This document shows positions 1 through 64,000 of a stretch of DNA of 64,000 nt, piece by piece. Position 1 is the stretch's first letter; every line of letters begins with the position of its first letter. The position numbers and the translations under genes were made by a program. Source of the DNA: Kribbella sp. ALI-6-A (lineage in GTDB: Bacteria; Actinomycetota; Actinomycetes; Propionibacteriales; Kribbellaceae); NCBI RefSeq assembly GCF_001984195.1, contig NZ_MTQN01000010.1:806001-870000 (forward strand), in the 5' to 3' direction. The notes under the pieces are model-generated. The model had not been told where the DNA came from, made no database searches, and saw only the letters and a program-made list of their open reading frames with translations.

Positions 1-64
1 AGCGGTGGCGGAGGGGCCCCGCTGGCAGTGGTGCGCCAGGGGCGCAGAGGGGCAGGGAAGCCAG

Positions 65-2284
65 ATGACTGGCCAGACAACAAGCCGGGCCGACCGCAGA
101 TCGAGGGGACCGCTGACGGTCCGCGCGGCGCGCTGGAGCGCCACGCACCCGTGGCGGGCGATCGCGCTGTGGGTCGCGGTGGTGGTCGCGTGCTTCGCGC
201 TCGGCAGCATGACCGGGACGAAGGAGTCGACCAACGAGGGCGACATCGGCGAAGTGACCCGGGCCGACGACATCGTGAAGTCCGGCAACTTCGACGACCC
301 CGACGTCGAGAGCGTGCTGATCACGCCGACGTCGGGCAGCCTGAACCAGGCCGAGGCCAACCAGGTGGCCAAGGTCGTGACGGAGCGGATGCGCGCCCTC
401 GGTGGGGTCGCGGACGTCGCCCAGCCGATCCTCGCGCCGAACAAGGACGCCCTGATCGTCCGGGTCGAGCTGAAGGACGGCGACGACGAGAACCGGGTCC
501 AGCCGCTGCTGGACACGACCGCCAAGGTCCAGCAGGAGTACCCGGGACTCAGGGTCGAGCAGGTCGGCGGCGAGTCGATCGGCAAGGCGCTGAACGAGAC
601 GCTCGGCGAGGACTTCAAGCGGGCCGAGATGTTCAGCCTGCCGATCACGCTGGCGATCCTGCTGGTCGCCTTCGGAGCGCTGATCGCGGCCGCCGTACCG
701 CTGTTGCTCGCGCTGTCCGCGGTCGCCGCCGCGATCGGGCTCGCCGCGGCCGCCTCCCAGTTCGTCCCGGCGGTCGACGCGGTGAACAGCGTGATCCTGC
801 TGATCGGCATGGCGGTGGGCGTCGACTACTCGCTGTTCTACCTGCGCCGCGAGCGCGAGGAACGCGCCAAGGGCCGCGGCCACGTCGACGCGGTCGAGAT
901 CGCCGCGGCCACCTCGGGGCACGCCGTCGTGGTGTCCGGTACGGCGGTGATCATCTCGATGGCCGGGCTGTTCCTGGCCCAGGACGCGGTCTTCTCGTCC
1001 TTCGCGGTGGGCTCGATCCTGGTCGTCGCGGTCGCCGTCGCGGGTTCGCTGACCGTGCTGCCGGCCGTGCTGGCCAAGCTCGGCCGCTGGGTGGACCGCC
1101 CGCGCATTCCGCTGCTGTGGCGCCTCACGGCCCGGACGTCGGCGCCGCGGTTCTGGCCGGCCGTCCTGAAGCCGGCGCTCAAGCACCCTGTCGCGACGCT
1201 GATGGTCTCCGTCGTCGCGCTGCTCGCGGTCGCCTCCCCGGCGCTCGGCATGACGCTGAAGTTCCCCGGCACCGAGGACCTGCCGCGCGACACCGCGGTG
1301 ATGCAGGCCTACGACCGCCTGACCGCGGCGTTCCCCAGCACGGGCACCAGCCACGAGGTCGCCATCAAGGCGCCGGCCGACCAGCAGCCCGCCGTCCAGG
1401 CTGCGCTCACCGAGCTGGCCAAGCGGACCCAGGGCGACTCGCTGTACGCCGAGGACGGGCTGGAGAAGCCGCGGGTGTCGAAGGACGGCACGGTCACCGT
1501 CGTCGAGGTCGCCACGCCGTACGAGGGTGGCAGTGAGCAGGCGCGTGACTCGCTGGCCAAGCTGCGCAACGAGCTGATCCCGCAGACGGTCGGCAAGGTG
1601 CCGGGCGTCGAGCACGCGGTCGGCGGGTTCGTCGCCGCGGACGTCGACTACGCGGCGCACACCCGGTCGAAGCTGCCGCTGGTGATCGGGTTCGTGCTGC
1701 TGCTGACGATGGTCGTGATGATCGTGACGTTCCGGTCGGTGGTGGTCGCGGTGACCGCGATCCTGCTGAACCTGCTCAGCGCCGGCGCGGCGTACGGGGT
1801 GGTCACGGCGGTGTTCCAGAACACCTGGGCCGAGGGGCTGCTGGACTTCCGGTCGAACGGCGCGGTGGTGTCGTGGTTGCCGCTGTTCCTGTTCGTGGTG
1901 CTGTTCGGGTTGTCGATGGACTACCACGTGTTCGTGGTGAGCCGGATCCGCGAAGCGGTGCTGCGCGGAGTGCCGACCAAGCAGGCGGTGGCCGAGGGCA
2001 TCACCGGCTCGGCGGGCGTGGTGACGAGCGCGGCGGCGGTGATGATCGGGGTGTTCGCGGTCTTCGCGACGTTGAGCACGCTGGACATGAAGCAGCTGGG
2101 TGTCGGCCTGGCCGTCGCGATCCTGATCGACGCGACGATCATCCGCGCGGTGGTCCTGCCGAGCGTGATGACGCTGCTGGGTGACGCGAACTGGTGGGCC
2201 CCGAAGTGGATGCGGCGCACGCCGGCGAAGCACGCGGTCACCCAGGCGCCGGAGGAGGAGCGTGAGCTGACCCCGGTCGGCTGA
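65..2284 (+). CDS. MMPL-family RND exporter
   Basis: Predicted MMPL (RND superfamily) inner-membrane exporter of 739 aa, powered by the proton gradient and typically moving lipids or other hydrophobic molecules outward. One helix near residues 30-45 is followed by a large extracytoplasmic loop and a helix bundle, and this layout repeats in the second half. Each half has the Asp-Tyr pair seen in MmpL proton-relay helices (GVDYSLF and SMDYHVF). An in-frame GTG lies upstream at position 5, but the ATG at 65 is preceded by GGGAAG at a good distance, so I chose it. A strong hairpin follows the stop. The cargo cannot be told from sequence. Family certain, substrate unknown. Confidence 0.9.
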   Translation: MTGQTTSRADRRSRGPLTVRAARWSATHPWRAIALWVAVVVACFALGSMTGTKESTNEGDIGEVTRADDIVKSGNFDDPDVESVLITPTSGSLNQAEANQVAKVVTERMRALGGVADVAQPILAPNKDALIVRVELKDGDDENRVQPLLDTTAKVQQEYPGLRVEQVGGESIGKALNETLGEDFKRAEMFSLPITLAILLVAFGALIAAAVPLLLALSAVAAAIGLAAAASQFVPAVDAVNSVILLIGMAVGVDYSLFYLRREREERAKGRGHVDAVEIAAATSGHAVVVSGTAVIISMAGLFLAQDAVFSSFAVGSILVVAVAVAGSLTVLPAVLAKLGRWVDRPRIPLLWRLTARTSAPRFWPAVLKPALKHPVATLMVSVVALLAVASPALGMTLKFPGTEDLPRDTAVMQAYDRLTAAFPSTGTSHEVAIKAPADQQPAVQAALTELAKRTQGDSLYAEDGLEKPRVSKDGTVTVVEVATPYEGGSEQARDSLAKLRNELIPQTVGKVPGVEHAVGGFVAADVDYAAHTRSKLPLVIGFVLLLTMVVMIVTFRSVVVAVTAILLNLLSAGAAYGVVTAVFQNTWAEGLLDFRSNGAVVSWLPLFLFVVLFGLSMDYHVFVVSRIREAVLRGVPTKQAVAEGITGSAGVVTSAAAVMIGVFAVFATLSTLDMKQLGVGLAVAILIDATIIRAVVLPSVMTLLGDANWWAPKWMRRTPAKHAVTQAPEEERELTPVG

Positions 2285-2305
2285 CCCTGAGGAGAAAGTC
2301 CGAGC

Positions 2306-2342
2306 AGGCACTGTCCCCACGGGCCACGTGGGGACAGTGCCT
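2306..2342. terminator. Terminator hairpin between convergent genes
   Basis: A perfect 15-bp inverted repeat (arms 2306-2320 and 2328-2342, loop GGGCCAC) sits just after the MMPL gene and just after the stop of the convergent CGNR gene. There is no long T-run, which is usual in high-GC actinobacteria. It could serve both transcripts. Confidence 0.75.
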
Positions 2343-2362
2343 TGTCACGTGGGGGATAGGTC

Positions 2363-2944
2363 TCACTCAGCGGGGGACTGACGGGCCCGGTGCGCGGCCG
2401 CCTTGACCCGGCTCTGGCACTGCGGTGAGCAGAACCGCCGCTGACCGTTGCGCGAGACGTCGACGAACACCCGGTCGCACAGCGGCGCCGCACAGACGCC
2501 CAGCCGGCCCGCCAGATCACTGCCCACCGCGAGCGCCAAGCCCGCCGCACACCCCGCGGCCCAGCCATTGACGAGCCCGTCGTCCGGCCCGTGGAAGTGC
2601 AGGCTCCAGCCCTGGTCCCGGCGGTCCAGCTGCGGCCGGGCGTTGGTGTCGAGCAGCAACGCGTTGATCTCCTCGGCCGCCCGGTCGAGATCCCCGGAGT
2701 GAGCCGCCTCGAAGACGATTCGCATCCGTCCCGCGAGTACCGCGAGCCGCCGCGCGTCGGCCGCTCGGACCGACGGCCGCGGGTAGCCGATCGCCGCCAG
2801 CGCGTCCATGACGGCCTCGGCCTCGTCCGCGGGCCCGTCGTACGGGATGCCGCCGGAGTGGCCGGGTGTCAGCCGGTTCACGTACTCGACGGAGGCCGCC
2901 AGTACGTTCCGGGTATGACTATCAAAAGATACTTGACCAGTCAC
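2363..2944 (-). CDS. CGNR zinc-finger (ABATE-domain) regulator
   Basis: Protein of 193 aa in the family with an N-terminal ABATE/DUF1470 stress-associated domain and a C-terminal CGNR zinc finger, thought to be DNA-binding regulators. The C-terminus shows the finger: C-x4-C (CAAPLC), then FVD, RRFCS and C-x3-C (CSPQC), followed by basic residues. The frame runs upstream to 2983, but the GTG at 2944 has GGAGGA five bases before it and is the better start. It is divergent from the MFS transporter at 3012, its most likely target. Domain call firm; target is inference. Confidence 0.85.
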   Translation of the reverse strand: MTGQVSFDSHTRNVLAASVEYVNRLTPGHSGGIPYDGPADEAEAVMDALAAIGYPRPSVRAADARRLAVLAGRMRIVFEAAHSGDLDRAAEEINALLLDTNARPQLDRRDQGWSLHFHGPDDGLVNGWAAGCAAGLALAVGSDLAGRLGVCAAPLCDRVFVDVSRNGQRRFCSPQCQSRVKAAAHRARQSPAE

Positions 2945-3011
2945 GGCACTCCTCCGTAGGGTCGAACTCGCGTGACCGACCATACCCGTTTAGACAGTCA
3001 TGGAGTCGGCG

Positions 3012-4187
3012 ATGAGCACAACAAGTACCGTGGCCGGCCCATGGCGCGGACTGTCCCCGGCGGTCTGGATCCTGGTCGCCGCCCGCGCGGTCAACCGGAT
3101 CGGGGCGTTCACGCTGCCGTTCCTCGGCGTCGTGCTCACCGTCGAGTTCGGCGCGTCACTCGGCCAGACCGGCCTGATCCTGGCCGTCTTCGGCGCGTCC
3201 ACGATTCCGTCCCGCCTGCTCGGCGGTTATCTGGCCGATCGCCTCGGTCGCCGGCGTACGATCGTGCTCGGCCTGACCGGCTGCGCCACCGCGCAGACCT
3301 GGATCGCGCTGAGCTCGACGCTGTGGTCCGCGGTGTTCGCGACTGTCTTGCTCGGCCTGGCGTTCGAGATCTACGAACCACCCAGCCAGGCGACGATCGC
3401 CGACGTCACCGAGCCCGCCGACCGCCCAGCGGCGTACGGGCTGCTCGGCGCGGCGATGGCGGCGGCCGGCGTACTGGCTGGGCTGCTTGCGGCCGCGGTC
3501 AGCAACTGGGACCTGCGCTGGCTGTTCGCCGCGGACGCCATTACCTGCCTGGCCTGTGCCGTCCTCGTGGCGCTCGCGCTTCCTCCCGACGTACGGCGTG
3601 AGCGGGCGGAGGTGACCCGGGTCGCCGTGTGGCGAGACCGCCGGCTGCTCCTGTTGCTCCTCAGCGGCACGGTCTTCGCCACCCTCTACATGCAGGTGAT
3701 CATCGGTCTCCCGCTCACCCTGCTCGAGCACGGCCTGCCGGAGTCCGGGACCGGCTTCATCCTGGCGGTGTCGGCAGTCACCCTGATCCTCGCCCAGCGC
3801 CTGCTGCGCCTGTCGCAGCTCGACGACTTCCGGTCGATCGCCATCGGCTACGGCCTGCTCGCAGCCGGTCTGGTCGTCACCGCGTTCGCCCACAGCCTGG
3901 GCGTGTTCCTGCTCGCCACGGTGCTGTGGAGCCTGGGCGATCTGTTCCTGCTGACGCGCTACCTCACCCAGGCGTCCGGCCTGGCTCCCGACCACGGCCG
4001 CGGCCGCTACCTGGCGGTCTTCGGCCTGAGCTGGGGCATCGCGACGACCATCGCGCCGCTGACGGTGACCCAGCTCCTGGAGTCCTTCGGCGCCGAAGGA
4101 CTGTGGCTGACCAGCGCCGCGGTGGCCGCGGCGCTGGCCCTGCTGCAGCCGTGGTTCAGGAAGCGACTGGTTCCAGCCGGACCGTGA
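3012..4187 (+). CDS. MFS transporter
   Basis: Major facilitator superfamily protein of 391 aa with about 12 hydrophobic helices. Motif A lies in the first cytoplasmic loop (GGYLADRLGRRR). The ATG at 3012 is preferred to the one at 3000 because GGAG lies six bases upstream. It resembles drug-efflux MFS proteins, but no substrate can be assigned. It is divergent from the CGNR regulator. Its last 32 bases overlap the 3' end of the convergent formate-dehydrogenase-like gene, so transcripts from the two must collide or be antisense at their ends. Confidence 0.85.
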   Translation: MSTTSTVAGPWRGLSPAVWILVAARAVNRIGAFTLPFLGVVLTVEFGASLGQTGLILAVFGASTIPSRLLGGYLADRLGRRRTIVLGLTGCATAQTWIALSSTLWSAVFATVLLGLAFEIYEPPSQATIADVTEPADRPAAYGLLGAAMAAAGVLAGLLAAAVSNWDLRWLFAADAITCLACAVLVALALPPDVRRERAEVTRVAVWRDRRLLLLLLSGTVFATLYMQVIIGLPLTLLEHGLPESGTGFILAVSAVTLILAQRLLRLSQLDDFRSIAIGYGLLAAGLVVTAFAHSLGVFLLATVLWSLGDLFLLTRYLTQASGLAPDHGRGRYLAVFGLSWGIATTIAPLTVTQLLESFGAEGLWLTSAAVAAALALLQPWFRKRLVPAGP

Positions 4188-6417
4188 GGCCCTTGGCGAC
4201 CGGGGTGTTGCTGCCCTTGGCGACGTCGTCGGCCGCCATCAGGACATTGGTCTCCGGGTAGTACGCCGCGACGCAGCCGCGCGCGGTCGGGTACGACACC
4301 AGCCGGAAGCGCGACGCCCTCCGCTCGACACCGGCGAACTCGCTGACGATGTCGACGTACTGGCCGTCGGTCAGACCGAGGTCGGCCAGGTCGGCGGGGT
4401 TCACGAAAACCACCTCGCGGGTCCCGTGGACGCCGCGGTAGCGGTCCTCGAGGCCGTAGATCGTGGTGTTGAACTGGTCGTGGCTGCGCATCGTCTGCAG
4501 CAGCAGGCGACCGGGCTCGGTCGGCAGCCAGGTCAGGTCGTTGGCGCTGAACTGCGCCCGCGCGTCGGAGGTGTGGAACTCGCGGTGGTCCCGGGCGGCG
4601 TGCGCGAGCAGGAAGCCGCCCTCGTTCGCCCGGAGCCGGTCCTCGAAGTTCTCGTAGCCGTCGCAGACCCGGCCGATCCGCTGCCGGATCAGGCTGTAGT
4701 CCTTGGCGAAGTCGGCCCACGGGATCTGCCCGATGTCCGGCACCAGCAGCTCGGCGAGTGCGCAGATGATGCCGACCTCGGACATCAGGTCGGGGCTCGG
4801 CGGCACCAAGTTCCCGGTGGAGAGGTGGACCGCGCCCTGGGAGTCCTCCACCGTCACCGACTGCGGGCCGAGCACGGTCCGGTCGTGATCGGTCCGGCCC
4901 AGCGTCGGCAGGATCAGCGCCTCCTTGCCGGTGACCGTGTGCGAACGGTTGAGCTTGGTCGACACGTGCACGGTCAGGTCGCACGCGCGTAGTCCGCGGT
5001 GCACGACGTCGGTGTCCGGGGTGGCCATCGCGAAGTTGCCGCCCATCGCGAAGAACACCCGTACGTCGTTGTCGCGCAGCCGCTGCACGGTCCGGGCCGC
5101 GTCGACACCGTGCTCGCGCGGCGAGGTGAACGCGAACTCCGCGTCCAGCTTGTCGTGGAACTTCGCCGGCATCTGCTCCCAGATGCCCATGCTGCGGTCA
5201 CCCTGCACGTTGGAGTGGCCGCGCACCGGGCACGGTCCGGCGCCGGGCTTGCCGATGTTGCCCTGCAGCAGCAGCACGTTGACGATCTCGGTGATCGTGG
5301 CGACCGCCTCGCGGTGCTGGGTCAGGCCCATCGCCCAGCAGATCACCGTGGCCTTCGACTTCAGGAACCGCTGGGTGAACTCCTCGATCTCGGCCCGGGT
5401 CAGGCCGGTGGCCAGCTCGACGGCCGGCCAGTCGAGCTCCGCGTTGTGCTTGGCGTACAGGTCGTACCCGCTGGTGTGCCGCTCGATGAAGTCCTTGTCC
5501 AGCACGGTTCCCGGCGCCGCCGCCTCCGCCTCCAGCAGAAGGTGGCCGACGGCAAGGAACAACGCCTGGTCGCCACCGATCCGGATCTGCAGGTGCTGGT
5601 CGGCCAGCGTGGTGCCCTTGCCGACCCAGCCGGACGGGCGCTGCGGGTTCTTGAAGTTCATCAGGCCGGGCTCGGGCAGCGGGTTCACCGAGACGATGTC
5701 GGCGCCGTGCTTCTTGGCGATCTCCAGGTGGCTGAGCATCCGGGGCGCGTTGGTGCCCGGGTTCTGGCCGACCACGACGATCAGCTCGGCCTCCTCGAGC
5801 ATCTCCAGCGTGACCGCGCCCTTGCCGCTGCCGATCACGCGGGTCAGCGCCGTACCGGAGGACTCGTGGCACATGTTCGAGCAGTCGGGGAGGTTGTTCG
5901 TCCCGTACGCGCGGACCAAGAGCTGGTAGAGGAAGGCGGCCTCGTTGCTGGTCCGGCCCGAGGTGTAGAAGACGGCGTCGTTCGGGTCGTCCAGAGCACG
6001 CAGGTGCCGGGCGACGACGTGCAGGGCCTCGTCCCAGCCGACCGGCTCGTAGTGGTCGGCGCCGGCCCGCAGCAGCATCGGCTCGGTGATCCGGCCGAGC
6101 TTGCCCAGCTCGAACTCCGAGATCCGGTTCAGGTCGTCGATCGAGTGCTCGGCGAAGAAGGCCCGCGGGATCCGCTTGCGGGTCGCCTCCCAGGCCACCG
6201 CCTTGGCGCCGTTCTCGCAGAACTCCGCCGCGTGCTTGCGTTTGTGGTCGGGGTCCGGCCAGGCGCAGGACGGGCAGTCGAACCCACCGTCCTGGTTCAT
6301 CTTCAGGAATACCTTGCCGGTCCGCGCCGGGCCCATCTCGCGGAACCCGAACTTGAACGACGAGAGCACGGCCGGAACGCCGGCCGCCTTCTTCTTCGGC
6401 TGTTCGATGTCGACCAT
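4156..6417 (-). CDS. FdhF/YdeP-type molybdopterin oxidoreductase
   Basis: Molybdopterin oxidoreductase alpha subunit of 753 aa, close to the FdhF/YdeP family. The N-terminus has CPSC and a later cysteine (AEFCENG) rather than a clear four-cysteine 4Fe-4S motif. NMCHESSG probably carries the Mo-ligand cysteine, so no selenocysteine is needed. The C-terminal molydop-binding domain (MRSHDQFNTTIYG) is complete. No beta or gamma subunit or FdhD lies nearby, so it is a solo enzyme whose electron partner is unknown. In other bacteria YdeP is linked to acid resistance. The only pterin gene in the window is moaE, 9 kb away. Family sure, reaction not. Confidence 0.85.
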   Translation of the reverse strand: MVDIEQPKKKAAGVPAVLSSFKFGFREMGPARTGKVFLKMNQDGGFDCPSCAWPDPDHKRKHAAEFCENGAKAVAWEATRKRIPRAFFAEHSIDDLNRISEFELGKLGRITEPMLLRAGADHYEPVGWDEALHVVARHLRALDDPNDAVFYTSGRTSNEAAFLYQLLVRAYGTNNLPDCSNMCHESSGTALTRVIGSGKGAVTLEMLEEAELIVVVGQNPGTNAPRMLSHLEIAKKHGADIVSVNPLPEPGLMNFKNPQRPSGWVGKGTTLADQHLQIRIGGDQALFLAVGHLLLEAEAAAPGTVLDKDFIERHTSGYDLYAKHNAELDWPAVELATGLTRAEIEEFTQRFLKSKATVICWAMGLTQHREAVATITEIVNVLLLQGNIGKPGAGPCPVRGHSNVQGDRSMGIWEQMPAKFHDKLDAEFAFTSPREHGVDAARTVQRLRDNDVRVFFAMGGNFAMATPDTDVVHRGLRACDLTVHVSTKLNRSHTVTGKEALILPTLGRTDHDRTVLGPQSVTVEDSQGAVHLSTGNLVPPSPDLMSEVGIICALAELLVPDIGQIPWADFAKDYSLIRQRIGRVCDGYENFEDRLRANEGGFLLAHAARDHREFHTSDARAQFSANDLTWLPTEPGRLLLQTMRSHDQFNTTIYGLEDRYRGVHGTREVVFVNPADLADLGLTDGQYVDIVSEFAGVERRASRFRLVSYPTARGCVAAYYPETNVLMAADDVAKGSNTPVAKGLTVRLEPVAS

Positions 6418-6546
6418 GGTTCAACCATAAATCTCTTCGATGAGAACGACTGCCGGTGATAGCCGTCGCTGCGGTTGCGGTCGGATGACGGCCGATAGCG
6501 GACAGATCTCTCGACAGCTTGTCGCCAGGCTGTCTAGCGTGCGATG

Positions 6547-6558
6547 GAAAGCGTTTGC
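6547..6558. promoter_or_regulatory. LacI-family operator candidate upstream of PL11 lyase
   Basis: The 12-mer gaaagcgtttgc matches the core half-site pattern of LacI/CcpA-type operators, GNAANCGNTTNC, at every defined position. It lies 26 bp before the lyase start. Actinobacterial glycoside-degradation genes are often repressed by LacI-type regulators at such sites. No LacI gene is in the window, so the regulator would act in trans. Confidence 0.5.
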
Positions 6559-6583
6559 CGCCCACGTCTCCGAGGAACCGCGC

Positions 6584-8848
6584 ATGCTTTCTACCGTCCG
6601 ATGGCGATCAGCCGCCGTCCTCCTGACCACCCTGACGCTGGCCGTCCCAGCGACCCAGGCCACCGGTGCCCCGTCCGAGCCGAGTCATTCCCGGCCGCAG
6701 CTGGAGAAGCTCGACCGCGGACTGGTCGCCACGACCACCAGCGAGGGGGTCTTCCTCAGCTGGCGGCTGCTCGGCCCGGAGGCGACCGGCCACTCCGCCC
6801 ATGGACTGACCGGCACCGACTTCGCCGTCTACCGCGACGGCCGGCGGATCGCCACCGTCACCGACAGCACCAACTACGTCGACCCCAGCGGTACCCAGAC
6901 CAGCAGGTACCGGGTCGTCTCACTCGTCAACGGCCGGGAGCGGGACCGCAGCGCCACCGTCACGCCCTGGACCAGCGGCTACCTTGACCTGCCGCTGCGC
7001 AAGCCGGCCGACGGCGTCACCCCGGCCGGCGAGACCTACACCTACGCCGCCAACGACCTGAGCGTCGGCGACGTGGACGGCGACGGCCAGTACGAGTACG
7101 TCGTGATCTGGAACCCGTCGAACGCCAAGGACGTGTCGCAGGTCGGCTACACCGGCAACGTGTACGTCGACACCTACGAGACCGACGGCACGCTGCTGCA
7201 CCGGCTAGACCTGGGCGTGAACATCCGGGCCGGCGCCCACTACACCCAGTTCCTCGTCTACGACTTCGACGGCGACGGCCGGTCGGAGACGATGCTCAAG
7301 ACAGCACCTGGCACCAAGGTCATCACCTACGACCGGTCCGGCGCGGTGAAGTCGCAGCGGTACATCACCATGCCCGCGGCGGATCGCCGAGCGGGCTACA
7401 GCCACCAGGACGACTACCGGGTCAGCAAGGCCGGCTACTACGACCATCTGGTCGACCTGTTCCTCCAGTGGCACGAGCAGCCGGAGGTGAAGAGTGGACA
7501 GTGGCCGGCGACGTTGGAGGCGGCCTTCGGCATTCCCAACCAGTACAGCTATCCGCTGTCGCGTGCTGACGCCAGTGCGCTCGTCGACCACTTCATAAAC
7601 GTCTACGCCCCGGCCCGCAGCGCCAGAAATCAGCTGCGCGCCTTCGAGGGCTTCATCCTGAGCGGACCGGAGTACCTGACGGTCTTCCGCGGCTCCGACG
7701 GCAAGGAACTCCAGACCGTCCGCTACGAGCCGGGCCGGACCGACGACGGGCTTCGCTGGGGTGACTATGCGATGTCCCGGATCGAGCCGGGCAACCGGGT
7801 CGACCGCTTCCTGGCCGGAGTGGCCTACCTGGACGGCAAGCACCCGTCGGCCGTCTTCGCCCGCGGTTACTACACCCGGACGACGCTGACGACGTACGGG
7901 TGGAACGGGCACCGGATCACCAAGGGCTGGGCGATCGACAGCGGCTGGACGCCGATGACCAATCCGTTCAACGACAGTCCGCACGGCCGCGACGGCACCG
8001 ATCCGACGTACGGGTCGATCACCACACAGGGGTTCCACTCGCTCAGTGCGTCCGACGTGGACGACGACGGCCGGCAGGAAATCGTCTACGGCTCGGCGAC
8101 CATCGACGACGACGGCAGCGTGCTCTACAGCTCGAAGGACGTGCTGCCGCCGGGCAGTGCGAACCCCGGTGCGCTCGCCCGGCTCGGGCACGGCGATGCG
8201 ATGCACGTGACCGACATCGACCCGCAGCGGCCGGGCAAGGAGATCTTCACCGTGCACGAGGGGGCTACCTCCGCGCCGTACGGGTATGCGCTGCGGGACG
8301 CTCGGACCGGCGAGGTGCTGTACGGCGAGTACTCCGGTCGCGACACCGGCCGCGGCATGGTCGGCGACATCCTGCCCGAGCACCCGGGGCTGGAGACCTG
8401 GGCAACGCGCCTCCGGACGGCGGACGGCGACGCGCTCGGCACTGCGATTCCCGGCACGAACCAGAGCATCCGCTGGGCCGCCGACATGACCACGCAGATC
8501 GTCGACGGCGCCGGCACCGTCACTCCGACCGTCAAGGACTGGCGGCGCGGCACTCTGCTCACCGCCACCGGCACGCTGACCAACAACGGCACCAAGGGCA
8601 ACCCGGCGCTGGTCGCGGACATCTTCGGCGACTGGCGCGAGGAGCTCCTGCTCCGTACGGCGGACAGCAGCGCCATCCGGATTTACCTGAGCACCGAGCG
8701 CACGGACCGCAAGCTCTACACGCTGATGCACGACCCGCAGTACCGCGTCGAGGTGGCGCGGCAGCAGACGGCGTACAACCAGCCGTCGTACACCGGTTTC
8801 TCGCTCGCGTCCGACCTGGACTGGTCACGGGTGCCGCTGGTGCGGTGA
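6584..8848 (+). CDS. Secreted rhamnogalacturonan lyase, PL11
   Basis: Polysaccharide lyase family 11 enzyme (754 aa) that cuts the rhamnogalacturonan-I backbone of pectin by beta-elimination. The ATG at 6584 has GAGGA upstream and starts a Sec signal peptide of about 30 residues. An N-terminal Ig-like domain follows (from LEKLDRGLVA), then the eight-bladed propeller with calcium-loop motifs DVDGDGQYEY, DFDGDGRSE and DVDDDGRQE. No separate carbohydrate-binding module is visible after the propeller. The gene stands alone and is divergent from the FdhF-like gene; a LacI-type operator candidate lies in the promoter region. Very similar to YesW/YesX-type lyases in layout. Confidence 0.93.
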   Translation: MLSTVRWRSAAVLLTTLTLAVPATQATGAPSEPSHSRPQLEKLDRGLVATTTSEGVFLSWRLLGPEATGHSAHGLTGTDFAVYRDGRRIATVTDSTNYVDPSGTQTSRYRVVSLVNGRERDRSATVTPWTSGYLDLPLRKPADGVTPAGETYTYAANDLSVGDVDGDGQYEYVVIWNPSNAKDVSQVGYTGNVYVDTYETDGTLLHRLDLGVNIRAGAHYTQFLVYDFDGDGRSETMLKTAPGTKVITYDRSGAVKSQRYITMPAADRRAGYSHQDDYRVSKAGYYDHLVDLFLQWHEQPEVKSGQWPATLEAAFGIPNQYSYPLSRADASALVDHFINVYAPARSARNQLRAFEGFILSGPEYLTVFRGSDGKELQTVRYEPGRTDDGLRWGDYAMSRIEPGNRVDRFLAGVAYLDGKHPSAVFARGYYTRTTLTTYGWNGHRITKGWAIDSGWTPMTNPFNDSPHGRDGTDPTYGSITTQGFHSLSASDVDDDGRQEIVYGSATIDDDGSVLYSSKDVLPPGSANPGALARLGHGDAMHVTDIDPQRPGKEIFTVHEGATSAPYGYALRDARTGEVLYGEYSGRDTGRGMVGDILPEHPGLETWATRLRTADGDALGTAIPGTNQSIRWAADMTTQIVDGAGTVTPTVKDWRRGTLLTATGTLTNNGTKGNPALVADIFGDWREELLLRTADSSAIRIYLSTERTDRKLYTLMHDPQYRVEVARQQTAYNQPSYTGFSLASDLDWSRVPLVR

Positions 8849-8881
8849 GTGCGGGGGTGCGGCAGTGGGTACTGCCTGGCG

Positions 8882-9076
8882 ATGAACAGCACGCCGATGG
8901 ACCCACTGCCGGACCCCACCCGCGCAGGGCAGGACGAGTCGGTGAACGCGCCGCACCCCGACCCCGACCCGCCGAAGCGTGAGCGCTCGGCGTACGTCTG
9001 GCTGGCGGTCATCGCCGTCGTGGTGGTCGCGATGGTCGACCTGTTCCTTGCCTACGCGGTGATCGTCGCCAAGTAG
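8882..9076 (+). CDS. Small single-helix membrane protein
   Basis: Protein of 64 aa with a Pro/Asp-rich N-terminus and one C-terminal hydrophobic helix (WLAVIAVVVVAMVDLFLAY) preceded by basic residues, giving a likely N-in tail-anchored topology. It starts 34 bases after the lyase stop. No function is known to me. The start at 8882 is chosen over the codon at 8849 because the extra residues look unlike protein. Confidence 0.55.
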   Translation: MNSTPMDPLPDPTRAGQDESVNAPHPDPDPPKRERSAYVWLAVIAVVVVAMVDLFLAYAVIVAK

Positions 9077-9156
9077 CCGCACGGCACATTCCTCGCCGTC
9101 CAGTTGTGTGCGGCGAGCCCATGGTTGAGTGCTGGCCGGATTCCTAGAGTCTCGCC

Positions 9157-9894
9157 ATGACCACACCACGTCGTGCCCTCGTCACCGGCGCAGCCTCCGG
9201 GATCGGCGCCGCCTGCGCCCACCGGCTCGTCGCCGAGGGGTTTCACGTCGTCGCGGTCGACTACGACGCCGACGGACTGGCGGCGGTGGCCGGCGACGGC
9301 ATCGAGGCCGTGCAGGCCGATCTGTCCGACCTGGACCGGCTGGCCGACCTGCCGACCGACGTCGACGTGCTGGTGAACAACGCCGGCGTCCAGCTGGTCG
9401 CTCCGGTCGAGCAGTTCCCTCCGGAGCGGTTCGGCTACATCCTGCGGCTCATGCTCGAGTCGCCGTTCCGGCTGATCCGCCAGACGCTGCCGCACATGTA
9501 CGGCCGGGGCTGGGGCCGGGTGGTCAACATCAGCTCGGTGCACGGCCTGCGCGCCAGCCCGTTCAAGGCGGCGTACGTCGCGGCCAAACACGGCCTCGAA
9601 GGCCTCAGCAAGGTCGTCGCGCTTGAAGGCGCCCCGCACGGCGTCACCAGCAACTGCGTGAACCCGGCGTACGTCCGGACTCCGTTGGTCACCGCCCAGC
9701 TCGCCGACCAGGCCGCCGTGCACGGCCTGACCGAGGCGGAGGTGCTGGACAAGATCCTGCTCGAACCGGTCGCGGTCAAGCGGCTGATCGAGCCGGCCGA
9801 GGTCGCCGAGCTGGTCGCCCTGCTCTGCGGTCCGGCCTCGGCCTCACTCACGGGGAGCTCGTTCGTCCTCGACGGCGGCTGGACCGCCCATTAA
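9157..9894 (+). CDS. 3-Hydroxybutyrate dehydrogenase (SDR)
   Basis: Short-chain dehydrogenase of 245 aa that interconverts 3-hydroxybutyrate and acetoacetate with NAD(H). It has the cofactor motif TGAASGIG near the N-terminus, NNAG (residues 79-82), the catalytic Ser (NISSVHG) and YxxxK (YVAAK). The segment from CVNPAYVRTPLV to LTEAEVLDKI is typical of bacterial 3-hydroxybutyrate dehydrogenases and separates it from general SDRs. It heads a three-gene operon with a symporter 10 bases downstream and a GAF/PucR regulator. A CTCGCCG/CGGCGAG inverted repeat with a 12-base loop lies upstream at 9092-9117. Call firm. Confidence 0.9.
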   Translation: MTTPRRALVTGAASGIGAACAHRLVAEGFHVVAVDYDADGLAAVAGDGIEAVQADLSDLDRLADLPTDVDVLVNNAGVQLVAPVEQFPPERFGYILRLMLESPFRLIRQTLPHMYGRGWGRVVNISSVHGLRASPFKAAYVAAKHGLEGLSKVVALEGAPHGVTSNCVNPAYVRTPLVTAQLADQAAVHGLTEAEVLDKILLEPVAVKRLIEPAEVAELVALLCGPASASLTGSSFVLDGGWTAH

Positions 9895-9904
9895 GGAGCC
9901 CTGC

Positions 9905-11209
9905 ATGTCCACGTCCACAGAACCGGTCCGGAAGCGGACCCCGATCGCCCGGGTGGTCGGTGCCAGCCTGGTCGGCACCACCGTCGAGTGGTACGACTTC
10001 TTCTTGTACGGCGTCGCCGCGTCGGTCGTGTTCGGCGACCTGTTCTTCCCCAAGGGCGAGGAGCTGACCGGCACCCTGCTCAGCTTCGCCACCTTCGCGG
10101 TCGGCTTCTTCGCCCGGCCGATCGGCGGCGTGGTCTTCGGTCACTTCGGCGACCGGATCGGACGCAAGAACCTCCTGGTGCTGTCCTTGCTGATGATGGG
10201 TCTGGCCACCTTCGCGATCGGCCTGCTGCCGACGTACGCGCAGGTCGGTGCGCTGGCCCCGATCCTGCTCACCGTGCTGCGACTGATCCAGGGCTTCGCG
10301 CTCGGCGGCGAGTGGGGTGGCGCGGTGCTGATCGTGTCCGAGCACGGCGATCCGGCCCGGCGCGGCTTCTGGGCGTCGTGGCCGCAGGCGGGCGCGCCCG
10401 CCGGGCAGCTGCTCGCGAACGGCGTACTGGCGGGGCTCGCGGCCTTCCAGAGCGACGCGGCGTTCGACTCGTGGGGCTGGCGGATCCCGTTCCTGCTGTC
10501 GGCCGTCCTGGTGTTCGTCGGGCTGTGGGTGCGGCTGCGGATCGAGGAGTCGCCGCTGTTCCAGCAGGCCCGCGCGAAGCAGGAGCCGACCGAGCGGATC
10601 CCGTTCGTCGAGGTGATCACCAAGTACCCGCGGGAGATCCTGACCGCGATGGGCGCCCGGATGGCCGAGAACGTCAGCTACTACATCTTCACGATCGTGA
10701 TCGCGACGTACGCCAAGGAGCACCTGGGCCTGGGCAAGTCGTTCGCGCTGAACGCCGTGCTGATCGCGGCGGCGATCCATTTCTGCGCGATCCCGCTGTG
10801 GGGCGCGCTGTCGGACCGGGTCGGCCGCAAGCCGGTGTACCTGTTCGGCGCGGCCGGGGTCGGGATCTGGGCGTTCGTGTTCATCGCCTTCGTGGACACC
10901 AAGAACTTCGCCCTGGCCACACTGGCGGTCACCGTCGGCCTGATCCTGCACGGCGCGATGTACGGGCCGCAGGCAGCGTTCTTCACCGAGTTGTTCGGCA
11001 CCAGGGTTCGGTACTCCGGGGTCTCGGTCGGCTACCAGCTGGCCTCGATCGTCGCCGGCGGGCTGGCGCCGTTCATCGCGGTCGCGCTGCTCAAGGCGTA
11101 CGACTCGGGCTACGCGATCTCGATCTACGTGGCAGTGTGTTCGGTGATCTCGCTGATCGCGGTCACCAGCTACGGCGAGACCAGCAAGCGGGACCTCGCA
11201 CAAGTCTGA
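9905..11209 (+). CDS. MHS-type MFS metabolite:H+ symporter
   Basis: MFS protein of 434 aa of the metabolite:H+ symporter branch (ShiA/ProP-like). Its start region (VGASLVGTTVEWYDFFLYG) is the family hallmark, and the motif A loop is GHFGDRIGRKN. About 12 helices are present. The tight spacing after the 3-hydroxybutyrate dehydrogenase gene suggests uptake of 3-hydroxybutyrate or a related short hydroxy- or keto-acid. Transporter family clear; substrate inferred from context. Confidence 0.88.
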   Translation: MSTSTEPVRKRTPIARVVGASLVGTTVEWYDFFLYGVAASVVFGDLFFPKGEELTGTLLSFATFAVGFFARPIGGVVFGHFGDRIGRKNLLVLSLLMMGLATFAIGLLPTYAQVGALAPILLTVLRLIQGFALGGEWGGAVLIVSEHGDPARRGFWASWPQAGAPAGQLLANGVLAGLAAFQSDAAFDSWGWRIPFLLSAVLVFVGLWVRLRIEESPLFQQARAKQEPTERIPFVEVITKYPREILTAMGARMAENVSYYIFTIVIATYAKEHLGLGKSFALNAVLIAAAIHFCAIPLWGALSDRVGRKPVYLFGAAGVGIWAFVFIAFVDTKNFALATLAVTVGLILHGAMYGPQAAFFTELFGTRVRYSGVSVGYQLASIVAGGLAPFIAVALLKAYDSGYAISIYVAVCSVISLIAVTSYGETSKRDLAQV

Positions 11210-11222
11210 GGAAGGGGTGGGC

Positions 11223-12899
11223 ATGGACGCCGGCCGAAAGCGTGAAGCCGAGCTCACCGCTTTGGTGGACATCGCTCTCGAGCTGGCGTCGGCCCGCGAT
11301 CCGGGGCGGGTGCTGAACACGATCGTGCACCGCGCCCGCACCTTGATCGGCACCGACGTCGCCTATCTCACCCTGTACGACGCGGAGCAGGGTGACACCT
11401 ACATGCGGGCCACCGACGGCTCGGTCTCGGCGGCGTTCCAGCAGCTCCGGCTGCCGCTGGGCGCGGGCCTCGGCGGTCTGGTCGCCAAGACCCACAAGCC
11501 CTACTGGACCACCGACTACCCGAGCGACCACCGGTTCCGGCACACCAGTCCGATCGACAACGCGGTCGGCGAGGAAGGCCTGGTGGCGATCCTCGGTACG
11601 CCGCTGATCGTGGACGGCGCGTTCGTGGGGGTGCTGTTCGCCTCGAACCGCACCGCGCGGCCGTTCAGCCCGACCGAGGTGTCGCTGCTCGGCTCGTTGG
11701 CCGCGTTGGCGGCGGTGACCATCGTGCAGGTCCGGGCGGCGGCCGAGACCGCGGCGGCCTTGGAGCAGCTGTCGGAGGCTCATGCCGGCGTCGAGCACGC
11801 GGCGGCCGCGCACGACCGCTTCGCCGAGATCGTCCTGTCCGGCGGGGACGTCGACGCGATCGCCGCGGCGCTGGCCGAGCTGCTGGGGGTCTGGGTCCTG
11901 CTGTTCGATGCACTGGGCAACGAGCTTGCCGCGGCCGGTGAGGTCGACCGCGACCTGGCGGGCAAGGCGGCTGCGGCGTCGGACTCGGGGCGGCTGGTCC
12001 GCGCCGGAGACTGCTGGATGGTCGCCGCCACGGCGAAGGGTGAGCGGCTCGGTGCGCTGGTGATCGGGGGAGTGACCGAGCTGTCCGCTGCCGACCAGCG
12101 GATCGTGGAGCGGGCTGCCGTCGTCACCGCCTTGGTGCTGCTGTTCCGTCGCCAGGCCGCCGAACAGTCGCAGCGGGCCCAGGCCGACATCCTGTCCGAC
12201 GCCCTGAGCGGCAACGCCGATCCGCGCGCACTGGCTGACCGGATCCGGCTGCTCGACTCCACCCGTCGCCTGCCGGCGCAGCTGGTCGTGGTGGTGTGCA
12301 GGGGCGACCACACCGGCGTACTGGCTCGGCTGTCGGCTCCGCTGCAGGAGCGCCTCGTTCTGGTCGGCCCGTACGCCGGTGACCTCGTGATGCTCCTCGC
12401 CCTGCCGGACCCTGTCGCTGCCGCTCGCGCACTGAACGAAGTGGCGCGCCGGTGCGGTCTGGCGATCGGAGTCACCGGCCCGGCGCGCTGGGGCGAGCCG
12501 CTGGTCGAAGCACATCAGCAGGCGACCCGGCTGGTGACGACGATGCTCCGGCTCGGCAGATCGGGTCAGGCAGTCGCACCGGACGACCTCGGAGTCGCCG
12601 GACTGGTCGGTGCTCCGGAAGTGGACGTCAAGGCGCACGTCGCGCACGTACTCGGGCCCGTCACCGACTACGACTCCCAGCGAGGCACCGACCTGGTTGG
12701 CACCCTCGACGCCTACTTCGCCGCCGGGCAGAGCCCGACCCGAGCCGCCACCGCCCTGCACATCCACCCCAACACCGTGCAACAGCGCCTCGACCGGGTC
12801 TCCGCCCTGCTCGGCCCCGGCTGGCAGCACCCCGACAAGGCCCTCGACATCCAGGTCGCCCTCCGGCTGCTCCGTGCCCTGCACGACCCACTGACCTGA
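11223..12899 (+). CDS. GAF-domain PucR/CdaR-type transcriptional regulator
   Basis: Regulator of 558 aa. A GAF sensor domain occupies roughly residues 10-170 (DVAYLTLYD to AALAAVTIVQ). A middle PucR/CdaR-like region follows, then a C-terminal PucR helix-turn-helix (LDAYFAAGQSPTRAATALH, then HPNTVQQRLDRV). The ATG at 11223 is preceded by GGAAGG and chosen over the GTG at 11217. It lies 13 bases after the symporter gene, so it is probably co-transcribed and controls its own operon in response to a small ligand. PucR-type proteins are usually activators. Ligand unknown. Confidence 0.85.
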   Translation: MDAGRKREAELTALVDIALELASARDPGRVLNTIVHRARTLIGTDVAYLTLYDAEQGDTYMRATDGSVSAAFQQLRLPLGAGLGGLVAKTHKPYWTTDYPSDHRFRHTSPIDNAVGEEGLVAILGTPLIVDGAFVGVLFASNRTARPFSPTEVSLLGSLAALAAVTIVQVRAAAETAAALEQLSEAHAGVEHAAAAHDRFAEIVLSGGDVDAIAAALAELLGVWVLLFDALGNELAAAGEVDRDLAGKAAAASDSGRLVRAGDCWMVAATAKGERLGALVIGGVTELSAADQRIVERAAVVTALVLLFRRQAAEQSQRAQADILSDALSGNADPRALADRIRLLDSTRRLPAQLVVVVCRGDHTGVLARLSAPLQERLVLVGPYAGDLVMLLALPDPVAAARALNEVARRCGLAIGVTGPARWGEPLVEAHQQATRLVTTMLRLGRSGQAVAPDDLGVAGLVGAPEVDVKAHVAHVLGPVTDYDSQRGTDLVGTLDAYFAAGQSPTRAATALHIHPNTVQQRLDRVSALLGPGWQHPDKALDIQVALRLLRALHDPLT

Positions 12900-12937
12900 C
12901 GCCGAGCCCGCCGCGAGTGATGTGGTGAGGTGTCCGC

Positions 12938-13552
12938 ATGACGATTGATCGGCGAGTGGTCGTGCTGGTGGTTCCGGCGGCCGGCACCTGGGCACCGCCT
13001 GGCCGGGAACCCGACGCCTGGCGACTGGCGCTGGCCGAGGACACCTACGAGGTCCTGGCCGCGCTGGACGTCGTGGAGGTCGCCGTCGCGGTGGCCGGTG
13101 GAGACGATGACGCCGTCGCCGAGGTCGCCGCACTCACCTGGCCCGGGACACCGGTGTACGCCGTGGACGCCGAGCGGCCGGTACTCGACGCGGTCGCCAA
13201 GGCCGGAGCGGCTGCGGCGGTGGTGGCCGTCAGTCACGACGTACCGGATCTGCCTGGGCTGCTGATCGGCAAGCTGTTCAGGGCGCTGTCGTCGGCGGAC
13301 ATCGCGGTGACGCCGGCGGAGGACGGCACGCTCGCCGCGATCGGAGTCCGGCTGCCCGTCGCGCCCTGGGTCGCCGAAGCCGAGCCGACCTTCGACACGC
13401 CACTCACCACGCTCGAGGACCTCAAGCCCCGCCGCCACGCCGTCGCCCTGGGGCCCGGCTGGCACCGGCTCCGCTCGAACGCCGACCTGGCCCGGCTCGA
13501 TCCCGGCCTCGAAGGCTGGGACGCCACCCGCGCGCTGCTGCGCGGAAGATAA
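12938..13552 (+). CDS. DUF2064-like nucleotide-/glycosyl-transferase-fold protein
   Basis: Protein of 204 aa resembling the DUF2064 (TIGR04282) group, which has a GT-A-like nucleotide-diphospho-sugar transferase fold related to CofC and MobA. Visible family features are a beta-rich N-terminus ending before PGREPDAWR, the helix with LIGKLFRALSSADIAVTPAEDGT near residues 108-130, and LTTLEDL near 158. Cofactor and donor substrate are unknown. It follows the PucR gene by 38 bp on the same strand but is probably a separate function. Moderate confidence in family, none in reaction. Confidence 0.6.
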   Translation: MTIDRRVVVLVVPAAGTWAPPGREPDAWRLALAEDTYEVLAALDVVEVAVAVAGGDDDAVAEVAALTWPGTPVYAVDAERPVLDAVAKAGAAAAVVAVSHDVPDLPGLLIGKLFRALSSADIAVTPAEDGTLAAIGVRLPVAPWVAEAEPTFDTPLTTLEDLKPRRHAVALGPGWHRLRSNADLARLDPGLEGWDATRALLRGR

Positions 13553-13732
13553 TTCACTTTTCCGGAACCTGACCCATCACCTTCTTGCCGCTGGCTCGTT
13601 TGTCCAGGCAGCGGGGACATGGGGGTGTCCGCCAGGGCTGTTCGCCGCGACTGGCCAGTCCGTCGGTGCCGTTCAGGGGCGGTGTGACCGACGGTGGTCA
13701 GGGAAGGGGGGAGCGACGGACCCCGGACAGAC

Positions 13733-13768
13733 GTGTGCGGGCCGGATCACAGGGACCGGCCCGCACAC
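13733..13768. terminator. Terminator hairpin downstream of Nudix gene
   Basis: A perfect 13-bp inverted repeat (13733-13745 with 13756-13768, ten-base loop) lies six bases beyond the Nudix stop codon on the minus strand. The rest of 13553-13774 shows no gene. Confidence 0.7.
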
Positions 13769-13774
13769 CCGCCG

Positions 13775-14305
13775 TCAGCCGAGTCGCCGGACCAGTGCGG
13801 CGACCGTCGCGTCCAGATCCGCCGGCAGCGCGTCGACGCCGAACCACGCCAGGTCGTGCGACTCCTCGCTCACCACGTAGTCCGTGCCCGCGGTCGCCGT
13901 CACCAGGAACTGCACGTCCAGGTGGTAGGCGTCCTTGCAGCCGCCGGCCTCGAGCAAGTGCCGGGACAGCTGCAGCGGCTCGGGATCGATCTTCAGCTCC
14001 GCCAGGCCTGACTCCTCGGTCGCCTCCCGGAGCGCGGCACCGGCGAGCGTGGTGTCACCCGGCTCGCAGTGTCCGCCGAGCTGCAGCCAGGTGCCGACCA
14101 GCCGGTGCAGAGTGAGCAGCACCCGCTCCCGGCCCGCGTCGACGACCAGCGCCGAGGCGGTGATGTGCTCCGGCCGGCTGCTGCGCCACATGCCGTCCGG
14201 GTGGTCGGCGAGGTGGCGCAGGTAGTGCTCCCGGAGCGCGGCCTGTTCCGCGTCCGGGGGAGTCCAGCCCGTCAGTACGGCGGTGGCGTCGGCGTGCAGC
14301 GTCAC
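13775..14305 (-). CDS. Nudix hydrolase
   Basis: Nudix-family pyrophosphohydrolase of 176 aa, cleaving a nucleoside diphosphate linked to another group. The Nudix box is readable: GGHCEPGD, then REATEESGL. Relative to the consensus GX5EX7REUXEEXGU it has Asp in place of the first Glu and one extra residue before RE, while the metal-binding REAxEE part is intact. The GTG start overlaps the TGA of the upstream Zincin_2 gene (GTGA), so the two are translationally coupled. Substrate unknown. Confidence 0.85.
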   Translation of the reverse strand: MTLHADATAVLTGWTPPDAEQAALREHYLRHLADHPDGMWRSSRPEHITASALVVDAGRERVLLTLHRLVGTWLQLGGHCEPGDTTLAGAALREATEESGLAELKIDPEPLQLSRHLLEAGGCKDAYHLDVQFLVTATAGTDYVVSEESHDLAWFGVDALPADLDATVAALVRRLG

Positions 14306-15633
14306 TTCTCCCCGTCGCCGTCCGTGCCCGCGTCCTTGCCCGTGTCTTTGCCGTCGGCATCCTTCGGCGCGTCGCCGTCGGTCTGGTCCAGGAAGTCCGA
14401 GATGTCCAGGTCGGACATCTCGCCGGAGTGCCGGGCGAAGCCGATCGGGTCGTCCAGGTCCGCCGTACCGGGCAGGAGGTCCGGGTGCGACCAGAGCTCG
14501 TCCCGGCCGTCAGCACCCCGCGCGTCGCGGACGGCGGCCCACAGGTTCGCCGCGTCGCGCAGCCGGCGCGGCCGCAGCTGCAGACCGACCAGCGTCGCGA
14601 AGGTCTGCTCGGCCGGACCACCCGCCGCGCGCCGGCGACGTACGGTCTCGGCCAGCTGGACGGCCGCGGGCATTCGGTCCTTGGTGGCTTCCCGGACCAC
14701 GTCGTCGACCCAGCCCTCGACCAGCGCGAGCGCGGTCTCCAGCCGGACCAGCGCGGCCTTCTGCTGCTCGGAGTCCTCCGGCTCGAACAGCCCACCGGCC
14801 AGCGCGGACTGCAGGGCCTCCGGGTTCTGCATGTCGACCTCGGACATCGCGGACTCGATCTTGCCGGTGTCCACCTGGATGCCGGCCGCGTAGTCGGCGA
14901 CGTGCGAGAACAGGTGCTGCCGCAGCCACGGCGCACCGGCGAACAGCCGCTGGTGGGCGCACTCGCGCAGGGCCAGGTAGAGCCGGACGTCCTCGTCGGT
15001 CACCCCGAGACCCTCGGCGAACTTGGCCACGTTGTCCGGCAGCAGAACGGCCTGCCCGGTCGGGCCGAGCGGCAGACCGATGTCGGACGAGCTGACGACC
15101 TCACCGGCCAGCTCACCCAGCGCCTGGCCCACCTGCGCGCCGAAGACGGAGCCGCCGAGCTGGCGGAGCATGCCCGCCATCGGACCGGCCAGCTGCTGCG
15201 CCTCGGGCGGCAACGCCGTCCCCATCGCGCCGGCGACGTGCTCGGCCACCGGGTCGACCACGGTCTGCCAGGTGGGCAGGGTGTTCTCCACCCACTCCGC
15301 ACGGCTCCAGGCCGCGGACGTGGTGGACGCCTCGGGCAGCGTGGTCGCCTGGTCCAGCCAGTGCTCGGCCAGCCGGACGGCGTCGGCCACGCGGTCGTTG
15401 TCGGTCGGCGTGACCGAGCGGTCGCCGTTCGCGGCGACGGTCTTGCGGGCGATGTCCTTGGCCAGGTCCCAGTTCACCGGCTTGCCGTCGGTCGAGCCGC
15501 TGAGCAGCTGCTGGACCTGGGCGAAGATCGCGTTCAGGTCAGGGGTGCCGCCCTGGCCGGCCGCACCGGAGAACTGCTGGAACATGGCCTCGAACGGAGT
15601 TCCCTTGAACGGGTTGTCCGGTTCGTCGCTCAT
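14302..15633 (-). CDS. Zincin_2 family putative metalloprotease (DUF2342/TIGR03624)
   Basis: Protein of 443 aa matching the actinobacterial zincin-like family (DUF2342). In this family the active-site helix carries LxxVEGWxDxV rather than a classical HExxH, and here it reads LALVEGWVDDVV. Other family features are the Gly-rich stretch around MAGMLRQLGGSVFGAQVGQALG and HLFSHVADYAAGI. The C-terminus is acidic and low-complexity. The frame extends upstream to 15900, but the ATG at 15633 (MSDEPDNPFKG) is the family start. It is coupled to the Nudix gene and divergent from moaE. Peptidase activity is family inference. Confidence 0.82.
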   Translation of the reverse strand: MSDEPDNPFKGTPFEAMFQQFSGAAGQGGTPDLNAIFAQVQQLLSGSTDGKPVNWDLAKDIARKTVAANGDRSVTPTDNDRVADAVRLAEHWLDQATTLPEASTTSAAWSRAEWVENTLPTWQTVVDPVAEHVAGAMGTALPPEAQQLAGPMAGMLRQLGGSVFGAQVGQALGELAGEVVSSSDIGLPLGPTGQAVLLPDNVAKFAEGLGVTDEDVRLYLALRECAHQRLFAGAPWLRQHLFSHVADYAAGIQVDTGKIESAMSEVDMQNPEALQSALAGGLFEPEDSEQQKAALVRLETALALVEGWVDDVVREATKDRMPAAVQLAETVRRRRAAGGPAEQTFATLVGLQLRPRRLRDAANLWAAVRDARGADGRDELWSHPDLLPGTADLDDPIGFARHSGEMSDLDISDFLDQTDGDAPKDADGKDTGKDAGTDGDGEK

Positions 15634-15778
15634 CGGGTTGGCCTTCCTGTGCAGACGGGGCGTACAACTCCAACGTACCGGTGGCGGGCTACCGTTCCTC
15701 CACAGGCGAACGGTTTGGGCCGTCCGCGGGGCGCGGATGCTGGAATACTGTGCGCACATCCCGGAGGCGAGGAAGGTC

Positions 15779-16204
15779 ATGAGCGACGCGATCAGGCTGC
15801 TGGACATCCGCGAGACGGCGCTGTCCAGCGACGAGGTGCTGGCCGCGGTCGCCGACCCGTCGGCCGGCGGTACGGCGCTGTTCATCGGCACGGTGCGCAA
15901 CCACGACGACGCGCGCCCGGTCGATCAGCTGACCTACGAAGCCCACCCGGAGGCGCTGGCCCACCTGCGCAAGGTGGCCGAGCGGGTCTGCGAGGGCGCG
16001 GACGTCACCGCGCTCGCGGCGGTGCACCGGACCGGTCCGCTGGAGATCGGGGACGCCGCCGTGATCGTCGCCGTGGCCGCCGCGCACCGCGACGCCGCCT
16101 TCGTGGCCTGCCGCCGGCTGATCGACGACCTCAAGGCCGAGGTTCCGATTTGGAAACACCAGCACTTCACCGATGGTGCGAGCGAGTGGGTCGGCGCCTG
16201 CTGA
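15779..16204 (+). CDS. moaE: Molybdopterin synthase catalytic subunit MoaE
   Basis: MoaE (141 aa) transfers sulfur from MoaD thiocarboxylate to precursor Z to make molybdopterin. Motifs seen are LFIGTVRNHD, ALAAVHRTGPLEIGDAAV, the helix HRDAAFVACRRLIDDLK, and PIWKHQ with the active-site lysine near the C-terminus. The start at 15779 has GAGGAAGG just upstream. No moaD or other pterin gene adjoins it. It opens a co-directional run (membrane protein, YlbL-like protease, PPA1309, UPF0182). Its product is needed for molybdoenzymes such as the FdhF-like protein at 4156. Confidence 0.92.
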   Translation: MSDAIRLLDIRETALSSDEVLAAVADPSAGGTALFIGTVRNHDDARPVDQLTYEAHPEALAHLRKVAERVCEGADVTALAAVHRTGPLEIGDAAVIVAVAAAHRDAAFVACRRLIDDLKAEVPIWKHQHFTDGASEWVGAC

Positions 16205-16241
16205 CCCGTACGCTGGGGCGTATGACTGCGAAGGTGACCGG

Positions 16242-16496
16242 ATGAGGGTCCTGGCCTGGCTGGCCTTCCCCCTGGCCGCGACCGTCCTGGCGATGGGCTG
16301 GGCGGCCTGGCGCGGCCGGACGCGCGGCCCCCGGCGTACCGGTGCGGCCTTCGCCTCGGTCGAGGACTTCCGCCGCTTCACCGACGCCCTCGCCGCGCCC
16401 GGCCCGCGGTCCACGCCCGCCGCGCGCACGGGGCTGCGCGGTCTGGTCCACAAGTTCAGGATGATCAAGGTCAAAACCGTGGGGCAGGGTTCGTGA
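16242..16496 (+). CDS. Small membrane protein upstream of the PDZ protease
   Basis: Protein of 84 aa with an N-terminal hydrophobic helix (VLAWLAFPLAATVLAMGWAAW) and a basic, Pro-rich cytoplasmic tail. The ATG at 16242 follows a GAAGG site. Its TGA overlaps the GTG of the next gene (GTGA), so it is coupled to the YlbL-like protease. No known domain. Confidence 0.65.
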   Translation: MRVLAWLAFPLAATVLAMGWAAWRGRTRGPRRTGAAFASVEDFRRFTDALAAPGPRSTPAARTGLRGLVHKFRMIKVKTVGQGS

Positions 16497-17530
16497 CACG
16501 TCGTACCGCCACGCTGGTCACCGCGATCATCGTGCTCGTCTTCTCGCTCGGACTGGTCACCGTGTTCCCGGTGCCGTTCGTCTCGTTCAGCCCGGGCCCG
16601 GTGAAGGACACCCTCGGCAGCGCGAACGGCAAGCCCGTGATCGGCATCACCGGCCACGAGACCTTCCCGACCTCCGGCCAGCTGGACCTGACCACGGTCT
16701 CGGTCACCTCGCCGGACCGCGACCTGACCCTGCCGCAGGCGATGCGCAACTGGCTCGACCCGCACCACGACCTGTTCCCGCGCGACGTCATCTACCCGCC
16801 CGAGCAGAGCGCGGACGAGGTCGAGCAGCAGAACACCGCCGAGATGACCGGCTCGCAGGACAGCGCGATCGCCGCCGCCCTGCAGGCCGCCAAGGTGCCG
16901 TACCACCCGAAGGTCGCCTCGGTGGCCAAGGACAGCCCCGCCGACGGCAAGCTCAAGCCGGGTGACGTGGTGCTGAAGGTCGACGGCGTCGTCGCGGCCC
17001 AGGTGCCGCAGGTCGGCGAGCTGGTCCGCAAGAACAAGGTCGGCGAGAACGTCAGCTTCCTGATCCGCCGCGGCGGCGCCGAGCAGACCGTCGTGGTCAA
17101 GGCCGCGGCCACTCCGGGCGAGCCGGCCCGGCCGATGGTCGGCATCACGATCGGCGTCGACTCGCCGGTCAAGGTGAGCGTCAACCTCGGCCAGGACATC
17201 GGCGGCCCGAGCGCCGGAACGGCGTTCGCGCTGGCGATCTACGACAAGCTCACGCCGGGCCCGCTGCTCGGCGGCAAGCACGTGGCCGGGACCGGCACGA
17301 TCGACGCGCTCGGCCAGGTCGGCGCGATCGGCGGCATCCAGCAGAAGATCGCCGGCGCCAAGGACGACGGCGCCACGGTCTTCCTGGTCCCCGCCCCCAA
17401 CTGCGAGGCCGCTCTGCACGCCGGCGTGGACGGCATCCAGTTGGTGAAGATCAGCACCCTGAACGACGCGATCGGCGCCCTGAAGGCCCTGGCCGCCGGA
17501 ACTGGAGACGTCCCCGCATGCACGCGATAG
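16493..17530 (+). CDS. YlbL-like PDZ/Lon-type (S16) membrane protease
   Basis: Protein of 345 aa with one N-terminal membrane helix (residues 5-30), a PDZ domain near 130-210 (VASVAKDSPADGKLKPGDVV), and a C-terminal Lon-like S16 proteolytic domain. The catalytic serine lies in GGPSAGTAFAL and the catalytic lysine in the segment IQQKIAGAKDDG. It is anchored with the protease domain outside. In Bacillus, YlbL is implicated in DNA-damage recovery; whether that holds here is unknown. It overlaps PPA1309 by 13 bases. Confidence 0.88.
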   Translation: MTRRTATLVTAIIVLVFSLGLVTVFPVPFVSFSPGPVKDTLGSANGKPVIGITGHETFPTSGQLDLTTVSVTSPDRDLTLPQAMRNWLDPHHDLFPRDVIYPPEQSADEVEQQNTAEMTGSQDSAIAAALQAAKVPYHPKVASVAKDSPADGKLKPGDVVLKVDGVVAAQVPQVGELVRKNKVGENVSFLIRRGGAEQTVVVKAAATPGEPARPMVGITIGVDSPVKVSVNLGQDIGGPSAGTAFALAIYDKLTPGPLLGGKHVAGTGTIDALGQVGAIGGIQQKIAGAKDDGATVFLVPAPNCEAALHAGVDGIQLVKISTLNDAIGALKALAAGTGDVPACTR

Positions 17531-18192
17531 ACAACCTGCCCGCCGACGCGCTCAGCCGGGCGGTGGTGGAGATCGAGAAGCACGTCAGCAGCGCGGGCTG
17601 GGATCAGCCCGCGCAGCTGTTCGCGCTGGTCCCGACCGAGGAGCTGCTGGCCGCCGAGCCGCAGCTGGCGGCCGAGCTCGGCGCCGACGACGCGGCCCAG
17701 CCGCTGACGCCGGTGGCCCAGGGCGAGCTGCCCGGTGGCGCCGACGACAGCAACCTGGCCGACGTACTGGGGCAGATCGAGTGGCCCGAGGGCGTGTCCG
17801 GCTGTGCGCTGGCGCTCGAGCGCATCGTGCTGCCGCCCTCGGTCGAGTCGGGCCTGTCCGACGCGGAATCGGACGCCGAGCTGGCCCGGATGGCGGGCAG
17901 TGACCCGCGCCGTCACGAGGTGCGGATGGTCGCGGCCGTGCTCCGGGACGGAGGCCGCTTCGGCGCCGTCCGCTTGCGCTCCCACGACGAGGACAGTGCC
18001 GTGCTGACCGGTGCCGACTTGGTCCCCACGCTGTGCGAAGTACTGTCATTGACATTCGAGCCCTCGACCGGTGCCCCACCGGCCGAGGGTGATCGAGCCG
18101 ACGGCTTGGACAGCGACGGTCCGATCGACGGAACCTCGGCCGGCCACGTCCGGGGTGTCCGCCAAAGTACGGACGAGGAGAAGCAAGCATGA
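17518..18192 (+). CDS. PPA1309 family protein
   Basis: Protein of 224 aa matching the PPA1309 family, found in actinobacteria next to YlbL-like and UPF0182 genes. It starts with helix LPADALSRAVVEIEKHVSSAGWDQP and contains LFALVPTEELL, SNLADVLGQIEWPEGVSGCALALER and DPRRHEVRMVAAVLRDG. It is soluble, with an acidic C-terminal tail. The start overlaps the protease gene by 13 bases and the end overlaps UPF0182 by four, so the three are co-translated. No biochemical function is known to me. Confidence 0.85.
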   Translation: MHAIDNLPADALSRAVVEIEKHVSSAGWDQPAQLFALVPTEELLAAEPQLAAELGADDAAQPLTPVAQGELPGGADDSNLADVLGQIEWPEGVSGCALALERIVLPPSVESGLSDAESDAELARMAGSDPRRHEVRMVAAVLRDGGRFGAVRLRSHDEDSAVLTGADLVPTLCEVLSLTFEPSTGAPPAEGDRADGLDSDGPIDGTSAGHVRGVRQSTDEEKQA

Positions 18193-21155
18193 GCGACGGC
18201 GTCTACGACCTGCCGGAGGAGCCGCGCCGAGCGCGGCGAGCCCCCGGTCAACGCCCCAAGGCGTTGCTGCCCACGATCGCCACGCTGATCGTCCTGCTGA
18301 TCTTGTTCAGTGTCTTCACCGACGTCTGGACCTCACGGCTGTGGTACCGCTCGGTCGACCTGGGCTCGGTCTTCAGCACCGTGCTCGGCACCCGGGTGAT
18401 GCTGTTCGTGGTGGTCGGCCTGCTGATGGCCGCGGCCGTGGTGGCGAACGTGATCGTCGCCTACCGGACCAGGCCGCGGGTCGCGCTCGCCCCGTCGCCG
18501 AGCCCCGGCTTCGAGCGGTACGGCGAACTGCTGCAGTCGCGCGGCAAGATCGCCGTCGGCGTGCTCGGCACGCTGATGCTGATCTTCGGCGGCTCCGCGG
18601 CGTCGGGGGAGTGGAAGGTCTTCCTGGCCTGGCGCAACCGCACGCCGTTCGGGGTGACCGACAAGCACTTCAACAAGGACATCGCGTTTTTCGTGTTCGA
18701 CTACCCGTGGCTGCGGGTGCTGCTCGGCTTCGGCTACTCGATCGTCCTGCTCTCGCTGGTCGCCGCGATCATCACCCACTACCTGTACGGCGGCTTCCGG
18801 CCGTCGGCGAAGGGGCAGAAGGCCTCCGGCGCCGCGCAGGTGCAGTTCTCGGTGCTGCTCGGTCTGCTGGTCCTGCTCAAGGCGTTCAGCTACTGGCTCG
18901 ACCGGTACGGGCTGACCACGTCCGACAGCCGGCTGTTCACCGGTATCTCCTACACCGGTGACAACGCGGTGCTGCCGAGCAAGGAGATCCTGGCCGTCAT
19001 CGCGGTGCTGTGTGCCGGATTGTTCTTCGCGAACGTGGTCCGCCGGACCTGGCTGCTGCCGGGCGTCGGGACCGTCGTGCTGATTCTGTCCGCCGTACTG
19101 CTCGGTGCGCTGTGGCCGGCCGCGCTGCAGCAGCTCCGGGTCCGGCCGAGCGAGCCGGTCCGCGAGGCGGCGTACATCACCAAGAACATCGAAGCCACCC
19201 GGCAGGCGTACGGCCTGGAGAACGCCAAGGTCGACAACTACGCGGCCAAGACGACCAACGCCACGCCGGAGGAGCTGCGCAACGACGCCGACGTGCTCCC
19301 GGGCATCCGGCTGATCGACCCGAGCGTGGTCGGGCCGACGTTCGAGCAGCTGCAGCAGGTCCGTGGTTTCTACTCGTTCCCGACCGACCTGGACGTCGAC
19401 CGGTACAAGATCGGCAACGAGGTCCGCGACACCGTGATCGCGGTCCGCGAGGTGCAGGTCGACCGGTTGCCGGCCGGCCAGCGCAACTGGAACAACGACC
19501 ACACCGTCTACACCCACGGCTACGGCGTCGTCGCCGCGAACGGCAACCAGCGCGCCGCCGACGGTACGCCGGTGTTCTCCTCCAAGGACCTGCCGCCGAC
19601 CGGTGACCTCGGCGAGTACGAGCCGCGCATCTACTTCGGTGAGCAGTCCCCGGACTACTCGATCGTCGGCGCGCCCAAGGGTGCTCCCGCGGTCGAGCTG
19701 GACACGCCGGAGGGCAAGAACGGCGGCGACCCGACGCTGAACACCTACGAGGGCAAGGGCGGCGTCGAGATCGGGTCGTTCTTCAACCAGTTGCTCTACG
19801 CCACCAAGTTCCGCGACGCGAACCTGCTGCTGTCCCAGCGGGTCAACTCGGAGTCGAAGATCCTGTACGACCGCAACCCGCGCGAGCGGGTCGAGAAGGC
19901 CGCGCCGTGGCTGACGCCGGACGGCGACCCGTACCCGGCCGTCGTCGACGGCCAGGTGGTCTGGATCGTCGACGGTTACACCACCTCGGCGAACTACCCG
20001 TACTCGCAGAAGGTCGCGCTCGACGACAGCACCCGCGACACGACCACCGGGCGCGGCGCGATCGCGACGCAGCCGAGCGAGGAGATCAACTACATCCGCA
20101 ACTCGGTCAAGGCGGTCGTGAACGCCTACGACGGCTCGGTCGAGCTGTACGCCTGGGACGAGAAGGACCCGGTGCTGAAGACCTGGATGAAGGCGTTCCC
20201 GGGCACGGTGAAGGCGCGCTCGGAGATCTCGCCGGCGCTGATGTCGCACCTGCGCTACCCCGAGGACATCTTCAAGGTCCAGCGCGACCTGCTGGCCAAG
20301 TACCACGTCACCGACGCCGGCACCTGGTACCAGAACAGCGACCTGTGGCGCGTCCCGGCCGACCCGACCGCGTCGGGCACGGCCGACTCGCCGGCGCAGA
20401 ACCAGCCGCCGTTCTACCTGTCGCTGCGGATGCCCGGGCAGGACTCGCCGAAGTTCTCGCTCACCTCGGTGTACGTGCCGAACGCGGAACGGGAGAACCT
20501 GACCGCCTTCATGGCCGTCGACGCGGAGGCGTCGTCACCGGACTACGGGCAGTTCAGGATCCTGCGACTCCCCGGCAACGTGCAGATCCCGGGTCCTGGG
20601 CAGGTGTACAACAAGTTCCAGACCGACGACGGGATCAGACAGGCGCTGCTGCCGATCAACCAGCCGAGCAGCGGCGCGCGGGCCCAGTTCGGCAACCTGC
20701 TGACGCTGCCGCTGGGTGGCGGTCTGCTCTACGTCCAGCCGGTGTACTCGGTGCGGACTTCTGGTCCGGGTAGCTATCCGGTCCTGCGGTACGTGCTGGT
20801 GTCCTTCGGTGACCGGGTCGCCTTCGGATCGACGTTGTCGGAAGCGCTGACGAAGGTGTTCAACACCTCCGTGAACACTCCGGACGATCCGAATCCGGAT
20901 CCGGACCCGAACCAGCCGAAGCCGCCGCCGGCGAACCAAACGATCAAGCAGGCGCTGGCGGACGCGAACAAGGCGTTCACCGACGCCGAGGCGGCGCTGC
21001 GCCGTGGCGACCTGAACGGGTATCAGGTCAACGTCAAGAAGGCGCAGGCAGCGGTGGCGCGAGCGGTCGCGGCCGGGGCTCAGTTGCCGGCCCCGACCCC
21101 GACGCCGACACCCACTCCGACACCGACAAGCCCACCGACCTCACCCACCGGCTGA
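18189..21155 (+). CDS. UPF0182 family large membrane protein
   Basis: UPF0182 (COG1615) protein of 988 aa, an uncharacterised actinobacterial membrane protein. About seven hydrophobic helices fill the first 330 residues. A large extracytoplasmic domain follows (from RPSEPVREAAYITKNIEATR), then a disordered acidic linker (NPDPDPNQPKPP), a helical segment of about 60 residues and a Pro/Thr repeat tail. The DNA for the tail is a run of ccgaca-like hexamers (about 21090-21150). Translationally coupled to PPA1309. A terminator hairpin follows. Role unknown; conservation with the protease suggests an envelope function. Confidence 0.88.
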   Translation: MSDGVYDLPEEPRRARRAPGQRPKALLPTIATLIVLLILFSVFTDVWTSRLWYRSVDLGSVFSTVLGTRVMLFVVVGLLMAAAVVANVIVAYRTRPRVALAPSPSPGFERYGELLQSRGKIAVGVLGTLMLIFGGSAASGEWKVFLAWRNRTPFGVTDKHFNKDIAFFVFDYPWLRVLLGFGYSIVLLSLVAAIITHYLYGGFRPSAKGQKASGAAQVQFSVLLGLLVLLKAFSYWLDRYGLTTSDSRLFTGISYTGDNAVLPSKEILAVIAVLCAGLFFANVVRRTWLLPGVGTVVLILSAVLLGALWPAALQQLRVRPSEPVREAAYITKNIEATRQAYGLENAKVDNYAAKTTNATPEELRNDADVLPGIRLIDPSVVGPTFEQLQQVRGFYSFPTDLDVDRYKIGNEVRDTVIAVREVQVDRLPAGQRNWNNDHTVYTHGYGVVAANGNQRAADGTPVFSSKDLPPTGDLGEYEPRIYFGEQSPDYSIVGAPKGAPAVELDTPEGKNGGDPTLNTYEGKGGVEIGSFFNQLLYATKFRDANLLLSQRVNSESKILYDRNPRERVEKAAPWLTPDGDPYPAVVDGQVVWIVDGYTTSANYPYSQKVALDDSTRDTTTGRGAIATQPSEEINYIRNSVKAVVNAYDGSVELYAWDEKDPVLKTWMKAFPGTVKARSEISPALMSHLRYPEDIFKVQRDLLAKYHVTDAGTWYQNSDLWRVPADPTASGTADSPAQNQPPFYLSLRMPGQDSPKFSLTSVYVPNAERENLTAFMAVDAEASSPDYGQFRILRLPGNVQIPGPGQVYNKFQTDDGIRQALLPINQPSSGARAQFGNLLTLPLGGGLLYVQPVYSVRTSGPGSYPVLRYVLVSFGDRVAFGSTLSEALTKVFNTSVNTPDDPNPDPDPNQPKPPPANQTIKQALADANKAFTDAEAALRRGDLNGYQVNVKKAQAAVARAVAAGAQLPAPTPTPTPTPTPTSPPTSPTG

Positions 21156-21163
21156 GCCTGGCG

Positions 21164-21197
21164 AACGGCGGTCTTCCCTTCTGGGGAGGCCGCCGTT
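21164..21197 (+). terminator. Terminator hairpin after UPF0182
   Basis: Arms 21164-21178 and 21183-21197 form a 15-bp stem with two G-T pairs and a four-base loop (ttct). The bases after it (tcgctttctcc) are pyrimidine-rich. It ends the moaE-UPF0182 run. Confidence 0.75.
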
Positions 21198-21284
21198 TCG
21201 CTTTCTCCACAGGCTTTGAAGTGGTGCTCTGTGGGCGGGACTTTCGCGGCACCTTCTCTGGCAACAGACCTTTGGAGGCGCCCC

Positions 21285-21749
21285 ATGTTCCGTATCGTTC
21301 TGATCACCCTGCTGGCCGGCCTGTTCGCGCTCCCCGCACAGGCCAGAGAGGCGTGCACCTTGGACGGCTTCACCATCAACCACCTGCCGGAAGGACTCGG
21401 CACCCCGAGCGACTTCGAGTACGAGTGGGAGGACGTCACCTTCCACAGCCGGGTCTGGGAGACCACAGCCGACGACGCCACGACGGTCGACCTCACCCTG
21501 AAGACCCTCCGCGGCGACCGTATCGCCGACGTGGAGTCCCTGCGCGACTTCCTCACCGAGTACCACGAGAAGGACCCCGCGACCTGGGACCTCACCCCGA
21601 CCCGGCTCGGCAGTTACGGCGGCTACGTCACCGACGGTCAGGCCTTCTACTTCGTCTCGCCAGGCGTCGCCGCCGAACTCACCATCGACCGCTCCCGCTA
21701 TCCCCAGGAAGCCCTACTGGCCACCGCGGAGGGTTTCCATCCCGCCTAG
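21285..21749 (+). CDS. Small secreted protein, unknown function
   Basis: Protein of 154 aa with a Sec signal peptide (MFRIVLITLLAGLFALPAQA, cleavage after AQA). The mature part of about 134 residues is acidic and aromatic-rich (FTINHLPEGLG, then YEWEDVTFHSRVWE). I recognise no domain. The ATG follows a TGGAGG site. Its stop TAG lies inside a CTAG that also supplies the stop of the convergent acetyltransferase gene. Confidence 0.7.
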   Translation: MFRIVLITLLAGLFALPAQAREACTLDGFTINHLPEGLGTPSDFEYEWEDVTFHSRVWETTADDATTVDLTLKTLRGDRIADVESLRDFLTEYHEKDPATWDLTPTRLGSYGGYVTDGQAFYFVSPGVAAELTIDRSRYPQEALLATAEGFHPA

Positions 21750-22708
21750 TAGCCGATTAGCCGGTGCAGCCGCTGGAACGTCGGCACGAACCCCAACCGC
21801 GGCCAGGTCCGTGACGACAGCAGATTCGTCACCCGCCAGTCCGTCACCACCGAGTCGTAGCCGGCGTCCGCACACCACTTCAGCACGGTCTCACCCAGCA
21901 CCCGCCCGGCCCCATGCCCCCGATCCTCCGGAAACACCGCCGCGAACCCGAGGAACCCGGCGTTGTCCGGCCGAGCCACGCCCTGATGCGTACTCGACTT
22001 CTCCAGTGAGCACCCGATCGCCGACCCGACCACCCGACCGTTGACCTCGGCAACAAACGTTGCGAACTCCGGATCGTCGACCGACTCCTCCCAGTCCGCC
22101 ACCGCTTCCTCGAGCGAAGGGACCTCACCCGCCGAGAACACCGGCGCCAACCCCTGATGCCGGGGCAGCACCAGATCCAGCTCGGCCAGCACCTGGACGT
22201 CCCGCCGCTCGGCCCGCCGTACGGTCACACCGGCCGGCACCCTCACCTCTGCTTCGAACGGGCCGCGCAGCGCATGCGCGTGCTGAGCCCCGAACCCCAA
22301 CCGAAAGAAGGCGTCGATCAGCCCCGCGTCGTCCGGCACCACCACGTACTGAGCCGTCCTGCTCTCGTCCACCCATCGAGCAGCAGCCAATCCGTACAGG
22401 TCGCGCACCACTTCAGCATCCCGAGCCGCCACCCCCGCCGCCTCGACCCAGACGTTCGGCCCCCACAGCTTGCCCTTGGGTGCCCCCAGCAAATACCCGA
22501 CAACCTCCCCGTCCCGCACAGCCACCGCCCCCGAGGCACCTTCCGCCTCCCACGCCTCGGCCACCGCCACCCGCGCGAGCTCCACGTCCTCGAAGTCGCC
22601 CCGCAACAACGGGTGCCTCCGCCGATGCGCCACGTGACGCTCCACCAGCAACCGAGCAGCCCCGTCCAGATCACCCGCGCCGAACGCCCGAACCCCCACC
22701 TCACCCAT
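21746..22708 (-). CDS. GNAT acetyltransferase (two GNAT-like halves)
   Basis: Protein of 320 aa. The C-terminal half has the GNAT acetyl-CoA loop region (NAGFLGFAAVFPEDRGHGAGRVL) followed by the helix LKWCADAGYDSVVTDWR. The N-terminal half looks like a second, degenerate GNAT domain (VREGDVVGYLLGAPKG-like region near residues 62-80). It would transfer an acetyl group from acetyl-CoA to an unknown amine. The frame extends upstream to 22789, but MGEVGVRAFGAGDLD at 22708 is the natural start. The coding strand is unusually G-rich near the 5' end. It lies upstream of, and points away from, the initiator tRNA. Confidence 0.8.
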   Translation of the reverse strand: MGEVGVRAFGAGDLDGAARLLVERHVAHRRRHPLLRGDFEDVELARVAVAEAWEAEGASGAVAVRDGEVVGYLLGAPKGKLWGPNVWVEAAGVAARDAEVVRDLYGLAAARWVDESRTAQYVVVPDDAGLIDAFFRLGFGAQHAHALRGPFEAEVRVPAGVTVRRAERRDVQVLAELDLVLPRHQGLAPVFSAGEVPSLEEAVADWEESVDDPEFATFVAEVNGRVVGSAIGCSLEKSSTHQGVARPDNAGFLGFAAVFPEDRGHGAGRVLGETVLKWCADAGYDSVVTDWRVTNLLSSRTWPRLGFVPTFQRLHRLIGY

Positions 22709-22769
22709 GGCTCGCACCGTACTCCCGACCCCTCCCATCACACACCCGATTTCCCTCCCCACCCCCGAT

Positions 22770-22799
22770 TTGGTTCTACCCCCATCCATCCCCTAAACT
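22770..22799 (+). promoter_or_regulatory. Promoter candidate for initiator tRNA
   Basis: TTGGTT at 22770-22775 and TAAACT at 22794-22799 are separated by 18 bases, giving a start site about seven bases before the tRNA. Both hexamers stand out in C-rich surroundings. Confidence 0.5.
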
Positions 22800-22812
22800 A
22801 AAGACACAACGA

Positions 22813-22886
22813 CGCGGGGTGGAGCAGCTCGGTAGCTCGCTGGGCTCATAACCCAGAGGTCGCAGGTTCAAATCCTGCCCCCGCTA
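22813..22886 (+). tRNA. Initiator tRNA-fMet (CAT)
   Basis: A 74-base cloverleaf. The acceptor arm is CGCGGGG with CCCCGCT. The anticodon stem is CTGGG/CCCAG with three consecutive G-C pairs next to loop CTCATAA, so the anticodon is CAT. The T arm is GCAGG-TTCAAAT-CCTGC. Position 1 C faces position 72 T, the unpaired 1-72 feature of bacterial initiators, which separates it from elongator tRNA-Met. CCA is not encoded. A terminator follows. Confidence 0.95.
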
Positions 22887-22892
22887 CGGAAG

Positions 22893-22920
22893 AAGGCCCG
22901 GACCACTAGGTCCGGGCCTT
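22893..22920 (+). terminator. Terminator after tRNA-fMet
   Basis: A perfect 12-bp stem (22893-22904 with 22909-22920, loop acta) begins seven bases after the tRNA, followed by cgctttgct. Confidence 0.8.
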
Positions 22921-22948
22921 CGCTTTGCTCTGGGGGAGCCAGCTCGCC

Positions 22949-23464
22949 ATGAAGCTCGAGCACATCCAGGTCCTGCACCGCACCGGCCAGTGGTGCCCCG
23001 GCGTGCGGACCACTGCCAACGTCGTGGCCTACGACGTACCGATCCTTCCCCAGTGGCAGGCGCCCGGCCGCCCCACCACGGATCGTTGCTTCGTCCTCCC
23101 CGACGAGGGCGTCCAGCTCACCAAACCCAACACCTTCACCGGCGCCTATGAAGGCGGCTGGTACATCGACCTGGTGGACGTCGAAGAACCGACCCCGAGC
23201 AGTGTGGTCATCCACGACCGCGACGTGGACATCCTGATTCCGCCGTCATCCCTTCGCTACGACATCCTGGACCTCGACGAGTTCGCCGTGGCCCTGGAGT
23301 CGGGCACGCTTGACCTGCCGACCGCGGCCCGAGTCCTCCGCGACACCCAGCGCTTCATCGACCGGCATCTACGCATCCCGGGCCAAGCACCGGTGACCGG
23401 TTGGCCCGACTTCCCGCCGGCGTCCATTCAGCCGTTGATCGAGCTCCCACCCTTCGCCGCATAG
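22949..23464 (+). CDS. DUF402 domain protein
   Basis: Protein of 171 aa of the DUF402 (YgaC/FomD-like) family. Signs are GGWYIDLVDVEEPT, VVIHDRDVDILIPPS and the C-terminal LDLDEFAVALESGTLDLPTA. Some family members (FomD, Ntdp) are metal-dependent nucleotide phosphohydrolases, so a phosphatase-type activity is possible. The start at 22949 follows a GGGGGAG stretch at a slightly long distance. It sits downstream of the tRNA terminator and is probably read from its own promoter. Confidence 0.72.
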   Translation: MKLEHIQVLHRTGQWCPGVRTTANVVAYDVPILPQWQAPGRPTTDRCFVLPDEGVQLTKPNTFTGAYEGGWYIDLVDVEEPTPSSVVIHDRDVDILIPPSSLRYDILDLDEFAVALESGTLDLPTAARVLRDTQRFIDRHLRIPGQAPVTGWPDFPPASIQPLIELPPFAA

Positions 23465-23482
23465 TTCGGGTGTGCTGCCGGG

Positions 23483-24271
23483 TCAGGTGACCACGATCGC
23501 GCGGAGGCCGACATGGTCGGACAGGTACGTCGGTCCGCCGGGCAGGTCTACCTTGTCGGTGAAGATTTGCTCGGCTGAGGTCGGCTCGAGCCCACGCAGC
23601 AACATGAAGTCGATGCAGTGAGCCGTCTTGCCAGCCTCCAGGTACTCGCTGTGAAACGTCGGCGGGCAATGTCCCGCGAACGCGTCGACGAGTCCGGTCC
23701 TTCGGCAGAAGGCTTCGAACGGCGAGCTTTCCCGCGCGACGTTGAAGTCGCCGCACATGATGATCGGGTCATCGAGCTTCTGAATCATTCGGGCCAGCGA
23801 CTCCAGCTGTCCTTGATGCACCGGAGTGAATCGGCTGTCGTCCGACCAGTCGCCGTCGTAGTTGGCGAGTAGGTGAGTGTTGGCCAACCAGACCCCGGGC
23901 CGATCGAGTCGAGTCAGCAACATGCCTTTGAAGGGCGCTGCAGCTCGCGACCATCGGGGCGCCTCTAGACCCGCACCAATCGGAAGCCGGTGGTAGCCGC
24001 GCGCCGCGACAGACCCGCGTACGAAGGTCACCAGCCCTCCTGCCGGCCCGAGCAGCGACGGCCGGTAGTTGACCTCGCCGTACGACGGCATCGCGGTTTT
24101 CAGCAGGTGCAGATGGTAGTAGCTGTGGACCTCCTGCACGTTGACGATGTCGACATCCGACGCCTCGAACGCCGCCCCGATCGCGCCGTACCGGCCGGCC
24201 AGCTGGGACCGTCGTACGGGTGTGCCGCGGGTGTTCAACGTCGCGATCACCAGTCGCTCACGAGTCCGCAC
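23483..24271 (-). CDS. Endonuclease/exonuclease/phosphatase (EEP) family protein
   Basis: EEP-fold phosphodiesterase/phosphatase of 262 aa, metal-dependent. Motifs in order: ATLNTRG (metal Asn), VQEVHSYYH (metal Glu), LANTHL, CGDFNV (catalytic Asp and Asn), CIDFMLLRG and LSDHVGLRAIV (final Asp-His pair). No signal peptide is seen, so it is cytoplasmic. The frame runs up to 24511, but the GTG at 24271 is nine bases from GGAAGG and fits the family N-terminus; the GTG at 24277 is an alternative. Whether it cuts nucleic acid, phospholipid or sugar phosphate cannot be told. Confidence 0.8.
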   Translation of the reverse strand: MRTRERLVIATLNTRGTPVRRSQLAGRYGAIGAAFEASDVDIVNVQEVHSYYHLHLLKTAMPSYGEVNYRPSLLGPAGGLVTFVRGSVAARGYHRLPIGAGLEAPRWSRAAAPFKGMLLTRLDRPGVWLANTHLLANYDGDWSDDSRFTPVHQGQLESLARMIQKLDDPIIMCGDFNVARESSPFEAFCRRTGLVDAFAGHCPPTFHSEYLEAGKTAHCIDFMLLRGLEPTSAEQIFTDKVDLPGGPTYLSDHVGLRAIVVT

Positions 24272-24382
24272 TGCCACCGTCCTTCCCGTCCGCGACAGCC
24301 TAGGGGCGTTGGCCCTTGTGCGCCCGACGGCAGGGGAGTTAGATGAGCGCCTTCCGCCTGCTGTATCCGATAAGGAGCACGA

Positions 24383-24556
24383 ATGTTCGCGATCATCGCC
24401 GCAGTCATCTTTGGGCTGGCACTCATCCTCGACTGGGCCAACGCCAGCGTCAGCGACGCGTTCACCCCGCAGACCCTGCTGATGGCCGGCCTGCTCTGCC
24501 TCGCCCTCCACCTGGCGGGCGTGGGATCCGCGACGAAGTGGGGCCGTCGCCGCTGA
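24383..24556 (+). CDS. Two-helix membrane protein of 57 aa
   Basis: A short reading frame (atg at 24383 to tga at 24554-24556) preceded by AAGGAGC at an ideal distance. The product starts with hydrophobic helix MFAIIAAVIFGLALILDW, has a polar turn (NASVSDAFTPQ), then a second helix (LLMAGLLCLALHLAGV) and a basic end (KWGRRR). Both termini are probably cytoplasmic. Small proteins of this layout are common in actinobacteria; no function is assigned. Confidence 0.65.
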   Translation: MFAIIAAVIFGLALILDWANASVSDAFTPQTLLMAGLLCLALHLAGVGSATKWGRRR

Positions 24557-24708
24557 GATCGTCGGACGCGCCGGCTGCTGGGGGAGTGGTTGGCGCGTCA
24601 GGTCTGGGCGAAGGCGAGCAGGATCGTCTCTGACCGATGCAAGAGCGGTATGGCAGGCATGCTGGAGAGTCGTTGGTGCCCGCTGAGAAGCCTGTCTACG
24701 TTGGGTTT

Positions 24709-25234
24709 ATGGACACCAACAGCAAGGTGGCGTTCCTCGCGATGGGAGCGATGGGGGCGCCGGGTGCGGGCGGTGGTGGGGAAGATCGCCGGGGAGTTGG
24801 AGGCTGAGCGGTACTGGTCGACGTGTCGTCGATCGGGCCGGAGGCCGTGCGGGAGGTCGCGGGGTTTTGCCGGACGGCGTGACGTTAATCGATGCGCCGG
24901 TGATGGGAAGTGTCGACAAAGCGGCTCGCGGTGAGCTGACCTTGTTCGTGGGTGGGGACGCCGATGCGGTGATGCCGTTGCTCGAGACCTTTGGGACGGT
25001 ACGGCGTACCGGCGCGCTCGGATCAGGGGCGGCGTTGGGCGGGCTGCGGCCGAAGGTGCGTACTACCAGGTCAAGCTAGCCGCGAAGGATGTGGCGCTGG
25101 CTGCGGGTGCTGCCGAGTTGCTGATTGCTCGCGCGGTGCACGAGCGGCTGACGGCGTACCCGGACGCGGCCGGCGAGGACATCGGTCAGATCGTCAAGCA
25201 CTTCAGAGCATCGGCGTCGGATCGCCCGGTCTGA
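24709..25234 (+). pseudogene. Decayed beta-hydroxyacid dehydrogenase-like gene
   Basis: Remains of an NAD(P)-binding 6-phosphogluconate/3-hydroxyisobutyrate dehydrogenase-like protein, spread over several frames. The dinucleotide motif start (KVAFLAMGAMGAP) is at 24709-24762 and then breaks off. LVDVSSIGPEAVREVAG follows near 24812-24866, ending in stops. The next piece, DGVTLIDAPVMGSVDKAARG through LTLFVGGD, is at about 24870-25020. The C-terminal KLAAKDVALAAGAAELL through the TGA at 25234 is in another frame. The middle of the protein, including most of the Rossmann domain, is deleted. At least three disruptions, so not a single sequencing error. It overlaps the end of the convergent kinase gene by 32 bases. 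Confidence 0.85.
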
Positions 25235-25691
25235 CCCGTACGGCGTACTCGTCGGGAGCCGGTGGTTCGAAGGTCGCGAGGTGCTCTTCCAGTACGGCGT
25301 CCGAGACGTCGCGCCGGTGCTGGTTCGTCTGGTTGGCCGCTCGGCGCCGGCGGATCGTGGCGTGGTCGACGTCCAGGTAGACGAGACGAAACCCGGCACC
25401 GAGGTTGGCCGCGAGAGCCCGCCAGCCGTCCCGGAGAAAGCGGAGCGAGCTGGTGTCGTCGAGGATCACGCTCGTCCCGGAGGCGAGGTGTTCGCGGACC
25501 TCGTTGGTGGCGATGGCGTGAGTGGCCTTCCATTGCTCGACCGGGATGCCGTCGCCGCCCCACAGGCCGCGGCGTTCGTTGATCTCGTCGAGGCTGACGA
25601 TCCGCGCGTCGAGTTGGCGGGCCAGGTCGGCGGCCAGCGTGCTCTTGCCGGAGTACGCCGTGCCGCAGAGCACGACCAGTCGAGGGCTCAT
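25203..25691 (-). CDS. P-loop kinase-like ATPase
   Basis: Small AAA/kinase-type P-loop protein of 162 aa. Walker A is GTAYSGKST (residues 10-18). An acidic strand follows (VILDDTSSLRFLRDGW), then an LYLDVDH-like Walker-B region and the lid arginines (IRRRRAANQTN). It resembles bacterial predicted kinases with a zeta-toxin-like fold. No antitoxin gene is adjacent. The start is uncertain: ATG 25691 has no clear ribosome site and a TTG at 25703 is in frame. Phosphate acceptor unknown. Confidence 0.72.
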   Translation of the reverse strand: MSPRLVVLCGTAYSGKSTLAADLARQLDARIVSLDEINERRGLWGGDGIPVEQWKATHAIATNEVREHLASGTSVILDDTSSLRFLRDGWRALAANLGAGFRLVYLDVDHATIRRRRAANQTNQHRRDVSDAVLEEHLATFEPPAPDEYAVRVRPGDPTPML

Positions 25692-25760
25692 CAGGAGATT
25701 CAACCTGATCGCGAGATCGTGGTTGACCTCAAGAAGGCTTCAACTCCGAGGATCGTTGCC

Positions 25761-26174
25761 ATGGACATCACCGGAACGATCCCCAGCCAGAACGACGTCG
25801 ACCAGATCCTTGAACTCGTCACGACGGTCGACCGTGCCCAGCGAACCGAGGACGCCGACGCCTTCCTCAGCCTGTTCCGCGCCGACGCCGTGTGGGTGAC
25901 CGGGCACGGCAAACGCCTGTACGGACGGGATTTGATCGCCGAGTTCACCCGGCGGGTGCTGCCCGGCGCGACGGCCGAGACTTACGCGACGTACGAGGCG
26001 GACCATCTACTGTTCGTCCGGCCGGACATCGCCGTGCTCAACGTCAACCAGACCTATCTCCAGCGCGGCGACGACAAGGTGCTCGACCGGGGGAGCCCGG
26101 TCTACTTCCTCGCCAAGGAAGACGGGGTCTGGCGGATCGCGGCGGCGCAGAACACGGTGGTTGTCCCTGAGTAA
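25761..26174 (+). CDS. SgcJ/EcaC-type SnoaL-like protein
   Basis: Protein of 137 aa with an NTF2/SnoaL-like alpha+beta fold of the SgcJ/EcaC group. The N-terminal helix contains VDRAQRTEDADAFLSLF, followed by ADAVWVTGHGKRLYGRDLIAEF and a C-terminal strand (VWRIAAAQNTVVVPE). Members are often small-molecule-binding proteins or cofactor-less enzymes near secondary metabolism, but nothing here suggests a pathway. ATG at 25761 is preceded by a weak GAGG. Confidence 0.8.
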   Translation: MDITGTIPSQNDVDQILELVTTVDRAQRTEDADAFLSLFRADAVWVTGHGKRLYGRDLIAEFTRRVLPGATAETYATYEADHLLFVRPDIAVLNVNQTYLQRGDDKVLDRGSPVYFLAKEDGVWRIAAAQNTVVVPE

Positions 26175-26323
26175 CGAAACCGACAAGGTTTCCCGGTCGG
26201 GGCCGGCGAACTGTCGCGGACAGTGACGATCGGGTGGTAGGCATGGCGCGCCTGGCCGGTTCCGGCCGGGCGACAACTACCGCCATCGGGGGGCCGAGGG
26301 CGGATTTCTTGGGGGGATCATCG

Positions 26324-26782
26324 ATGGACCGTGGCCGCGCCGTGCTCGCACTCGGCACTGGACTCGTTCTCGTATTCGCCGGCGCCTGCGCCGCGCCCGC
26401 AACCGAGCCGGCCGCCGCGCCGGTCTCGATCACCACCGCGACATCTCCGGCGACCACCGCAACCCCAGCGCCGACGAAGACGCCGACGGCGAAGCCGACG
26501 AAGCCCGCCGGTCTGCTCTCCGTCCCGCCCGCCACCAAGCCGAAACTGCCGCCCGTCACCAAGAGGCCCACCGTCAAACCGCCGACCAAGAAGCCCACGG
26601 TCAAGAAGCCGACGGTCAAGCCGACCACCCGCCGTACGACGACCAAGCCGCCTGTGGTCGATGTCTTCTACGCCAACTGCACCGAGGTCCGAGCCGCCGG
26701 CGCCGCGCCGATCCATAGTGGCGAGCCCGGCTACTCGAGGAAACTCGACCGAGACGGCGACGGTGTCGCCTGCGAGAACTGA
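26324..26782 (+). CDS. Secreted Excalibur-domain protein with Pro/Lys/Thr linker
   Basis: Exported protein of 152 aa. The signal ends in VFAGAC, which could be a lipobox (AGA before Cys, atypical at position -3), so it may be a lipoprotein. Residues 25-110 are a low-complexity Ala/Pro/Thr/Lys linker with repeats such as KKPTVKKPTVKPT, suited to spanning the cell wall. The C-terminal 40 residues are an Excalibur calcium-binding domain: FYANCTEVRAAGA and then DRDGDGVACEN, the EF-hand-like loop. Surface-exposed; role unknown. Confidence 0.85.
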   Translation: MDRGRAVLALGTGLVLVFAGACAAPATEPAAAPVSITTATSPATTATPAPTKTPTAKPTKPAGLLSVPPATKPKLPPVTKRPTVKPPTKKPTVKKPTVKPTTRRTTTKPPVVDVFYANCTEVRAAGAAPIHSGEPGYSRKLDRDGDGVACEN

Positions 26783-26815
26783 TGCCCGCCGCTCAGGTGC
26801 GGCAGTTTCGCTGAG

Positions 26816-27142
26816 TCAGCGCTTGACCGCCAGCTCGCCGAGTTCCGACCAGTCGTTCTGGTCGAGCTTGAAGTTGACGATCTTCGGGGTTTCCACCAAG
26901 TGCGGCGGCAGCGTCTGCTGCGCCGTCTTGAAGTGGGACGACGTGACGTGCGCCGAAGCGGCGTCGTCGTCGGCGAAGGCCTCCACCAAGACGTACTCCG
27001 TGGGGTCGTCGACCGACCTCGACCAGTCGAACCACAGGCAGCCGGGTTCGGCCCGGGTGGCGGTGGTGAAGTCGTGGGTGATGTTGGGCCAGTTGTCGGC
27101 GTCGGCGGGCTGGACGCGGAACTTCGCGGTGATGAAGATCAT
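26816..27142 (-). CDS. Antibiotic biosynthesis monooxygenase (ABM) domain protein
   Basis: ABM-domain protein of 108 aa, dimeric alpha/beta-barrel fold, related to YgiN-type quinol monooxygenases. Signs are IFITAKFRVQPADADNW, TRAEPGCLWFDWSRSVDDPTEYVLVEAFAD and the helix HVTSSHFKTAQQTLP. It lies 23 bases downstream of the RpiR regulator on the same strand and is probably co-transcribed with it. Substrate unknown. Confidence 0.85.
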   Translation of the reverse strand: MIFITAKFRVQPADADNWPNITHDFTTATRAEPGCLWFDWSRSVDDPTEYVLVEAFADDDAASAHVTSSHFKTAQQTLPPHLVETPKIVNFKLDQNDWSELGELAVKR

Positions 27143-27165
27143 GGGCGCGATGGTACCGACGGAGG

Positions 27166-28056
27166 TCAGAACCCCAATTGCTGCCGGATCGTCGCGAGGG
27201 TGTGCGCGGACTCGACGGTGTGCTCCGTGTCCGCAGCGGCGACAGCCTGGGCGAGCGCGTCCGTGACGACGATCGACGTGAGGACCTCGGCGGTCATGCC
27301 GGTGACGGTGTTCGGGACGTGCATGGCGACGGTGACGTCGCCGGCCAGGCGTTCGGCGACGTTCTGCTCGCTGAGCAGGATGATGTCCGCCCCGACCGCG
27401 CGGGCGCGGGCGATCACCGACTCGGCGTCGAGGATCAGCCGGCCCGGAGCGATCACCACGACGACGTCGCCGCGCTGGATCGCGAGCAGGTCGTCGGCCA
27501 GCCGGAAGCCCGCCGTGGTGATGGCGCGGGCGGGGCGGCCGAGGCGGCGCAGTTTCAGCGTGAGGTGCTCGGCGGCGACGTAGTTCGCGCCGAACCCGTA
27601 CGTCACGATCTCGCGGGCGTCGAGCAGCAGGCGGACCGCTTCGGCGTACGCGTCCAGCGGGAAGCCCTCGTTGAGGAACTCGATCCGCTCGATCGCCTCG
27701 GTGATCACCTTGTCCCAGACGTGCTTGGGGTCACCGCCGGTCGACGTGATCCGGTCCCGCAGCCGTTGTTCACGCTGTGCGGCGCCGAAGGGCGAGGCGA
27801 CCCGGTCCTTCAGATCGGCCAGGCCTTTGTAGCCGAGCGCCTGCAAGGTCCGGATCACGGTCGCGTTGCTGGTCCGGCTCTCCACGCCCAGGTCGGCCGC
27901 GGACAGGTACAGCAGCCGCTCGGGTGAGATCTCGGACAGGGATCGGCAGACCGCGTGGGCGGCGGGGGTGAACTCGTCCCAGTGCTCCCGGATCCGGGCG
28001 CGCAGGTCGGCGATCGCGGGATTCTTCGCCGTAACCCCTGTTACCTCATCGGTCAT
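27166..28056 (-). CDS. MurR/RpiR-family transcriptional regulator
   Basis: Regulator of 296 aa. The N-terminal helix-turn-helix of the RpiR type spans residues 1-80 (LSAADLGVESRTSNATVIRTLQALGYKGL). The SIS domain runs from about 130 to 275 (IVTYGFGANYVAAEHLTLKL and GDVVVVIAPG). SIS domains of this family usually bind phosphosugars, though members near peptide or amide transporters exist. ATG at 28056 has no Shine-Dalgarno but lies four bases after a TGATAC -10 candidate, so the mRNA may be leaderless. It is divergent from the C45/peptide-ABC operon, its obvious target. Confidence 0.88.
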   Translation of the reverse strand: MTDEVTGVTAKNPAIADLRARIREHWDEFTPAAHAVCRSLSEISPERLLYLSAADLGVESRTSNATVIRTLQALGYKGLADLKDRVASPFGAAQREQRLRDRITSTGGDPKHVWDKVITEAIERIEFLNEGFPLDAYAEAVRLLLDAREIVTYGFGANYVAAEHLTLKLRRLGRPARAITTAGFRLADDLLAIQRGDVVVVIAPGRLILDAESVIARARAVGADIILLSEQNVAERLAGDVTVAMHVPNTVTGMTAEVLTSIVVTDALAQAVAAADTEHTVESAHTLATIRQQLGF

Positions 28057-28060
28057 CTGT

Positions 28061-28090
28061 GTATCATCCGATCCATCGAGCCTGTAACAA
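28061..28090 (-). promoter_or_regulatory. Promoter candidate for RpiR regulator
   Basis: On the minus strand TTGTTA (28090-28085) and TGATAC (28066-28061) are 18 bases apart. The predicted start site falls at or next to the ATG of the regulator. The -35 element overlaps the first direct-repeat box, which would allow autorepression. Confidence 0.5.
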
Positions 28091-28123
28091 ACGTTCAAAA
28101 GACGGCTGCTTGTAATGCATGTT
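28083..28123. promoter_or_regulatory. Paired TGTAA-N5-GTT boxes, RpiR operator candidate
   Basis: Two 13-mers, TGTAACAAACGTT (28083-28095) and TGTAATGCATGTT (28111-28123), share TGTAA-N5-GTT in direct orientation, starts 28 bp apart. This A+T-rich patch is the only one between the divergent RpiR and C45 genes. Confidence 0.5.
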
Positions 28124-28149
28124 AAGTCCCCACGAGGAGTTCCGTCCTG

Positions 28150-29271
28150 ATGAGGATCATCGAGGTGTCGAGTCCGTCGGCCTATGATCGCGGACAGCAG
28201 TACGGTCGCGCAGCCGCCGACCTGATCGCGGCGTCGATCGCGTACTACCAGGCCGCCTTCGAGTTGCAGACCGGCCGGACCTGGACCGAGATCCAGGCCC
28301 TGTCGGCCCCGTGGGAGCGACTGGTCGCCTCCGAGTTCCCCGAACTGTACGAGGAGATGCGCGGCATCGCCGCCGGAGCCGGCGTACCGGTTCGCGAGAT
28401 CGTCGTGCTGAACTGCCGCGGCGAGATCGTGTACGACGCGGCGGCGTACCGCACACCCACGACCGCGCCGGACAGCCGGCCCGACGAGGTGCCCGACGGC
28501 TGCACCTCGTTCTCGATCACCGGCCGGGGCGCAGCCGACGGGCACGTCTACTCCGGCCAGAACTGGGACTGGCGGCACGCGGTCCGGGACACCGTCGTCG
28601 TGCTCAAGGTGATCCAGCCGCCCAAGCCGACCGTCATCATCCAGACCGAGGCCGGGCAGATCGGCCGGCACGGCGCCAGCAGCAACGGCTTCGCGCTCAA
28701 CGCGAACGGCCTCGGCGGCCGCTTCGACGACACCGTCGGCATCCCGCAGACGGTGATCCGGCGGCTGGTGCTCGACTCGGTCACGATCTCCGACGCGCTC
28801 AAGGTCCTGGTGAGGACTCGCGCTCACATCGCGAGCAACGCCCTGCTGACCGATCGATCCGGTTTCAGCATCGACCTGGAGACCACGCCGGGCGCCCACG
28901 GCTGGGAGTACCCGGTCGACGGGTTGATTGTCCATGGCAACCACTACCAGGCGTTCGTGCCGCCGCAGCTGGCGGCACAGCACCGCCCGATGTCGCCGGA
29001 CTCCCTGCTCCGCGTCCCGCGGGCCCGGCAGGGACTCGAAGCGGCGGCCACGACCACCGACGTACCCAAGACGGTCCGCAGCGCGATGTCGGACCACGTC
29101 GGGCACCCCGACTCGCTGTGTGCCCATCCCGACGACCGGCTCGGCGAGTTGAGCCAATGGTCGACCGTGCTGTCCAGCCTGGTCGATCTCACCACCGGCG
29201 ACTACCGCGTCGCGGCAGGGACGCCGTGCGAGCACGACTACGAGCTCGTGCCCTTCAATCTTTACGACTAG
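28150..29271 (+). CDS. C45 family acyltransferase/peptidase (penicillin acyltransferase-like)
   Basis: Protein of 373 aa of the C45 (acyl-CoA:6-aminopenicillanic acid acyltransferase-like) N-terminal-nucleophile family. The nucleophile is the Cys of DGCTSFS near residue 117, which becomes the new N-terminus after self-cleavage. Other family marks are YDRGQQYGR, MRGIAAGAGVPVREIVVLNCRGE, SGQNWDW and ASSNGFALNANGLGG. No signal peptide, so it acts in the cytoplasm on an imported amide. It leads an operon with a peptide-type ABC importer and an alpha/beta hydrolase, which points to hydrolysis of an acylated amino acid, peptide or beta-lactam-like compound. Substrate unknown. Confidence 0.87.
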   Translation: MRIIEVSSPSAYDRGQQYGRAAADLIAASIAYYQAAFELQTGRTWTEIQALSAPWERLVASEFPELYEEMRGIAAGAGVPVREIVVLNCRGEIVYDAAAYRTPTTAPDSRPDEVPDGCTSFSITGRGAADGHVYSGQNWDWRHAVRDTVVVLKVIQPPKPTVIIQTEAGQIGRHGASSNGFALNANGLGGRFDDTVGIPQTVIRRLVLDSVTISDALKVLVRTRAHIASNALLTDRSGFSIDLETTPGAHGWEYPVDGLIVHGNHYQAFVPPQLAAQHRPMSPDSLLRVPRARQGLEAAATTTDVPKTVRSAMSDHVGHPDSLCAHPDDRLGELSQWSTVLSSLVDLTTGDYRVAAGTPCEHDYELVPFNLYD

Positions 29272-29279
29272 GAGCACCC

Positions 29280-30914
29280 ATGTCCGCCTCTTCGAAGAGG
29301 TTCACCGCCGGTACGGCGCTCGCCGCCGCCGGTTTGCTGGTCGCCGCCGGTTGCGGCGGCGCGAGCAACTCCGCGCAGTCACCCGCGCTCGACCAGGTCA
29401 AGCTGGTCGACAGCACGCCGGCCGCGGCCGGTCAGCTCGACAACGCCGTCTGGTTCATGGCGAAGGAGCCGCGCTCCCTCGACCTGGACAACGACGCGGC
29501 CAACTCCCAAAGCGACCTGATCCTGGCCAACGTCTGCGACCGCCTGCTCCAGCTCCAGCCCGACCTGACCCTCGAGCCGGGGCTTGCCGAGAAGTACGAG
29601 TGGAAGGACAAAACCAGCCTGGTCTTCACGATCCGGCAGGGCGTCACGTTCCACGACGGCTCGCCGATGACCGCGGACGACGTGCTGTGGAGCCTGAACC
29701 GGCACCGCGCCGACGGCGCCGCCGAGTCCGACGAATACGTGAACGTGACCGGCGTCAGCAAGACCGGGCCGAACGAGATCACGGTCAAGTTCAAGCAGCC
29801 CGACGCGGTGTTCGTCGAGGCGATCGCCGGGGACGCCGGGGTCGTGCTGAGCCGCAAGGGCGTCGAGGCGCAGGGCAAGCAGTACGGCACGCCCGCCGGC
29901 AAGGACGCCTGCACCGGTCCGCTGATGCTGCAGGAGTGGCAGTCCGGCAAGCAGATCACGCTGGTCAAGGCGCCGGGCTACTGGAACCAGGACAAGCAGT
30001 CCAAGACCGACCGGATCACGTTCAAGTGGGGCAGCGACGACGTCATCGTCAACTCCCTCAAGACCGGTGAGGCGACCGGTGCGTACCTGGAGAACCTGTC
30101 CTCGGCGACCCAGCTCGCCACCGGCAGCACCACGACCGTCAGCCAGGGCCCGGACACCCGGGTCTGGAACCTGATGATCACCGACCGCGGCGGCCTGAAG
30201 GACGTCCGGCTGCGCAAGGCGCTGGCGATGGCGATCGACCGCGAGGGCGTTGCGAAGGCGGCCCTGTCGGGCTTGGGGCAGGCCTGGAAGGAGCCGGTCG
30301 GCTCCGGCGCGTGGGGCTACGAGAAGGCCAAGTTCCAGGCGGCGTACGACGCGATGACCGGGCTGCCGGCCAAGCCCGAGCAGGCCGATCTGGACGCGGC
30401 CAAGAAGCTGGTGCAGGAGGTCGGCCAGACCCAGCCGCTGATCATCGCCAGCGACGGTACGCCGGTCCGCAACGTGATCGCGAACGCGTTCGTCGACGCC
30501 GCCCAGAAGATCGGGCTGCAGGCAACGATCACGCAGATTCCGTCCCAGCAGTACGACCCGTACGACGAGACCGTGCGCAAGAGCGTCGACATCCTGACCG
30601 ACGACTACTTCATCTCCAAGAACGATCCGGTCGGCTTCTACAAGAACGGCGCCAGCACCTCGACCGTGCAGTGGCTGCTCAACGACCCGGCCTACGACGA
30701 GCTGGTGGACAAAGGCCGGGCCGCCCTGGACGACGCCGAGCGCGCGGGTATCGCGATCGAGCTGGCCAAGCGCTGGGCCGACGCGATGCCGTGGATCCCG
30801 GTGGTGCAGAGCCCGAGCACGGTGGCGCTGTCGTCGAAGGCGACCGGCGTACCGGCCAGCGGGTGCTACCGCTACTACCCGTGGGCCGCGGACCTCGGGA
30901 CCAAGGGGGCCTGA
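29280..30914 (+). CDS. Peptide ABC transporter substrate-binding lipoprotein (family 5)
   Basis: Solute-binding protein of 544 aa, SBP family 5 (DppA/OppA-like). The signal peptide ends in lipobox LVAAGC, so it is anchored to the membrane outer face. Family motifs are EPRSLDLDN, NVCDRLLQLQPDL, GLAEKYEWKDKTSLVFTIR, GVTFHDGSPMTADDVLWSL and RLRKALAMAIDREGV. The ATG follows GGAG lying just after the stop of the C45 gene. It delivers a peptide, nickel chelate or amide-type ligand to the permeases that follow. Confidence 0.92.
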   Translation: MSASSKRFTAGTALAAAGLLVAAGCGGASNSAQSPALDQVKLVDSTPAAAGQLDNAVWFMAKEPRSLDLDNDAANSQSDLILANVCDRLLQLQPDLTLEPGLAEKYEWKDKTSLVFTIRQGVTFHDGSPMTADDVLWSLNRHRADGAAESDEYVNVTGVSKTGPNEITVKFKQPDAVFVEAIAGDAGVVLSRKGVEAQGKQYGTPAGKDACTGPLMLQEWQSGKQITLVKAPGYWNQDKQSKTDRITFKWGSDDVIVNSLKTGEATGAYLENLSSATQLATGSTTTVSQGPDTRVWNLMITDRGGLKDVRLRKALAMAIDREGVAKAALSGLGQAWKEPVGSGAWGYEKAKFQAAYDAMTGLPAKPEQADLDAAKKLVQEVGQTQPLIIASDGTPVRNVIANAFVDAAQKIGLQATITQIPSQQYDPYDETVRKSVDILTDDYFISKNDPVGFYKNGASTSTVQWLLNDPAYDELVDKGRAALDDAERAGIAIELAKRWADAMPWIPVVQSPSTVALSSKATGVPASGCYRYYPWAADLGTKGA

Positions 30915-30917
30915 GTC

Positions 30918-31862
30918 ATGGTCGCACTGCGGCGCCTCGGCGCGATGGTGCTCACGCTGGTGATCAGCTCGTTCGTGATCTTCGCCGGGATGTACGCCGC
31001 CCCCGGTGACCCGGTCGCGTTCCTGATCGGCAACCCGGAGAACATGACACCGGAGCGGATCGCCGCGGTGCGGGCCGAGTACCACCTGGACCAGCCGTTC
31101 CTGAGCCAGTACCTGATCTGGGCCAAGGACCTGCTGCACGGCGACGCCGGGTCGTCGTTCGTCTACCAGCAGTCGGTGACGGACCTGCTCGGCAGCCGGT
31201 TGCCGGTGACGTTGTCCCTGGTCGCGTACGCCGGGGTGCTGTTCGTCGTGATCGGCGTGCTGCTCGGGGTGGTGTCCGCGCTGCGCAAGGGCACGGCGGT
31301 CGACGCGCTGATCACCGGCGTCACCACGTTCGCCACCTCGATCCCGAACTTCGTCGTCGCGGTGGTGCTGATCTCGGTGTTCGCGGTGAAGCTGCGCTGG
31401 TTCTCGGTGTCGGGTCCGGGCGAGGGGTTCCTCGGCCGGATCCACCACCTGACCCTGCCGGCGATCGCGCTCGCGCTCGGTGCGATCGCGGTGGTCAGCC
31501 GGGTCACCCGGCAGACGATGGTCGAGCAGCAGAGTCTCGACCACGTCGAGGCGGCCCGCAGTTACGGTCTCACGTCCCGCAAGACCGTCGTACGGCACGT
31601 GCTCAGGAACTCCTTAGGCCCGATCGTGACGATGTGCGGGCTGATCCTGGCCGGCATGCTGGCCGGCACGGTCGTGGTCGAGGGGGTGTTCGGGCTGAAC
31701 GGCATCGGCAGCCTGCTGGTGGAGGCGATCAACACTCACGACTTCCCGGTGGTGCAGGCGATCCTGCTCTACATGGTGATCGCCTACATGGTGGTCACCG
31801 TGCTCGTCGACCTGATCTATCCGTTGCTCGATGCAAGGGTCTCGGCCAGGAGTGGATCATGA
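30918..31862 (+). CDS. Peptide ABC transporter permease (DppB-type)
   Basis: Permease of 314 aa with about six helices. The N-terminal signature ALRRLGAMVLTLVISSFVIF and MYAAPGDPV is typical of DppB/OppB. The EAA loop reads HVEAARSYGLTSRKTVVRHVLRNS and contacts the ATPases. It starts four bases after the binding-protein stop and its TGA overlaps the next ATG. Confidence 0.92.
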   Translation: MVALRRLGAMVLTLVISSFVIFAGMYAAPGDPVAFLIGNPENMTPERIAAVRAEYHLDQPFLSQYLIWAKDLLHGDAGSSFVYQQSVTDLLGSRLPVTLSLVAYAGVLFVVIGVLLGVVSALRKGTAVDALITGVTTFATSIPNFVVAVVLISVFAVKLRWFSVSGPGEGFLGRIHHLTLPAIALALGAIAVVSRVTRQTMVEQQSLDHVEAARSYGLTSRKTVVRHVLRNSLGPIVTMCGLILAGMLAGTVVVEGVFGLNGIGSLLVEAINTHDFPVVQAILLYMVIAYMVVTVLVDLIYPLLDARVSARSGS

Positions 31863-32713
31863 CCGTCGATCTCACCGCACCCGTGGTGACCGCGACGTCC
31901 ACGCGCCGCCGTCAGGAGTGGCCGTTCTACCTCAGCGCGGCGGTGATCGTGCTGGCCGTGATCGCGGCGGTGCTCGCGCCGCTGGTCGCGCCGTACTCGC
32001 CGTCCCAGACGGACTTCGCCGCGCTGTGGCAGCCGCCGAGCGCGACGCACTGGCTCGGCACCGACCAGCTGGGTCGCGACATCCTGTCGCGCGTCATCCA
32101 CGGTGCGCGGCCGAGTCTGCTCGGCGCGATCGCACTGCTCGCGGTCGCCACCGTGCTCGGCGTGCTGATCGGCATCACCGCTGCCTGGAAGGGTGGCTGG
32201 GTCGACACCGCGCTGAGCCGGATCACCGACGTGATGTTCGCGTTCCCGGGACTGCTGTTCGTCGTCCTGGTGATCGCGGTGTTCGACCGCGGCCAGGTGA
32301 CCTCGGTGCTCGGGATGGCGCTGGCCTACGCGCCGGCGATAGCGAAGTTCACCCGGTCGATCGCGCTGGAGGAAATGGCCCGCCCGTACGTCGACGCGTA
32401 CCGGCTGCAAGGAGTCGGCGGAGCCGTGCTGTGCGGCAAGTACCTGCTGCCCAACCTGTTGCCCACGCTGGTCGGCTACCTGGTCGTGCTGTTCGGCGAG
32501 GGCCTGATGAGTCTGGCGTCGCTGAACTTCCTCGGCTTCGGCTCCCAGCCGCCGAGCTCGGAGTGGGGCCTGATGGTGCAGGAGGGCCGGACCGGTGTCA
32601 TCCAGGGCATCGTCGGCCCGGCGCTGATCCCCGGTCTGACGATCGCGATCGTGGTGGTCGCGACCAACGTCGTCGGGGTCCGGCTGTCCGACAAGCTGGC
32701 GGTGAGGAAATGA
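31859..32713 (+). CDS. Peptide ABC transporter permease (DppC-type)
   Basis: Second permease, 284 aa. It shows the DppC signature HWLGTDQLGRDILSRVIHGAR after the first helix, then EEMARPYVDAYRLQGVGG in the EAA loop and NFLGFGSQPPSSEWG near the end. ATGA overlaps join it to both neighbours. Confidence 0.92.
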   Translation: MTVDLTAPVVTATSTRRRQEWPFYLSAAVIVLAVIAAVLAPLVAPYSPSQTDFAALWQPPSATHWLGTDQLGRDILSRVIHGARPSLLGAIALLAVATVLGVLIGITAAWKGGWVDTALSRITDVMFAFPGLLFVVLVIAVFDRGQVTSVLGMALAYAPAIAKFTRSIALEEMARPYVDAYRLQGVGGAVLCGKYLLPNLLPTLVGYLVVLFGEGLMSLASLNFLGFGSQPPSSEWGLMVQEGRTGVIQGIVGPALIPGLTIAIVVVATNVVGVRLSDKLAVRK

Positions 32714-33522
32714 GTGTGCTGCTCGAGATCGAGGACCTGACGCTGCGCGTGCCGGCAGTGGAGATCCTGCGGGGCATCTCGCTGCAGGTCGCCACCGGCG
32801 AGACCGTCGGCCTGGTCGGCGAGTCCGGGTCGGGCAAGTCGAGCACGGCGCGGGCGGCGTTGCGGCTGTTCCCGGACGAGGCCCAGGCCGGTGGCCGGAT
32901 CAGCGTCGGGGGAGTGGACGTGCTGTCCGCCGGCGACGCGGCCGTGCAGCGGATTCGCGCACACGACGCCGCGATGATCTTCCAGGCACCCCGTACGGCG
33001 CTCAACCCGGTCCGCCGGATCGGCGACTCGGCCACCGAGCGGCTGGTCCAGGTTCACGGGCTGGACCGGAAGGCCGCGCGGGCCAAGCTGCTCACGCTGT
33101 TCGAGCACGTCGGCCTGCGTGATCCCGAGAGCCTGCTCCGGAAGTACCCGCACCAACTGTCGGGCGGCATGCTGCAGCGGGTCGTGATCGCGGCCGCGCT
33201 CAGCATCGACCCGAAGCTCCTGCTCGCCGACGAGGCGACCAGTGCGCTCGACGTGACCACCCAGGCCGAGGTGCTGGCCCTGCTCAAGCGGTTGCGTGGT
33301 GAGCGGGACCTCGGCGTCCTGTTCATCACTCACGATCTGCACCTGGCGGCGGCGTACTGTGACCGGGTCTACGTGATGCGGGAGGGGCTGATCGTGGATC
33401 ACCAGCCCGGGGCGACGATCTTCGAGAACCCGGGCAACGAGTACACCCGGCAGTTGGCGGACGCCGTACCGACGCTGCCCGCGCAGGACTCGACCGAGAC
33501 CGGCAAGGTGGGATCCCGATGA
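32710..33522 (+). CDS. Peptide ABC transporter ATPase (DppD-type)
   Basis: ATPase of 270 aa: Walker A GESGSGKS, Q-loop FQAPRTALNP, signature LSGGMLQRV, Walker B LLLADEATSALD, switch His in THDLHLAA. The C-terminus is shorter than in many DppD proteins and I see no four-cysteine cluster. It pairs with the next ATPase to energise uptake. Confidence 0.92.
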   Translation: MSVLLEIEDLTLRVPAVEILRGISLQVATGETVGLVGESGSGKSSTARAALRLFPDEAQAGGRISVGGVDVLSAGDAAVQRIRAHDAAMIFQAPRTALNPVRRIGDSATERLVQVHGLDRKAARAKLLTLFEHVGLRDPESLLRKYPHQLSGGMLQRVVIAAALSIDPKLLLADEATSALDVTTQAEVLALLKRLRGERDLGVLFITHDLHLAAAYCDRVYVMREGLIVDHQPGATIFENPGNEYTRQLADAVPTLPAQDSTETGKVGSR

Positions 33523-34358
33523 GTGTTCTGGCGGTCGACAAGCTCGGCAAGACGTTCCCCGGTCGGCGCGGTCAGCAGCCGGTGGTCGCGGCCCGCGACA
33601 TCAGCTTCCTGGTCGAGGCGGGCGGATCGCTCGGGGTCGTCGGCGAGTCCGGCTCCGGCAAGACCACGGTGGCCCGGATGCTGGTCGGCCTGACCAGCCC
33701 GGACCAGGGCAAGGTGATGGTCGAAGGACGAGAGACCAGCAAGCCCGAGCGCGGCAGGGCGGCCCGGTTGCGCCGGGCCCGGGAGATCCAGATGGTGTTC
33801 CAGGATCCCTACACCTCGCTCGACCGCCGGCTCAGCGTGGAGTCCTGTCTGCGCGACGTGCTGAACCGGCACCGGCCGGAGCTGGCCAAGGCGCAGGCGG
33901 CGGCCGAGATCGGCAACCTGCTCGATCAGGTCGGCCTGGCGAGCAAGCTGACGGCGTCCCGGCCGCACGAGCTCAGTGGTGGCCAGAGGCAACGAGTCGC
34001 GATCGCGCGAGCGCTTGCCGTCCGGCCCAGGGTGCTCGTGCTGGACGAGGCGGTGTCCGCGCTGGACGTCTCGGTCCAGGCCAAGATCCTGACGCTGCTG
34101 AACGAGCTGCGCGCGGCGCTCGGCATCGCTCTGGTCTTCGTCAGCCACGACCTGGCCGTGGTCGGTGAGGTCACCGACCGCATCCTGGTGATGTACCGCG
34201 GCGACGACGTCGAGCAGAACGCCACCGCCGAGCTGCTCCGCCGTCCCCGTCACCCCTACACCCAGATGCTGCTCTCCTCCGCCCCCGGACCCGGCTGGCA
34301 GCCGGAACGCGTGGCCGAGCTGCGGGCGGCGTTCGCTCTCACCGAAGGACGTTCATGA
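33519..34358 (+). CDS. Peptide ABC transporter ATPase (DppF-type)
   Basis: ATPase of 279 aa: Walker A GESGSGKT, Q-loop MVFQDPYTSLDRR, signature LSGGQRQRV, Walker B VLVLDEAVSALDVSVQ, switch His in SHDLAVV, and the C-terminal RRPRHPYTQMLLSSAP found in DppF/OppF proteins. It completes a full five-component importer and is coupled by ATGA to the hydrolase. Confidence 0.92.
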   Translation: MSVLAVDKLGKTFPGRRGQQPVVAARDISFLVEAGGSLGVVGESGSGKTTVARMLVGLTSPDQGKVMVEGRETSKPERGRAARLRRAREIQMVFQDPYTSLDRRLSVESCLRDVLNRHRPELAKAQAAAEIGNLLDQVGLASKLTASRPHELSGGQRQRVAIARALAVRPRVLVLDEAVSALDVSVQAKILTLLNELRAALGIALVFVSHDLAVVGEVTDRILVMYRGDDVEQNATAELLRRPRHPYTQMLLSSAPGPGWQPERVAELRAAFALTEGRS

Positions 34359-35191
34359 CCGACACCCAGCAGCAGCCCGCCCCGACCGCGGCGTTCTACC
34401 AGCGCGGGTCGATCCCGATCTACGCCTCGCAGGTCGACCCTCGGCTGCACTACCTGCTGTACGTGCCCCACCAGTTGCAGGACGACGACAACGCGCCGCT
34501 GCTGGTGGTCCAGCACGGCACCGCGCGGACCGCGGCCAAGTACCGCGACCACCTGAAGCCGTTCGCCGACGAGCACGGCGTGGTGATCCTGACCCCGATC
34601 TTCCCGGCCGGGCTGATCGATCCGAACGACCTGCACAACTTCAAGTTCATCGAGTACCGGGGCATCCGGTTCGACCACATGCTGCTGTCGATCGTCGACG
34701 AGGTGGCCGAGCGGTTCCCGGTCGCGGCGGACAAGTTCTACCTGCACGGGTTCTCCGGCGGCGGGCAGTTCACGCACCGGTTCCTGTACCTGCACCCGGA
34801 CCGGCTGGCGGCGGCCTCGATCGGCGCGCCCGGCCGGATCACCCAGCTGGACGACTCGCTGCCGTGGTGGCTGGGCACCCAGGGCTTCGAGGAGAAGTTC
34901 GGTCAGCGGATCGACTTCGAGGCGCTGCGCCGGGTCCCGATCCAGATGGTGGTCGGTTCCGAGGACGTCGAGACCTGGGAGATCAACAACCCCGGCGAGT
35001 CCAACTGGATGGACGGCGTCGAGCTGACCGGCAGCACCCGGATCGAGCGGCTCCGCACCCTGGAGCGCAACTTCCGGTCCCACGGCCTGGACGTCACCTT
35101 CGACATGGTCGAGGGTGCGGCACACTCCGGCAGCCTGATGCTGCCGACGGTGACCAAGTGGATGGCCTCGCTGATCGACACCGGCGACTGA
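34355..35191 (+). CDS. Alpha/beta hydrolase
   Basis: Hydrolase of 278 aa, resembling PHB-depolymerase/esterase-type alpha/beta hydrolases without a signal peptide. The nucleophile Ser lies in HGFSGGGQF (residues 128-136), an oxyanion segment in LVVQHGTARTA, and the catalytic His in EGAAHSG near residue 253. An acid residue is likely in VVGSEDVETW. As last gene of the C45/ABC operon (ATGA overlap) it probably hydrolyses an ester or amide of the imported compound or of the C45 product. Substrate unknown. Confidence 0.85.
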   Translation: MTDTQQQPAPTAAFYQRGSIPIYASQVDPRLHYLLYVPHQLQDDDNAPLLVVQHGTARTAAKYRDHLKPFADEHGVVILTPIFPAGLIDPNDLHNFKFIEYRGIRFDHMLLSIVDEVAERFPVAADKFYLHGFSGGGQFTHRFLYLHPDRLAAASIGAPGRITQLDDSLPWWLGTQGFEEKFGQRIDFEALRRVPIQMVVGSEDVETWEINNPGESNWMDGVELTGSTRIERLRTLERNFRSHGLDVTFDMVEGAAHSGSLMLPTVTKWMASLIDTGD

Positions 35192-35228
35192 TCCGTCGTC
35201 CCGGAGTGCACCCGGCCGCCGGACTCCG

Positions 35229-35423
35229 TCACGCGGCGGCGCGGGTCCGGTTCTTCTCGGCCCACACGGCGCGGCGCAGCTTGGCCTTGTCCGGGTAGCC
35301 GGCGGTCCGGCCGACCATGTAGACGTCGTGGCTGCGCATGTTCACCATCGCCGCGACGTACCAGACCGGGTTCCCCTCGGCCAGCATGGTGATGATCATC
35401 CGGCTGGCGTTGTTCTCGTTCAT
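35229..35423 (-). CDS. Conserved-looking 64-aa protein, unknown
   Basis: Short protein (64 aa) with a strong ribosome site, AAAGGAGAGGGTCAGC before ATG. The sequence begins MNENNASRMIITMLAEGNPVWY and contains MVNMRSHDVYMVGRTAGYPD, then a basic C-terminus (KAKLRRAVWAEKNRTRAAA). It has no signal or membrane helix and could be a small nucleic-acid-binding or regulatory protein. It is convergent with the hydrolase gene. About 290 bases upstream (35424-35711) hold no gene, are less G+C-rich and probably contain its promoter. Confidence 0.6.
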   Translation of the reverse strand: MNENNASRMIITMLAEGNPVWYVAAMVNMRSHDVYMVGRTAGYPDKAKLRRAVWAEKNRTRAAA

Positions 35424-35676
35424 GCTGACCCTCTCCTTTGTCTGTTCTGGCTCTTACTGGTACGTCGGACCACAAGTGCCGGAATCGACATTGCCGGGCC
35501 AAGAATTTTCCGCTGGTGGTCATCACGTCAGGCCGTGACCGTTGGGCGCATGGATCGACCGCTTACCGAACGAATTTCGAGAATCGCCGTACTCGCTTCG
35601 GGCTGACCCGTCGGAGGGGATAGATTCGAGGTCCCCCCACGTGTGGAGGTCCCACTCCCCCCGGGACCCGCACGGG

Positions 35677-35707
35677 CGAATGCCCCGATCCAAGGTCGGG
35701 GCATTCG
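35677..35707. terminator. Terminator hairpin after ABC-2 permease
   Basis: Arms 35677-35689 and 35695-35707 pair over 13 positions with one G-T and a five-base loop. It begins four bases beyond the stop of the ABC-2 permease gene on the minus strand. Confidence 0.75.
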
Positions 35708-35711
35708 TTTG

Positions 35712-36481
35712 TCAGTTGCTGGTGCGGCGGCGGTAGAGCAGCGACGCGAAGATCACCGAGAAGATCAGCAGTCCGCTGCACCAGGCCAGCGCGATCCAGC
35801 CGGAGCTGCCCAGCGGCGTACCGGTCAGGAAGCTGCGCACGGTCTCGATCACCGGCGTGATCGGCTGGTGTTCGCTGATCGGGCGCAGCCAGCGCGGCAT
35901 CGTCTCGGGCTGGACGAAGGCGCTGCTCAGGTACGGCAGGAACAGCATGAAGAAGCTCAGCGTGCTGGCCGACTCGACCGTCTTCGCGATCACGCCGAGT
36001 CCGGCGGCCAGCCAGGACAGCGCGACCACGTAGAGCGCCAGCAGCCCGATCGCGCCGAACCACTCGGCCGCGGAGGCGTTCGGCCGGAAGCCCATCGCCA
36101 GTGACGCGAGCAGCACGATCGCGGTGGACACGGCGTTGCGGACGACGCTGGCGGTGACGTGCCCGGTGAGCACCGCGAAGCTGCGGACCGGCAGCGACCG
36201 GAGCCGGTCGATCATGCCCTTGGTCATGTCGTCGGCGACCGCCATCGCGGTGTTCGACGCGCCGTACCCGGTGGTCAGCAGCAGGATGCCGGGCACGACG
36301 TAGTTGATGTAGCGGGTGCCGGTCTCGATCGCGCCGCCGAAGACGAAGACGAACAACGTCATCATCAGCACCGGCAGCAGGACCGACACGAACAGTGTGT
36401 CGACGTTGCGCCGGGTCAGCCGGACGCTGCGGTCGATCATCGTCGCGGTGTCGCTCACCGCGGCCGCGAAGCCTTCGTGGC

Positions 36482-36485
<4 letters not shown>
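35712..36485 (-). CDS. ABC-2 type exporter permease
   Basis: Permease of 257 aa, ABC-2 family (DrrB-like), about six helices. Typical segments are MIDRSVRLTRRNVDTLFVSVLLPV at the start, YINYVVPGILLLTTGYGASNTAMAVADDMTKGMIDRLRSLPV, and the late HQPITPVIETVRSFLTGTP. Its ATG overlaps the TGA of the ATPase gene (ATGA). Together they form a drug/lipid exporter of the daunorubicin-resistance type, under control of the divergent TetR regulator. Confidence 0.9.
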
Positions 36486-37393
<908 letters not shown>

Positions 37394-37408
37394 GGACATC
37401 TCCTTACT

Positions 37409-37444
37409 GCGTATCGAGTACGCTAAATAGCGTAGCATCTACGC
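37409..37444. promoter_or_regulatory. Double TetR operator between ABC exporter and tetR
   Basis: Two identical-arm palindromes, GCGTA-N5-TACGC, lie at 37409-37423 (spacer tcgag) and 37430-37444 (spacer gcatc). Their starts are 21 bp apart, two helical turns. They also nest in a larger symmetry: TACTGCGTA at 37405-37413 mirrors TACGCAGTA at 37440-37448. The site occupies most of the 72-bp gap between the two divergent starts. Confidence 0.8.
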
Positions 37445-37465
37445 AGTAGTCGTTTCTAGACTGAG

Positions 37466-38209
37466 GTGGTGGAGATCAACGAGCTGCCGGCCGACGTCGC
37501 GCTGCTGTGGGGCCTGCGGGACGGATCGCGCCGAGGACCGAAGCCGTCGCTAACCGTCGAGGACATCACCCGGGCGGCGATCGAGCTCGCGGACGCCGAG
37601 GGGTTGGCGGCGGTGTCGATGGCGCGGGTGGCCGAGCGGCTGGGCAACTCCACGATGGCGCTCTACCGGCACGTGAAGAGCAAGGACGAGCTGCTGACAC
37701 TGATGTCGGACGCCGCTCTGGAGCAGCCCGCACCGATGCCGGACGACGTGGACTGGCGGACCGGCCTCACCTTTTGGGCCGACAACGTACTGACCGTCCT
37801 GCGCCAGCACCGCTGGTACGCCCAGCTCCCGATCTCAGGACCGCCGGCCGGGCCGAAAAACCTCGCGTGGTTCGACGCGGCTCTCGGCGCGCTGGCCGGC
37901 ACCGGCCTGAGCGAGGAGGGCAAGGTCGGCGTGGTGATGGGCCTGATGACCTACGTGCACGGCCAGATCCGCCTGTCGATCGACCTGGGCGAGGGTTTCG
38001 CGGAGAACCCCGACGCCTTCAAGCAGTACGGAGAGGTGCTGGCGAAGGTCGTCGACCGGCAGCAGTTGCCGGCGTTGGCGCGGGTGCTCGACGCTGGGGT
38101 GTTCGCGACGGAGATCGCTTTCGACGACGCCGACGACCAGGACTTCGACTTCGGCCTGCAGCTCTTCCTGGACGGCGTCGCGGGCCTGATCGAACGGACC
38201 TGCTCCTAG
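37466..38209 (+). CDS. TetR/AcrR-family repressor
   Basis: Regulator of 247 aa. A basic start (GSRRGPKPSLTVEDI) leads to the TetR helix-turn-helix (AVSMARVAERLGNSTMALYRHVKSKDELL) and a TetR C-terminal ligand domain. GTG at 37466 has no clear ribosome site and could be leaderless, with TAGACT eight bases upstream as -10. Expected to repress itself and the divergent DrrAB-type exporter through the paired operator. Its stop TAG sits in a CTAG shared with the convergent kinase gene. Confidence 0.88.
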   Translation: MVEINELPADVALLWGLRDGSRRGPKPSLTVEDITRAAIELADAEGLAAVSMARVAERLGNSTMALYRHVKSKDELLTLMSDAALEQPAPMPDDVDWRTGLTFWADNVLTVLRQHRWYAQLPISGPPAGPKNLAWFDAALGALAGTGLSEEGKVGVVMGLMTYVHGQIRLSIDLGEGFAENPDAFKQYGEVLAKVVDRQQLPALARVLDAGVFATEIAFDDADDQDFDFGLQLFLDGVAGLIERTCS

Positions 38210-38835
38210 GTCAGATGCAAAATCGCGTCGGCGGCCGGCCTGGTCGAGGCGATCAGCCGGGCGTTGCGCTCGTCGGAACCGTAGGTGCGCTCGTGGGCTT
38301 CCTCCGGTGAGCGACCGAAGCGGCGGTGGCGCGCTTCGAGACGGGCGTGCCGGACGTCCTCGGGCAGGTCGATGTACCAGACCTCGTCGAGCAGGCGCCG
38401 ACCCGTTGCCCAGGGCTCCTGGTCCAGGAGCAGGTAGTTGCCCTCGGTCACCACCAGGTCGACCTCCGGGCCGACGCCGATGGTCGCGGCGATCGAGTCC
38501 TCCAGCTCCCGGTCGAAGCGCGGCGCCCAGACGGTCCCGTCGCGGTCCGTCAGCCGCCGCAGCAGTGCGACGAACCCACCGGCGTCGAACGTGTGCGGCG
38601 CGCCCTTCACATCGGCCAGCCCCAGAGCTTCCAGCGCCGACTGCGCCAGGTGATACCCGTCCATCGGCACGAGCGCGACCCGGTGACCTTCCGCGACCAA
38701 CTCGTCGACCAGGCGTTCGGCGTACGTCGACTTGCCGGCGGCGGGCGCACCCGTGATCCCCAGGAGTGCCCGCTCCGGCCGCTTGGCCAGCTCAGCGGCA
38801 CGTTCACGGGCGGCAACCGGGTCGAGTGAGCGCAT
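38206..38835 (-). CDS. Nucleoside/nucleotide kinase family protein
   Basis: Kinase of 209 aa in the uridine-kinase/PanK-like P-loop group. Walker A GAPAAGKST is at residues 28-36. The substrate segment PMDGYHLAQSALEALGLADVKGAPHTFDAGGF, APRFDRELEDSI, VVTEGNYLLLD and the lid region RHRRFGRSPEEA all match the group (YfdH/FrcK-like ATP-dependent kinases). It phosphorylates a nucleoside, sugar or pantothenate-type acceptor; which one is unknown. It ends on the CTAG shared with tetR and lies just upstream of nothing related on its strand. Confidence 0.82.
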   Translation of the reverse strand: MRSLDPVAARERAAELAKRPERALLGITGAPAAGKSTYAERLVDELVAEGHRVALVPMDGYHLAQSALEALGLADVKGAPHTFDAGGFVALLRRLTDRDGTVWAPRFDRELEDSIAATIGVGPEVDLVVTEGNYLLLDQEPWATGRRLLDEVWYIDLPEDVRHARLEARHRRFGRSPEEAHERTYGSDERNARLIASTRPAADAILHLT

Positions 38836-38861
38836 TCCCAGATCCTAGGGGCGGACGTCCA

Positions 38862-39620
38862 TCACTCAGCAACCTTTGCGCAACAGGTCGCATCACGCTC
38901 ACTTTCATGTCGTCTCGCGCTCCAGCTTGTGGTTGATGAGTGCTGCAGATCCGTCCAGAGGTCTCCGAGGTCGCTCGTGTGCTGTTCGGTGACCAGGCGG
39001 CGGGCGATCGAGCCGGTCCCTTCGAGCTGGAGGGTCTGTGGTGCGTCCGGGAGCCGGTGACCGAGGGCGGTGAGGCTGTCGAGGCATCGAGCGCCGCCGA
39101 GGATCGCCCAACCGGAGCGGTGCCCGGGCGAGAGGTCGAGATCCTCGGCCAGCAGTTCGTCAGCGCCGAGAGTGGATCGGGTTCGGGTCCGGAGCCGACC
39201 ACCGGCTTCCCCGTACCGGCCGAGGACGAGCGACTCCCGGATCAGCGCCCGGCAGCCGTCGTCCAGGGTGAGCGCGGTGGACCGTTGCACGTCAGCGCCT
39301 TCGGCAACCACGAAGGGTTCGCCGTGCCAGCTCAGCTCGGCGCCGCCGGTGAGCGTGACATCCACGTCCCAGCGAGCCGACCCGCCGCGCATCGCATAGG
39401 CGACGGTTCCCGCGGTCTCCACGATGTCCAACCGGAGGCGGCCCTGGGCGACGACCTCGATCCGGACGTCGTCACCGGCGAGCAGCAACGCGCCGGCCGC
39501 GACCAGAGCGACCCGTACCGTGCCGTCCGGCGCCGGCAACCGTCGAGGGGACAGGTCGCCGGTCCGCAGGACGCACCGGTCGCGCACGCGGTCAGCCGCA
39601 ACCTCAATGCGAGTGAGCAT
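38862..39620 (-). CDS. ureD: Urease accessory protein UreD
   Basis: UreD (252 aa), scaffold that carries UreF-UreG to apo-urease for nickel insertion. Recognisable parts are [30 protein letters not shown], the strand [48 protein letters not shown] and LDLSPGH. It is divergent in sequence, as actinobacterial UreD usually is. ATG 39620 overlaps the end of ureG by 17 bases (an in-frame GTG at 39626 is possible). Last gene of the urease operon. Confidence 0.85.
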
Positions 39621-40401
39621 GCGCACCGACGTCCGCAGCCGTCCCTGTTCCCGCCTCCACGTTCGCGTCGGCGCTCTCGCCGCAGTGGGCCGGGGTGGCG
39701 TGAGCGTGGGTGATGATCGCCCCGTCCTCCCCGACGTGGGAGTGCGGAGCCATCGGGCCGGGATCGACCGGGGTGTGCGAGCCGCTGCGGACCGTCGCCG
39801 TCATGTCCAGCACCCACCGTTTGAGTGCTGCCACCGACGCGCGGTCGGTCCGCGACAGCGCCAGGACGGGCTTGCCGTCGCGGGCGGCCTCGGCGTCGGC
39901 GACCATGCGCGGGACGTCGACCCCGACGTACGGCGCGAGGTCGGTCTTGTTCACCACCAGCAGGTCGGCGCGGGCGATCCCCGGGCCTCCCTTGCGCGCG
40001 ACGTCGCCGCCGCCGGCCACGTCGAGCACGAAGATCTGCGCGTCGACCAGTGCGGGCGAGAAGGTCGCGGTCAGGTTGTCGCCGCCGGACTCGACCAGGA
40101 CGACGTCGAGTGGCGCGAAATCGCGTTCCAAGTCCTCGACGGCGATCAGGTTCGGTGTGACGTCGTCGCGAATCGCGGTGTGTGGGCAGGCGCCGGTCTC
40201 GACCGCGCGGATCCGTTCGGCGTCGAGCACGCCGGCCGAGCGCAGCAGTTTGGCGTCCTCGTCGGTGTAGATGTCGTTGGTGATCACGCCGAGGCGCAGC
40301 TCGGCTGCCAGTTCGCGGCACACGGTGGCGATCAGCGAGCTCTTGCCCGTGCCGACCGGCCCCGCGACCCCGAGCCGGAACGACCTGCTGGATTCAGGCA
40401 T
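39604..40401 (-). CDS. ureG: Urease accessory GTPase UreG with His-rich C-terminal tail
   Basis: UreG (265 aa), SIMIBI GTPase that delivers nickel during urease maturation. P-loop [19 protein letters not shown], the metal-binding CPH motif ([12 protein letters not shown]), [13 protein letters not shown] and [10 protein letters not shown] are intact by residue 170. After the usual end the protein runs on for about 60 residues rich in His ([21 protein letters not shown]). UreE is absent from the operon, so this tail may store or pass nickel. It overlaps ureF by eight bases. Confidence 0.93.
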
Positions 40402-41068
40402 GGAACAACCTCATTCTCTCGATGGAGTGCTGTTGCGCGAACACGTCGACCAGCGGAGCGCCGTACGCCGGTACGTCGCCCGGCCGGGTCAGCCCGAAGA
40501 CATCGGCGACCAGGTCCTCGATGTCGGGATGCAGCGCGGTCAACCAGCCGGCCGCCTCTGCCGGGTCGACCGGCAGCAGCTTGAGCGAGGCGGCAACGAC
40601 CGTTTGCGCGTCGTCGTAGCCGACCAGCCGCGCGGTCTGTTCGGCCGACAGGCCGGTCACCGCGGCGACCACTCCGACGACGACAGGACGAGCGATCTCG
40701 GTGTCGGACGGGAGAAAGTCCGTCACGCGGGGCCAGACTCGGGTCGCCAGTCTCGAGTAGGCCCGGCCTTGCCGCCGGGATGCGGCGCGCAACGCCTGAC
40801 TCGGCACCCGAGCGGCCCAGGCGGCTTCGACGGGCCCGATCTCCTGCCCACCAGAGGCAAGCTGACGAGCGACCACCGCGATGCCGGCCTCCACCCGAGT
40901 CACGGTGCGCAGGCGGTCGCGCGCGTACTGCACCACCTCCTGCAGTTTGTTGCCCTTGGCCCCCAGTCTGGCGCGGACCGCGGCCTCGAGGCCCGCCGAC
41001 TGGGTGTGGCCGCCGGTCGGCAGGCGGGCGTCGGCCAGCGTCATCAGAACCAGCTCGGTCGTCGCCAT
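40394..41068 (-). CDS. ureF: Urease accessory protein UreF
   Basis: UreF (224 aa), all-helical activator of UreG. It starts with [26 protein letters not shown], matching the family's SDSxxPxGGFxxSxGLE region with several changes. ATG 41068 shares one base with the ureC stop (TGATG), so translation is coupled. It overlaps ureG by eight bases. Confidence 0.88.
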
Positions 41069-42774
41069 CAAAACATCGAGTACAGCTGGGTCAGCGGCAG
41101 GCGGTCGGCCGGGGCGGGTTCGATCAGGTCGCCGTCGACGGTGATCGCGAACGTCTCCGGGTCGATCTCGATGCTCGGCAACGCGTCGTTGTTCCGCATC
41201 TGTGCCTTGCCGACGTCACGGGTCGGACCGACCGCGACCAGCTCCCGGCGCAGCTCGAGCCGATCGGCCAGCCCCTCGTCGAGCGCGGCCGGAGCGACGA
41301 ACGAGTACGACGTACGGGCACCGACAGCGTCGCCGAAAGCGGGCCGCATCAGCACCGGCTGCGGGGTCGGGATCGAGGCGTTCGGATCACCGAGCGCGGC
41401 CCAGGCGATCGTGCCACCCTTGATCACCAACGCCGGCCGGACGCCGAAGAACGCCGGATCCCACAGCGTCAGGTCGGCCAGCTTGCCTGCCTCCACCGAC
41501 CCCACCAGGTAGTCGATTCCGTGCGCGACCGCCGGGTTGATCGTGTACTTGGCGACGTACCGGCGGACCCGGTCGTTGTCGGCCGGAGCTCCGTTCAGGT
41601 CGAGGTGACCACGGCGGGCCTTCATCACGTGAGCGACCTGCCAGGTGCGGGTGATCACCTCGCCGATCCGGCCCATCGCCTGCGCGTCGGACGAGGTGAT
41701 CGACAGCGCGCCGAGGTCGTGCAGGACGTCCTCGGCGGCGATCGTGGTGGCCCGGATCCGGGACTCGGCGAAGGCGAGGTCCTCGGGCACCTCGGGATTG
41801 AGGTGGTGGCAGACCATCAGCATGTCCAGGTGCTCGGCAACGGTGTTGACCGTGTGAGGAAGCGTCGGGTTGGTCGAGCCGGGGATGACGTGCGGGTGCG
41901 CGGCGATCGAGAGGATGTCGGGCGCGTGCCCACCGCCGGCGCCTTCGACATGGAAGGCGTGGATCGAGCGGCCGCCGATCGCCGCGAGCGTGGACTCCAC
42001 GAAGCCCGCTTCGTTCAGCGAGTCCGCGTGCAGCGCGACCTGCAGCCCCCAGTCGTCGGCGGCCCGCAGCGCGGCGTCGATCGCGGCCGGCGTCGAGCCC
42101 CAGTCCTCGTGCACCTTGTAACCGGCGGCGCCGCCCAGCGCCTGCTCGGCGAGCCCTTCCGCGCTCACGGTGTTGCCCTTGCCGAGCAGCAGCACGTTGA
42201 GCGGGAAGTCGTCGAGGGCACGGTGCAGCTGCTGCAGGTGCCAGCTGCCGGGGGTGACGGTGGTCGCCTTCGAACCCTCGCTCGGCCCGGTGCCCCCACC
42301 GACGATCGTGGTGATGCCCGCGGCGCTCGCCTCGTGCAGCTGTGAGGGTGACAGCAAGTGCACGTGCGAGTCGATGCCGCCGGCAGTGAGGATCCGTCCC
42401 TCGCCCGCGATCACGTCGGTCGACGGCCCGATCCGTAGGTCCGGGTGCACGCCGTCCGCGATGTCCGGGTTGCCTGCCTTGCCGAGAGCAACGATCCTGC
42501 CGTCCCGGATCCCGACGTCTGCGCGGACGATGCCCCACCAGTCGATCACGAGCACATTGGTGATCACCGTGTCCGGTGCTCCTTCGGCCCGGGTCGTCGT
42601 ACCCTGCGCCATCGACTCCCGGATCGACTTGCCGCCGCCGAAAACGACCTCCTCCCCACCCACGGTCAGGTCCTGCTCGACCTCCACCCACAGATCGGTG
42701 TCCGCCAGGCGGACCTGGTCGCCGACCGTCGGCCCGTACAAGGCGGCGTACGCGGCGCGCGAGATCTCAACCAT
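41068..42774 (-). CDS. ureC: Urease alpha subunit UreC
   Basis: Catalytic subunit (568 aa), hydrolysing urea to ammonia and carbamate with two nickel ions. Ligands and catalytic residues are in place: GGIDSHVHL (two His), GYKVHEDWG (carbamylated Lys and His), the flap [22 protein letters not shown] (Cys and His), and [19 protein letters not shown] (metal Asp). The segment [14 protein letters not shown] replaces the commoner ICPQQ-type stretch. It overlaps ureB by eight bases. Confidence 0.96.
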
Positions 42775-43102
42775 CGCTGGGCGCCTTGATCTGCAGGCCC
42801 GGTACGACGCGGCGGCCGCGCAGGGCGACCGCGGCGACCTCGCGGGAAGCGCCGGGTTCGAAGCGCTGGGAGGTGCCGGCGGGGATGTCGAGGCGGAACC
42901 CGGCGGCGGCGCGGCGGTCGAAGGCGAGAGCGGAGTTGGCGTCGGGCAGATGGAGGTGCGACCCCAGCTGGACGGGACGGTCGCCGGTGTTGACGATCAC
43001 CAGCCGCAGCCGTTCGTCGGGTGCGCGATCCGCGTTGAGCTCGATGGTTCCCGGGCGGGTCCGTACGGCGCCCGGGGCACTGCTCGATGGAGTAGCCGGC
43101 AC
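42767..43102 (-). CDS. ureB: Urease beta subunit UreB
   Basis: Structural subunit of 111 aa. Family segments are [34 protein letters not shown] and [30 protein letters not shown] start at 43102 has AGGAG upstream and lies 12 bases after ureA. Confidence 0.94.
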
Positions 43103-43114
43103 GGTTCTCCTGCC

Positions 43115-43417
43115 TCAGATGATGGGGTTGTGGACAGTGACGAGCTTGCGGCCGTCGGGAAACGTGGCTTCGACCTGGACGTCGTGCAGGAGCTCGGCGA
43201 CGCCGGGCACGACGTCGTCGCGGGTCAGTACGGTGCGGCCGGACTCCATCAGGTCGGCGACCAAGGCCCCTTCGCGGGCTCGTTCGATGACCCAGGTGCT
43301 GAGCAGGGCCACGGCTTCGGGGTGGTTGAGCGGGACTCCGCGAGACAGCCGGTCGCGCGCGACCATGCCGGCGACGGACAGCAGCAGCTTCTCGACCTCG
43401 CTGGGAGTGAAGTTCAT
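43115..43417 (-). CDS. ureA: Urease gamma subunit UreA
   Basis: Small subunit of 100 aa: [20 protein letters not shown] at the N-terminus, [21 protein letters not shown], and [22 protein letters not shown] at the end. ATG 43417 overlaps the TGA of the NCS1 permease gene (ATGA), so the permease and urease are one transcription and translation unit. Confidence 0.95.
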
Positions 43418-45063
43418 GGCTGTGCCGGCAGGACGTGGTCGGCGACCTTGTCGGTGCTCAGGCACAGCGAGCAGACGTGGGCGTCATGGGTCACGCAGGC
43501 GGTCATGTCGGGACGCTCGTAGTCCTGCCGGCACACGTGACAGGTCAGCACGGCGCCCGACGGGTTGCCGTGCTCGTCCAGCATCGGAAGGTCGATGCCG
43601 TCGTCGGTACGGCGCAGGTAGTACTTGCCACGGGTGGCCACCGCCAGCACCGGCGGCAAGATGAGCGCCAAGCCGATCGCGACCAGCGGAGAGTACGGCT
43701 TGATCGCGTCGCCGAGCCCGCCGAAGAAGACCAGGATGGAGACGCCGGCCGCGACCGCCATCGAGACGAAGCCGACCGGGTTGACGGCGTACAGCATGCC
43801 CCGGCGGAACTCCGGTTGCAGCGGCGACAGCTTCAGCAGGTACTTGTTGAAGACGATGTCGGAGGCAACGACCACGATCCAGGCGATGCCGCAGTTGGCG
43901 TAGAAGCCGAGGATGGTGTTGAGGAAGTCGAACATGTTCGCCTCCATCAGCACCAGCGCGATCAGCAGGTTGAGGCCGAGGAAGACCAGCCGGCCGGGGT
44001 AGTGCCGGGTTAGCCGGGTGTAGGAGTTGGTCCAGGCCAGCGAACCGGAGTACGCGTTGGTGACGTTGATCTTGATCTGGCTGATCACCACCAGCACAAC
44101 CGCCAGCGCCATCGCGAGCCAGCCGGGCAGGAAGCCGTTGTAGATCTCCAGGAACTGGTGCACCGGCTCGTTCGCGACCGCGGCGCCGTCGGCGACGTTG
44201 GCGATCAGGTACACCGCGAGGAACAGCCCGATCGCCTGCTTCAACGCACCGAAGATCACCCAGCCGGGCCCGGCGAGCAGCACCGCCGACCACCAGCGCC
44301 GGGCGTTGTCCGGCGTCTTCGGCGGCATGAACCGCAGGTAGTCGATCTGCTCGGCGATCTGCGCGATCAGCGACAGACACACGCCGGCGGCCAGCAGCAT
44401 CGAGCCGACGTCGGTCGCGCCCTGGCCGTTCTCGCCCTGGTAGTCGAAGAACGACGACACCGACTCGGGGTGGGAGACGACCAGGTAGCCGAACGGCAGC
44501 ACCATCAGGACCAGCCACAACGGGGTCGTCCACACCTGCAGGGTCGACAGCACCTTCATCCCGTAGATCACCAGCGGGAAGATCACCAGCGTGGAGACGG
44601 CGTACCCGAGCCAGAGCGGCACGTTCAGCCCGAGCTCGAGGCCCTGGGCCATGATCGACCCCTCGAGGGCGAAGAAGATGAAGGTGAACGACGCGAAGAT
44701 CACGTTGGTCACCACCGACCCGTAGTACCCGAAACCGCTGCCGCGGGTGATCAGGTCCAGGTCGATGTTGTACCGCGCCGCGTAGTAGGCCAGCGGCAGC
44801 CCGGTCGCGAAGATCACCACCGCGAAGATCGCGATGCCCCACAACGCGTTGGTGGTGCCGTAGGAGATGCCGATGTTCGCACCGATCGCGAAGTCGGCCA
44901 GGTAGGCGATGCCGCCGAGCGCGGAGACCCCGACGACGCCGGTCGACCACTTGCGGTAGCTACGCGGCGCGAACCGCAGGGTGTAGTCCTCGAGCGTCTC
45001 GCGGGTCGCCGTACTGGCGGCCGGTGGGGGTGTGCGCTGGTCGAGCGAGGGTTCAACGGTCAT
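43414..45063 (-). CDS. NCS1-family permease with cysteine-rich C-terminal tail
   Basis: Cation symporter of 549 aa, nucleobase-cation-symport-1 family (purine/cytosine/allantoin-type), about 12 helices. It begins with [64 protein letters not shown] is the conserved late-helix region. After the last helix and [13 protein letters not shown] the tail holds five cysteines: CHVC, then AC near THDAHVC, then SLC. This looks like a metal or redox site on the cytoplasmic side. ATG 45063 is six bases from AGGAG. As head of the urease operon it may import urea or a ureide. Ligand unproven. Confidence 0.87.
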
Positions 45064-45161
45064 CACGAACTCCTGGCGGCACCTTCAGGCGGGTGGTGCA
45101 GTCGATGCACCCGAATGGAAGGAACCTAGGAACCGTCTGTTACCGCGGTGTTGCCGAGCCG

Positions 45162-45542
45162 CTACGTTCTTGTATTTCCATCTGGAAGTAATTCGGCGAG
45201 GTCCAGAGCGCGCTCGACCCGGTGCTCGGCGGCCCGCAGCCGGTCGGCCACGGTGGTGCCGACCGGTGACAGCGCGGTGACGATCCGCCGCTTGTCGCCG
45301 GGGTGGATCCGGCGCAGCACCAGGCCCCGCTCGACCAGTTTGTCCACGTGGCGGGTGAGGCTTGCCGCCGGCAGGACGGCGGTCTCGGCGAGCGTCGTCA
45401 TCGGCAGGCCCGGCTCCTCGTGCAGCGCGGACATCACCCGCCACTGCTCGATCGTCAGCTCGAATTCGTCCAGCTCCGGCAGCAGTCCAAGCTCGATCCG
45501 GCGCTCGGCCTGCTTGAGCAGGATGAGCAGGCTGGCCGACAT
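45162..45542 (-). CDS. MarR-family regulator
   Basis: Winged-helix regulator of 126 aa. LTIEQWRVMSALHEEPGLPMTTLAETAVLPAASLTRHVDKLVERGLV is the MarR DNA-binding part and RIHPGDKRRIVTALSPVG the wing. ATG 45542 follows GGGGAGGACC. It reads toward the permease-urease operon with 98 bases between them and is divergent from the AmiC-like gene. TTCCA-tc-TGGAA, a short palindrome, lies in its own 3' end (45176-45187). It could control either neighbour. Confidence 0.87.
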   Translation of the reverse strand: MSASLLILLKQAERRIELGLLPELDEFELTIEQWRVMSALHEEPGLPMTTLAETAVLPAASLTRHVDKLVERGLVLRRIHPGDKRRIVTALSPVGTTVADRLRAAEHRVERALDLAELLPDGNTRT

Positions 45543-45630
45543 GGTCCTCCCCGGATCTGCGCCGTCTCACGTTGCGGCGAATATAGCTCAGCGCTCGGAG
45601 AACCGGCGCTCGTTGGCCACACTGGTCGGC

Positions 45631-46701
45631 ATGCCAGGGACCCCGGAGGTGATCTCGATCGCCTTCGTCGTGCCCCGCCAGGGGCCGACCGGTATCTACG
45701 GACCGTCCTGCCTGGCCTGCGGCCAGCTCGCCGTCGAGGAGCTCAACGCGCGCCGCGGCATCGCCGGCCGCCAGGTCGAACTCGTGCACGTGGACGCCGG
45801 TCGCCCGCCCGAGGTGGTCGCCGAGGAAGTCGGCCGTCTGGTTGACACCGGCCGGGTCGACGCGGTCGCCGGCTGGCACATCTCCGCCGTCCGCGTCGCG
45901 CTCACCCGGCGGATCGGCGGTCGCGTCGTCTACGCCTTCGCCGCCATGCACGAAGGCCACGACGACACCCCCGGCGTCTTCATGCTGGGCGAACGCCCGG
46001 TCAACCAGCTGCTGCCGGCCGCCCACTGGCTGCGCGACCACCACGGCGTACGGCGATGGGTGGTGGTCGGCAACGACTACGTCTATCCGCGGGTGACTGC
46101 CGGGGTGGCCGCCTCGGCCCTACGGGGTTCGGGATCCGAGGTCGTCGGTACGTCGTACGTCCCGCTGGGCACGTCGGACTTCGGCGACGTGCTGCCCGCG
46201 CTCGAACGCGGTAGCGCCGAGGGCGTGATCATGCTGCTGATGGGCCAGGACGCGGTGCACTTCAGTCGGCAGTTCGCCCGCGCCGGGCTGAGCGAGCGGC
46301 TGGTCCGGCTGAGTCCGGCGGTCGAGGAGAACACGCTGCTCGGCGCCGGAGCCGGCGCGAACCACGGCGTGTACGCCGCGGCGGCGTACTTCGACGGGAT
46401 GGCGACGGTCGAGAGCGGCGAGTTCGCGCGGGCGTACTACGCGCGGTTCGGGGCCTGGGCCCCGGCGCTGAACGCAGTCGGGGAATCCTGCTACGAGGCG
46501 ATCCAGTTCCTCGCCCGGCTCGGCGAGGTGGCCGGGTCGGTCGCGATCGAGGATGTGGCGGCGATGGGCAGCGGGCAGTTCTACAGCAGTCCGCGCGGGC
46601 TGCTCCGCCTCGACGGCAACCTGCTCGACCAAGACGTGTACCTGGCGGCCGCGGACGGCCTGGAGTTCCGGGTCCAGGACCGGATCGCCCGCAGCACGTG
46701 A
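45631..46701 (+). CDS. Cytosolic amide/urea-type receptor (AmiC/UrtA-like periplasmic-binding fold)
   Basis: Protein of 356 aa with a type I periplasmic-binding fold, close to AmiC and UrtA-type short-chain-amide/urea receptors. Segments: IYGPSCLACGQLAVEELNARRGIAG, AVAGWHISAVRVALTR, GVRRWVVVGNDYVYPRV, and AAYFDGMATVESGEFARAYYARFG. There is no signal peptide, so it stays in the cytoplasm as AmiC does. In Pseudomonas AmiC binds amides and releases the antiterminator AmiR; no AmiR/ANTAR gene lies here, nor ABC permeases. Divergent from marR, beside the urease operon. Likely a nitrogen-compound sensor (inference). Confidence 0.78.
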   Translation: MPGTPEVISIAFVVPRQGPTGIYGPSCLACGQLAVEELNARRGIAGRQVELVHVDAGRPPEVVAEEVGRLVDTGRVDAVAGWHISAVRVALTRRIGGRVVYAFAAMHEGHDDTPGVFMLGERPVNQLLPAAHWLRDHHGVRRWVVVGNDYVYPRVTAGVAASALRGSGSEVVGTSYVPLGTSDFGDVLPALERGSAEGVIMLLMGQDAVHFSRQFARAGLSERLVRLSPAVEENTLLGAGAGANHGVYAAAAYFDGMATVESGEFARAYYARFGAWAPALNAVGESCYEAIQFLARLGEVAGSVAIEDVAAMGSGQFYSSPRGLLRLDGNLLDQDVYLAAADGLEFRVQDRIARST

Positions 46702-46835
46702 GTGTTCGCAGCACCTGAGATGTGACACTCCGCTCGGTTCGTGGCGTCGGAAAGACAACGGCAGATCCCGTTGGACGTTTGTCGTGACGTCGTTGTCCAC
46801 AAGGGATGCCGATCACGTCGACCCGGAGGTGCCCT

Positions 46836-47984
46836 GTGCTCGCCACGACTCTGAGTCCCATTCGACGAACCCGGCTGACAGTGGGAGCTGTCGACTCGGT
46901 GACGTACCTGGCCGCCGGCGACCTGTACGGCGGCCGCAGCTTCCTGCAGAACCCGTCGTGGGCGCAGGTGAAGCCCGACTGGCGACCCGAGCTGCTCGCC
47001 TGGCGCGACGCGGACGGCGCGATCGTCGGGACGGCGCTCGTGCTCTACCGCGGTGCCCCCGGTCTTCGCCGGTACTTCGCTTACCTGCCGGAAGGCCCGG
47101 ACATCGACTGGGCCGAGCCCTCGCTGGACCGCTGGCTCGGCCCGCTGATCGAGCATCTCGCCGCGGCGGGAGCGTTCGCCGTACGGATCGGGCCGCCGCC
47201 GGCGTTGCGGCGGTGGCAGGCGTCGACGCTGAAGGCGGCCGCGGGGCCGTCGCTGCGGATCGGCGACGTGCTGCCGGATCTGGTCGAGCCGGTCGGGTCG
47301 TCGGTGAGTGATCGGCTGCGGTCGTTGGGATGGTCGCGGTGCGGCGAGGACGGCGCCGGTGGCGATGCTCAACCACGGTTCGTCTTCCAGGTCCCGCTGC
47401 GCTCGCTGGACGAACTGCTCACCGGGATGAACAGCGAGTGGCAGCGCAACCTCAAGAAATCCGTGCGATCCGGGATCGAGACCCGGATCGGGTCCGAGGG
47501 TGATTTGTCGACGTTTTACCGGCTGCTGCAGGTGACCGAGCAGCGCAACGGGTTCCGGCTCGGGCGGTCGCTGAGCTACTACCAGCGGCAGTACCGGGCG
47601 CTGAACGCCGAAGCGCCCGGGCGGATGCGGCTCTACCTGGCGTCGTACGAGGGTGAGGTGCTGGCCGCTCACACGATGAACGTGGTCGGGCGACGGGTCT
47701 GGTACCAGACGGGCGCGTCGGCCAGCCATCGGCGCGACGTCCGGCCGAGTCATGCGTTGCAGTGGCGGATGATGCAGGACGCGTTCAAGCACGGCGCCGC
47801 GTACTACGACATGCGGGGTGTGTCGGACTGTCTCGATCCGGAGCGGCGGGAGTTCGGGTTGCTGCGATGGAAGCTCGGCACCGGCGGCGAGGTGGTCGAG
47901 ACGCTGGGGGAGTGGGAACTGACTCTCCCCGGCGTCGTCAACCAGACCCTGCACCGTGCGATGCGGCGCTACCGGGCCCGCTGA
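46836..47984 (+). CDS. FemAB-like peptidoglycan aminoacyltransferase
   Basis: Protein of 382 aa with the FemAB/FemX double-GNAT fold, which adds amino acids from aminoacyl-tRNA to the lipid-II peptide in wall-bridge synthesis. It shows FLQNPSWAQVKPDWRPELLAW, YFAYLPEGPDIDWAEP, SEWQRNLKKSVRSGIETRIG, and the C-terminal AAYYDMRGVSDCLDPERREFGLLRWKLGTGG. GTG 46836 has GGAGG six bases upstream; the ATG at 46806 lacks one. The single-gene locus fits a one-residue bridge. It overlaps the next, convergent gene by 16 bases. Confidence 0.85.
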   Translation: MLATTLSPIRRTRLTVGAVDSVTYLAAGDLYGGRSFLQNPSWAQVKPDWRPELLAWRDADGAIVGTALVLYRGAPGLRRYFAYLPEGPDIDWAEPSLDRWLGPLIEHLAAAGAFAVRIGPPPALRRWQASTLKAAAGPSLRIGDVLPDLVEPVGSSVSDRLRSLGWSRCGEDGAGGDAQPRFVFQVPLRSLDELLTGMNSEWQRNLKKSVRSGIETRIGSEGDLSTFYRLLQVTEQRNGFRLGRSLSYYQRQYRALNAEAPGRMRLYLASYEGEVLAAHTMNVVGRRVWYQTGASASHRRDVRPSHALQWRMMQDAFKHGAAYYDMRGVSDCLDPERREFGLLRWKLGTGGEVVETLGEWELTLPGVVNQTLHRAMRRYRAR

Positions 47985-49362
47985 ACCCGGCCGAGATAAC
48001 CGTCGGGGCGGACCAGCAGCTCGTCGCCTTCGCGCGCGTCGTAGTAGGTGAACGCTTCCGGGGACGCGTAGGCCTTGCCGGTCGGATCCGCCCGTACGAC
48101 GTCGACCGCGTGCGGGTGGTCGGACGGTTCGGTCGGGCCGAACCTGAGCAGCGTCTCGTGCGGACCGCGGTACAGGTCGAAGAGCCGAATCTTGTTGCCT
48201 TTGGCATCGACGAGCGGTGAGTCCGGAGCACGGTCGCCGGTGGTCAGGACGGCCGGATCCGCCGGGTCGCGGTAGGTGATGTCGAGCTGCTGGGTGTCGC
48301 GGCCGCGCTCGTGGGCGCGTTCGTCGCCGTCCTGGTACTTCTTCAGCAGGCTGGTGCTGATCCCGAGCACGCGTTCGGCGTTGGTCCGGCGCTCGGCCTG
48401 GTAGCTCGCCAGCACCTCCTCGTTGCCGCTGGCAAGTTTCCAGCCGAGGTTGTAGGCGTCCTGGACGCCGGTGTTGAGACCCTGGCCACCGGTCGGCGGA
48501 TGCACGTGGGCCGCGTCGCCGGCCAGAAACACCCGGCCCTCACGGAACCGCTCGGCGAGCCGGATGTTGGGCCGCCAGATCGTCGACCAGGTCAGGTCGC
48601 GCAGCTTCGCGACGCCCGGCCCGGCGAACCGGTCGACCAGTTCCTGCAGGGTCTCCAGGGTCGGCTCGAGCTGGTCGTCGTCGAGCCGCGTGGCGAACTG
48701 GAACTGGTCGCCGCCGGACAGCGGCGTCAGCATGATCGCGTTTGTCGGATCGTCGCCGCGCGAGAACCAGTAGCCGTGGTCGTGGTCGAGCCCGTCGGCG
48801 GCGACGTCGCCGAGCAGCATCCGGATCGACTCGTCGGTGCTGCCCTCGAAAGCGATGCCGAGGGTCTTGCGGACCGTGCTGCGGCCGCCGTCCGCCCCGA
48901 CCAGATAGTCGGCGGTGACCGTCTCGCCGGTGGACAGCGTCGCGCTGACCTCGTCGGCGTCCTGGGTGAAGGTCTCCAGGGCAGTGCCGAGCTCGACCCG
49001 TACGCCGTACTCGGCGAGCTTGGCGCGCAGGATCGCCTCCAGCCGGGACTGACCGAGCATCCGCGCGTTCGGGTACGGCGCGTCCGGCGTCGGGTCGACG
49101 ATCGGCGCCATTCGGCGTTCCTGGACGAACCGGCCGTCGATCACGACCCGGATCGCCGGCGGCTCGATGCCCTGGGCGAGGACCTCGTCGAGCACGCCGA
49201 GGTCCTCGAACACCTCCATCGTCCGCGGCTGCAGCCCGTCGCCGCGGGACCCCTCGAAGTACGTCGTGGCCTGGTCGATCACCCGGACCGCGATGCCGCG
49301 CCGGGCCAGGTCGATACCGAGCGTCAGGCCGGTCGGCCGGCTCCCGCGATGAGCACGTTCAT
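47969..49362 (-). pseudogene. FAD-dependent monooxygenase with one-base frameshift
   Basis: PheA/TfdB-type aromatic hydroxylase. A well-formed ATG at 49362 (AGGAGA upstream) starts MNVLIAGAG, the first part of the FAD Rossmann motif, then hits a stop. Restoring one base near 49335-49336 (plus-strand GG where GGG is expected) continues the motif as GPTGLTLGIDLARRG and joins the long frame below 49282. That frame is otherwise complete: VIDQATTYFEGSR, ADYLVGADGGRS, RVFLAGDAAHVHPPTGGQGLNTGVQDA and a C-terminal thioredoxin-like domain. Real mutation or sequence error is undecided. Divergent from its probable TetR repressor. Confidence 0.8.
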
Positions 49363-49379
49363 GGTCTTCTCCTAGTTAC

Positions 49380-49411
49380 TGAATTCTGATTCACTGAATC
49401 TTGATTCAGTG
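49380..49411. promoter_or_regulatory. Tandem palindromes between monooxygenase and tetR
   Basis: Two 14-bp boxes, TGAATTCTGATTCA (49380-49393) and TGAATCTTGATTCA (49395-49408), are repeated with a 15-bp period. The second sits in a perfect 20-bp palindrome, CACTGAATCTTGATTCAGTG (49392-49411). They fill the gap between the divergent starts. Confidence 0.8.
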
Positions 49412-49450
49412 TGGACGCCGCTAAGGTTCGCTGTCAAGGAGGTGGCCGGT

Positions 49451-50053
49451 GTGCTGACCGGGAGTCGTAAGGAGAAGGCGGCCGGAACCGAGGCCGCGCT
49501 GAAACAGGCCGCGCGCGAGGTGTTCGCCGAGCGCGGCTACCTGAACACCAAGATCACCGACATCACCGCGGCGGCCGGGCGGGCGACCGGCTCGTTCTAC
49601 AACCACTTCGCCGGCAAGGGGGAGCTGCTCGAGGCGTTGCTGACCGACCTGCTCGCGGCGGCCGATGATGCGGTGATCGAGGACGAGACCCACTCGGCCG
49701 ACTTCAGCGACCGGGCCTCGATCCGGTGGCACGTGGCATCGTTCTGGCGGTTCTACCAGGCGCACCTGCCGGAGATGGTCGCGCTGAAGCAGGCGGCGAT
49801 GGTCGATCCGGCGCTGGGCCGGCGGCTGCAGCAGATCCAGGCCGCCGACCGGGCGCACCTGGCCGAGCATTTCGCGCACCTACCGAACCCTCCGGCCGAC
49901 CCGACCGTCCACGTCTCGGCGATGAACGCGCTGCTGGAGGGCTTCGCCTACGAGTGGCTGGTGGTGAACCCCGCCGACGGCCGCACGATTGCGGACGACG
50001 AGGCGATCGACCTGCTCACCGACCTGCTCCACCACGGGTTCGCGGGGAGCTGA
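49451..50053 (+). CDS. TetR-family repressor
   Basis: Regulator of 200 aa: EAALKQAAREVFAERGYLNTKITDITAAAGRATGSFYNHFAGKGELLEALL is the TetR DNA-binding domain, followed by a helical ligand domain with FWRFYQAHLPEMVALKQAA. The frame opens at 49409, but that lies inside the operator; GTG 49451 is eight bases from AAGGAGG and is the start. It should repress itself and the divergent monooxygenase. Confidence 0.88.
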   Translation: MLTGSRKEKAAGTEAALKQAAREVFAERGYLNTKITDITAAAGRATGSFYNHFAGKGELLEALLTDLLAAADDAVIEDETHSADFSDRASIRWHVASFWRFYQAHLPEMVALKQAAMVDPALGRRLQQIQAADRAHLAEHFAHLPNPPADPTVHVSAMNALLEGFAYEWLVVNPADGRTIADDEAIDLLTDLLHHGFAGS

Positions 50054-50120
50054 TCGTCGACTCCGGCCTACGGCGGTACGGGCGAAGGGGCCGGTCGAGG
50101 GTCCGGGCCGGGCGGCCCGC

Positions 50121-51200
50121 CTACTCCTCTGGGGGCGGCGGTTCTTCCGCGCCTTCGCGTTCGTCGCGGTCGGCCCACTCGAGCAGCGTGTCGAGCGTGT
50201 AGGGGTTGTCGTCGATCGTCTCGTGCAGGTCGCCGAGCTCGGCGAAGCGGGCCGGGACGGTGGCGATGGTGAACTCGCGCGGCTCGACGTCGTCGATCTC
50301 GTCCCAGCGGATCGGCGTCGACACCGTGCCCTCGGGGTTGCCGCGCACCGAGTAGGCGGCGGCGATCGTGTGGTCGCGGGCGTTCTGGTTGAAGTCGACG
50401 AAGAGTTTGGCCGGGTCGCGGTCCTTGCGCCACCAGGTGGTGGTGACGTCGTCGGGCGCGCGCCGCTCCACTTCCCGGGCGAACGCCAGCGCGGCGCGGC
50501 GTACGTCGGTGAAGCCGTGCTCGGGCTTGATCCGGACGTAGATGTGGATCCCGGAGCCGCCGGAGGTCTTCGGGTAGCCGTCGGCGCCGAGCTCGTCGAG
50601 GACCTCGTGCGCGACGTGCGCGACCCGGCGGACCCGGTCGAACGGGCAGTCCGGCATCGGGTCGAGATCGATCCGCCACTCGTCCGGCTTCTCGGTGTCG
50701 GCGCGCCGGCTGTTCCACGGGTGGAACTCGACCGTCGACATCTGCACCGCCCAGGCCACGTGCGCGACCTCGGTGACGCACAGCTCGTCGGCAGTGCGGT
50801 TGTAGCGCGGGAACTTCACCTGGACGGTCTCCATCCACGGCGGCGCGCCGTGCGGCAGCCGCTTCTGGTGCACCTTCTCGCCCGCGACGCCGTCGGGGAA
50901 CCGGTGCAGCATGCACGGCCGCTCCCGCAGTGCCCGGACGATGCCGTCGCCGACCGACAGGTAGTACTTCACCAGGTCGAGCTTGGTCTCCCCGCGGGCC
51001 GGGAAGTAGAGCCGGTCCGGGTTGGAGATCCGGACCGTGCGCTCACCGACCTCGAGCTCGATCGCCGGGCTCTTGCTCTTGGCGGCCTTCTTCGCCGCAG
51101 GCTTCTTCCCTGTAGCCGCGGTCTTCTTCGCCGCAGGCTTCTTCCCCGCAGCCGCAGTCTTCTTCGCCGCACCCTTGGACCCCGCTGACGATTCCGCCAT
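50121..51200 (-). CDS. Stand-alone LigD polymerase domain (NHEJ primase-polymerase) with Lys-rich tail
   Basis: Protein of 359 aa. Residues 45-345 form the archaeo-eukaryotic primase-like polymerase domain of bacterial end joining: ISNPDRLYFP, YYLSVGDGIVRALRERPCMLHRFPDG, the metal motif DLDPMP, SGGSGIHIYVRI, and FVDFNQNARDHTIAAAYSVRG. The first 40 residues are a histone-H1-like AAKK/GKKPAAKK tail that should bind DNA. Ligase and nuclease domains and a ku gene are not in the window. It can add ribo- or deoxynucleotides at breaks. Convergent with the TetR gene. Confidence 0.9.
   Translation of the reverse strand: MAESSAGSKGAAKKTAAAGKKPAAKKTAATGKKPAAKKAAKSKSPAIELEVGERTVRISNPDRLYFPARGETKLDLVKYYLSVGDGIVRALRERPCMLHRFPDGVAGEKVHQKRLPHGAPPWMETVQVKFPRYNRTADELCVTEVAHVAWAVQMSTVEFHPWNSRRADTEKPDEWRIDLDPMPDCPFDRVRRVAHVAHEVLDELGADGYPKTSGGSGIHIYVRIKPEHGFTDVRRAALAFAREVERRAPDDVTTTWWRKDRDPAKLFVDFNQNARDHTIAAAYSVRGNPEGTVSTPIRWDEIDDVEPREFTIATVPARFAELGDLHETIDDNPYTLDTLLEWADRDEREGAEEPPPPEE
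51087..51171. repeat. 36-bp tandem repeat coding for AAKK units
   Basis: About 2.4 copies of a 36-bp unit starting at 51087, 51123 and 51159 (each begins cttcttcgccgca) encode the repeated Lys/Ala tail of the polymerase-domain protein. Copy number may vary between strains. Confidence 0.8.
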
Positions 51201-51236
51201 ACCGCCAACCTAACCGCCCGAGGGGACATCCAGCAC

Positions 51237-52346
51237 TCAGACCAGCCGGGTGAGCCAGTCGTGTGTGTCGGGAATCCGGCCGTATTGCAGGTCGAGCAGG
51301 GTCTTGCGCAGCGTCGCGGTGACCGGGCCTACGCCGTGGTCGACCGAGTGGTCGCCGATCACGACCTCGCCGTCGGGCCAGGCGAGCCGGCCGATGGGGG
51401 TGATGACGGCCGCCGTACCGGAGGCGAAGACCTCGGTGATCTGGCCGGAGCGGACGCCGTCGCGCCATTCGTCGGCCGAGACGCGCCGCTCCTCGACCTG
51501 GTGGCCGAGGTCGCGGGCCAGGTCGAGCACCGAGGTCCGCGTGACGCCCTCGAGGATCGAGCCGGACAGCTCGGGCGTGACGATCGTGCCGTCGGCGTGC
51601 ACGAAGAACAGGTTCATGCTGCCGATCTCCTCCAGCCAGCGGCGCTCGACCGCGTCGACGAAGGCGACCTGGTCGCAGCCGTTCGCCACCGCCTCGGCGA
51701 GGGCGGCCAGGCTGGCGGCGTAGTTGCCACCGCACTTGGCGGCGCCGGTGCCGCCCGGGGTGGCGCGGATCGACGACGTGGTCAGCCAGATCGACACCGG
51801 CTTCGGGCCGGTCTCGAAGTACGCGCCGGCCGGCGACGCGATCACCCCGAACAGCACCTCGGTGGCCGGGCGGACGCTGAGCGCCGCCTCGGTGGCGATC
51901 ATGTACGGCCGCAGGTACAGGCTGCTCTCACCGGAACCGGTCGCCGGCACCCAGGCCTCGTCGACGGTCAGCAGTGCTCGCAGCGCGGCGATGAAGTCCT
52001 GCTCCTCGACCTGGGGGAGCGCGAGTCGCTGCGCGCTTCGGCGGAAGCGGGCCGCGTTGAGCTCCGGGCGGAACGACCAGACCGAGCCGTCCTCGTGCCG
52101 GTAGGCCTTCAGCCCTTCGAAGATCTCTTGCGCATAGTGCAGGACGGCGGCCGCCGGGCTCACCTTGAGCGGCGCGAAGCCGGTCACCTTCTGGTCGAAC
52201 CAGCCGCGCTCGGCCGACCAGGAGGCAACGACCATGTGGTCGGTGAACGCCTGGCCGAAGCCGGGCTTGTCCAGCACGGCCGTCCGAGCCGCCGCGCTCG
52301 CCGGATCGCTGCGCAGCTCCAGCTGGAAGTCCCACGCGTCTGTCAT
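51237..52346 (-). CDS. ilvE: Branched-chain amino acid aminotransferase
   Basis: Class IV PLP aminotransferase of 369 aa, last step of Leu/Ile/Val synthesis and first of their breakdown. Features: GFGQAFTDHMVVASW, HYAQEIFEGLKAYRHEDGSVWSFRP, the PLP lysine in GGTGAAKCGGNYAASL, and EEIGSMNLFFV followed by ELSGSILEGVTR. The frame extends to 52469, but ATG 52346 with GGAG upstream gives the normal N-terminus. It lies 37 bases downstream of an XRE regulator gene, probably in one transcript. Confidence 0.95.
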   Translation of the reverse strand: MTDAWDFQLELRSDPASAAARTAVLDKPGFGQAFTDHMVVASWSAERGWFDQKVTGFAPLKVSPAAAVLHYAQEIFEGLKAYRHEDGSVWSFRPELNAARFRRSAQRLALPQVEEQDFIAALRALLTVDEAWVPATGSGESSLYLRPYMIATEAALSVRPATEVLFGVIASPAGAYFETGPKPVSIWLTTSSIRATPGGTGAAKCGGNYAASLAALAEAVANGCDQVAFVDAVERRWLEEIGSMNLFFVHADGTIVTPELSGSILEGVTRTSVLDLARDLGHQVEERRVSADEWRDGVRSGQITEVFASGTAAVITPIGRLAWPDGEVVIGDHSVDHGVGPVTATLRKTLLDLQYGRIPDTHDWLTRLV

Positions 52347-52383
52347 CGCCACTCCATGGTCTGCCGTCGTCACGCTCGGCACG

Positions 52384-53748
52384 CTACCCCTGCTCTTCGC
52401 CCGGACTCGACCCGCTGCCCACACTGCGGCCAGCGAAGGGACGCCGCCGCAGCAGTTCGCGGTAGTCACGCACTGCGGGTCTGGTCAGCTCCTTGCCCTG
52501 TACGGCGGCCAGCACCCGGCCGCCCGAGTCGTACAGACCTGGGCTGTGCCACTGGTCCTCCAGCTCGACCAGAGTGCGCATCGCCATCGCCAGACCGGTC
52601 GACACGTCGCCGTCCAGGACCAGGCACTCCGCCAGCAGCAGGCGAAGCTCGGCGCCCTCCCGCCTCCGCTCGGCCGGGCACAACCCGAGCGCGCGATCCA
52701 GCGCCACGTACGCCGGGGCGGTGTCGCCCAGCACCGTGTGTACGAAGCTCGCCACGCTCGCCGACTCGTACGATGCCCAGCCGAAGACCGAAGGCGGGCT
52801 CTCCTCCGCAGGCGGCAGCAACCGCACCGCCTGCCGAGCCTCCTCAGGTCTACCGAGTACGGCGAGCAGCCGCGCCTGAGCCACCAGGGCGCGAGCCCGG
52901 TCGTGCGGCTGCTCCGCCAACGTGAGCGCTTCGATACCGGCCTGCAGCAGGTCGGCTGCCCTGGTTGAGGCTGCTCGGTCGCCAACGGACTCCGCCGTCC
53001 AGCTGATCACCTGCCAACTCCTGGCCTGACTGGCGATCCACTGCGTGGCGGAACTGTCAGCAGTCGCCCGGGCCGTCCGCCACCACCGCTCGGCGGCTCG
53101 GGACCGGCCCACTGTCGACAGCGTCAGTGCTATCAGCACGGCGAACTCGGCCGCCGGTACCACTAGCTCGGCCGCCGGTCCGGGCGTCCGGTGCAAGAGG
53201 TCGAGGTCAGCGGTCAGGTCGGGCAGCAGCTCGGCCGCTGGCGTGACACCGAAGTCACGCGCGTACGCCGCGGTCGCGGCACTCCACTCGGCCCTCGCCG
53301 CCGACTGGCCGAACGACCCGGCCACCCGGTGCCGCACAGCCTCCAGCAGGTCCGCGCCCGACGAGGCGAAGCCGTCGACGGGCGTCGCGCGGAGGTCGAC
53401 GGGCGTCGCGCCGAGGCGGGCGGACGCGGCTGCGCCGAACTCCCCGCCGGAGTCGCCGGACGGTGCGCCCAGGCCGCCGGAGGTCGTGTCCAGGTGCGCT
53501 CCGGCGCCGGGCTCGGGTGCTGGACGGTGCAACCGGTCGAAGGCCTGGGTCAGGGTGCCGGTGGTGCCGAGCTCGCGGTCGCAGAGGCGGGCCAGGTGGG
53601 CGGAGCCCGGGCGGCGGCCTCGCTCGACCTGGGACAGGTAGCTGTGGTCGTAGCCGACCCGGGTTGCGAGCTGGCGCAGACTCAGGGCGGCTGCCTGGCG
53701 GCACCTCCTCAGCTGGACGCCGAACGGTTCCAGTGCTGCCTCAGCCAC
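52384..53748 (-). CDS. XRE-family regulator with TPR-like C-terminus
   Basis: Protein of 454 aa. Residues 10-60 are a Cro/C1-type helix-turn-helix (LRRCRQAAALSLRQLATRVGYDHSYLSQVERGRR). A Gly/Ala-rich linker with a duplicated ATPVD unit follows, then an all-helical region with TPR-like pairs to the end (ARALVAQARLLAVLGRPEEARQAV). This layout is common in large actinobacterial regulators. GTG 53748 is preceded by GGGAGGA; the ribosome site abuts a run of eight G. It may control ilvE downstream. Ligand unknown. Confidence 0.82.
   Translation of the reverse strand: MAEAALEPFGVQLRRCRQAAALSLRQLATRVGYDHSYLSQVERGRRPGSAHLARLCDRELGTTGTLTQAFDRLHRPAPEPGAGAHLDTTSGGLGAPSGDSGGEFGAAASARLGATPVDLRATPVDGFASSGADLLEAVRHRVAGSFGQSAARAEWSAATAAYARDFGVTPAAELLPDLTADLDLLHRTPGPAAELVVPAAEFAVLIALTLSTVGRSRAAERWWRTARATADSSATQWIASQARSWQVISWTAESVGDRAASTRAADLLQAGIEALTLAEQPHDRARALVAQARLLAVLGRPEEARQAVRLLPPAEESPPSVFGWASYESASVASFVHTVLGDTAPAYVALDRALGLCPAERRREGAELRLLLAECLVLDGDVSTGLAMAMRTLVELEDQWHSPGLYDSGGRVLAAVQGKELTRPAVRDYRELLRRRPFAGRSVGSGSSPGEEQG
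53374..53415. repeat. 21-bp tandem duplication in XRE gene
   Basis: 53374-53394 and 53395-53415 match at 20 of 21 positions (unit gtcgacgggcgtcgcgcgga plus g). It duplicates seven residues in the linker, keeping frame. Confidence 0.8.
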
Positions 53749-53953
53749 AGGTCCTCCCCCCCCACTGCTCACGCCCGGTGGTTGCGGTGCGTGTCTGGAA
53801 CGCTACAAGGGCCTACCGACAGAAAGTGGGGCAGTGGCTCCCACGCAGCCCCAACGAGTGGCTGGTGGCTGTGGGCTGTTTGGAGAGCCCACAGATCACA
53901 CCTGGTAGGGCAAGTGACCGGTGGTGAAGCTTGCTGGTGTGGACCGACAGGGG

Positions 53954-54361
53954 ATGACGCAGCAGGGGCCGCCGCGCGCCTTCTGGCTGGTGCGGTCCGA
54001 CGGTGGTGGCGCGGTGGCGGAAGGGGTGCTGTGGGCGGATGGGGTGGTGGCCGTGCGGTGGTGTGGGCAGGGGACCGCTGTCTCGGTGTGGTCGGGCGGA
54101 CTGGACGCGTTGCTCGCCGGGCACGGCCGGGACGGCAGTACCGAGGTGCGGTGGAGCGAGGGACGGGCGACACAACGGGCCCGCGACGAGCCAACGGAGC
54201 GGCGTACGGGCGAGGCAGCGGAGCGGCGTACGGACGAGCCGGCGGAGCGACCGGCGGAGCGACCGGTTGGGCGGCCGGGCCCGTACCTGCCCGCTCCCGG
54301 CGCGGACGGGCGCTGCGTGCGGTGCGTGCAATGGTGGCCCTGCCTGCAGTGCGGGTTGTGA
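53954..54361 (+). CDS. Uncharacterised protein with paired CxxC tail
   Basis: Protein of 135 aa, unrecognised. The first 65 residues are a beta-rich domain (FWLVRSDGGGAVAEGVLWADGVVAVRW, ending TEVRW). Next is an Arg/Glu/Pro repeat linker (AERRTDEPAERPAERPVGRPG) encoded by short tandem repeats (about 54187-54268). The last residues hold CVRC-x5-CLQC, a likely zinc or redox site. The start is uncertain: the frame opens at GTG 53921, and no clear ribosome site marks either. Divergent from the XRE gene. Confidence 0.55.
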   Translation: MTQQGPPRAFWLVRSDGGGAVAEGVLWADGVVAVRWCGQGTAVSVWSGGLDALLAGHGRDGSTEVRWSEGRATQRARDEPTERRTGEAAERRTDEPAERPAERPVGRPGPYLPAPGADGRCVRCVQWWPCLQCGL

Positions 54362-54442
54362 CGAGACGCCGCTGCCGGGCGGCGGGGCCGCGGTTTACTC
54401 TGAGCTGTTCGATCGATCGTGCACGATATCGGGAGTGTGGCG

Positions 54443-55221
54443 GTGCAGGGAGAAGTGGAGGGGCCGGCGCAGCCGGCGACCAGCGCCGATCCGCTCGACG
54501 AGCTCGACACCCAGCTGGCTCGGCTGCGCAGCGTGGCCGACGAGCTGCGGGGCGCCCGGGGCAAGCCGGTGCTCAGCGGCAACCAGGTGGAGCTCATCGA
54601 GGACGGGCCGACCCTGCTGCGGGCCTACGAGCAGCTGCAGGAGAACGCGACCCGTGAGGTCCGGGTGCTGGACCGCCCGCCGTACGTGACGCCGCCGTCG
54701 ACGCAGCAGGCGCTGGAGCTGGAGCGGCTGCACGCGGGGGTGACCTATCGGGCGATCTACGGCACCGAGGTGTTCGAGAGCGAGGACATCATGGGGGTCC
54801 TGCCCGAGCTACAGACCGCAGGGGAACGCAGCCGCGTGCTCGCGCAGGTGCCGCTGAAGATGGCGGTGGGCGACGACGACACCGCGCTGATCGGGCTGAC
54901 CAAGCGGTCGCCGTCGGAGCAGCATCGGCTGATCCGGTCGTCGGGGCTGCTGGACGGACTGATCGCGACGTTCGAGATGCTCTGGGCGCTGGCGGTCCCG
55001 ATGCCGGCGCTGCCGTTCGACGGTGACTTCGCCGGTCTGCGGCCGCACGACCGTGACGTGCTCCTGCTGCTGGCCGGCGGCGCGACCGACGACATGATCA
55101 GCCGCCGGCTCCGGATCAGCCCCCGGACGACGCAGCGCCGGGTTCGCGCGCTGATGGAGTCGCTCGGCGCCCAGACCGGTTCCAGGCCGGCGTTCAGGCA
55201 GCCCGCCGCCGCTGGCTCTGA
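54443..55221 (+). pseudogene. LuxR-type regulator, frameshifted near its 3' end
   Basis: TrmB/LuxR-type regulator. Residues to about 190 are a TrmB-like sensor (YEQLQENATREVRVLDRPPYV, GVTYRAIYGTEVFE), followed by a LuxR helix-turn-helix (LRPHDRDVLLLLAGGATDDMISRRLRISPRTTQRRVRALMESLGAQT). One C appears missing at 55176-55177. With it restored the protein ends RFQAGVQAARRRWL and stops at 55219-55221, the normal family end. As written, the frame reads on without a stop into the MFS gene (to 56515). GTG 54443 is seven bases from GGGAG; 54419 is the alternative. Confidence 0.75.
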
Positions 55222-55285
55222 GCAGCGTGACGGAGATCACCCGACCAGCTGGATAGCATTTCGCTACTCAGGTGTTCAGATCAGC

Positions 55286-56515
55286 ATGAGCACTCTTCAA
55301 CTTCCGGTCGCCATCGCGCGCCACAGGAAAACCCGGGCCCTGAGTCGCCGGGCCAGCTTCTGGACGGCAGCCGCCGTTGCGGCGGTCAGTCTGTGGACCA
55401 GCGCGGCGCCGACCACGACGTACCCGCTCTACGCCTCCACGTGGATGCTGTCGCCGACCGCCACCACCGCGATCTTCGCGGTCTACCCGGTGGTCCTGGT
55501 GGCCTTCCTCCTCGTCTTCGGTCAGGTCTCCGACTACATCGGCCGCCGTGCCACGATGCTGTACGGCGTCGGCGCCATGCTGCTCGGAGTCCTGCTCTTC
55601 GCCGTCGCCCCCTCGGTCGGCTGGGTGTACGCCGGCCGCGCGCTGATGGGCGCCGGTGTCGGTCTCGCCCTGACGGCGGCCACCGCGGCAGCGGTCGAGT
55701 TCAGCGCCGAAGGCCGGGCCTCCCGCGCCTCCTCGGTCGTCACCGCGTCGACCGCGGCCGGTCTGGCCCTGGCCACGATCGTCGGCGGCGGCCTGGTCCA
55801 GTACGCCCCGCTCCCGCTGCACCTGGACTTCTGGGTGCTGCTCGGCGTGCTCGTCGTCGTGCTCGGCTTCGTCTGGCGGCTACCCCCGCACACCAGGGAC
55901 GAGAGCCGCGGCAAGTGGCGCCCGCGTCCGATCGTCGTACCGAAAGGCATCCGGGTCCTGTACGCCGGCGCCGCCGCGGCCGTGACCACGGCGTACGCGT
56001 TCGGTTCGGTGTTCTTGGCGCTGGGAGCCGAGATCGCCCAGCAGCTGATCGGCACCTCGAACATCTTCACCATCGGCCTGATCCTGTCGATCACCTCGGT
56101 GATGATCGGCGTGACCGCGATCCTCGCCCGCCGCTTCCCGCCCCGCCAGCTGGTGCTGGTCGGTGCCGTCATCACGCTGGTCGGCCTGGCCCTGCTCGAG
56201 TACTCGGCCCAGGCGCACTCCCTGCCGGTCTTCCTCGTCACCACCGGGCTGAGCGGTGTGGCGTACGGTCTGCTGTTCTCCGGAGGCCTCGGCCTGATCA
56301 ACGCGCACGCCCCGGCTCACCACCGAGGCGGGACGGTTGCCGCGGTCTACCTGGTCGCCTATGTCCTGCAGGGCGCCATCGCGCTGACGCTGGGTATCGT
56401 GGCGACGGCCTCGGGCCTGAGCACGGCGCTGCTGCTCGGCACGATCCTGATCGGTTCCCTGGGGCTGCTCGTGCTCACGGTCGTGGGCGTCGCCCCGGCG
56501 TTGCACAGGAGTTGA
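55286..56515 (+). CDS. MFS transporter (drug-efflux type)
   Basis: MFS protein of 409 aa with about 12 helices. ASFWTAAAVAAVSLWTSAAPTTTYPLYA forms helix 1 and GQVSDYIGRRATMLYG is motif A. ATG 55286 follows the restored stop of the LuxR-like gene by 64 bases. A HxlR regulator gene starts one base after its stop, so transporter and regulator are co-transcribed. Efflux of a toxic compound sensed by HxlR is the likely role. As the sequence stands this frame is continuous with the regulator upstream. Confidence 0.85.
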   Translation: MSTLQLPVAIARHRKTRALSRRASFWTAAAVAAVSLWTSAAPTTTYPLYASTWMLSPTATTAIFAVYPVVLVAFLLVFGQVSDYIGRRATMLYGVGAMLLGVLLFAVAPSVGWVYAGRALMGAGVGLALTAATAAAVEFSAEGRASRASSVVTASTAAGLALATIVGGGLVQYAPLPLHLDFWVLLGVLVVVLGFVWRLPPHTRDESRGKWRPRPIVVPKGIRVLYAGAAAAVTTAYAFGSVFLALGAEIAQQLIGTSNIFTIGLILSITSVMIGVTAILARRFPPRQLVLVGAVITLVGLALLEYSAQAHSLPVFLVTTGLSGVAYGLLFSGGLGLINAHAPAHHRGGTVAAVYLVAYVLQGAIALTLGIVATASGLSTALLLGTILIGSLGLLVLTVVGVAPALHRS

Positions 56516-56516
56516 G

Positions 56517-56996
56517 ATGACGCAGACGAAGGCCACCACCGAGCCGCACTGCTCGATCGCCCGAACGGTGAACATCGTCGGCGACCGCTGGGCCTTCCTG
56601 ATCCTGCGCGAAGCGCATGTCGGCGCCACCAGGTTCGCCGAGTTCCGCGACGTGCTCGGCATCGCGCCGAACATCCTGACCAGTCGCCTGGCCACGTTGG
56701 TCGACGCGGGCATCCTGGAAAAGCGCGAGTACCGGGACGCCGGGGAGCGCGCCAGGTCGTCGTACCACCTGACGCAGGCCGGCCAGGACCTGAAGATCGT
56801 GCTGGCCGCGTTGCAGCAGTGGGGTGACGAGCACGTCCCGCCGGCCGAAGGGCCGACCGTGCGCCGGCGCGACACCCGGACCGGTGAACTCATCTCGGTC
56901 GGTTTCGTCGACAAGTCCGGCGCCGCCGTACCGGAGGACGAGGTCGTGTTCGAGCCGGTGCCGGGCGGCCGGGCTGATCGCAGCACCTGGCGGTGA
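56517..56996 (+). CDS. HxlR-family regulator
   Basis: Winged-helix regulator of 159 aa. It has the HxlR start CSIARTVNIVGDRWAFLILREAHVGATRFAEFRDVLGIAPNILTSRLATLVDAGILEKREY and the wing RSSYHLTQAGQDL. HxlR proteins sense electrophiles or oxidative stress through cysteines; Cys near residue 12 (PHCSI) is the only clear one. Its tail extends about 50 residues past the usual end. Likely controls the MFS gene just upstream. Confidence 0.9.
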   Translation: MTQTKATTEPHCSIARTVNIVGDRWAFLILREAHVGATRFAEFRDVLGIAPNILTSRLATLVDAGILEKREYRDAGERARSSYHLTQAGQDLKIVLAALQQWGDEHVPPAEGPTVRRRDTRTGELISVGFVDKSGAAVPEDEVVFEPVPGGRADRSTWR

Positions 56997-56999
56997 AAA

Positions 57000-57037
57000 C
57001 AGTGGCGGGCCGGTCGAACAGACCCGGCCCGCCACTG
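57000..57037. terminator. Bidirectional terminator hairpin
   Basis: A perfect 14-bp stem (57000-57013 with 57024-57037, ten-base loop) lies between the convergent HxlR and subtilase stops, 15 bases from the latter. Confidence 0.8.
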
Positions 57038-57051
57038 CTGCGTTCAGGTGA

Positions 57052-60000
57052 TCAGTTGACGGTCACGACCGTGCCCACCCCGTTCGGGTACTCGATGTAC
57101 CCGGTGGAGCGCCGGTCGGTCGGGACACCGGCCCACGACGCCGTCACGGGGAACGGCTTGGCGGCCACAGGCGCCTGACCCGGCGTGACACTGAGCGCCC
57201 GGCCCGAGTCGGCCGTCACCACGTTGGTCTGGATGCCGTACTCCGTGGTGGAGGCGCCGGGCGGGTTGCTGAGGGTGATGGTCAGCACGCCCCAGACACC
57301 CGGCGTCGGTGCTGCCACCGAGGCGCTGGCCTGGCTGGAGCCGTTGCCCTGGAAGGACAGCAGTTGCATCTCGCCGTTGACCACCTTGTAGAGCACCATC
57401 CAGATACTGGCGTTCGGGTCGGTGGCCTTGACGTTCCACTGGATCGCCTTGGTGCTCGCCGTGGCGGTCACCGGGTAGTTCGGCAGCTCCGCGTCCGGCG
57501 TACCGGCGGCGACGGCACCCCGCACGGACGGTGCCGACACCATGCCGTAGCCCAGCAGCGGTGAGCCGGCCGTGCCCGACGTGGCCTCGAAGGACACGCT
57601 GCCGGACGCACCGGAGCCGGACACCTCGGTGGGAGCCAGTGTGGAGGTCGGTACGACGACGATCGGGCTGCGGACCGAGGCGTTCGCGCCCTGCCAGGTC
57701 AGCCAGCCGCTGGTGGTCTGGTTGGAGGTGGCGGTGTCCTGGGTCAGCTTCACCGTGAAGGTCTTGGTCTGGCCGGCCTCGCTGAAGGTCAGGATGGACG
57801 GCGAGACGACGGCCTTCATGCCCGGCACCGAAACGGTCGCGCGGTACAGGCCCGGCGTGACGGCTGTGACCCGGCGGGTGATGGTCTGCGTGCCGACCAG
57901 CTGGCCGACGGCGATCGACGGGGCGTTGTAGTCGCTGGGGTCGATCGAGGGAGCGCCGGTACCGGTGGAGATGCCGCTGCCCTCCAGGTAGCCGAGCCAG
58001 TCCGCGTCACCGGAGTCGTAGACCAGGCCCGGGTCCAGCATCTTCGACGGCTGCACCTCACCGGCGCCCCGGGCGAACGGATTCGGGTCGAGCTTGCCGT
58101 CAGGTCCCAGGACGTCGCTGGTGGTGGTCATCAGCGCCGACTTGACCGCCATCGGCGACCAGTCCGGGTGCTTGCCCAGGTAGAGCGCGGCCAGGCCGGC
58201 GACGTGCGGCGCGGCCATCGACGTACCGGAGTAGAAGGCGTAGCTCTGACCGCCGTTGGTGGGCGGCGCGACCGCGGCGAGCACGTTGACACCGGGTGCT
58301 GCCAGGTCGGGCTTCAGCAAATTGCCGTTGCTCGACAACGACGGGCCGCGCGAGGAGAACTCGGCCATCTGCGGGTACGGCGTGCTGACGCCGCTGGTGT
58401 TGCCCGGCACGAGCTGCGCGGTGGCCGTGTCCGTGGCGGCGTACGCCTTGACGGTCAGCGAGTCCGGAGCGTCCAGGTGCACGGTCGGGACGGTGTGGGA
58501 GTCGCCCAGCGCGTCCTGGTGGAACAGGTTGAGCAGGACCATGCCGATGCCGCCGGCCCGCTTCACCTCGGCCGACTTGTCGACCCGGGCACCGACGCCG
58601 CGCTCGCAGACGACGATCTTGCCGGCGGTCTTGGCCGGGTCGAGCGTGTTCGGCAGGCAGTTCAGCGCGTCGTAGTCGGTGACGCCCTCGAGCTTGGCGC
58701 GGGGACCGTTGAGCAGGCCGACCGTGGCGCTCTGTCGGCCCAGCGTGGTGCTGACCCCGGCGAACTTCTGGCCGTTGCCCAGTGCAACAGTTGCGGCGTA
58801 CGGCGCGACCGTGCTGGCGCCGACGGTGGTGACCCACGGGGAGGTGTTGTCCAGCGTCGAGGCGTCCGGGCCGGAGTTGCCGCCGGCGGCGGAGACGAAG
58901 ATCCCGGCCGACGCGGCGGACAGGAAGGCCAGCTGGACCGGGTCGGTGTGGCTGGACTCGAAGATCGAGCCGACCGAGTAGTTGATCACGTCGACGCCGT
59001 CGGCGACGGCCTGCTCGATCGCGGCCAGGATGTCGGAGGTCGCGCCGCCGGAGTTGACGCCGTCCTTGCCTTCCCACAGGGCCTTGTAGACGGCGATCTT
59101 GGCGGCCGGGGCGACGCCGGAGGCGGTGCCGAAGTTGATGCCGCCCTCGGCCACGTCGACGCCGTACCTGCCGGCCGCCGTGGTCGCGGTGTGAGTGCCG
59201 TGACCGTTGCCGTCGCGCGGCGACACGTAGTCCTCGCGGCCCTCCGGCGGCACCATGCCCAGCCAGGCGTCACCGAAGTACCGGGCGCTGATCAGCTTGG
59301 TGTTGCACAGGTCGGCGGTGAAGTCCTCGCCGGTGGCGCACTGTCCGGTGAAGGTGTTGCCGTCGGCCTTGTGCATGATCGTGGTCGTGCCCGAGCGGTA
59401 GGGCCGGTACGGGTCGCCGGGCGTCGCCTTGGTGCCGAGCTTCGGTCCGGACAGTGAGGCGCTTTCCGGCCAGATCCCGGTGTCGACGATGCCGACCACG
59501 ACGCCCTGGCCGGCGTCCGCCTGGCCACCGAGCTTCTTCCACACACCCTGACTGCCGGACAGCTTGAGGAAGTCGGCGGGCTTCTTGTCGTCCAGGGCCT
59601 GCCGGAGCTGGTCCGGGACCACCGACACCACACCTGCGGTCGTGCTGAGCTGCGCGGCCTGCTGGCCGGTCAGGTCGGCGACGAACGCGTTGAGCGCGGT
59701 CGAGTAGTTTCGGGTGACCTTCGCACCGACCTTGGCGGCGACCTGCTGGTGCCGGCCGGTCAGGTAATTGCGGTAGCGCTGCCCGTCGGTGCTGCCGGTG
59801 TCCACCTTGCGGCCCTTGGCCGGCTTGGTGGCCTTCAGCCCGGCCACACCGCCCTGGTACGTCGCCAGCGGCTTCTCGGCCAGCGTGACGACGTACTTGC
59901 CCGGGACGAACGCGGGCAGCTTCGCCACGAGTCCGGAGGTGGGTGGCGAGCCGGGCGGCGGCTCGGGGATCGCCGCGTTGCCGGCGGGTGCCGCGAAAGC

Positions 60001-60063
60001 GGTCAGGCTCAGGACGGCGGCCGCTGTGAGGGCGGTCCGTCGACGCAGGGACAGGTGGTTCAC
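57052..60063 (-). CDS. Secreted subtilisin-like serine protease (S8, PA domain)
   Basis: Subtilase of 1003 aa. Signal peptide (residues 1-30), inhibitor-I9-type propeptide (KYVVTLAEKPLATYQGG to about 165), S8 catalytic domain with Asp in GIVDTGIWPES, His in GNGHGTHTA and Ser in YSGTSMAAPHVAG, a PA insert between His and Ser (GKIVVCERGVGARVDKSAEV), then fibronectin-III-like beta domains to the C-terminus. Layout matches plant-subtilase-like actinobacterial proteases. GTG 60063 is six bases from GGAGG. Degrades extracellular protein; divergent from a secreted chitinase. Confidence 0.95.
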   Translation of the reverse strand: MNHLSLRRRTALTAAAVLSLTAFAAPAGNAAIPEPPPGSPPTSGLVAKLPAFVPGKYVVTLAEKPLATYQGGVAGLKATKPAKGRKVDTGSTDGQRYRNYLTGRHQQVAAKVGAKVTRNYSTALNAFVADLTGQQAAQLSTTAGVVSVVPDQLRQALDDKKPADFLKLSGSQGVWKKLGGQADAGQGVVVGIVDTGIWPESASLSGPKLGTKATPGDPYRPYRSGTTTIMHKADGNTFTGQCATGEDFTADLCNTKLISARYFGDAWLGMVPPEGREDYVSPRDGNGHGTHTATTAAGRYGVDVAEGGINFGTASGVAPAAKIAVYKALWEGKDGVNSGGATSDILAAIEQAVADGVDVINYSVGSIFESSHTDPVQLAFLSAASAGIFVSAAGGNSGPDASTLDNTSPWVTTVGASTVAPYAATVALGNGQKFAGVSTTLGRQSATVGLLNGPRAKLEGVTDYDALNCLPNTLDPAKTAGKIVVCERGVGARVDKSAEVKRAGGIGMVLLNLFHQDALGDSHTVPTVHLDAPDSLTVKAYAATDTATAQLVPGNTSGVSTPYPQMAEFSSRGPSLSSNGNLLKPDLAAPGVNVLAAVAPPTNGGQSYAFYSGTSMAAPHVAGLAALYLGKHPDWSPMAVKSALMTTTSDVLGPDGKLDPNPFARGAGEVQPSKMLDPGLVYDSGDADWLGYLEGSGISTGTGAPSIDPSDYNAPSIAVGQLVGTQTITRRVTAVTPGLYRATVSVPGMKAVVSPSILTFSEAGQTKTFTVKLTQDTATSNQTTSGWLTWQGANASVRSPIVVVPTSTLAPTEVSGSGASGSVSFEATSGTAGSPLLGYGMVSAPSVRGAVAAGTPDAELPNYPVTATASTKAIQWNVKATDPNASIWMVLYKVVNGEMQLLSFQGNGSSQASASVAAPTPGVWGVLTITLSNPPGASTTEYGIQTNVVTADSGRALSVTPGQAPVAAKPFPVTASWAGVPTDRRSTGYIEYPNGVGTVVTVN

Positions 60064-60214
60064 TCAAGGCCTCCAAGGGTGCGGCTTGGTCGGCGAAGAG
60101 CTTCCCAACTCGGTGGTGGGAACACACGGTTTTGGCCTCATCTAGCCAGTGACGGGAAACTGCCAGCGACGCGTCGGCTTCCGGACAGCGTCGGTAAGCC
60201 GACACCTCGGTGCC

Positions 60215-60243
60215 TTGACCCGGAGTTTCGAAACCTCTCTACT
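60215..60243 (+). promoter_or_regulatory. Promoter candidate for chitinase
   Basis: TTGACC (60215-60220) and TCTACT (60238-60243) are 17 bases apart, 29 bases before the ATG. The -35 is good, the -10 weak. Confidence 0.4.
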
Positions 60244-60272
60244 GAATGGACCCGCCCCCTGGAGGTCCGTTC

Positions 60273-62042
60273 ATGCGTTCACGGTTGCTGGCCGCGCTAC
60301 TGCTCGTCGTCACCGGATTGGTGACCGTCGCCTCTCCGGCTCAGGCGGCGAACCTGCTGATCAATCCCGGCTTCGAGAGCGGCTCGCTGAGCGGCTGGAC
60401 CTGCTCCGGCGGCTCGGTGGTCTCCAGTCCGGTCCGGACCGGCAGCCACGCGCTCAACGGAGCAGTGACCAGCTCGGACCTCGCCCGGTGCAGCCAGACC
60501 GTTGCGGTCCAGCCCAGTACGGCGTACACGCTGTCGGCCTGGGTCCGTGGGTCCTACGTCTACCTGGGCGTGACCGGCGGCGCTTCTACCTGGACGCCGT
60601 CGGCGAGCAGCTACACGCAGCTGACCGTCTCCTTCACCACGTCCGCGTCGCAGACCTCGGCGCAGATCTACCTGCACGGCTGGTACGGCCAGCCGGCGTA
60701 CCAGGCGGACGACGTGAACCTGGACGGTCCTGGTGGCAACCCGCCGACGCAGGGAGCGCCGAGTGTCCCCGGCGCTCCCTCGGTGACCGGCACGACCAAC
60801 AGCTCGATCGGGTTGAGCTGGGGAGCTTCCACCGGCACGGTGACGGGCTACCGGGTCTACGAGGGCTCCAGCGTCGTGAAGACCGTCACCGGCACCAGTA
60901 CGACGGTCGACGGCCTCGGCGCGTGCACGAGTCACAGCTATTCGGTTGCCGCGTACAACAGCAACGGCGAGTCGGCCAAGTCGCCGGTGACCTCGGCAAC
61001 TACGTCCGGCTGCACCAGTACGGGGCTGCCCAAGCACGCGCTGATCGGCTACCTGCACGCCAGCTTCGCCAACGGCTCCGGCTACGTCCGAATGGCCGAC
61101 GTACCGGCGGCGTGGAACATCATCAACCTGTCCTTCGGCGAGCCGACCTCGGTGACGTCGGGCGACATCCGGTTCAACCGCTGCCCGGTCGCGGAGTGCC
61201 CGAACGTCGAGAGCGACGCCGAGTTCCTGGCCGCGATCAAGGCCAAGCAGGCGGCCGGCAAGAAGGTGCTGATCTCGATCGGCGGCGCCAACGGCCAGGT
61301 CCAGCTCACCAGTACGGCGGCCCGCGACGCCTTCGTCAGCTCGGTCAGCGCGATCATCGACCGCTGGGGTTTGGACGGCCTGGACATCGACTTCGAAGGC
61401 CACTCGCTGTATCTCAACCCCGGCGACACCGACTTCCGCAACCCGACCACCCCGGTGATCGTGAACCTGATCTCGGCTCTGAAGACGCTCAAGGCCAAGT
61501 ACGGCGCGGGCTTCGTGCTGACGATGGCGCCGGAGACCTTCTTCGTCCAGGTCGGCTACCAGCACTACGGCGGCTCGAGCGGCGGCGACAACCGGACCGG
61601 CTCGTACCTCCCGGTCATCCACGCGTTGCGCGACGCGCTCACCGTCCTGCACGTCCAGGACTACAACTCCGGCCCGGTGATGGGCCTCGACAACCAGTAC
61701 CACACGATGGGCGGCGCCGACTTCCACATCGCGATGACCGACATGATCAAGGCCGGCTTCCCGGTCGCGAACACCGGCCACACCTTCCCCGGTCTACGCC
61801 AGGACCAGATCGCCTTCGGCCTCCCCGCCGCCGTCAGCGCCGGCAACGGCTACACCGCCCCCGCAGCCGTCCACCAAGCCCTCGACTGCCTCGTCAAAGG
61901 CCAGAACTGCGGCGGCTACACCCTGCGCGGCGGCGCCAGCCCGTCGTTCCGCGGCCTGATGACCTGGTCGATCAACTGGGACCGCTACTACAACTGGGAG
62001 TTCCAGAACAGCCACGCGCCGTACCTCGCGGCCCTCCCGTGA
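60273..62042 (+). CDS. Secreted GH18 chitinase with CBM and FnIII domains
   Basis: Chitinase of 589 aa. Signal peptide (1-26), N-terminal carbohydrate-binding beta-sandwich (ANLLINPGFESGSLSGWTC, to about 155), fibronectin-III domain (PSVPGAPSVTGTTNSSIGLSWGAS, 170-250), and GH18 catalytic domain to the end. The active-site motif DGLDIDFEGH holds the DxxDxDxE acidic set with catalytic Glu. Later segments TMAPETFFVQ, VLHVQDYNSGPV and GLMTWSINWD are typical of ChiC/D-like GH18 enzymes. ATG 60273 is seven bases from GGAGG. Degrades chitin outside the cell. Confidence 0.95.
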   Translation: MRSRLLAALLLVVTGLVTVASPAQAANLLINPGFESGSLSGWTCSGGSVVSSPVRTGSHALNGAVTSSDLARCSQTVAVQPSTAYTLSAWVRGSYVYLGVTGGASTWTPSASSYTQLTVSFTTSASQTSAQIYLHGWYGQPAYQADDVNLDGPGGNPPTQGAPSVPGAPSVTGTTNSSIGLSWGASTGTVTGYRVYEGSSVVKTVTGTSTTVDGLGACTSHSYSVAAYNSNGESAKSPVTSATTSGCTSTGLPKHALIGYLHASFANGSGYVRMADVPAAWNIINLSFGEPTSVTSGDIRFNRCPVAECPNVESDAEFLAAIKAKQAAGKKVLISIGGANGQVQLTSTAARDAFVSSVSAIIDRWGLDGLDIDFEGHSLYLNPGDTDFRNPTTPVIVNLISALKTLKAKYGAGFVLTMAPETFFVQVGYQHYGGSSGGDNRTGSYLPVIHALRDALTVLHVQDYNSGPVMGLDNQYHTMGGADFHIAMTDMIKAGFPVANTGHTFPGLRQDQIAFGLPAAVSAGNGYTAPAAVHQALDCLVKGQNCGGYTLRGGASPSFRGLMTWSINWDRYYNWEFQNSHAPYLAALP

Positions 62043-62110
62043 TCGGGGCGCCCGGTCAGCCTGTGGAGGAATCGCTCCCGTAGTTGGCCGGGCGCTGGTA
62101 TGAAAGAGCC

Positions 62111-63772
62111 ATGACAGCGTCGACTTCCCGCCCGGTGATCATCACCGTGGACGACGATCCGGGGGTGTCCCGGTCGATTGCCCGCGATCTTCGCCGCCGG
62201 TACGGCGAGCAGCACCGGATCGTCCGGGCCGAGACCGGTCCGCAGGCGCTGGACGCGTTGCGCGAGCTCAAGCTGCGCGGTGAGCCGGTCGCGCTGCTGC
62301 TGGCCGACTACCGGATGCCGCAGATGACCGGGATCGAGTTCCTGGAGCAGGCGATGGACCTGTTCCCGCTCGCCCGCCGGGTGCTGCTGACGGCGTACGC
62401 CGACACCGACGCCGCGATCCAGGCGATCAACGTGGTCGACCTCGACCACTACCTGCTCAAGCCGTGGAACCCGCCGGAGGAGAAGCTCTACCCGGTCGTC
62501 GACTCGATGCTGGAGCTGTGGCGGTCGACCCCGGAGCCGTCCACCGACGAGACCCGGGTGATCGGCCATCGCTGGTCCGCGCCGTCGTTCGCGGCGCGCG
62601 ACTTCCTAGCCCGCAACGCCGTGCCCTACCGCTGGTACGGCGTGGACGACGACGAGAGCAAGCGGCTGCTCGAAGCCGCCGGTGTCGACGGCTCCACGCT
62701 GCCGGTCGTGATCACCCCGGACGGCACGGTCATGGTCGCGCCGAGCGAGGCCGACCTGGCCGCGAAGGTCGGGCTGTCCACCGCGCCGGCGGAGAACTTC
62801 TACGACCTGGTCGTGGTCGGCGGCGGGCCCGCGGGGCTCGGCGCGGCCGTGTACGGCGCGAGCGAGGGCCTGCGGACCGTGCTGGTCGAGCAGTTGGCCA
62901 CCGGTGGTCAGGCCGGCCAGTCCAGCCGGATCGAGAACTACCTCGGCTTCCCCGACGGCGTGTCCGGGGCCCAGCTGACCGACCGGGCCCGGCGGCAGGC
63001 GCAGCGGTTCGGCGCCGAACTGCTGACCGCCCGCCAGGTGGTCGGGCTCGACACGCTCGGCTCCGCCCGGCGGCTGAAGTTCTCCGACGGCAGCGAGATC
63101 TCAGCCCACTCGGTGATCCTGGCGACCGGCGTCTCGTACCGGACTCTGCAGGCGCCGGGCGTCGACGAGCTGTGCGGCCGCGGCATCTACTACGGCTCGG
63201 CGACCACCGAGGGCCCGAGCTGTGCCGGCCAGGAGGTCTACATCATCGGCGGGGCGAACTCCGCCGGTCAGGCCGCGGTCTACTTCAGCAACCATGCCAA
63301 GCGCGTGCATATGCTGGTGAGAGGTCCGTCGCTCGAGGCGACCATGTCGTCGTACCTGATCAACCAGATCGACGCCATCGACAACATCGAGGTGCACACC
63401 TGTACGCAGGTGGTGTCCTGCAAGGGGTCGGAGCACCTGGAGCGGCTGACCCTGCAGAACAGCACGACCGGCGAGACGCGGGAGGTGGACACGGAGTGGA
63501 TGTTCGTGTTCATCGGCGCCGCACCCCGGACCGACTGGCTGCCGGGCGACCTGCTGCGCGACGACCGCGGCTTCGTGCTGACCGGTCCGGACCTGCGCGG
63601 CAAGCCACCGGGCTGGGCGCTGGAGCGGGAGCCGTACCACTTGGAGACGTCGATGCCGGGCGTCTTCGCGGCGGGCGACGTCCGGGCCGAGTCGGTCAAG
63701 CGGGTCGCCTCGGCGGTCGGCGACGGAGCCATGGCCGTGACCCTGGTGCACCGATACCTGGAGATGTTGTGA
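62111..63772 (+). CDS. Response regulator/thioredoxin-reductase-like fusion
   Basis: Protein of 553 aa. Residues 8-140 are a receiver domain (TVDDDP, phospho-Asp in LLADYRMP, Lys in YLLKPW). A glutaredoxin-like segment follows (160-220: FLARNAVPYRWYGVDDDE, LPVVITPDG). Residues 230-550 are a thioredoxin-reductase-like flavoprotein: VVVGGGPAGLGAAVYGASEGL, IIGGANSAGQAAVYF, and GVFAAGDVRAESVKRVASAVGDG. The redox CxxC of true TrxB is missing (the place reads GIYYGSATTEGPSC). The next gene encodes a cyclic-nucleotide-binding protein, possibly its partner. Signalling by redox and phosphorylation is inference. Confidence 0.88.
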   Translation: MTASTSRPVIITVDDDPGVSRSIARDLRRRYGEQHRIVRAETGPQALDALRELKLRGEPVALLLADYRMPQMTGIEFLEQAMDLFPLARRVLLTAYADTDAAIQAINVVDLDHYLLKPWNPPEEKLYPVVDSMLELWRSTPEPSTDETRVIGHRWSAPSFAARDFLARNAVPYRWYGVDDDESKRLLEAAGVDGSTLPVVITPDGTVMVAPSEADLAAKVGLSTAPAENFYDLVVVGGGPAGLGAAVYGASEGLRTVLVEQLATGGQAGQSSRIENYLGFPDGVSGAQLTDRARRQAQRFGAELLTARQVVGLDTLGSARRLKFSDGSEISAHSVILATGVSYRTLQAPGVDELCGRGIYYGSATTEGPSCAGQEVYIIGGANSAGQAAVYFSNHAKRVHMLVRGPSLEATMSSYLINQIDAIDNIEVHTCTQVVSCKGSEHLERLTLQNSTTGETREVDTEWMFVFIGAAPRTDWLPGDLLRDDRGFVLTGPDLRGKPPGWALEREPYHLETSMPGVFAAGDVRAESVKRVASAVGDGAMAVTLVHRYLEML

Positions 63773-63788
63773 ACGAGGAGACCGGCCG

Positions 63789-64000
63789 ATGAGCGCCGCC
63801 GAGACCGTGACGAGCGAGCCGCGGCGGATCAGTATCGACGAACTGCGCACGCTGTTCCTGTTCGAGAGCCTGACCGACGAGCAGCTGGGCTGGCTGGCCC
63901 GTGAGGGCACCGTCGAGTCGTACGAGGACGGCGTCGTCTTCACCGAGGGCGACGAGGCGGCCTGCTGCTACATCCTGCTGACCGGTGGGCTGCGGATGTG
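63789..64000 (+). CDS. Cyclic-nucleotide-binding-domain protein (partial)
   Basis: First 70 residues of a gene cut by the window end. After a short leader (MSAAETVTSEPRR) comes a cNMP-binding-type beta-roll: LRTLFLFESLTDEQLGWLA, then VVFTEGDEAACCYILLTGGLRM. ATG 63789 has GAGGAG upstream and lies 16 bases after the flavoprotein gene. In related operons such proteins often carry a histidine kinase C-terminus that would phosphorylate the receiver domain; this cannot be seen here. Confidence 0.75.
   Translation, partial: MSAAETVTSEPRRISIDELRTLFLFESLTDEQLGWLAREGTVESYEDGVVFTEGDEAACCYILLTGGLRM

Follow-up and report, generated by a model that had tools for sequence, protein, structure and literature searches.

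Actinobacterial one-component regulators of the GerE/LuxR type carry a helix-turn-helix (HTH) near the C-terminus, and the last HTH helix of GerE proteins serves dimerisation. The regulator gene described here resembles them in the position of its HTH and in that the DNA still holds the TRFQAGVQAARRRW(I/L) ending; unlike theirs, its last 14 codons lie out of frame. Its GerE score falls below the Pfam cut-off, which is also true of both orthologues tested.

A second described arrangement is that of a major facilitator superfamily (MFS) transporter gene with an adjacent gene for an HxlR-type regulator. The same pair in the same order is found here and at 9 of 11 transporter loci of named genomes, including six from Kribbella and one from Microbacterium. 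Unlike most MFS-HxlR loci, the present one sits behind the GerE/LuxR-like gene and has a short transporter leader without a second inverted repeat, a property shared with the genus genome G030.

The join between the two genes can also be compared with frameshifts that occur in one genome only. According to the available text of a frame-transition survey (PMC3711429), single cases confirmed by homology are expected to be sequencing errors and not genuine indels; the same text reports more frameshifts at the 3′-ends of genes and suggests that single cases located there are more often real indels. The case presented here is like these singletons as they appear in that text, since it is limited to one genome among those searched, confirmed by homology and close to a 3′-end. 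It is unlike them in that the shifted frame happens to open into the next gene.

The open frame and the missing base

The window, by which we mean the whole 64-kb stretch of DNA analysed, belongs to an 8.1 Mb genome in 12 contigs (G000), which is the one genome of its species among those searched. As the initial annotation had stated, a frame without stops runs from the regulator to the end of the transporter, from a GTG at 54419 to 56515 (698 codons), a later codon such as that at 54443 being another candidate for the start of the regulator. A Pfam profile search of the 698-residue translation gave a weak GerE match at residues 211-251 (E 0.0043, under the curated cut-off) and an MFS_1 match at residues 320-647 (E 3.8e-32), which covers positions 4-339 of the 347 in the profile and so spans the length of an MFS protein. 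The HTH is less complete: of the 57 profile positions, the GerE match reaches the 47th in the window and the 53rd in two orthologues. The features of the region are collected in Table 1.

Table 1. Features of the region joining the regulator and transporter genes (positions in the window)
Feature	Position	Strand	Basis and remarks
GerE/LuxR-like HTH regulator	54419..55174	+	Intact up to the base loss; weak GerE match below cut-off; orthologues in 17/37 other genomes
Site of missing base, ACCGG against three C in relatives	55175..55179	+	Three C in 17/17 orthologues; 14 codons before the usual stop
Regulator tail RFQAGVQAARRRWL with its stop codon, displaced from the regulator frame	55177..55221	+	Translation; tail kept in 17/17 orthologues; differences mostly silent in the old frame
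GTGA-N6-TCAC dyad GTGACGGAGATCAC	55227..55240	+	Aligned with similar dyads upstream of the relatives' MFS gene
Operator-like inverted repeat CTGGATAGCATTTCGCTACTCAG = CTGGATAGC-ATTTC-GCTACTCAG	55249..55271	+	Putative site of the HxlR-type regulator
MFS transporter, 409 aa, own ATG	55286..56515	+	MFS_1; several homologues align from the start residue; dN/dS 0.19-0.35
HxlR-type regulator, partner gene of the transporter	56517..56996	+	HxlR, E 1.9e-18 (Pfam); match 3′ of the transporter in relatives

The initial annotation ascribed the joined frame to the loss of one C and the displacement of the regulator tail, a diagnosis that the orthologues from the genus back. The sequence at the site is ACCCGG in 16 of the 17 and ACCCGC in the remaining one (L013), so that all have three C, and the window has two. 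The tail had been called the typical end of such regulators, and it is: with its stop it is present in every orthologue in the form TRFQAG(V/L/I)QAARRRWI*, the final I replacing the last L of the window and two orthologues showing one other change. Only the start of the alternative frame has to be corrected, since it begins at 55177 and the 55178 given earlier is one base late. A tail of the TRFQ- or SRLQ-type also closes each of the six paralogues read in the same genome.

Comparison of the tail DNA with that of G003 reveals three silent differences and one amino-acid change in the old frame, against one silent difference and three amino-acid changes in the new one. Read in the old frame, the tail differs by one amino acid from 15 of the 17 relatives and by two from the other two. 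Upstream of the base loss the dN/dS of the regulator versus G003 is 0.17, indicative of purifying selection. Judged by these substitutions, the displaced DNA still looks selected in its old frame, from which it would follow that the base was lost very recently or is missing through a sequence error. Purifying selection on the regulator, taken together with the undecayed tail, suggests that the regulator worked until very recently, or still works.

Regulator and transporter in the genus

Thirty-eight genomes of the genus were searched, our own included (a family-level search gave the same 38), with thresholds of E ≤ 1e-60 for the regulator and E ≤ 1e-80 for the transporter. The regulator was detected in 18 of these, our own among them. 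When the whole 698-residue frame served as query, regulator and transporter matched separately in the relatives, and none of the 17 orthologues read at the locus (0/17) is fused to a transporter. An uninterrupted fused frame in close relatives, which according to the initial annotation would point to a deliberate fusion, was thus sought and is absent in all 17.

The transporter was detected in 14 of the 38 genomes, the matches in G014 and G017 being only 46-47% identical. In 11 of the 14 it and the regulator are on different contigs or lie megabases apart, which shows that the pairing is not obligatory. It sits behind the regulator in three genomes (G000, G003 and G011), and among the flanks of the 17 relatives it is those of G003 and G011 that share the regulator-MFS-HxlR order with the window, the HxlR-type match after the transporter being partial in both and cut by the end of the locus. 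The neighbour of the regulator in 15 of the 17 relatives is an S8 protease gene, and the fetched 1.5 kb flanks there contain no transporter match. A plasmid search yielded nothing covering 80% of the query and no record with at least 60% identity; the best 5 of 90 records were all MFS proteins.

On the other side of the regulator, at 53921-54361, is a 146-aa frame without a Pfam match. It is matched upstream of the regulator in 17/17 relatives with approximately 32-65% identity over the matched pieces, and it adjoins a divergent gene that is likewise matched in the relatives.

The transporter is under purifying selection, with dN/dS values of 0.19-0.35 against 11 homologues (two distant ones excluded). 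The value versus G003 is 0.35; since G003 itself gives 0.16-0.27 in comparisons with ten others, constraint on the copy in the window may be slightly relaxed. More than 20% of actinobacterial genes are leaderless according to the available text of one report (PMC3160421), which makes a leaderless start at 55286 plausible. Judging from the sequence, the transporter probably starts at this ATG from its own, leaderless message.

The DNA between the two genes

Leaders were aligned from the 14 genus transporter loci and from nine of the 11 loci of named genomes (L074 and L077 were left out); six of the nine duplicate loci among those 14, the leaders of the six Kribbella loci being identical to those of six genus genomes, which identifies the genus as Kribbella. 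The linker between regulator and transporter aligns with the transporter leaders of the relatives, including those of genomes that have the regulator elsewhere. It is as transporter-leader DNA that the linker aligns, and it is not conserved as protein.

With the two distant ones excluded, the genus leaders contain a GTGA-N6-TCAC-like dyad as well as a repeat built as CTG-NN-TTGC-N5-GCAA-NN-CAG, both with variations, and in most of those aligned a second repeat and a start signal rich in purines come after the first repeat. The dyad of the window, which we take to be CRP-like in shape, may be an activator site. In the repeat of the window the two arms differ from the usual ones in a matching way, with TAGC/GCTA for TTGC/GCAA. 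Neither a second repeat nor a purine-rich start signal is present in the leader of the window; that of G030 (L149) is likewise short, and in both the ATG follows 14 bases after the repeat. For this reason we dropped the proposal that the short leader reflects a transporter that has lost its start signals and depends on the fusion. Since the leader of the window is short and has no purine-rich signal, it is by inference that we assign the transporter an independent start.

The operator-like pattern matches once in the 64-kb window and in none of 100 shuffles. Ten of the 38 genomes have one copy each of a strict version, which was drawn up from these same leaders and so depends on them; the copy is always on the same strand as the transporter and at most about 75 bases upstream of its aligned start. 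The strict version is found in 0/24 genomes without the transporter, and a backward-pattern control gave 0/38; it is also absent from four of the 14 transporter genomes (G014, G017, G030 and G034). The locus therefore combines an HxlR gene adjoining the transporter with a dyad conserved in the leader (strict pattern in 10/14), as an HxlR-controlled operon should. An exact search of 55220-55290 for inverted repeats with 6-base arms listed only CCAGCTGG, the operator-like repeat being missed because its arms are interrupted.

We infer that the HxlR-type protein binds the repeat at 55249-55271, and regard the repeat as a candidate operator; a by-product of this analysis is therefore a candidate operator for the HxlR-type regulator of an MFS transporter in Kribbella. 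A narrow literature search, which is a weak guide, found nothing on an HxlR operator associated with an MFS transporter, nor on a LuxR-MFS fusion in Kribbella. Because the operator-like site accompanies the transporter in other genomes, the transporter and its HxlR-type neighbour most likely make up a separate operon, with a promoter and a start site that belong to it, and because such a site lies between the two genes a separate transporter is to be expected even if the base loss is real. The gain of a regulator-transporter fusion, raised as a possibility in the initial annotation, is unsupported, as the intervening DNA contains an operator-like site that is tied to the transporter elsewhere.

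Origin of the missing base

The apparent fusion is most likely an ordinary single-base difference, due to an error or to a very recent mutation. We assign a probability of about 0.92 to a recent mutation or sequence error beside an independent MFS-HxlR operon, with no deliberate fusion. There would then be two adjacent transcription units, one with the GerE/LuxR-like regulator gene and the other an operon of the MFS and HxlR genes that has a promoter and an operator to itself. Near the end of the regulator one C is absent, through an assembly error or because a single base was deleted very recently, and the last 14 codons would thereby be shifted into a frame that would be open into the transporter by chance. 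A real loss would remove part of the last HTH helix and probably weaken the regulator. Production of the transporter would go on normally, accompanied at most by some fusion protein arising from read-through.

The open join itself needs no special explanation: the 36 codons from 55178 to the transporter ATG remain open in 9581 of 20000 first-order resamples of the stretch, and in G003, whose regulator stops normally, this shifted frame likewise runs on through the transporter without a stop; in G011 it closes after 16 codons. The G003 frame, open from the regulator tail onward, would suit programmed ribosomal frameshifting between the frames of the regulator and the transporter, the shifted form having become fixed in the window; that G011, the third genome with this gene order, has a closed frame, and that roughly half of such stretches are open by chance, make this explanation extremely improbable. 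We also consider it very unlikely that the fusion is deliberate, creating a regulator anchored in the membrane, with the transporter carrying its DNA-binding part. The N-terminus of MFS proteins is on the cytoplasmic side, where it would suit a DNA-binding domain, the frame is open, and the transporter leader is short and without the purine-rich start signal of most relatives. Against this, the HTH has lost its end, judging by the GerE match, and the linker persists at the DNA level ahead of the transporter in genomes whose regulator lies at another place. We rejected a deliberate fusion because the relatives are unfused and the linker is transporter leader DNA with an operator-like repeat. 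Very little probability, too, is left for a real and fixed loss that yields a membrane-tethered regulator-MFS fusion beside or instead of the free transporter, the operon having come under the regulator promoter after shortening of the leader. On present evidence, the 698-residue fusion protein should not be annotated here as functional.

As to whether the single-base difference is an error or a mutation, we took a census of frameshifts in approximately 788 kb of our own genome compared with 660 kb of G003 and 540 kb of G037, in which 296/506 genes of G003 and 269/422 of G037 had a match with at least 60% identity. The first set of candidates on our own genome comprised nine rows in seven regions, all seven of which were aligned, and genes of the relatives placed on our own genome gave ten candidate rows, again all aligned. 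Our own genes placed on G003 or G037 gave 13 rows; these, together with two more genes of the first set, were judged by alignment, two-piece dN/dS or a third genome. The regulator is the only clean single-base coding frameshift assignable to our own genome in the approximately 788 kb, in a census limited to genes with a match of 60% identity or more, which requires 20 or more residues on either side of the break and misses a loss as near the gene end as that of the regulator unless the frame enters the next gene. Elsewhere, one clean frameshift belongs to G003 (the S8 protease gene) and two to G037 (own_203 and own_438, where G003 agrees with our own genome); own_36 was compared with G037 only and is credited to neither genome. 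Apart from one decayed gene in our own genome, the remaining candidate rows are gene boundaries or differences of more than one base. These assignments hold outside eight rows of G003 versus G037 and outside region 142, which was aligned and has a 104-base difference. The census favours neither error nor mutation strongly.

Within the preferred reading of a single-base difference, there is an even chance that the C went missing in sequencing or assembly and that the regulator of the strain is normal. The tail has kept its old-frame selection, its conserved residues and its stop, as expected for a working gene, and an error is what the available text of PMC3711429 leads one to expect of single cases confirmed by homology. 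However, the run consists of three C only and is no long homopolymer, and no second such frameshift was assigned to our own genome in the census, so errors of that kind are not common here. A real and recent loss, which would have truncated the last helix of the regulator and added a chance extension, is a serious possibility, at somewhat under even odds. It agrees with the few frame breaks in the compared part, and the position of the site 14 codons from the gene end fits the suggestion on 3′-ends in that same text; the tail is undecayed, however, which a real loss would allow only if it were very young.

Two further observations concern the compared genomes. In the S8 protease gene of G003, which adjoins the same locus at about 190771 of contig C2, one C is short in an ACCCGG context relative to the window, and G037 agrees with the window; the two cases in this context, one in the regulator of the window and one in the G003 protease, may be a coincidence or a shared type of error. 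The window also contains a decayed gene at approximately 24700-25400 (about 24.8 kb), which shows several indels in comparison with an intact homologue in G003; that homologue matches PF03446 with E 3.4e-33 and is an NAD-binding dehydrogenase.
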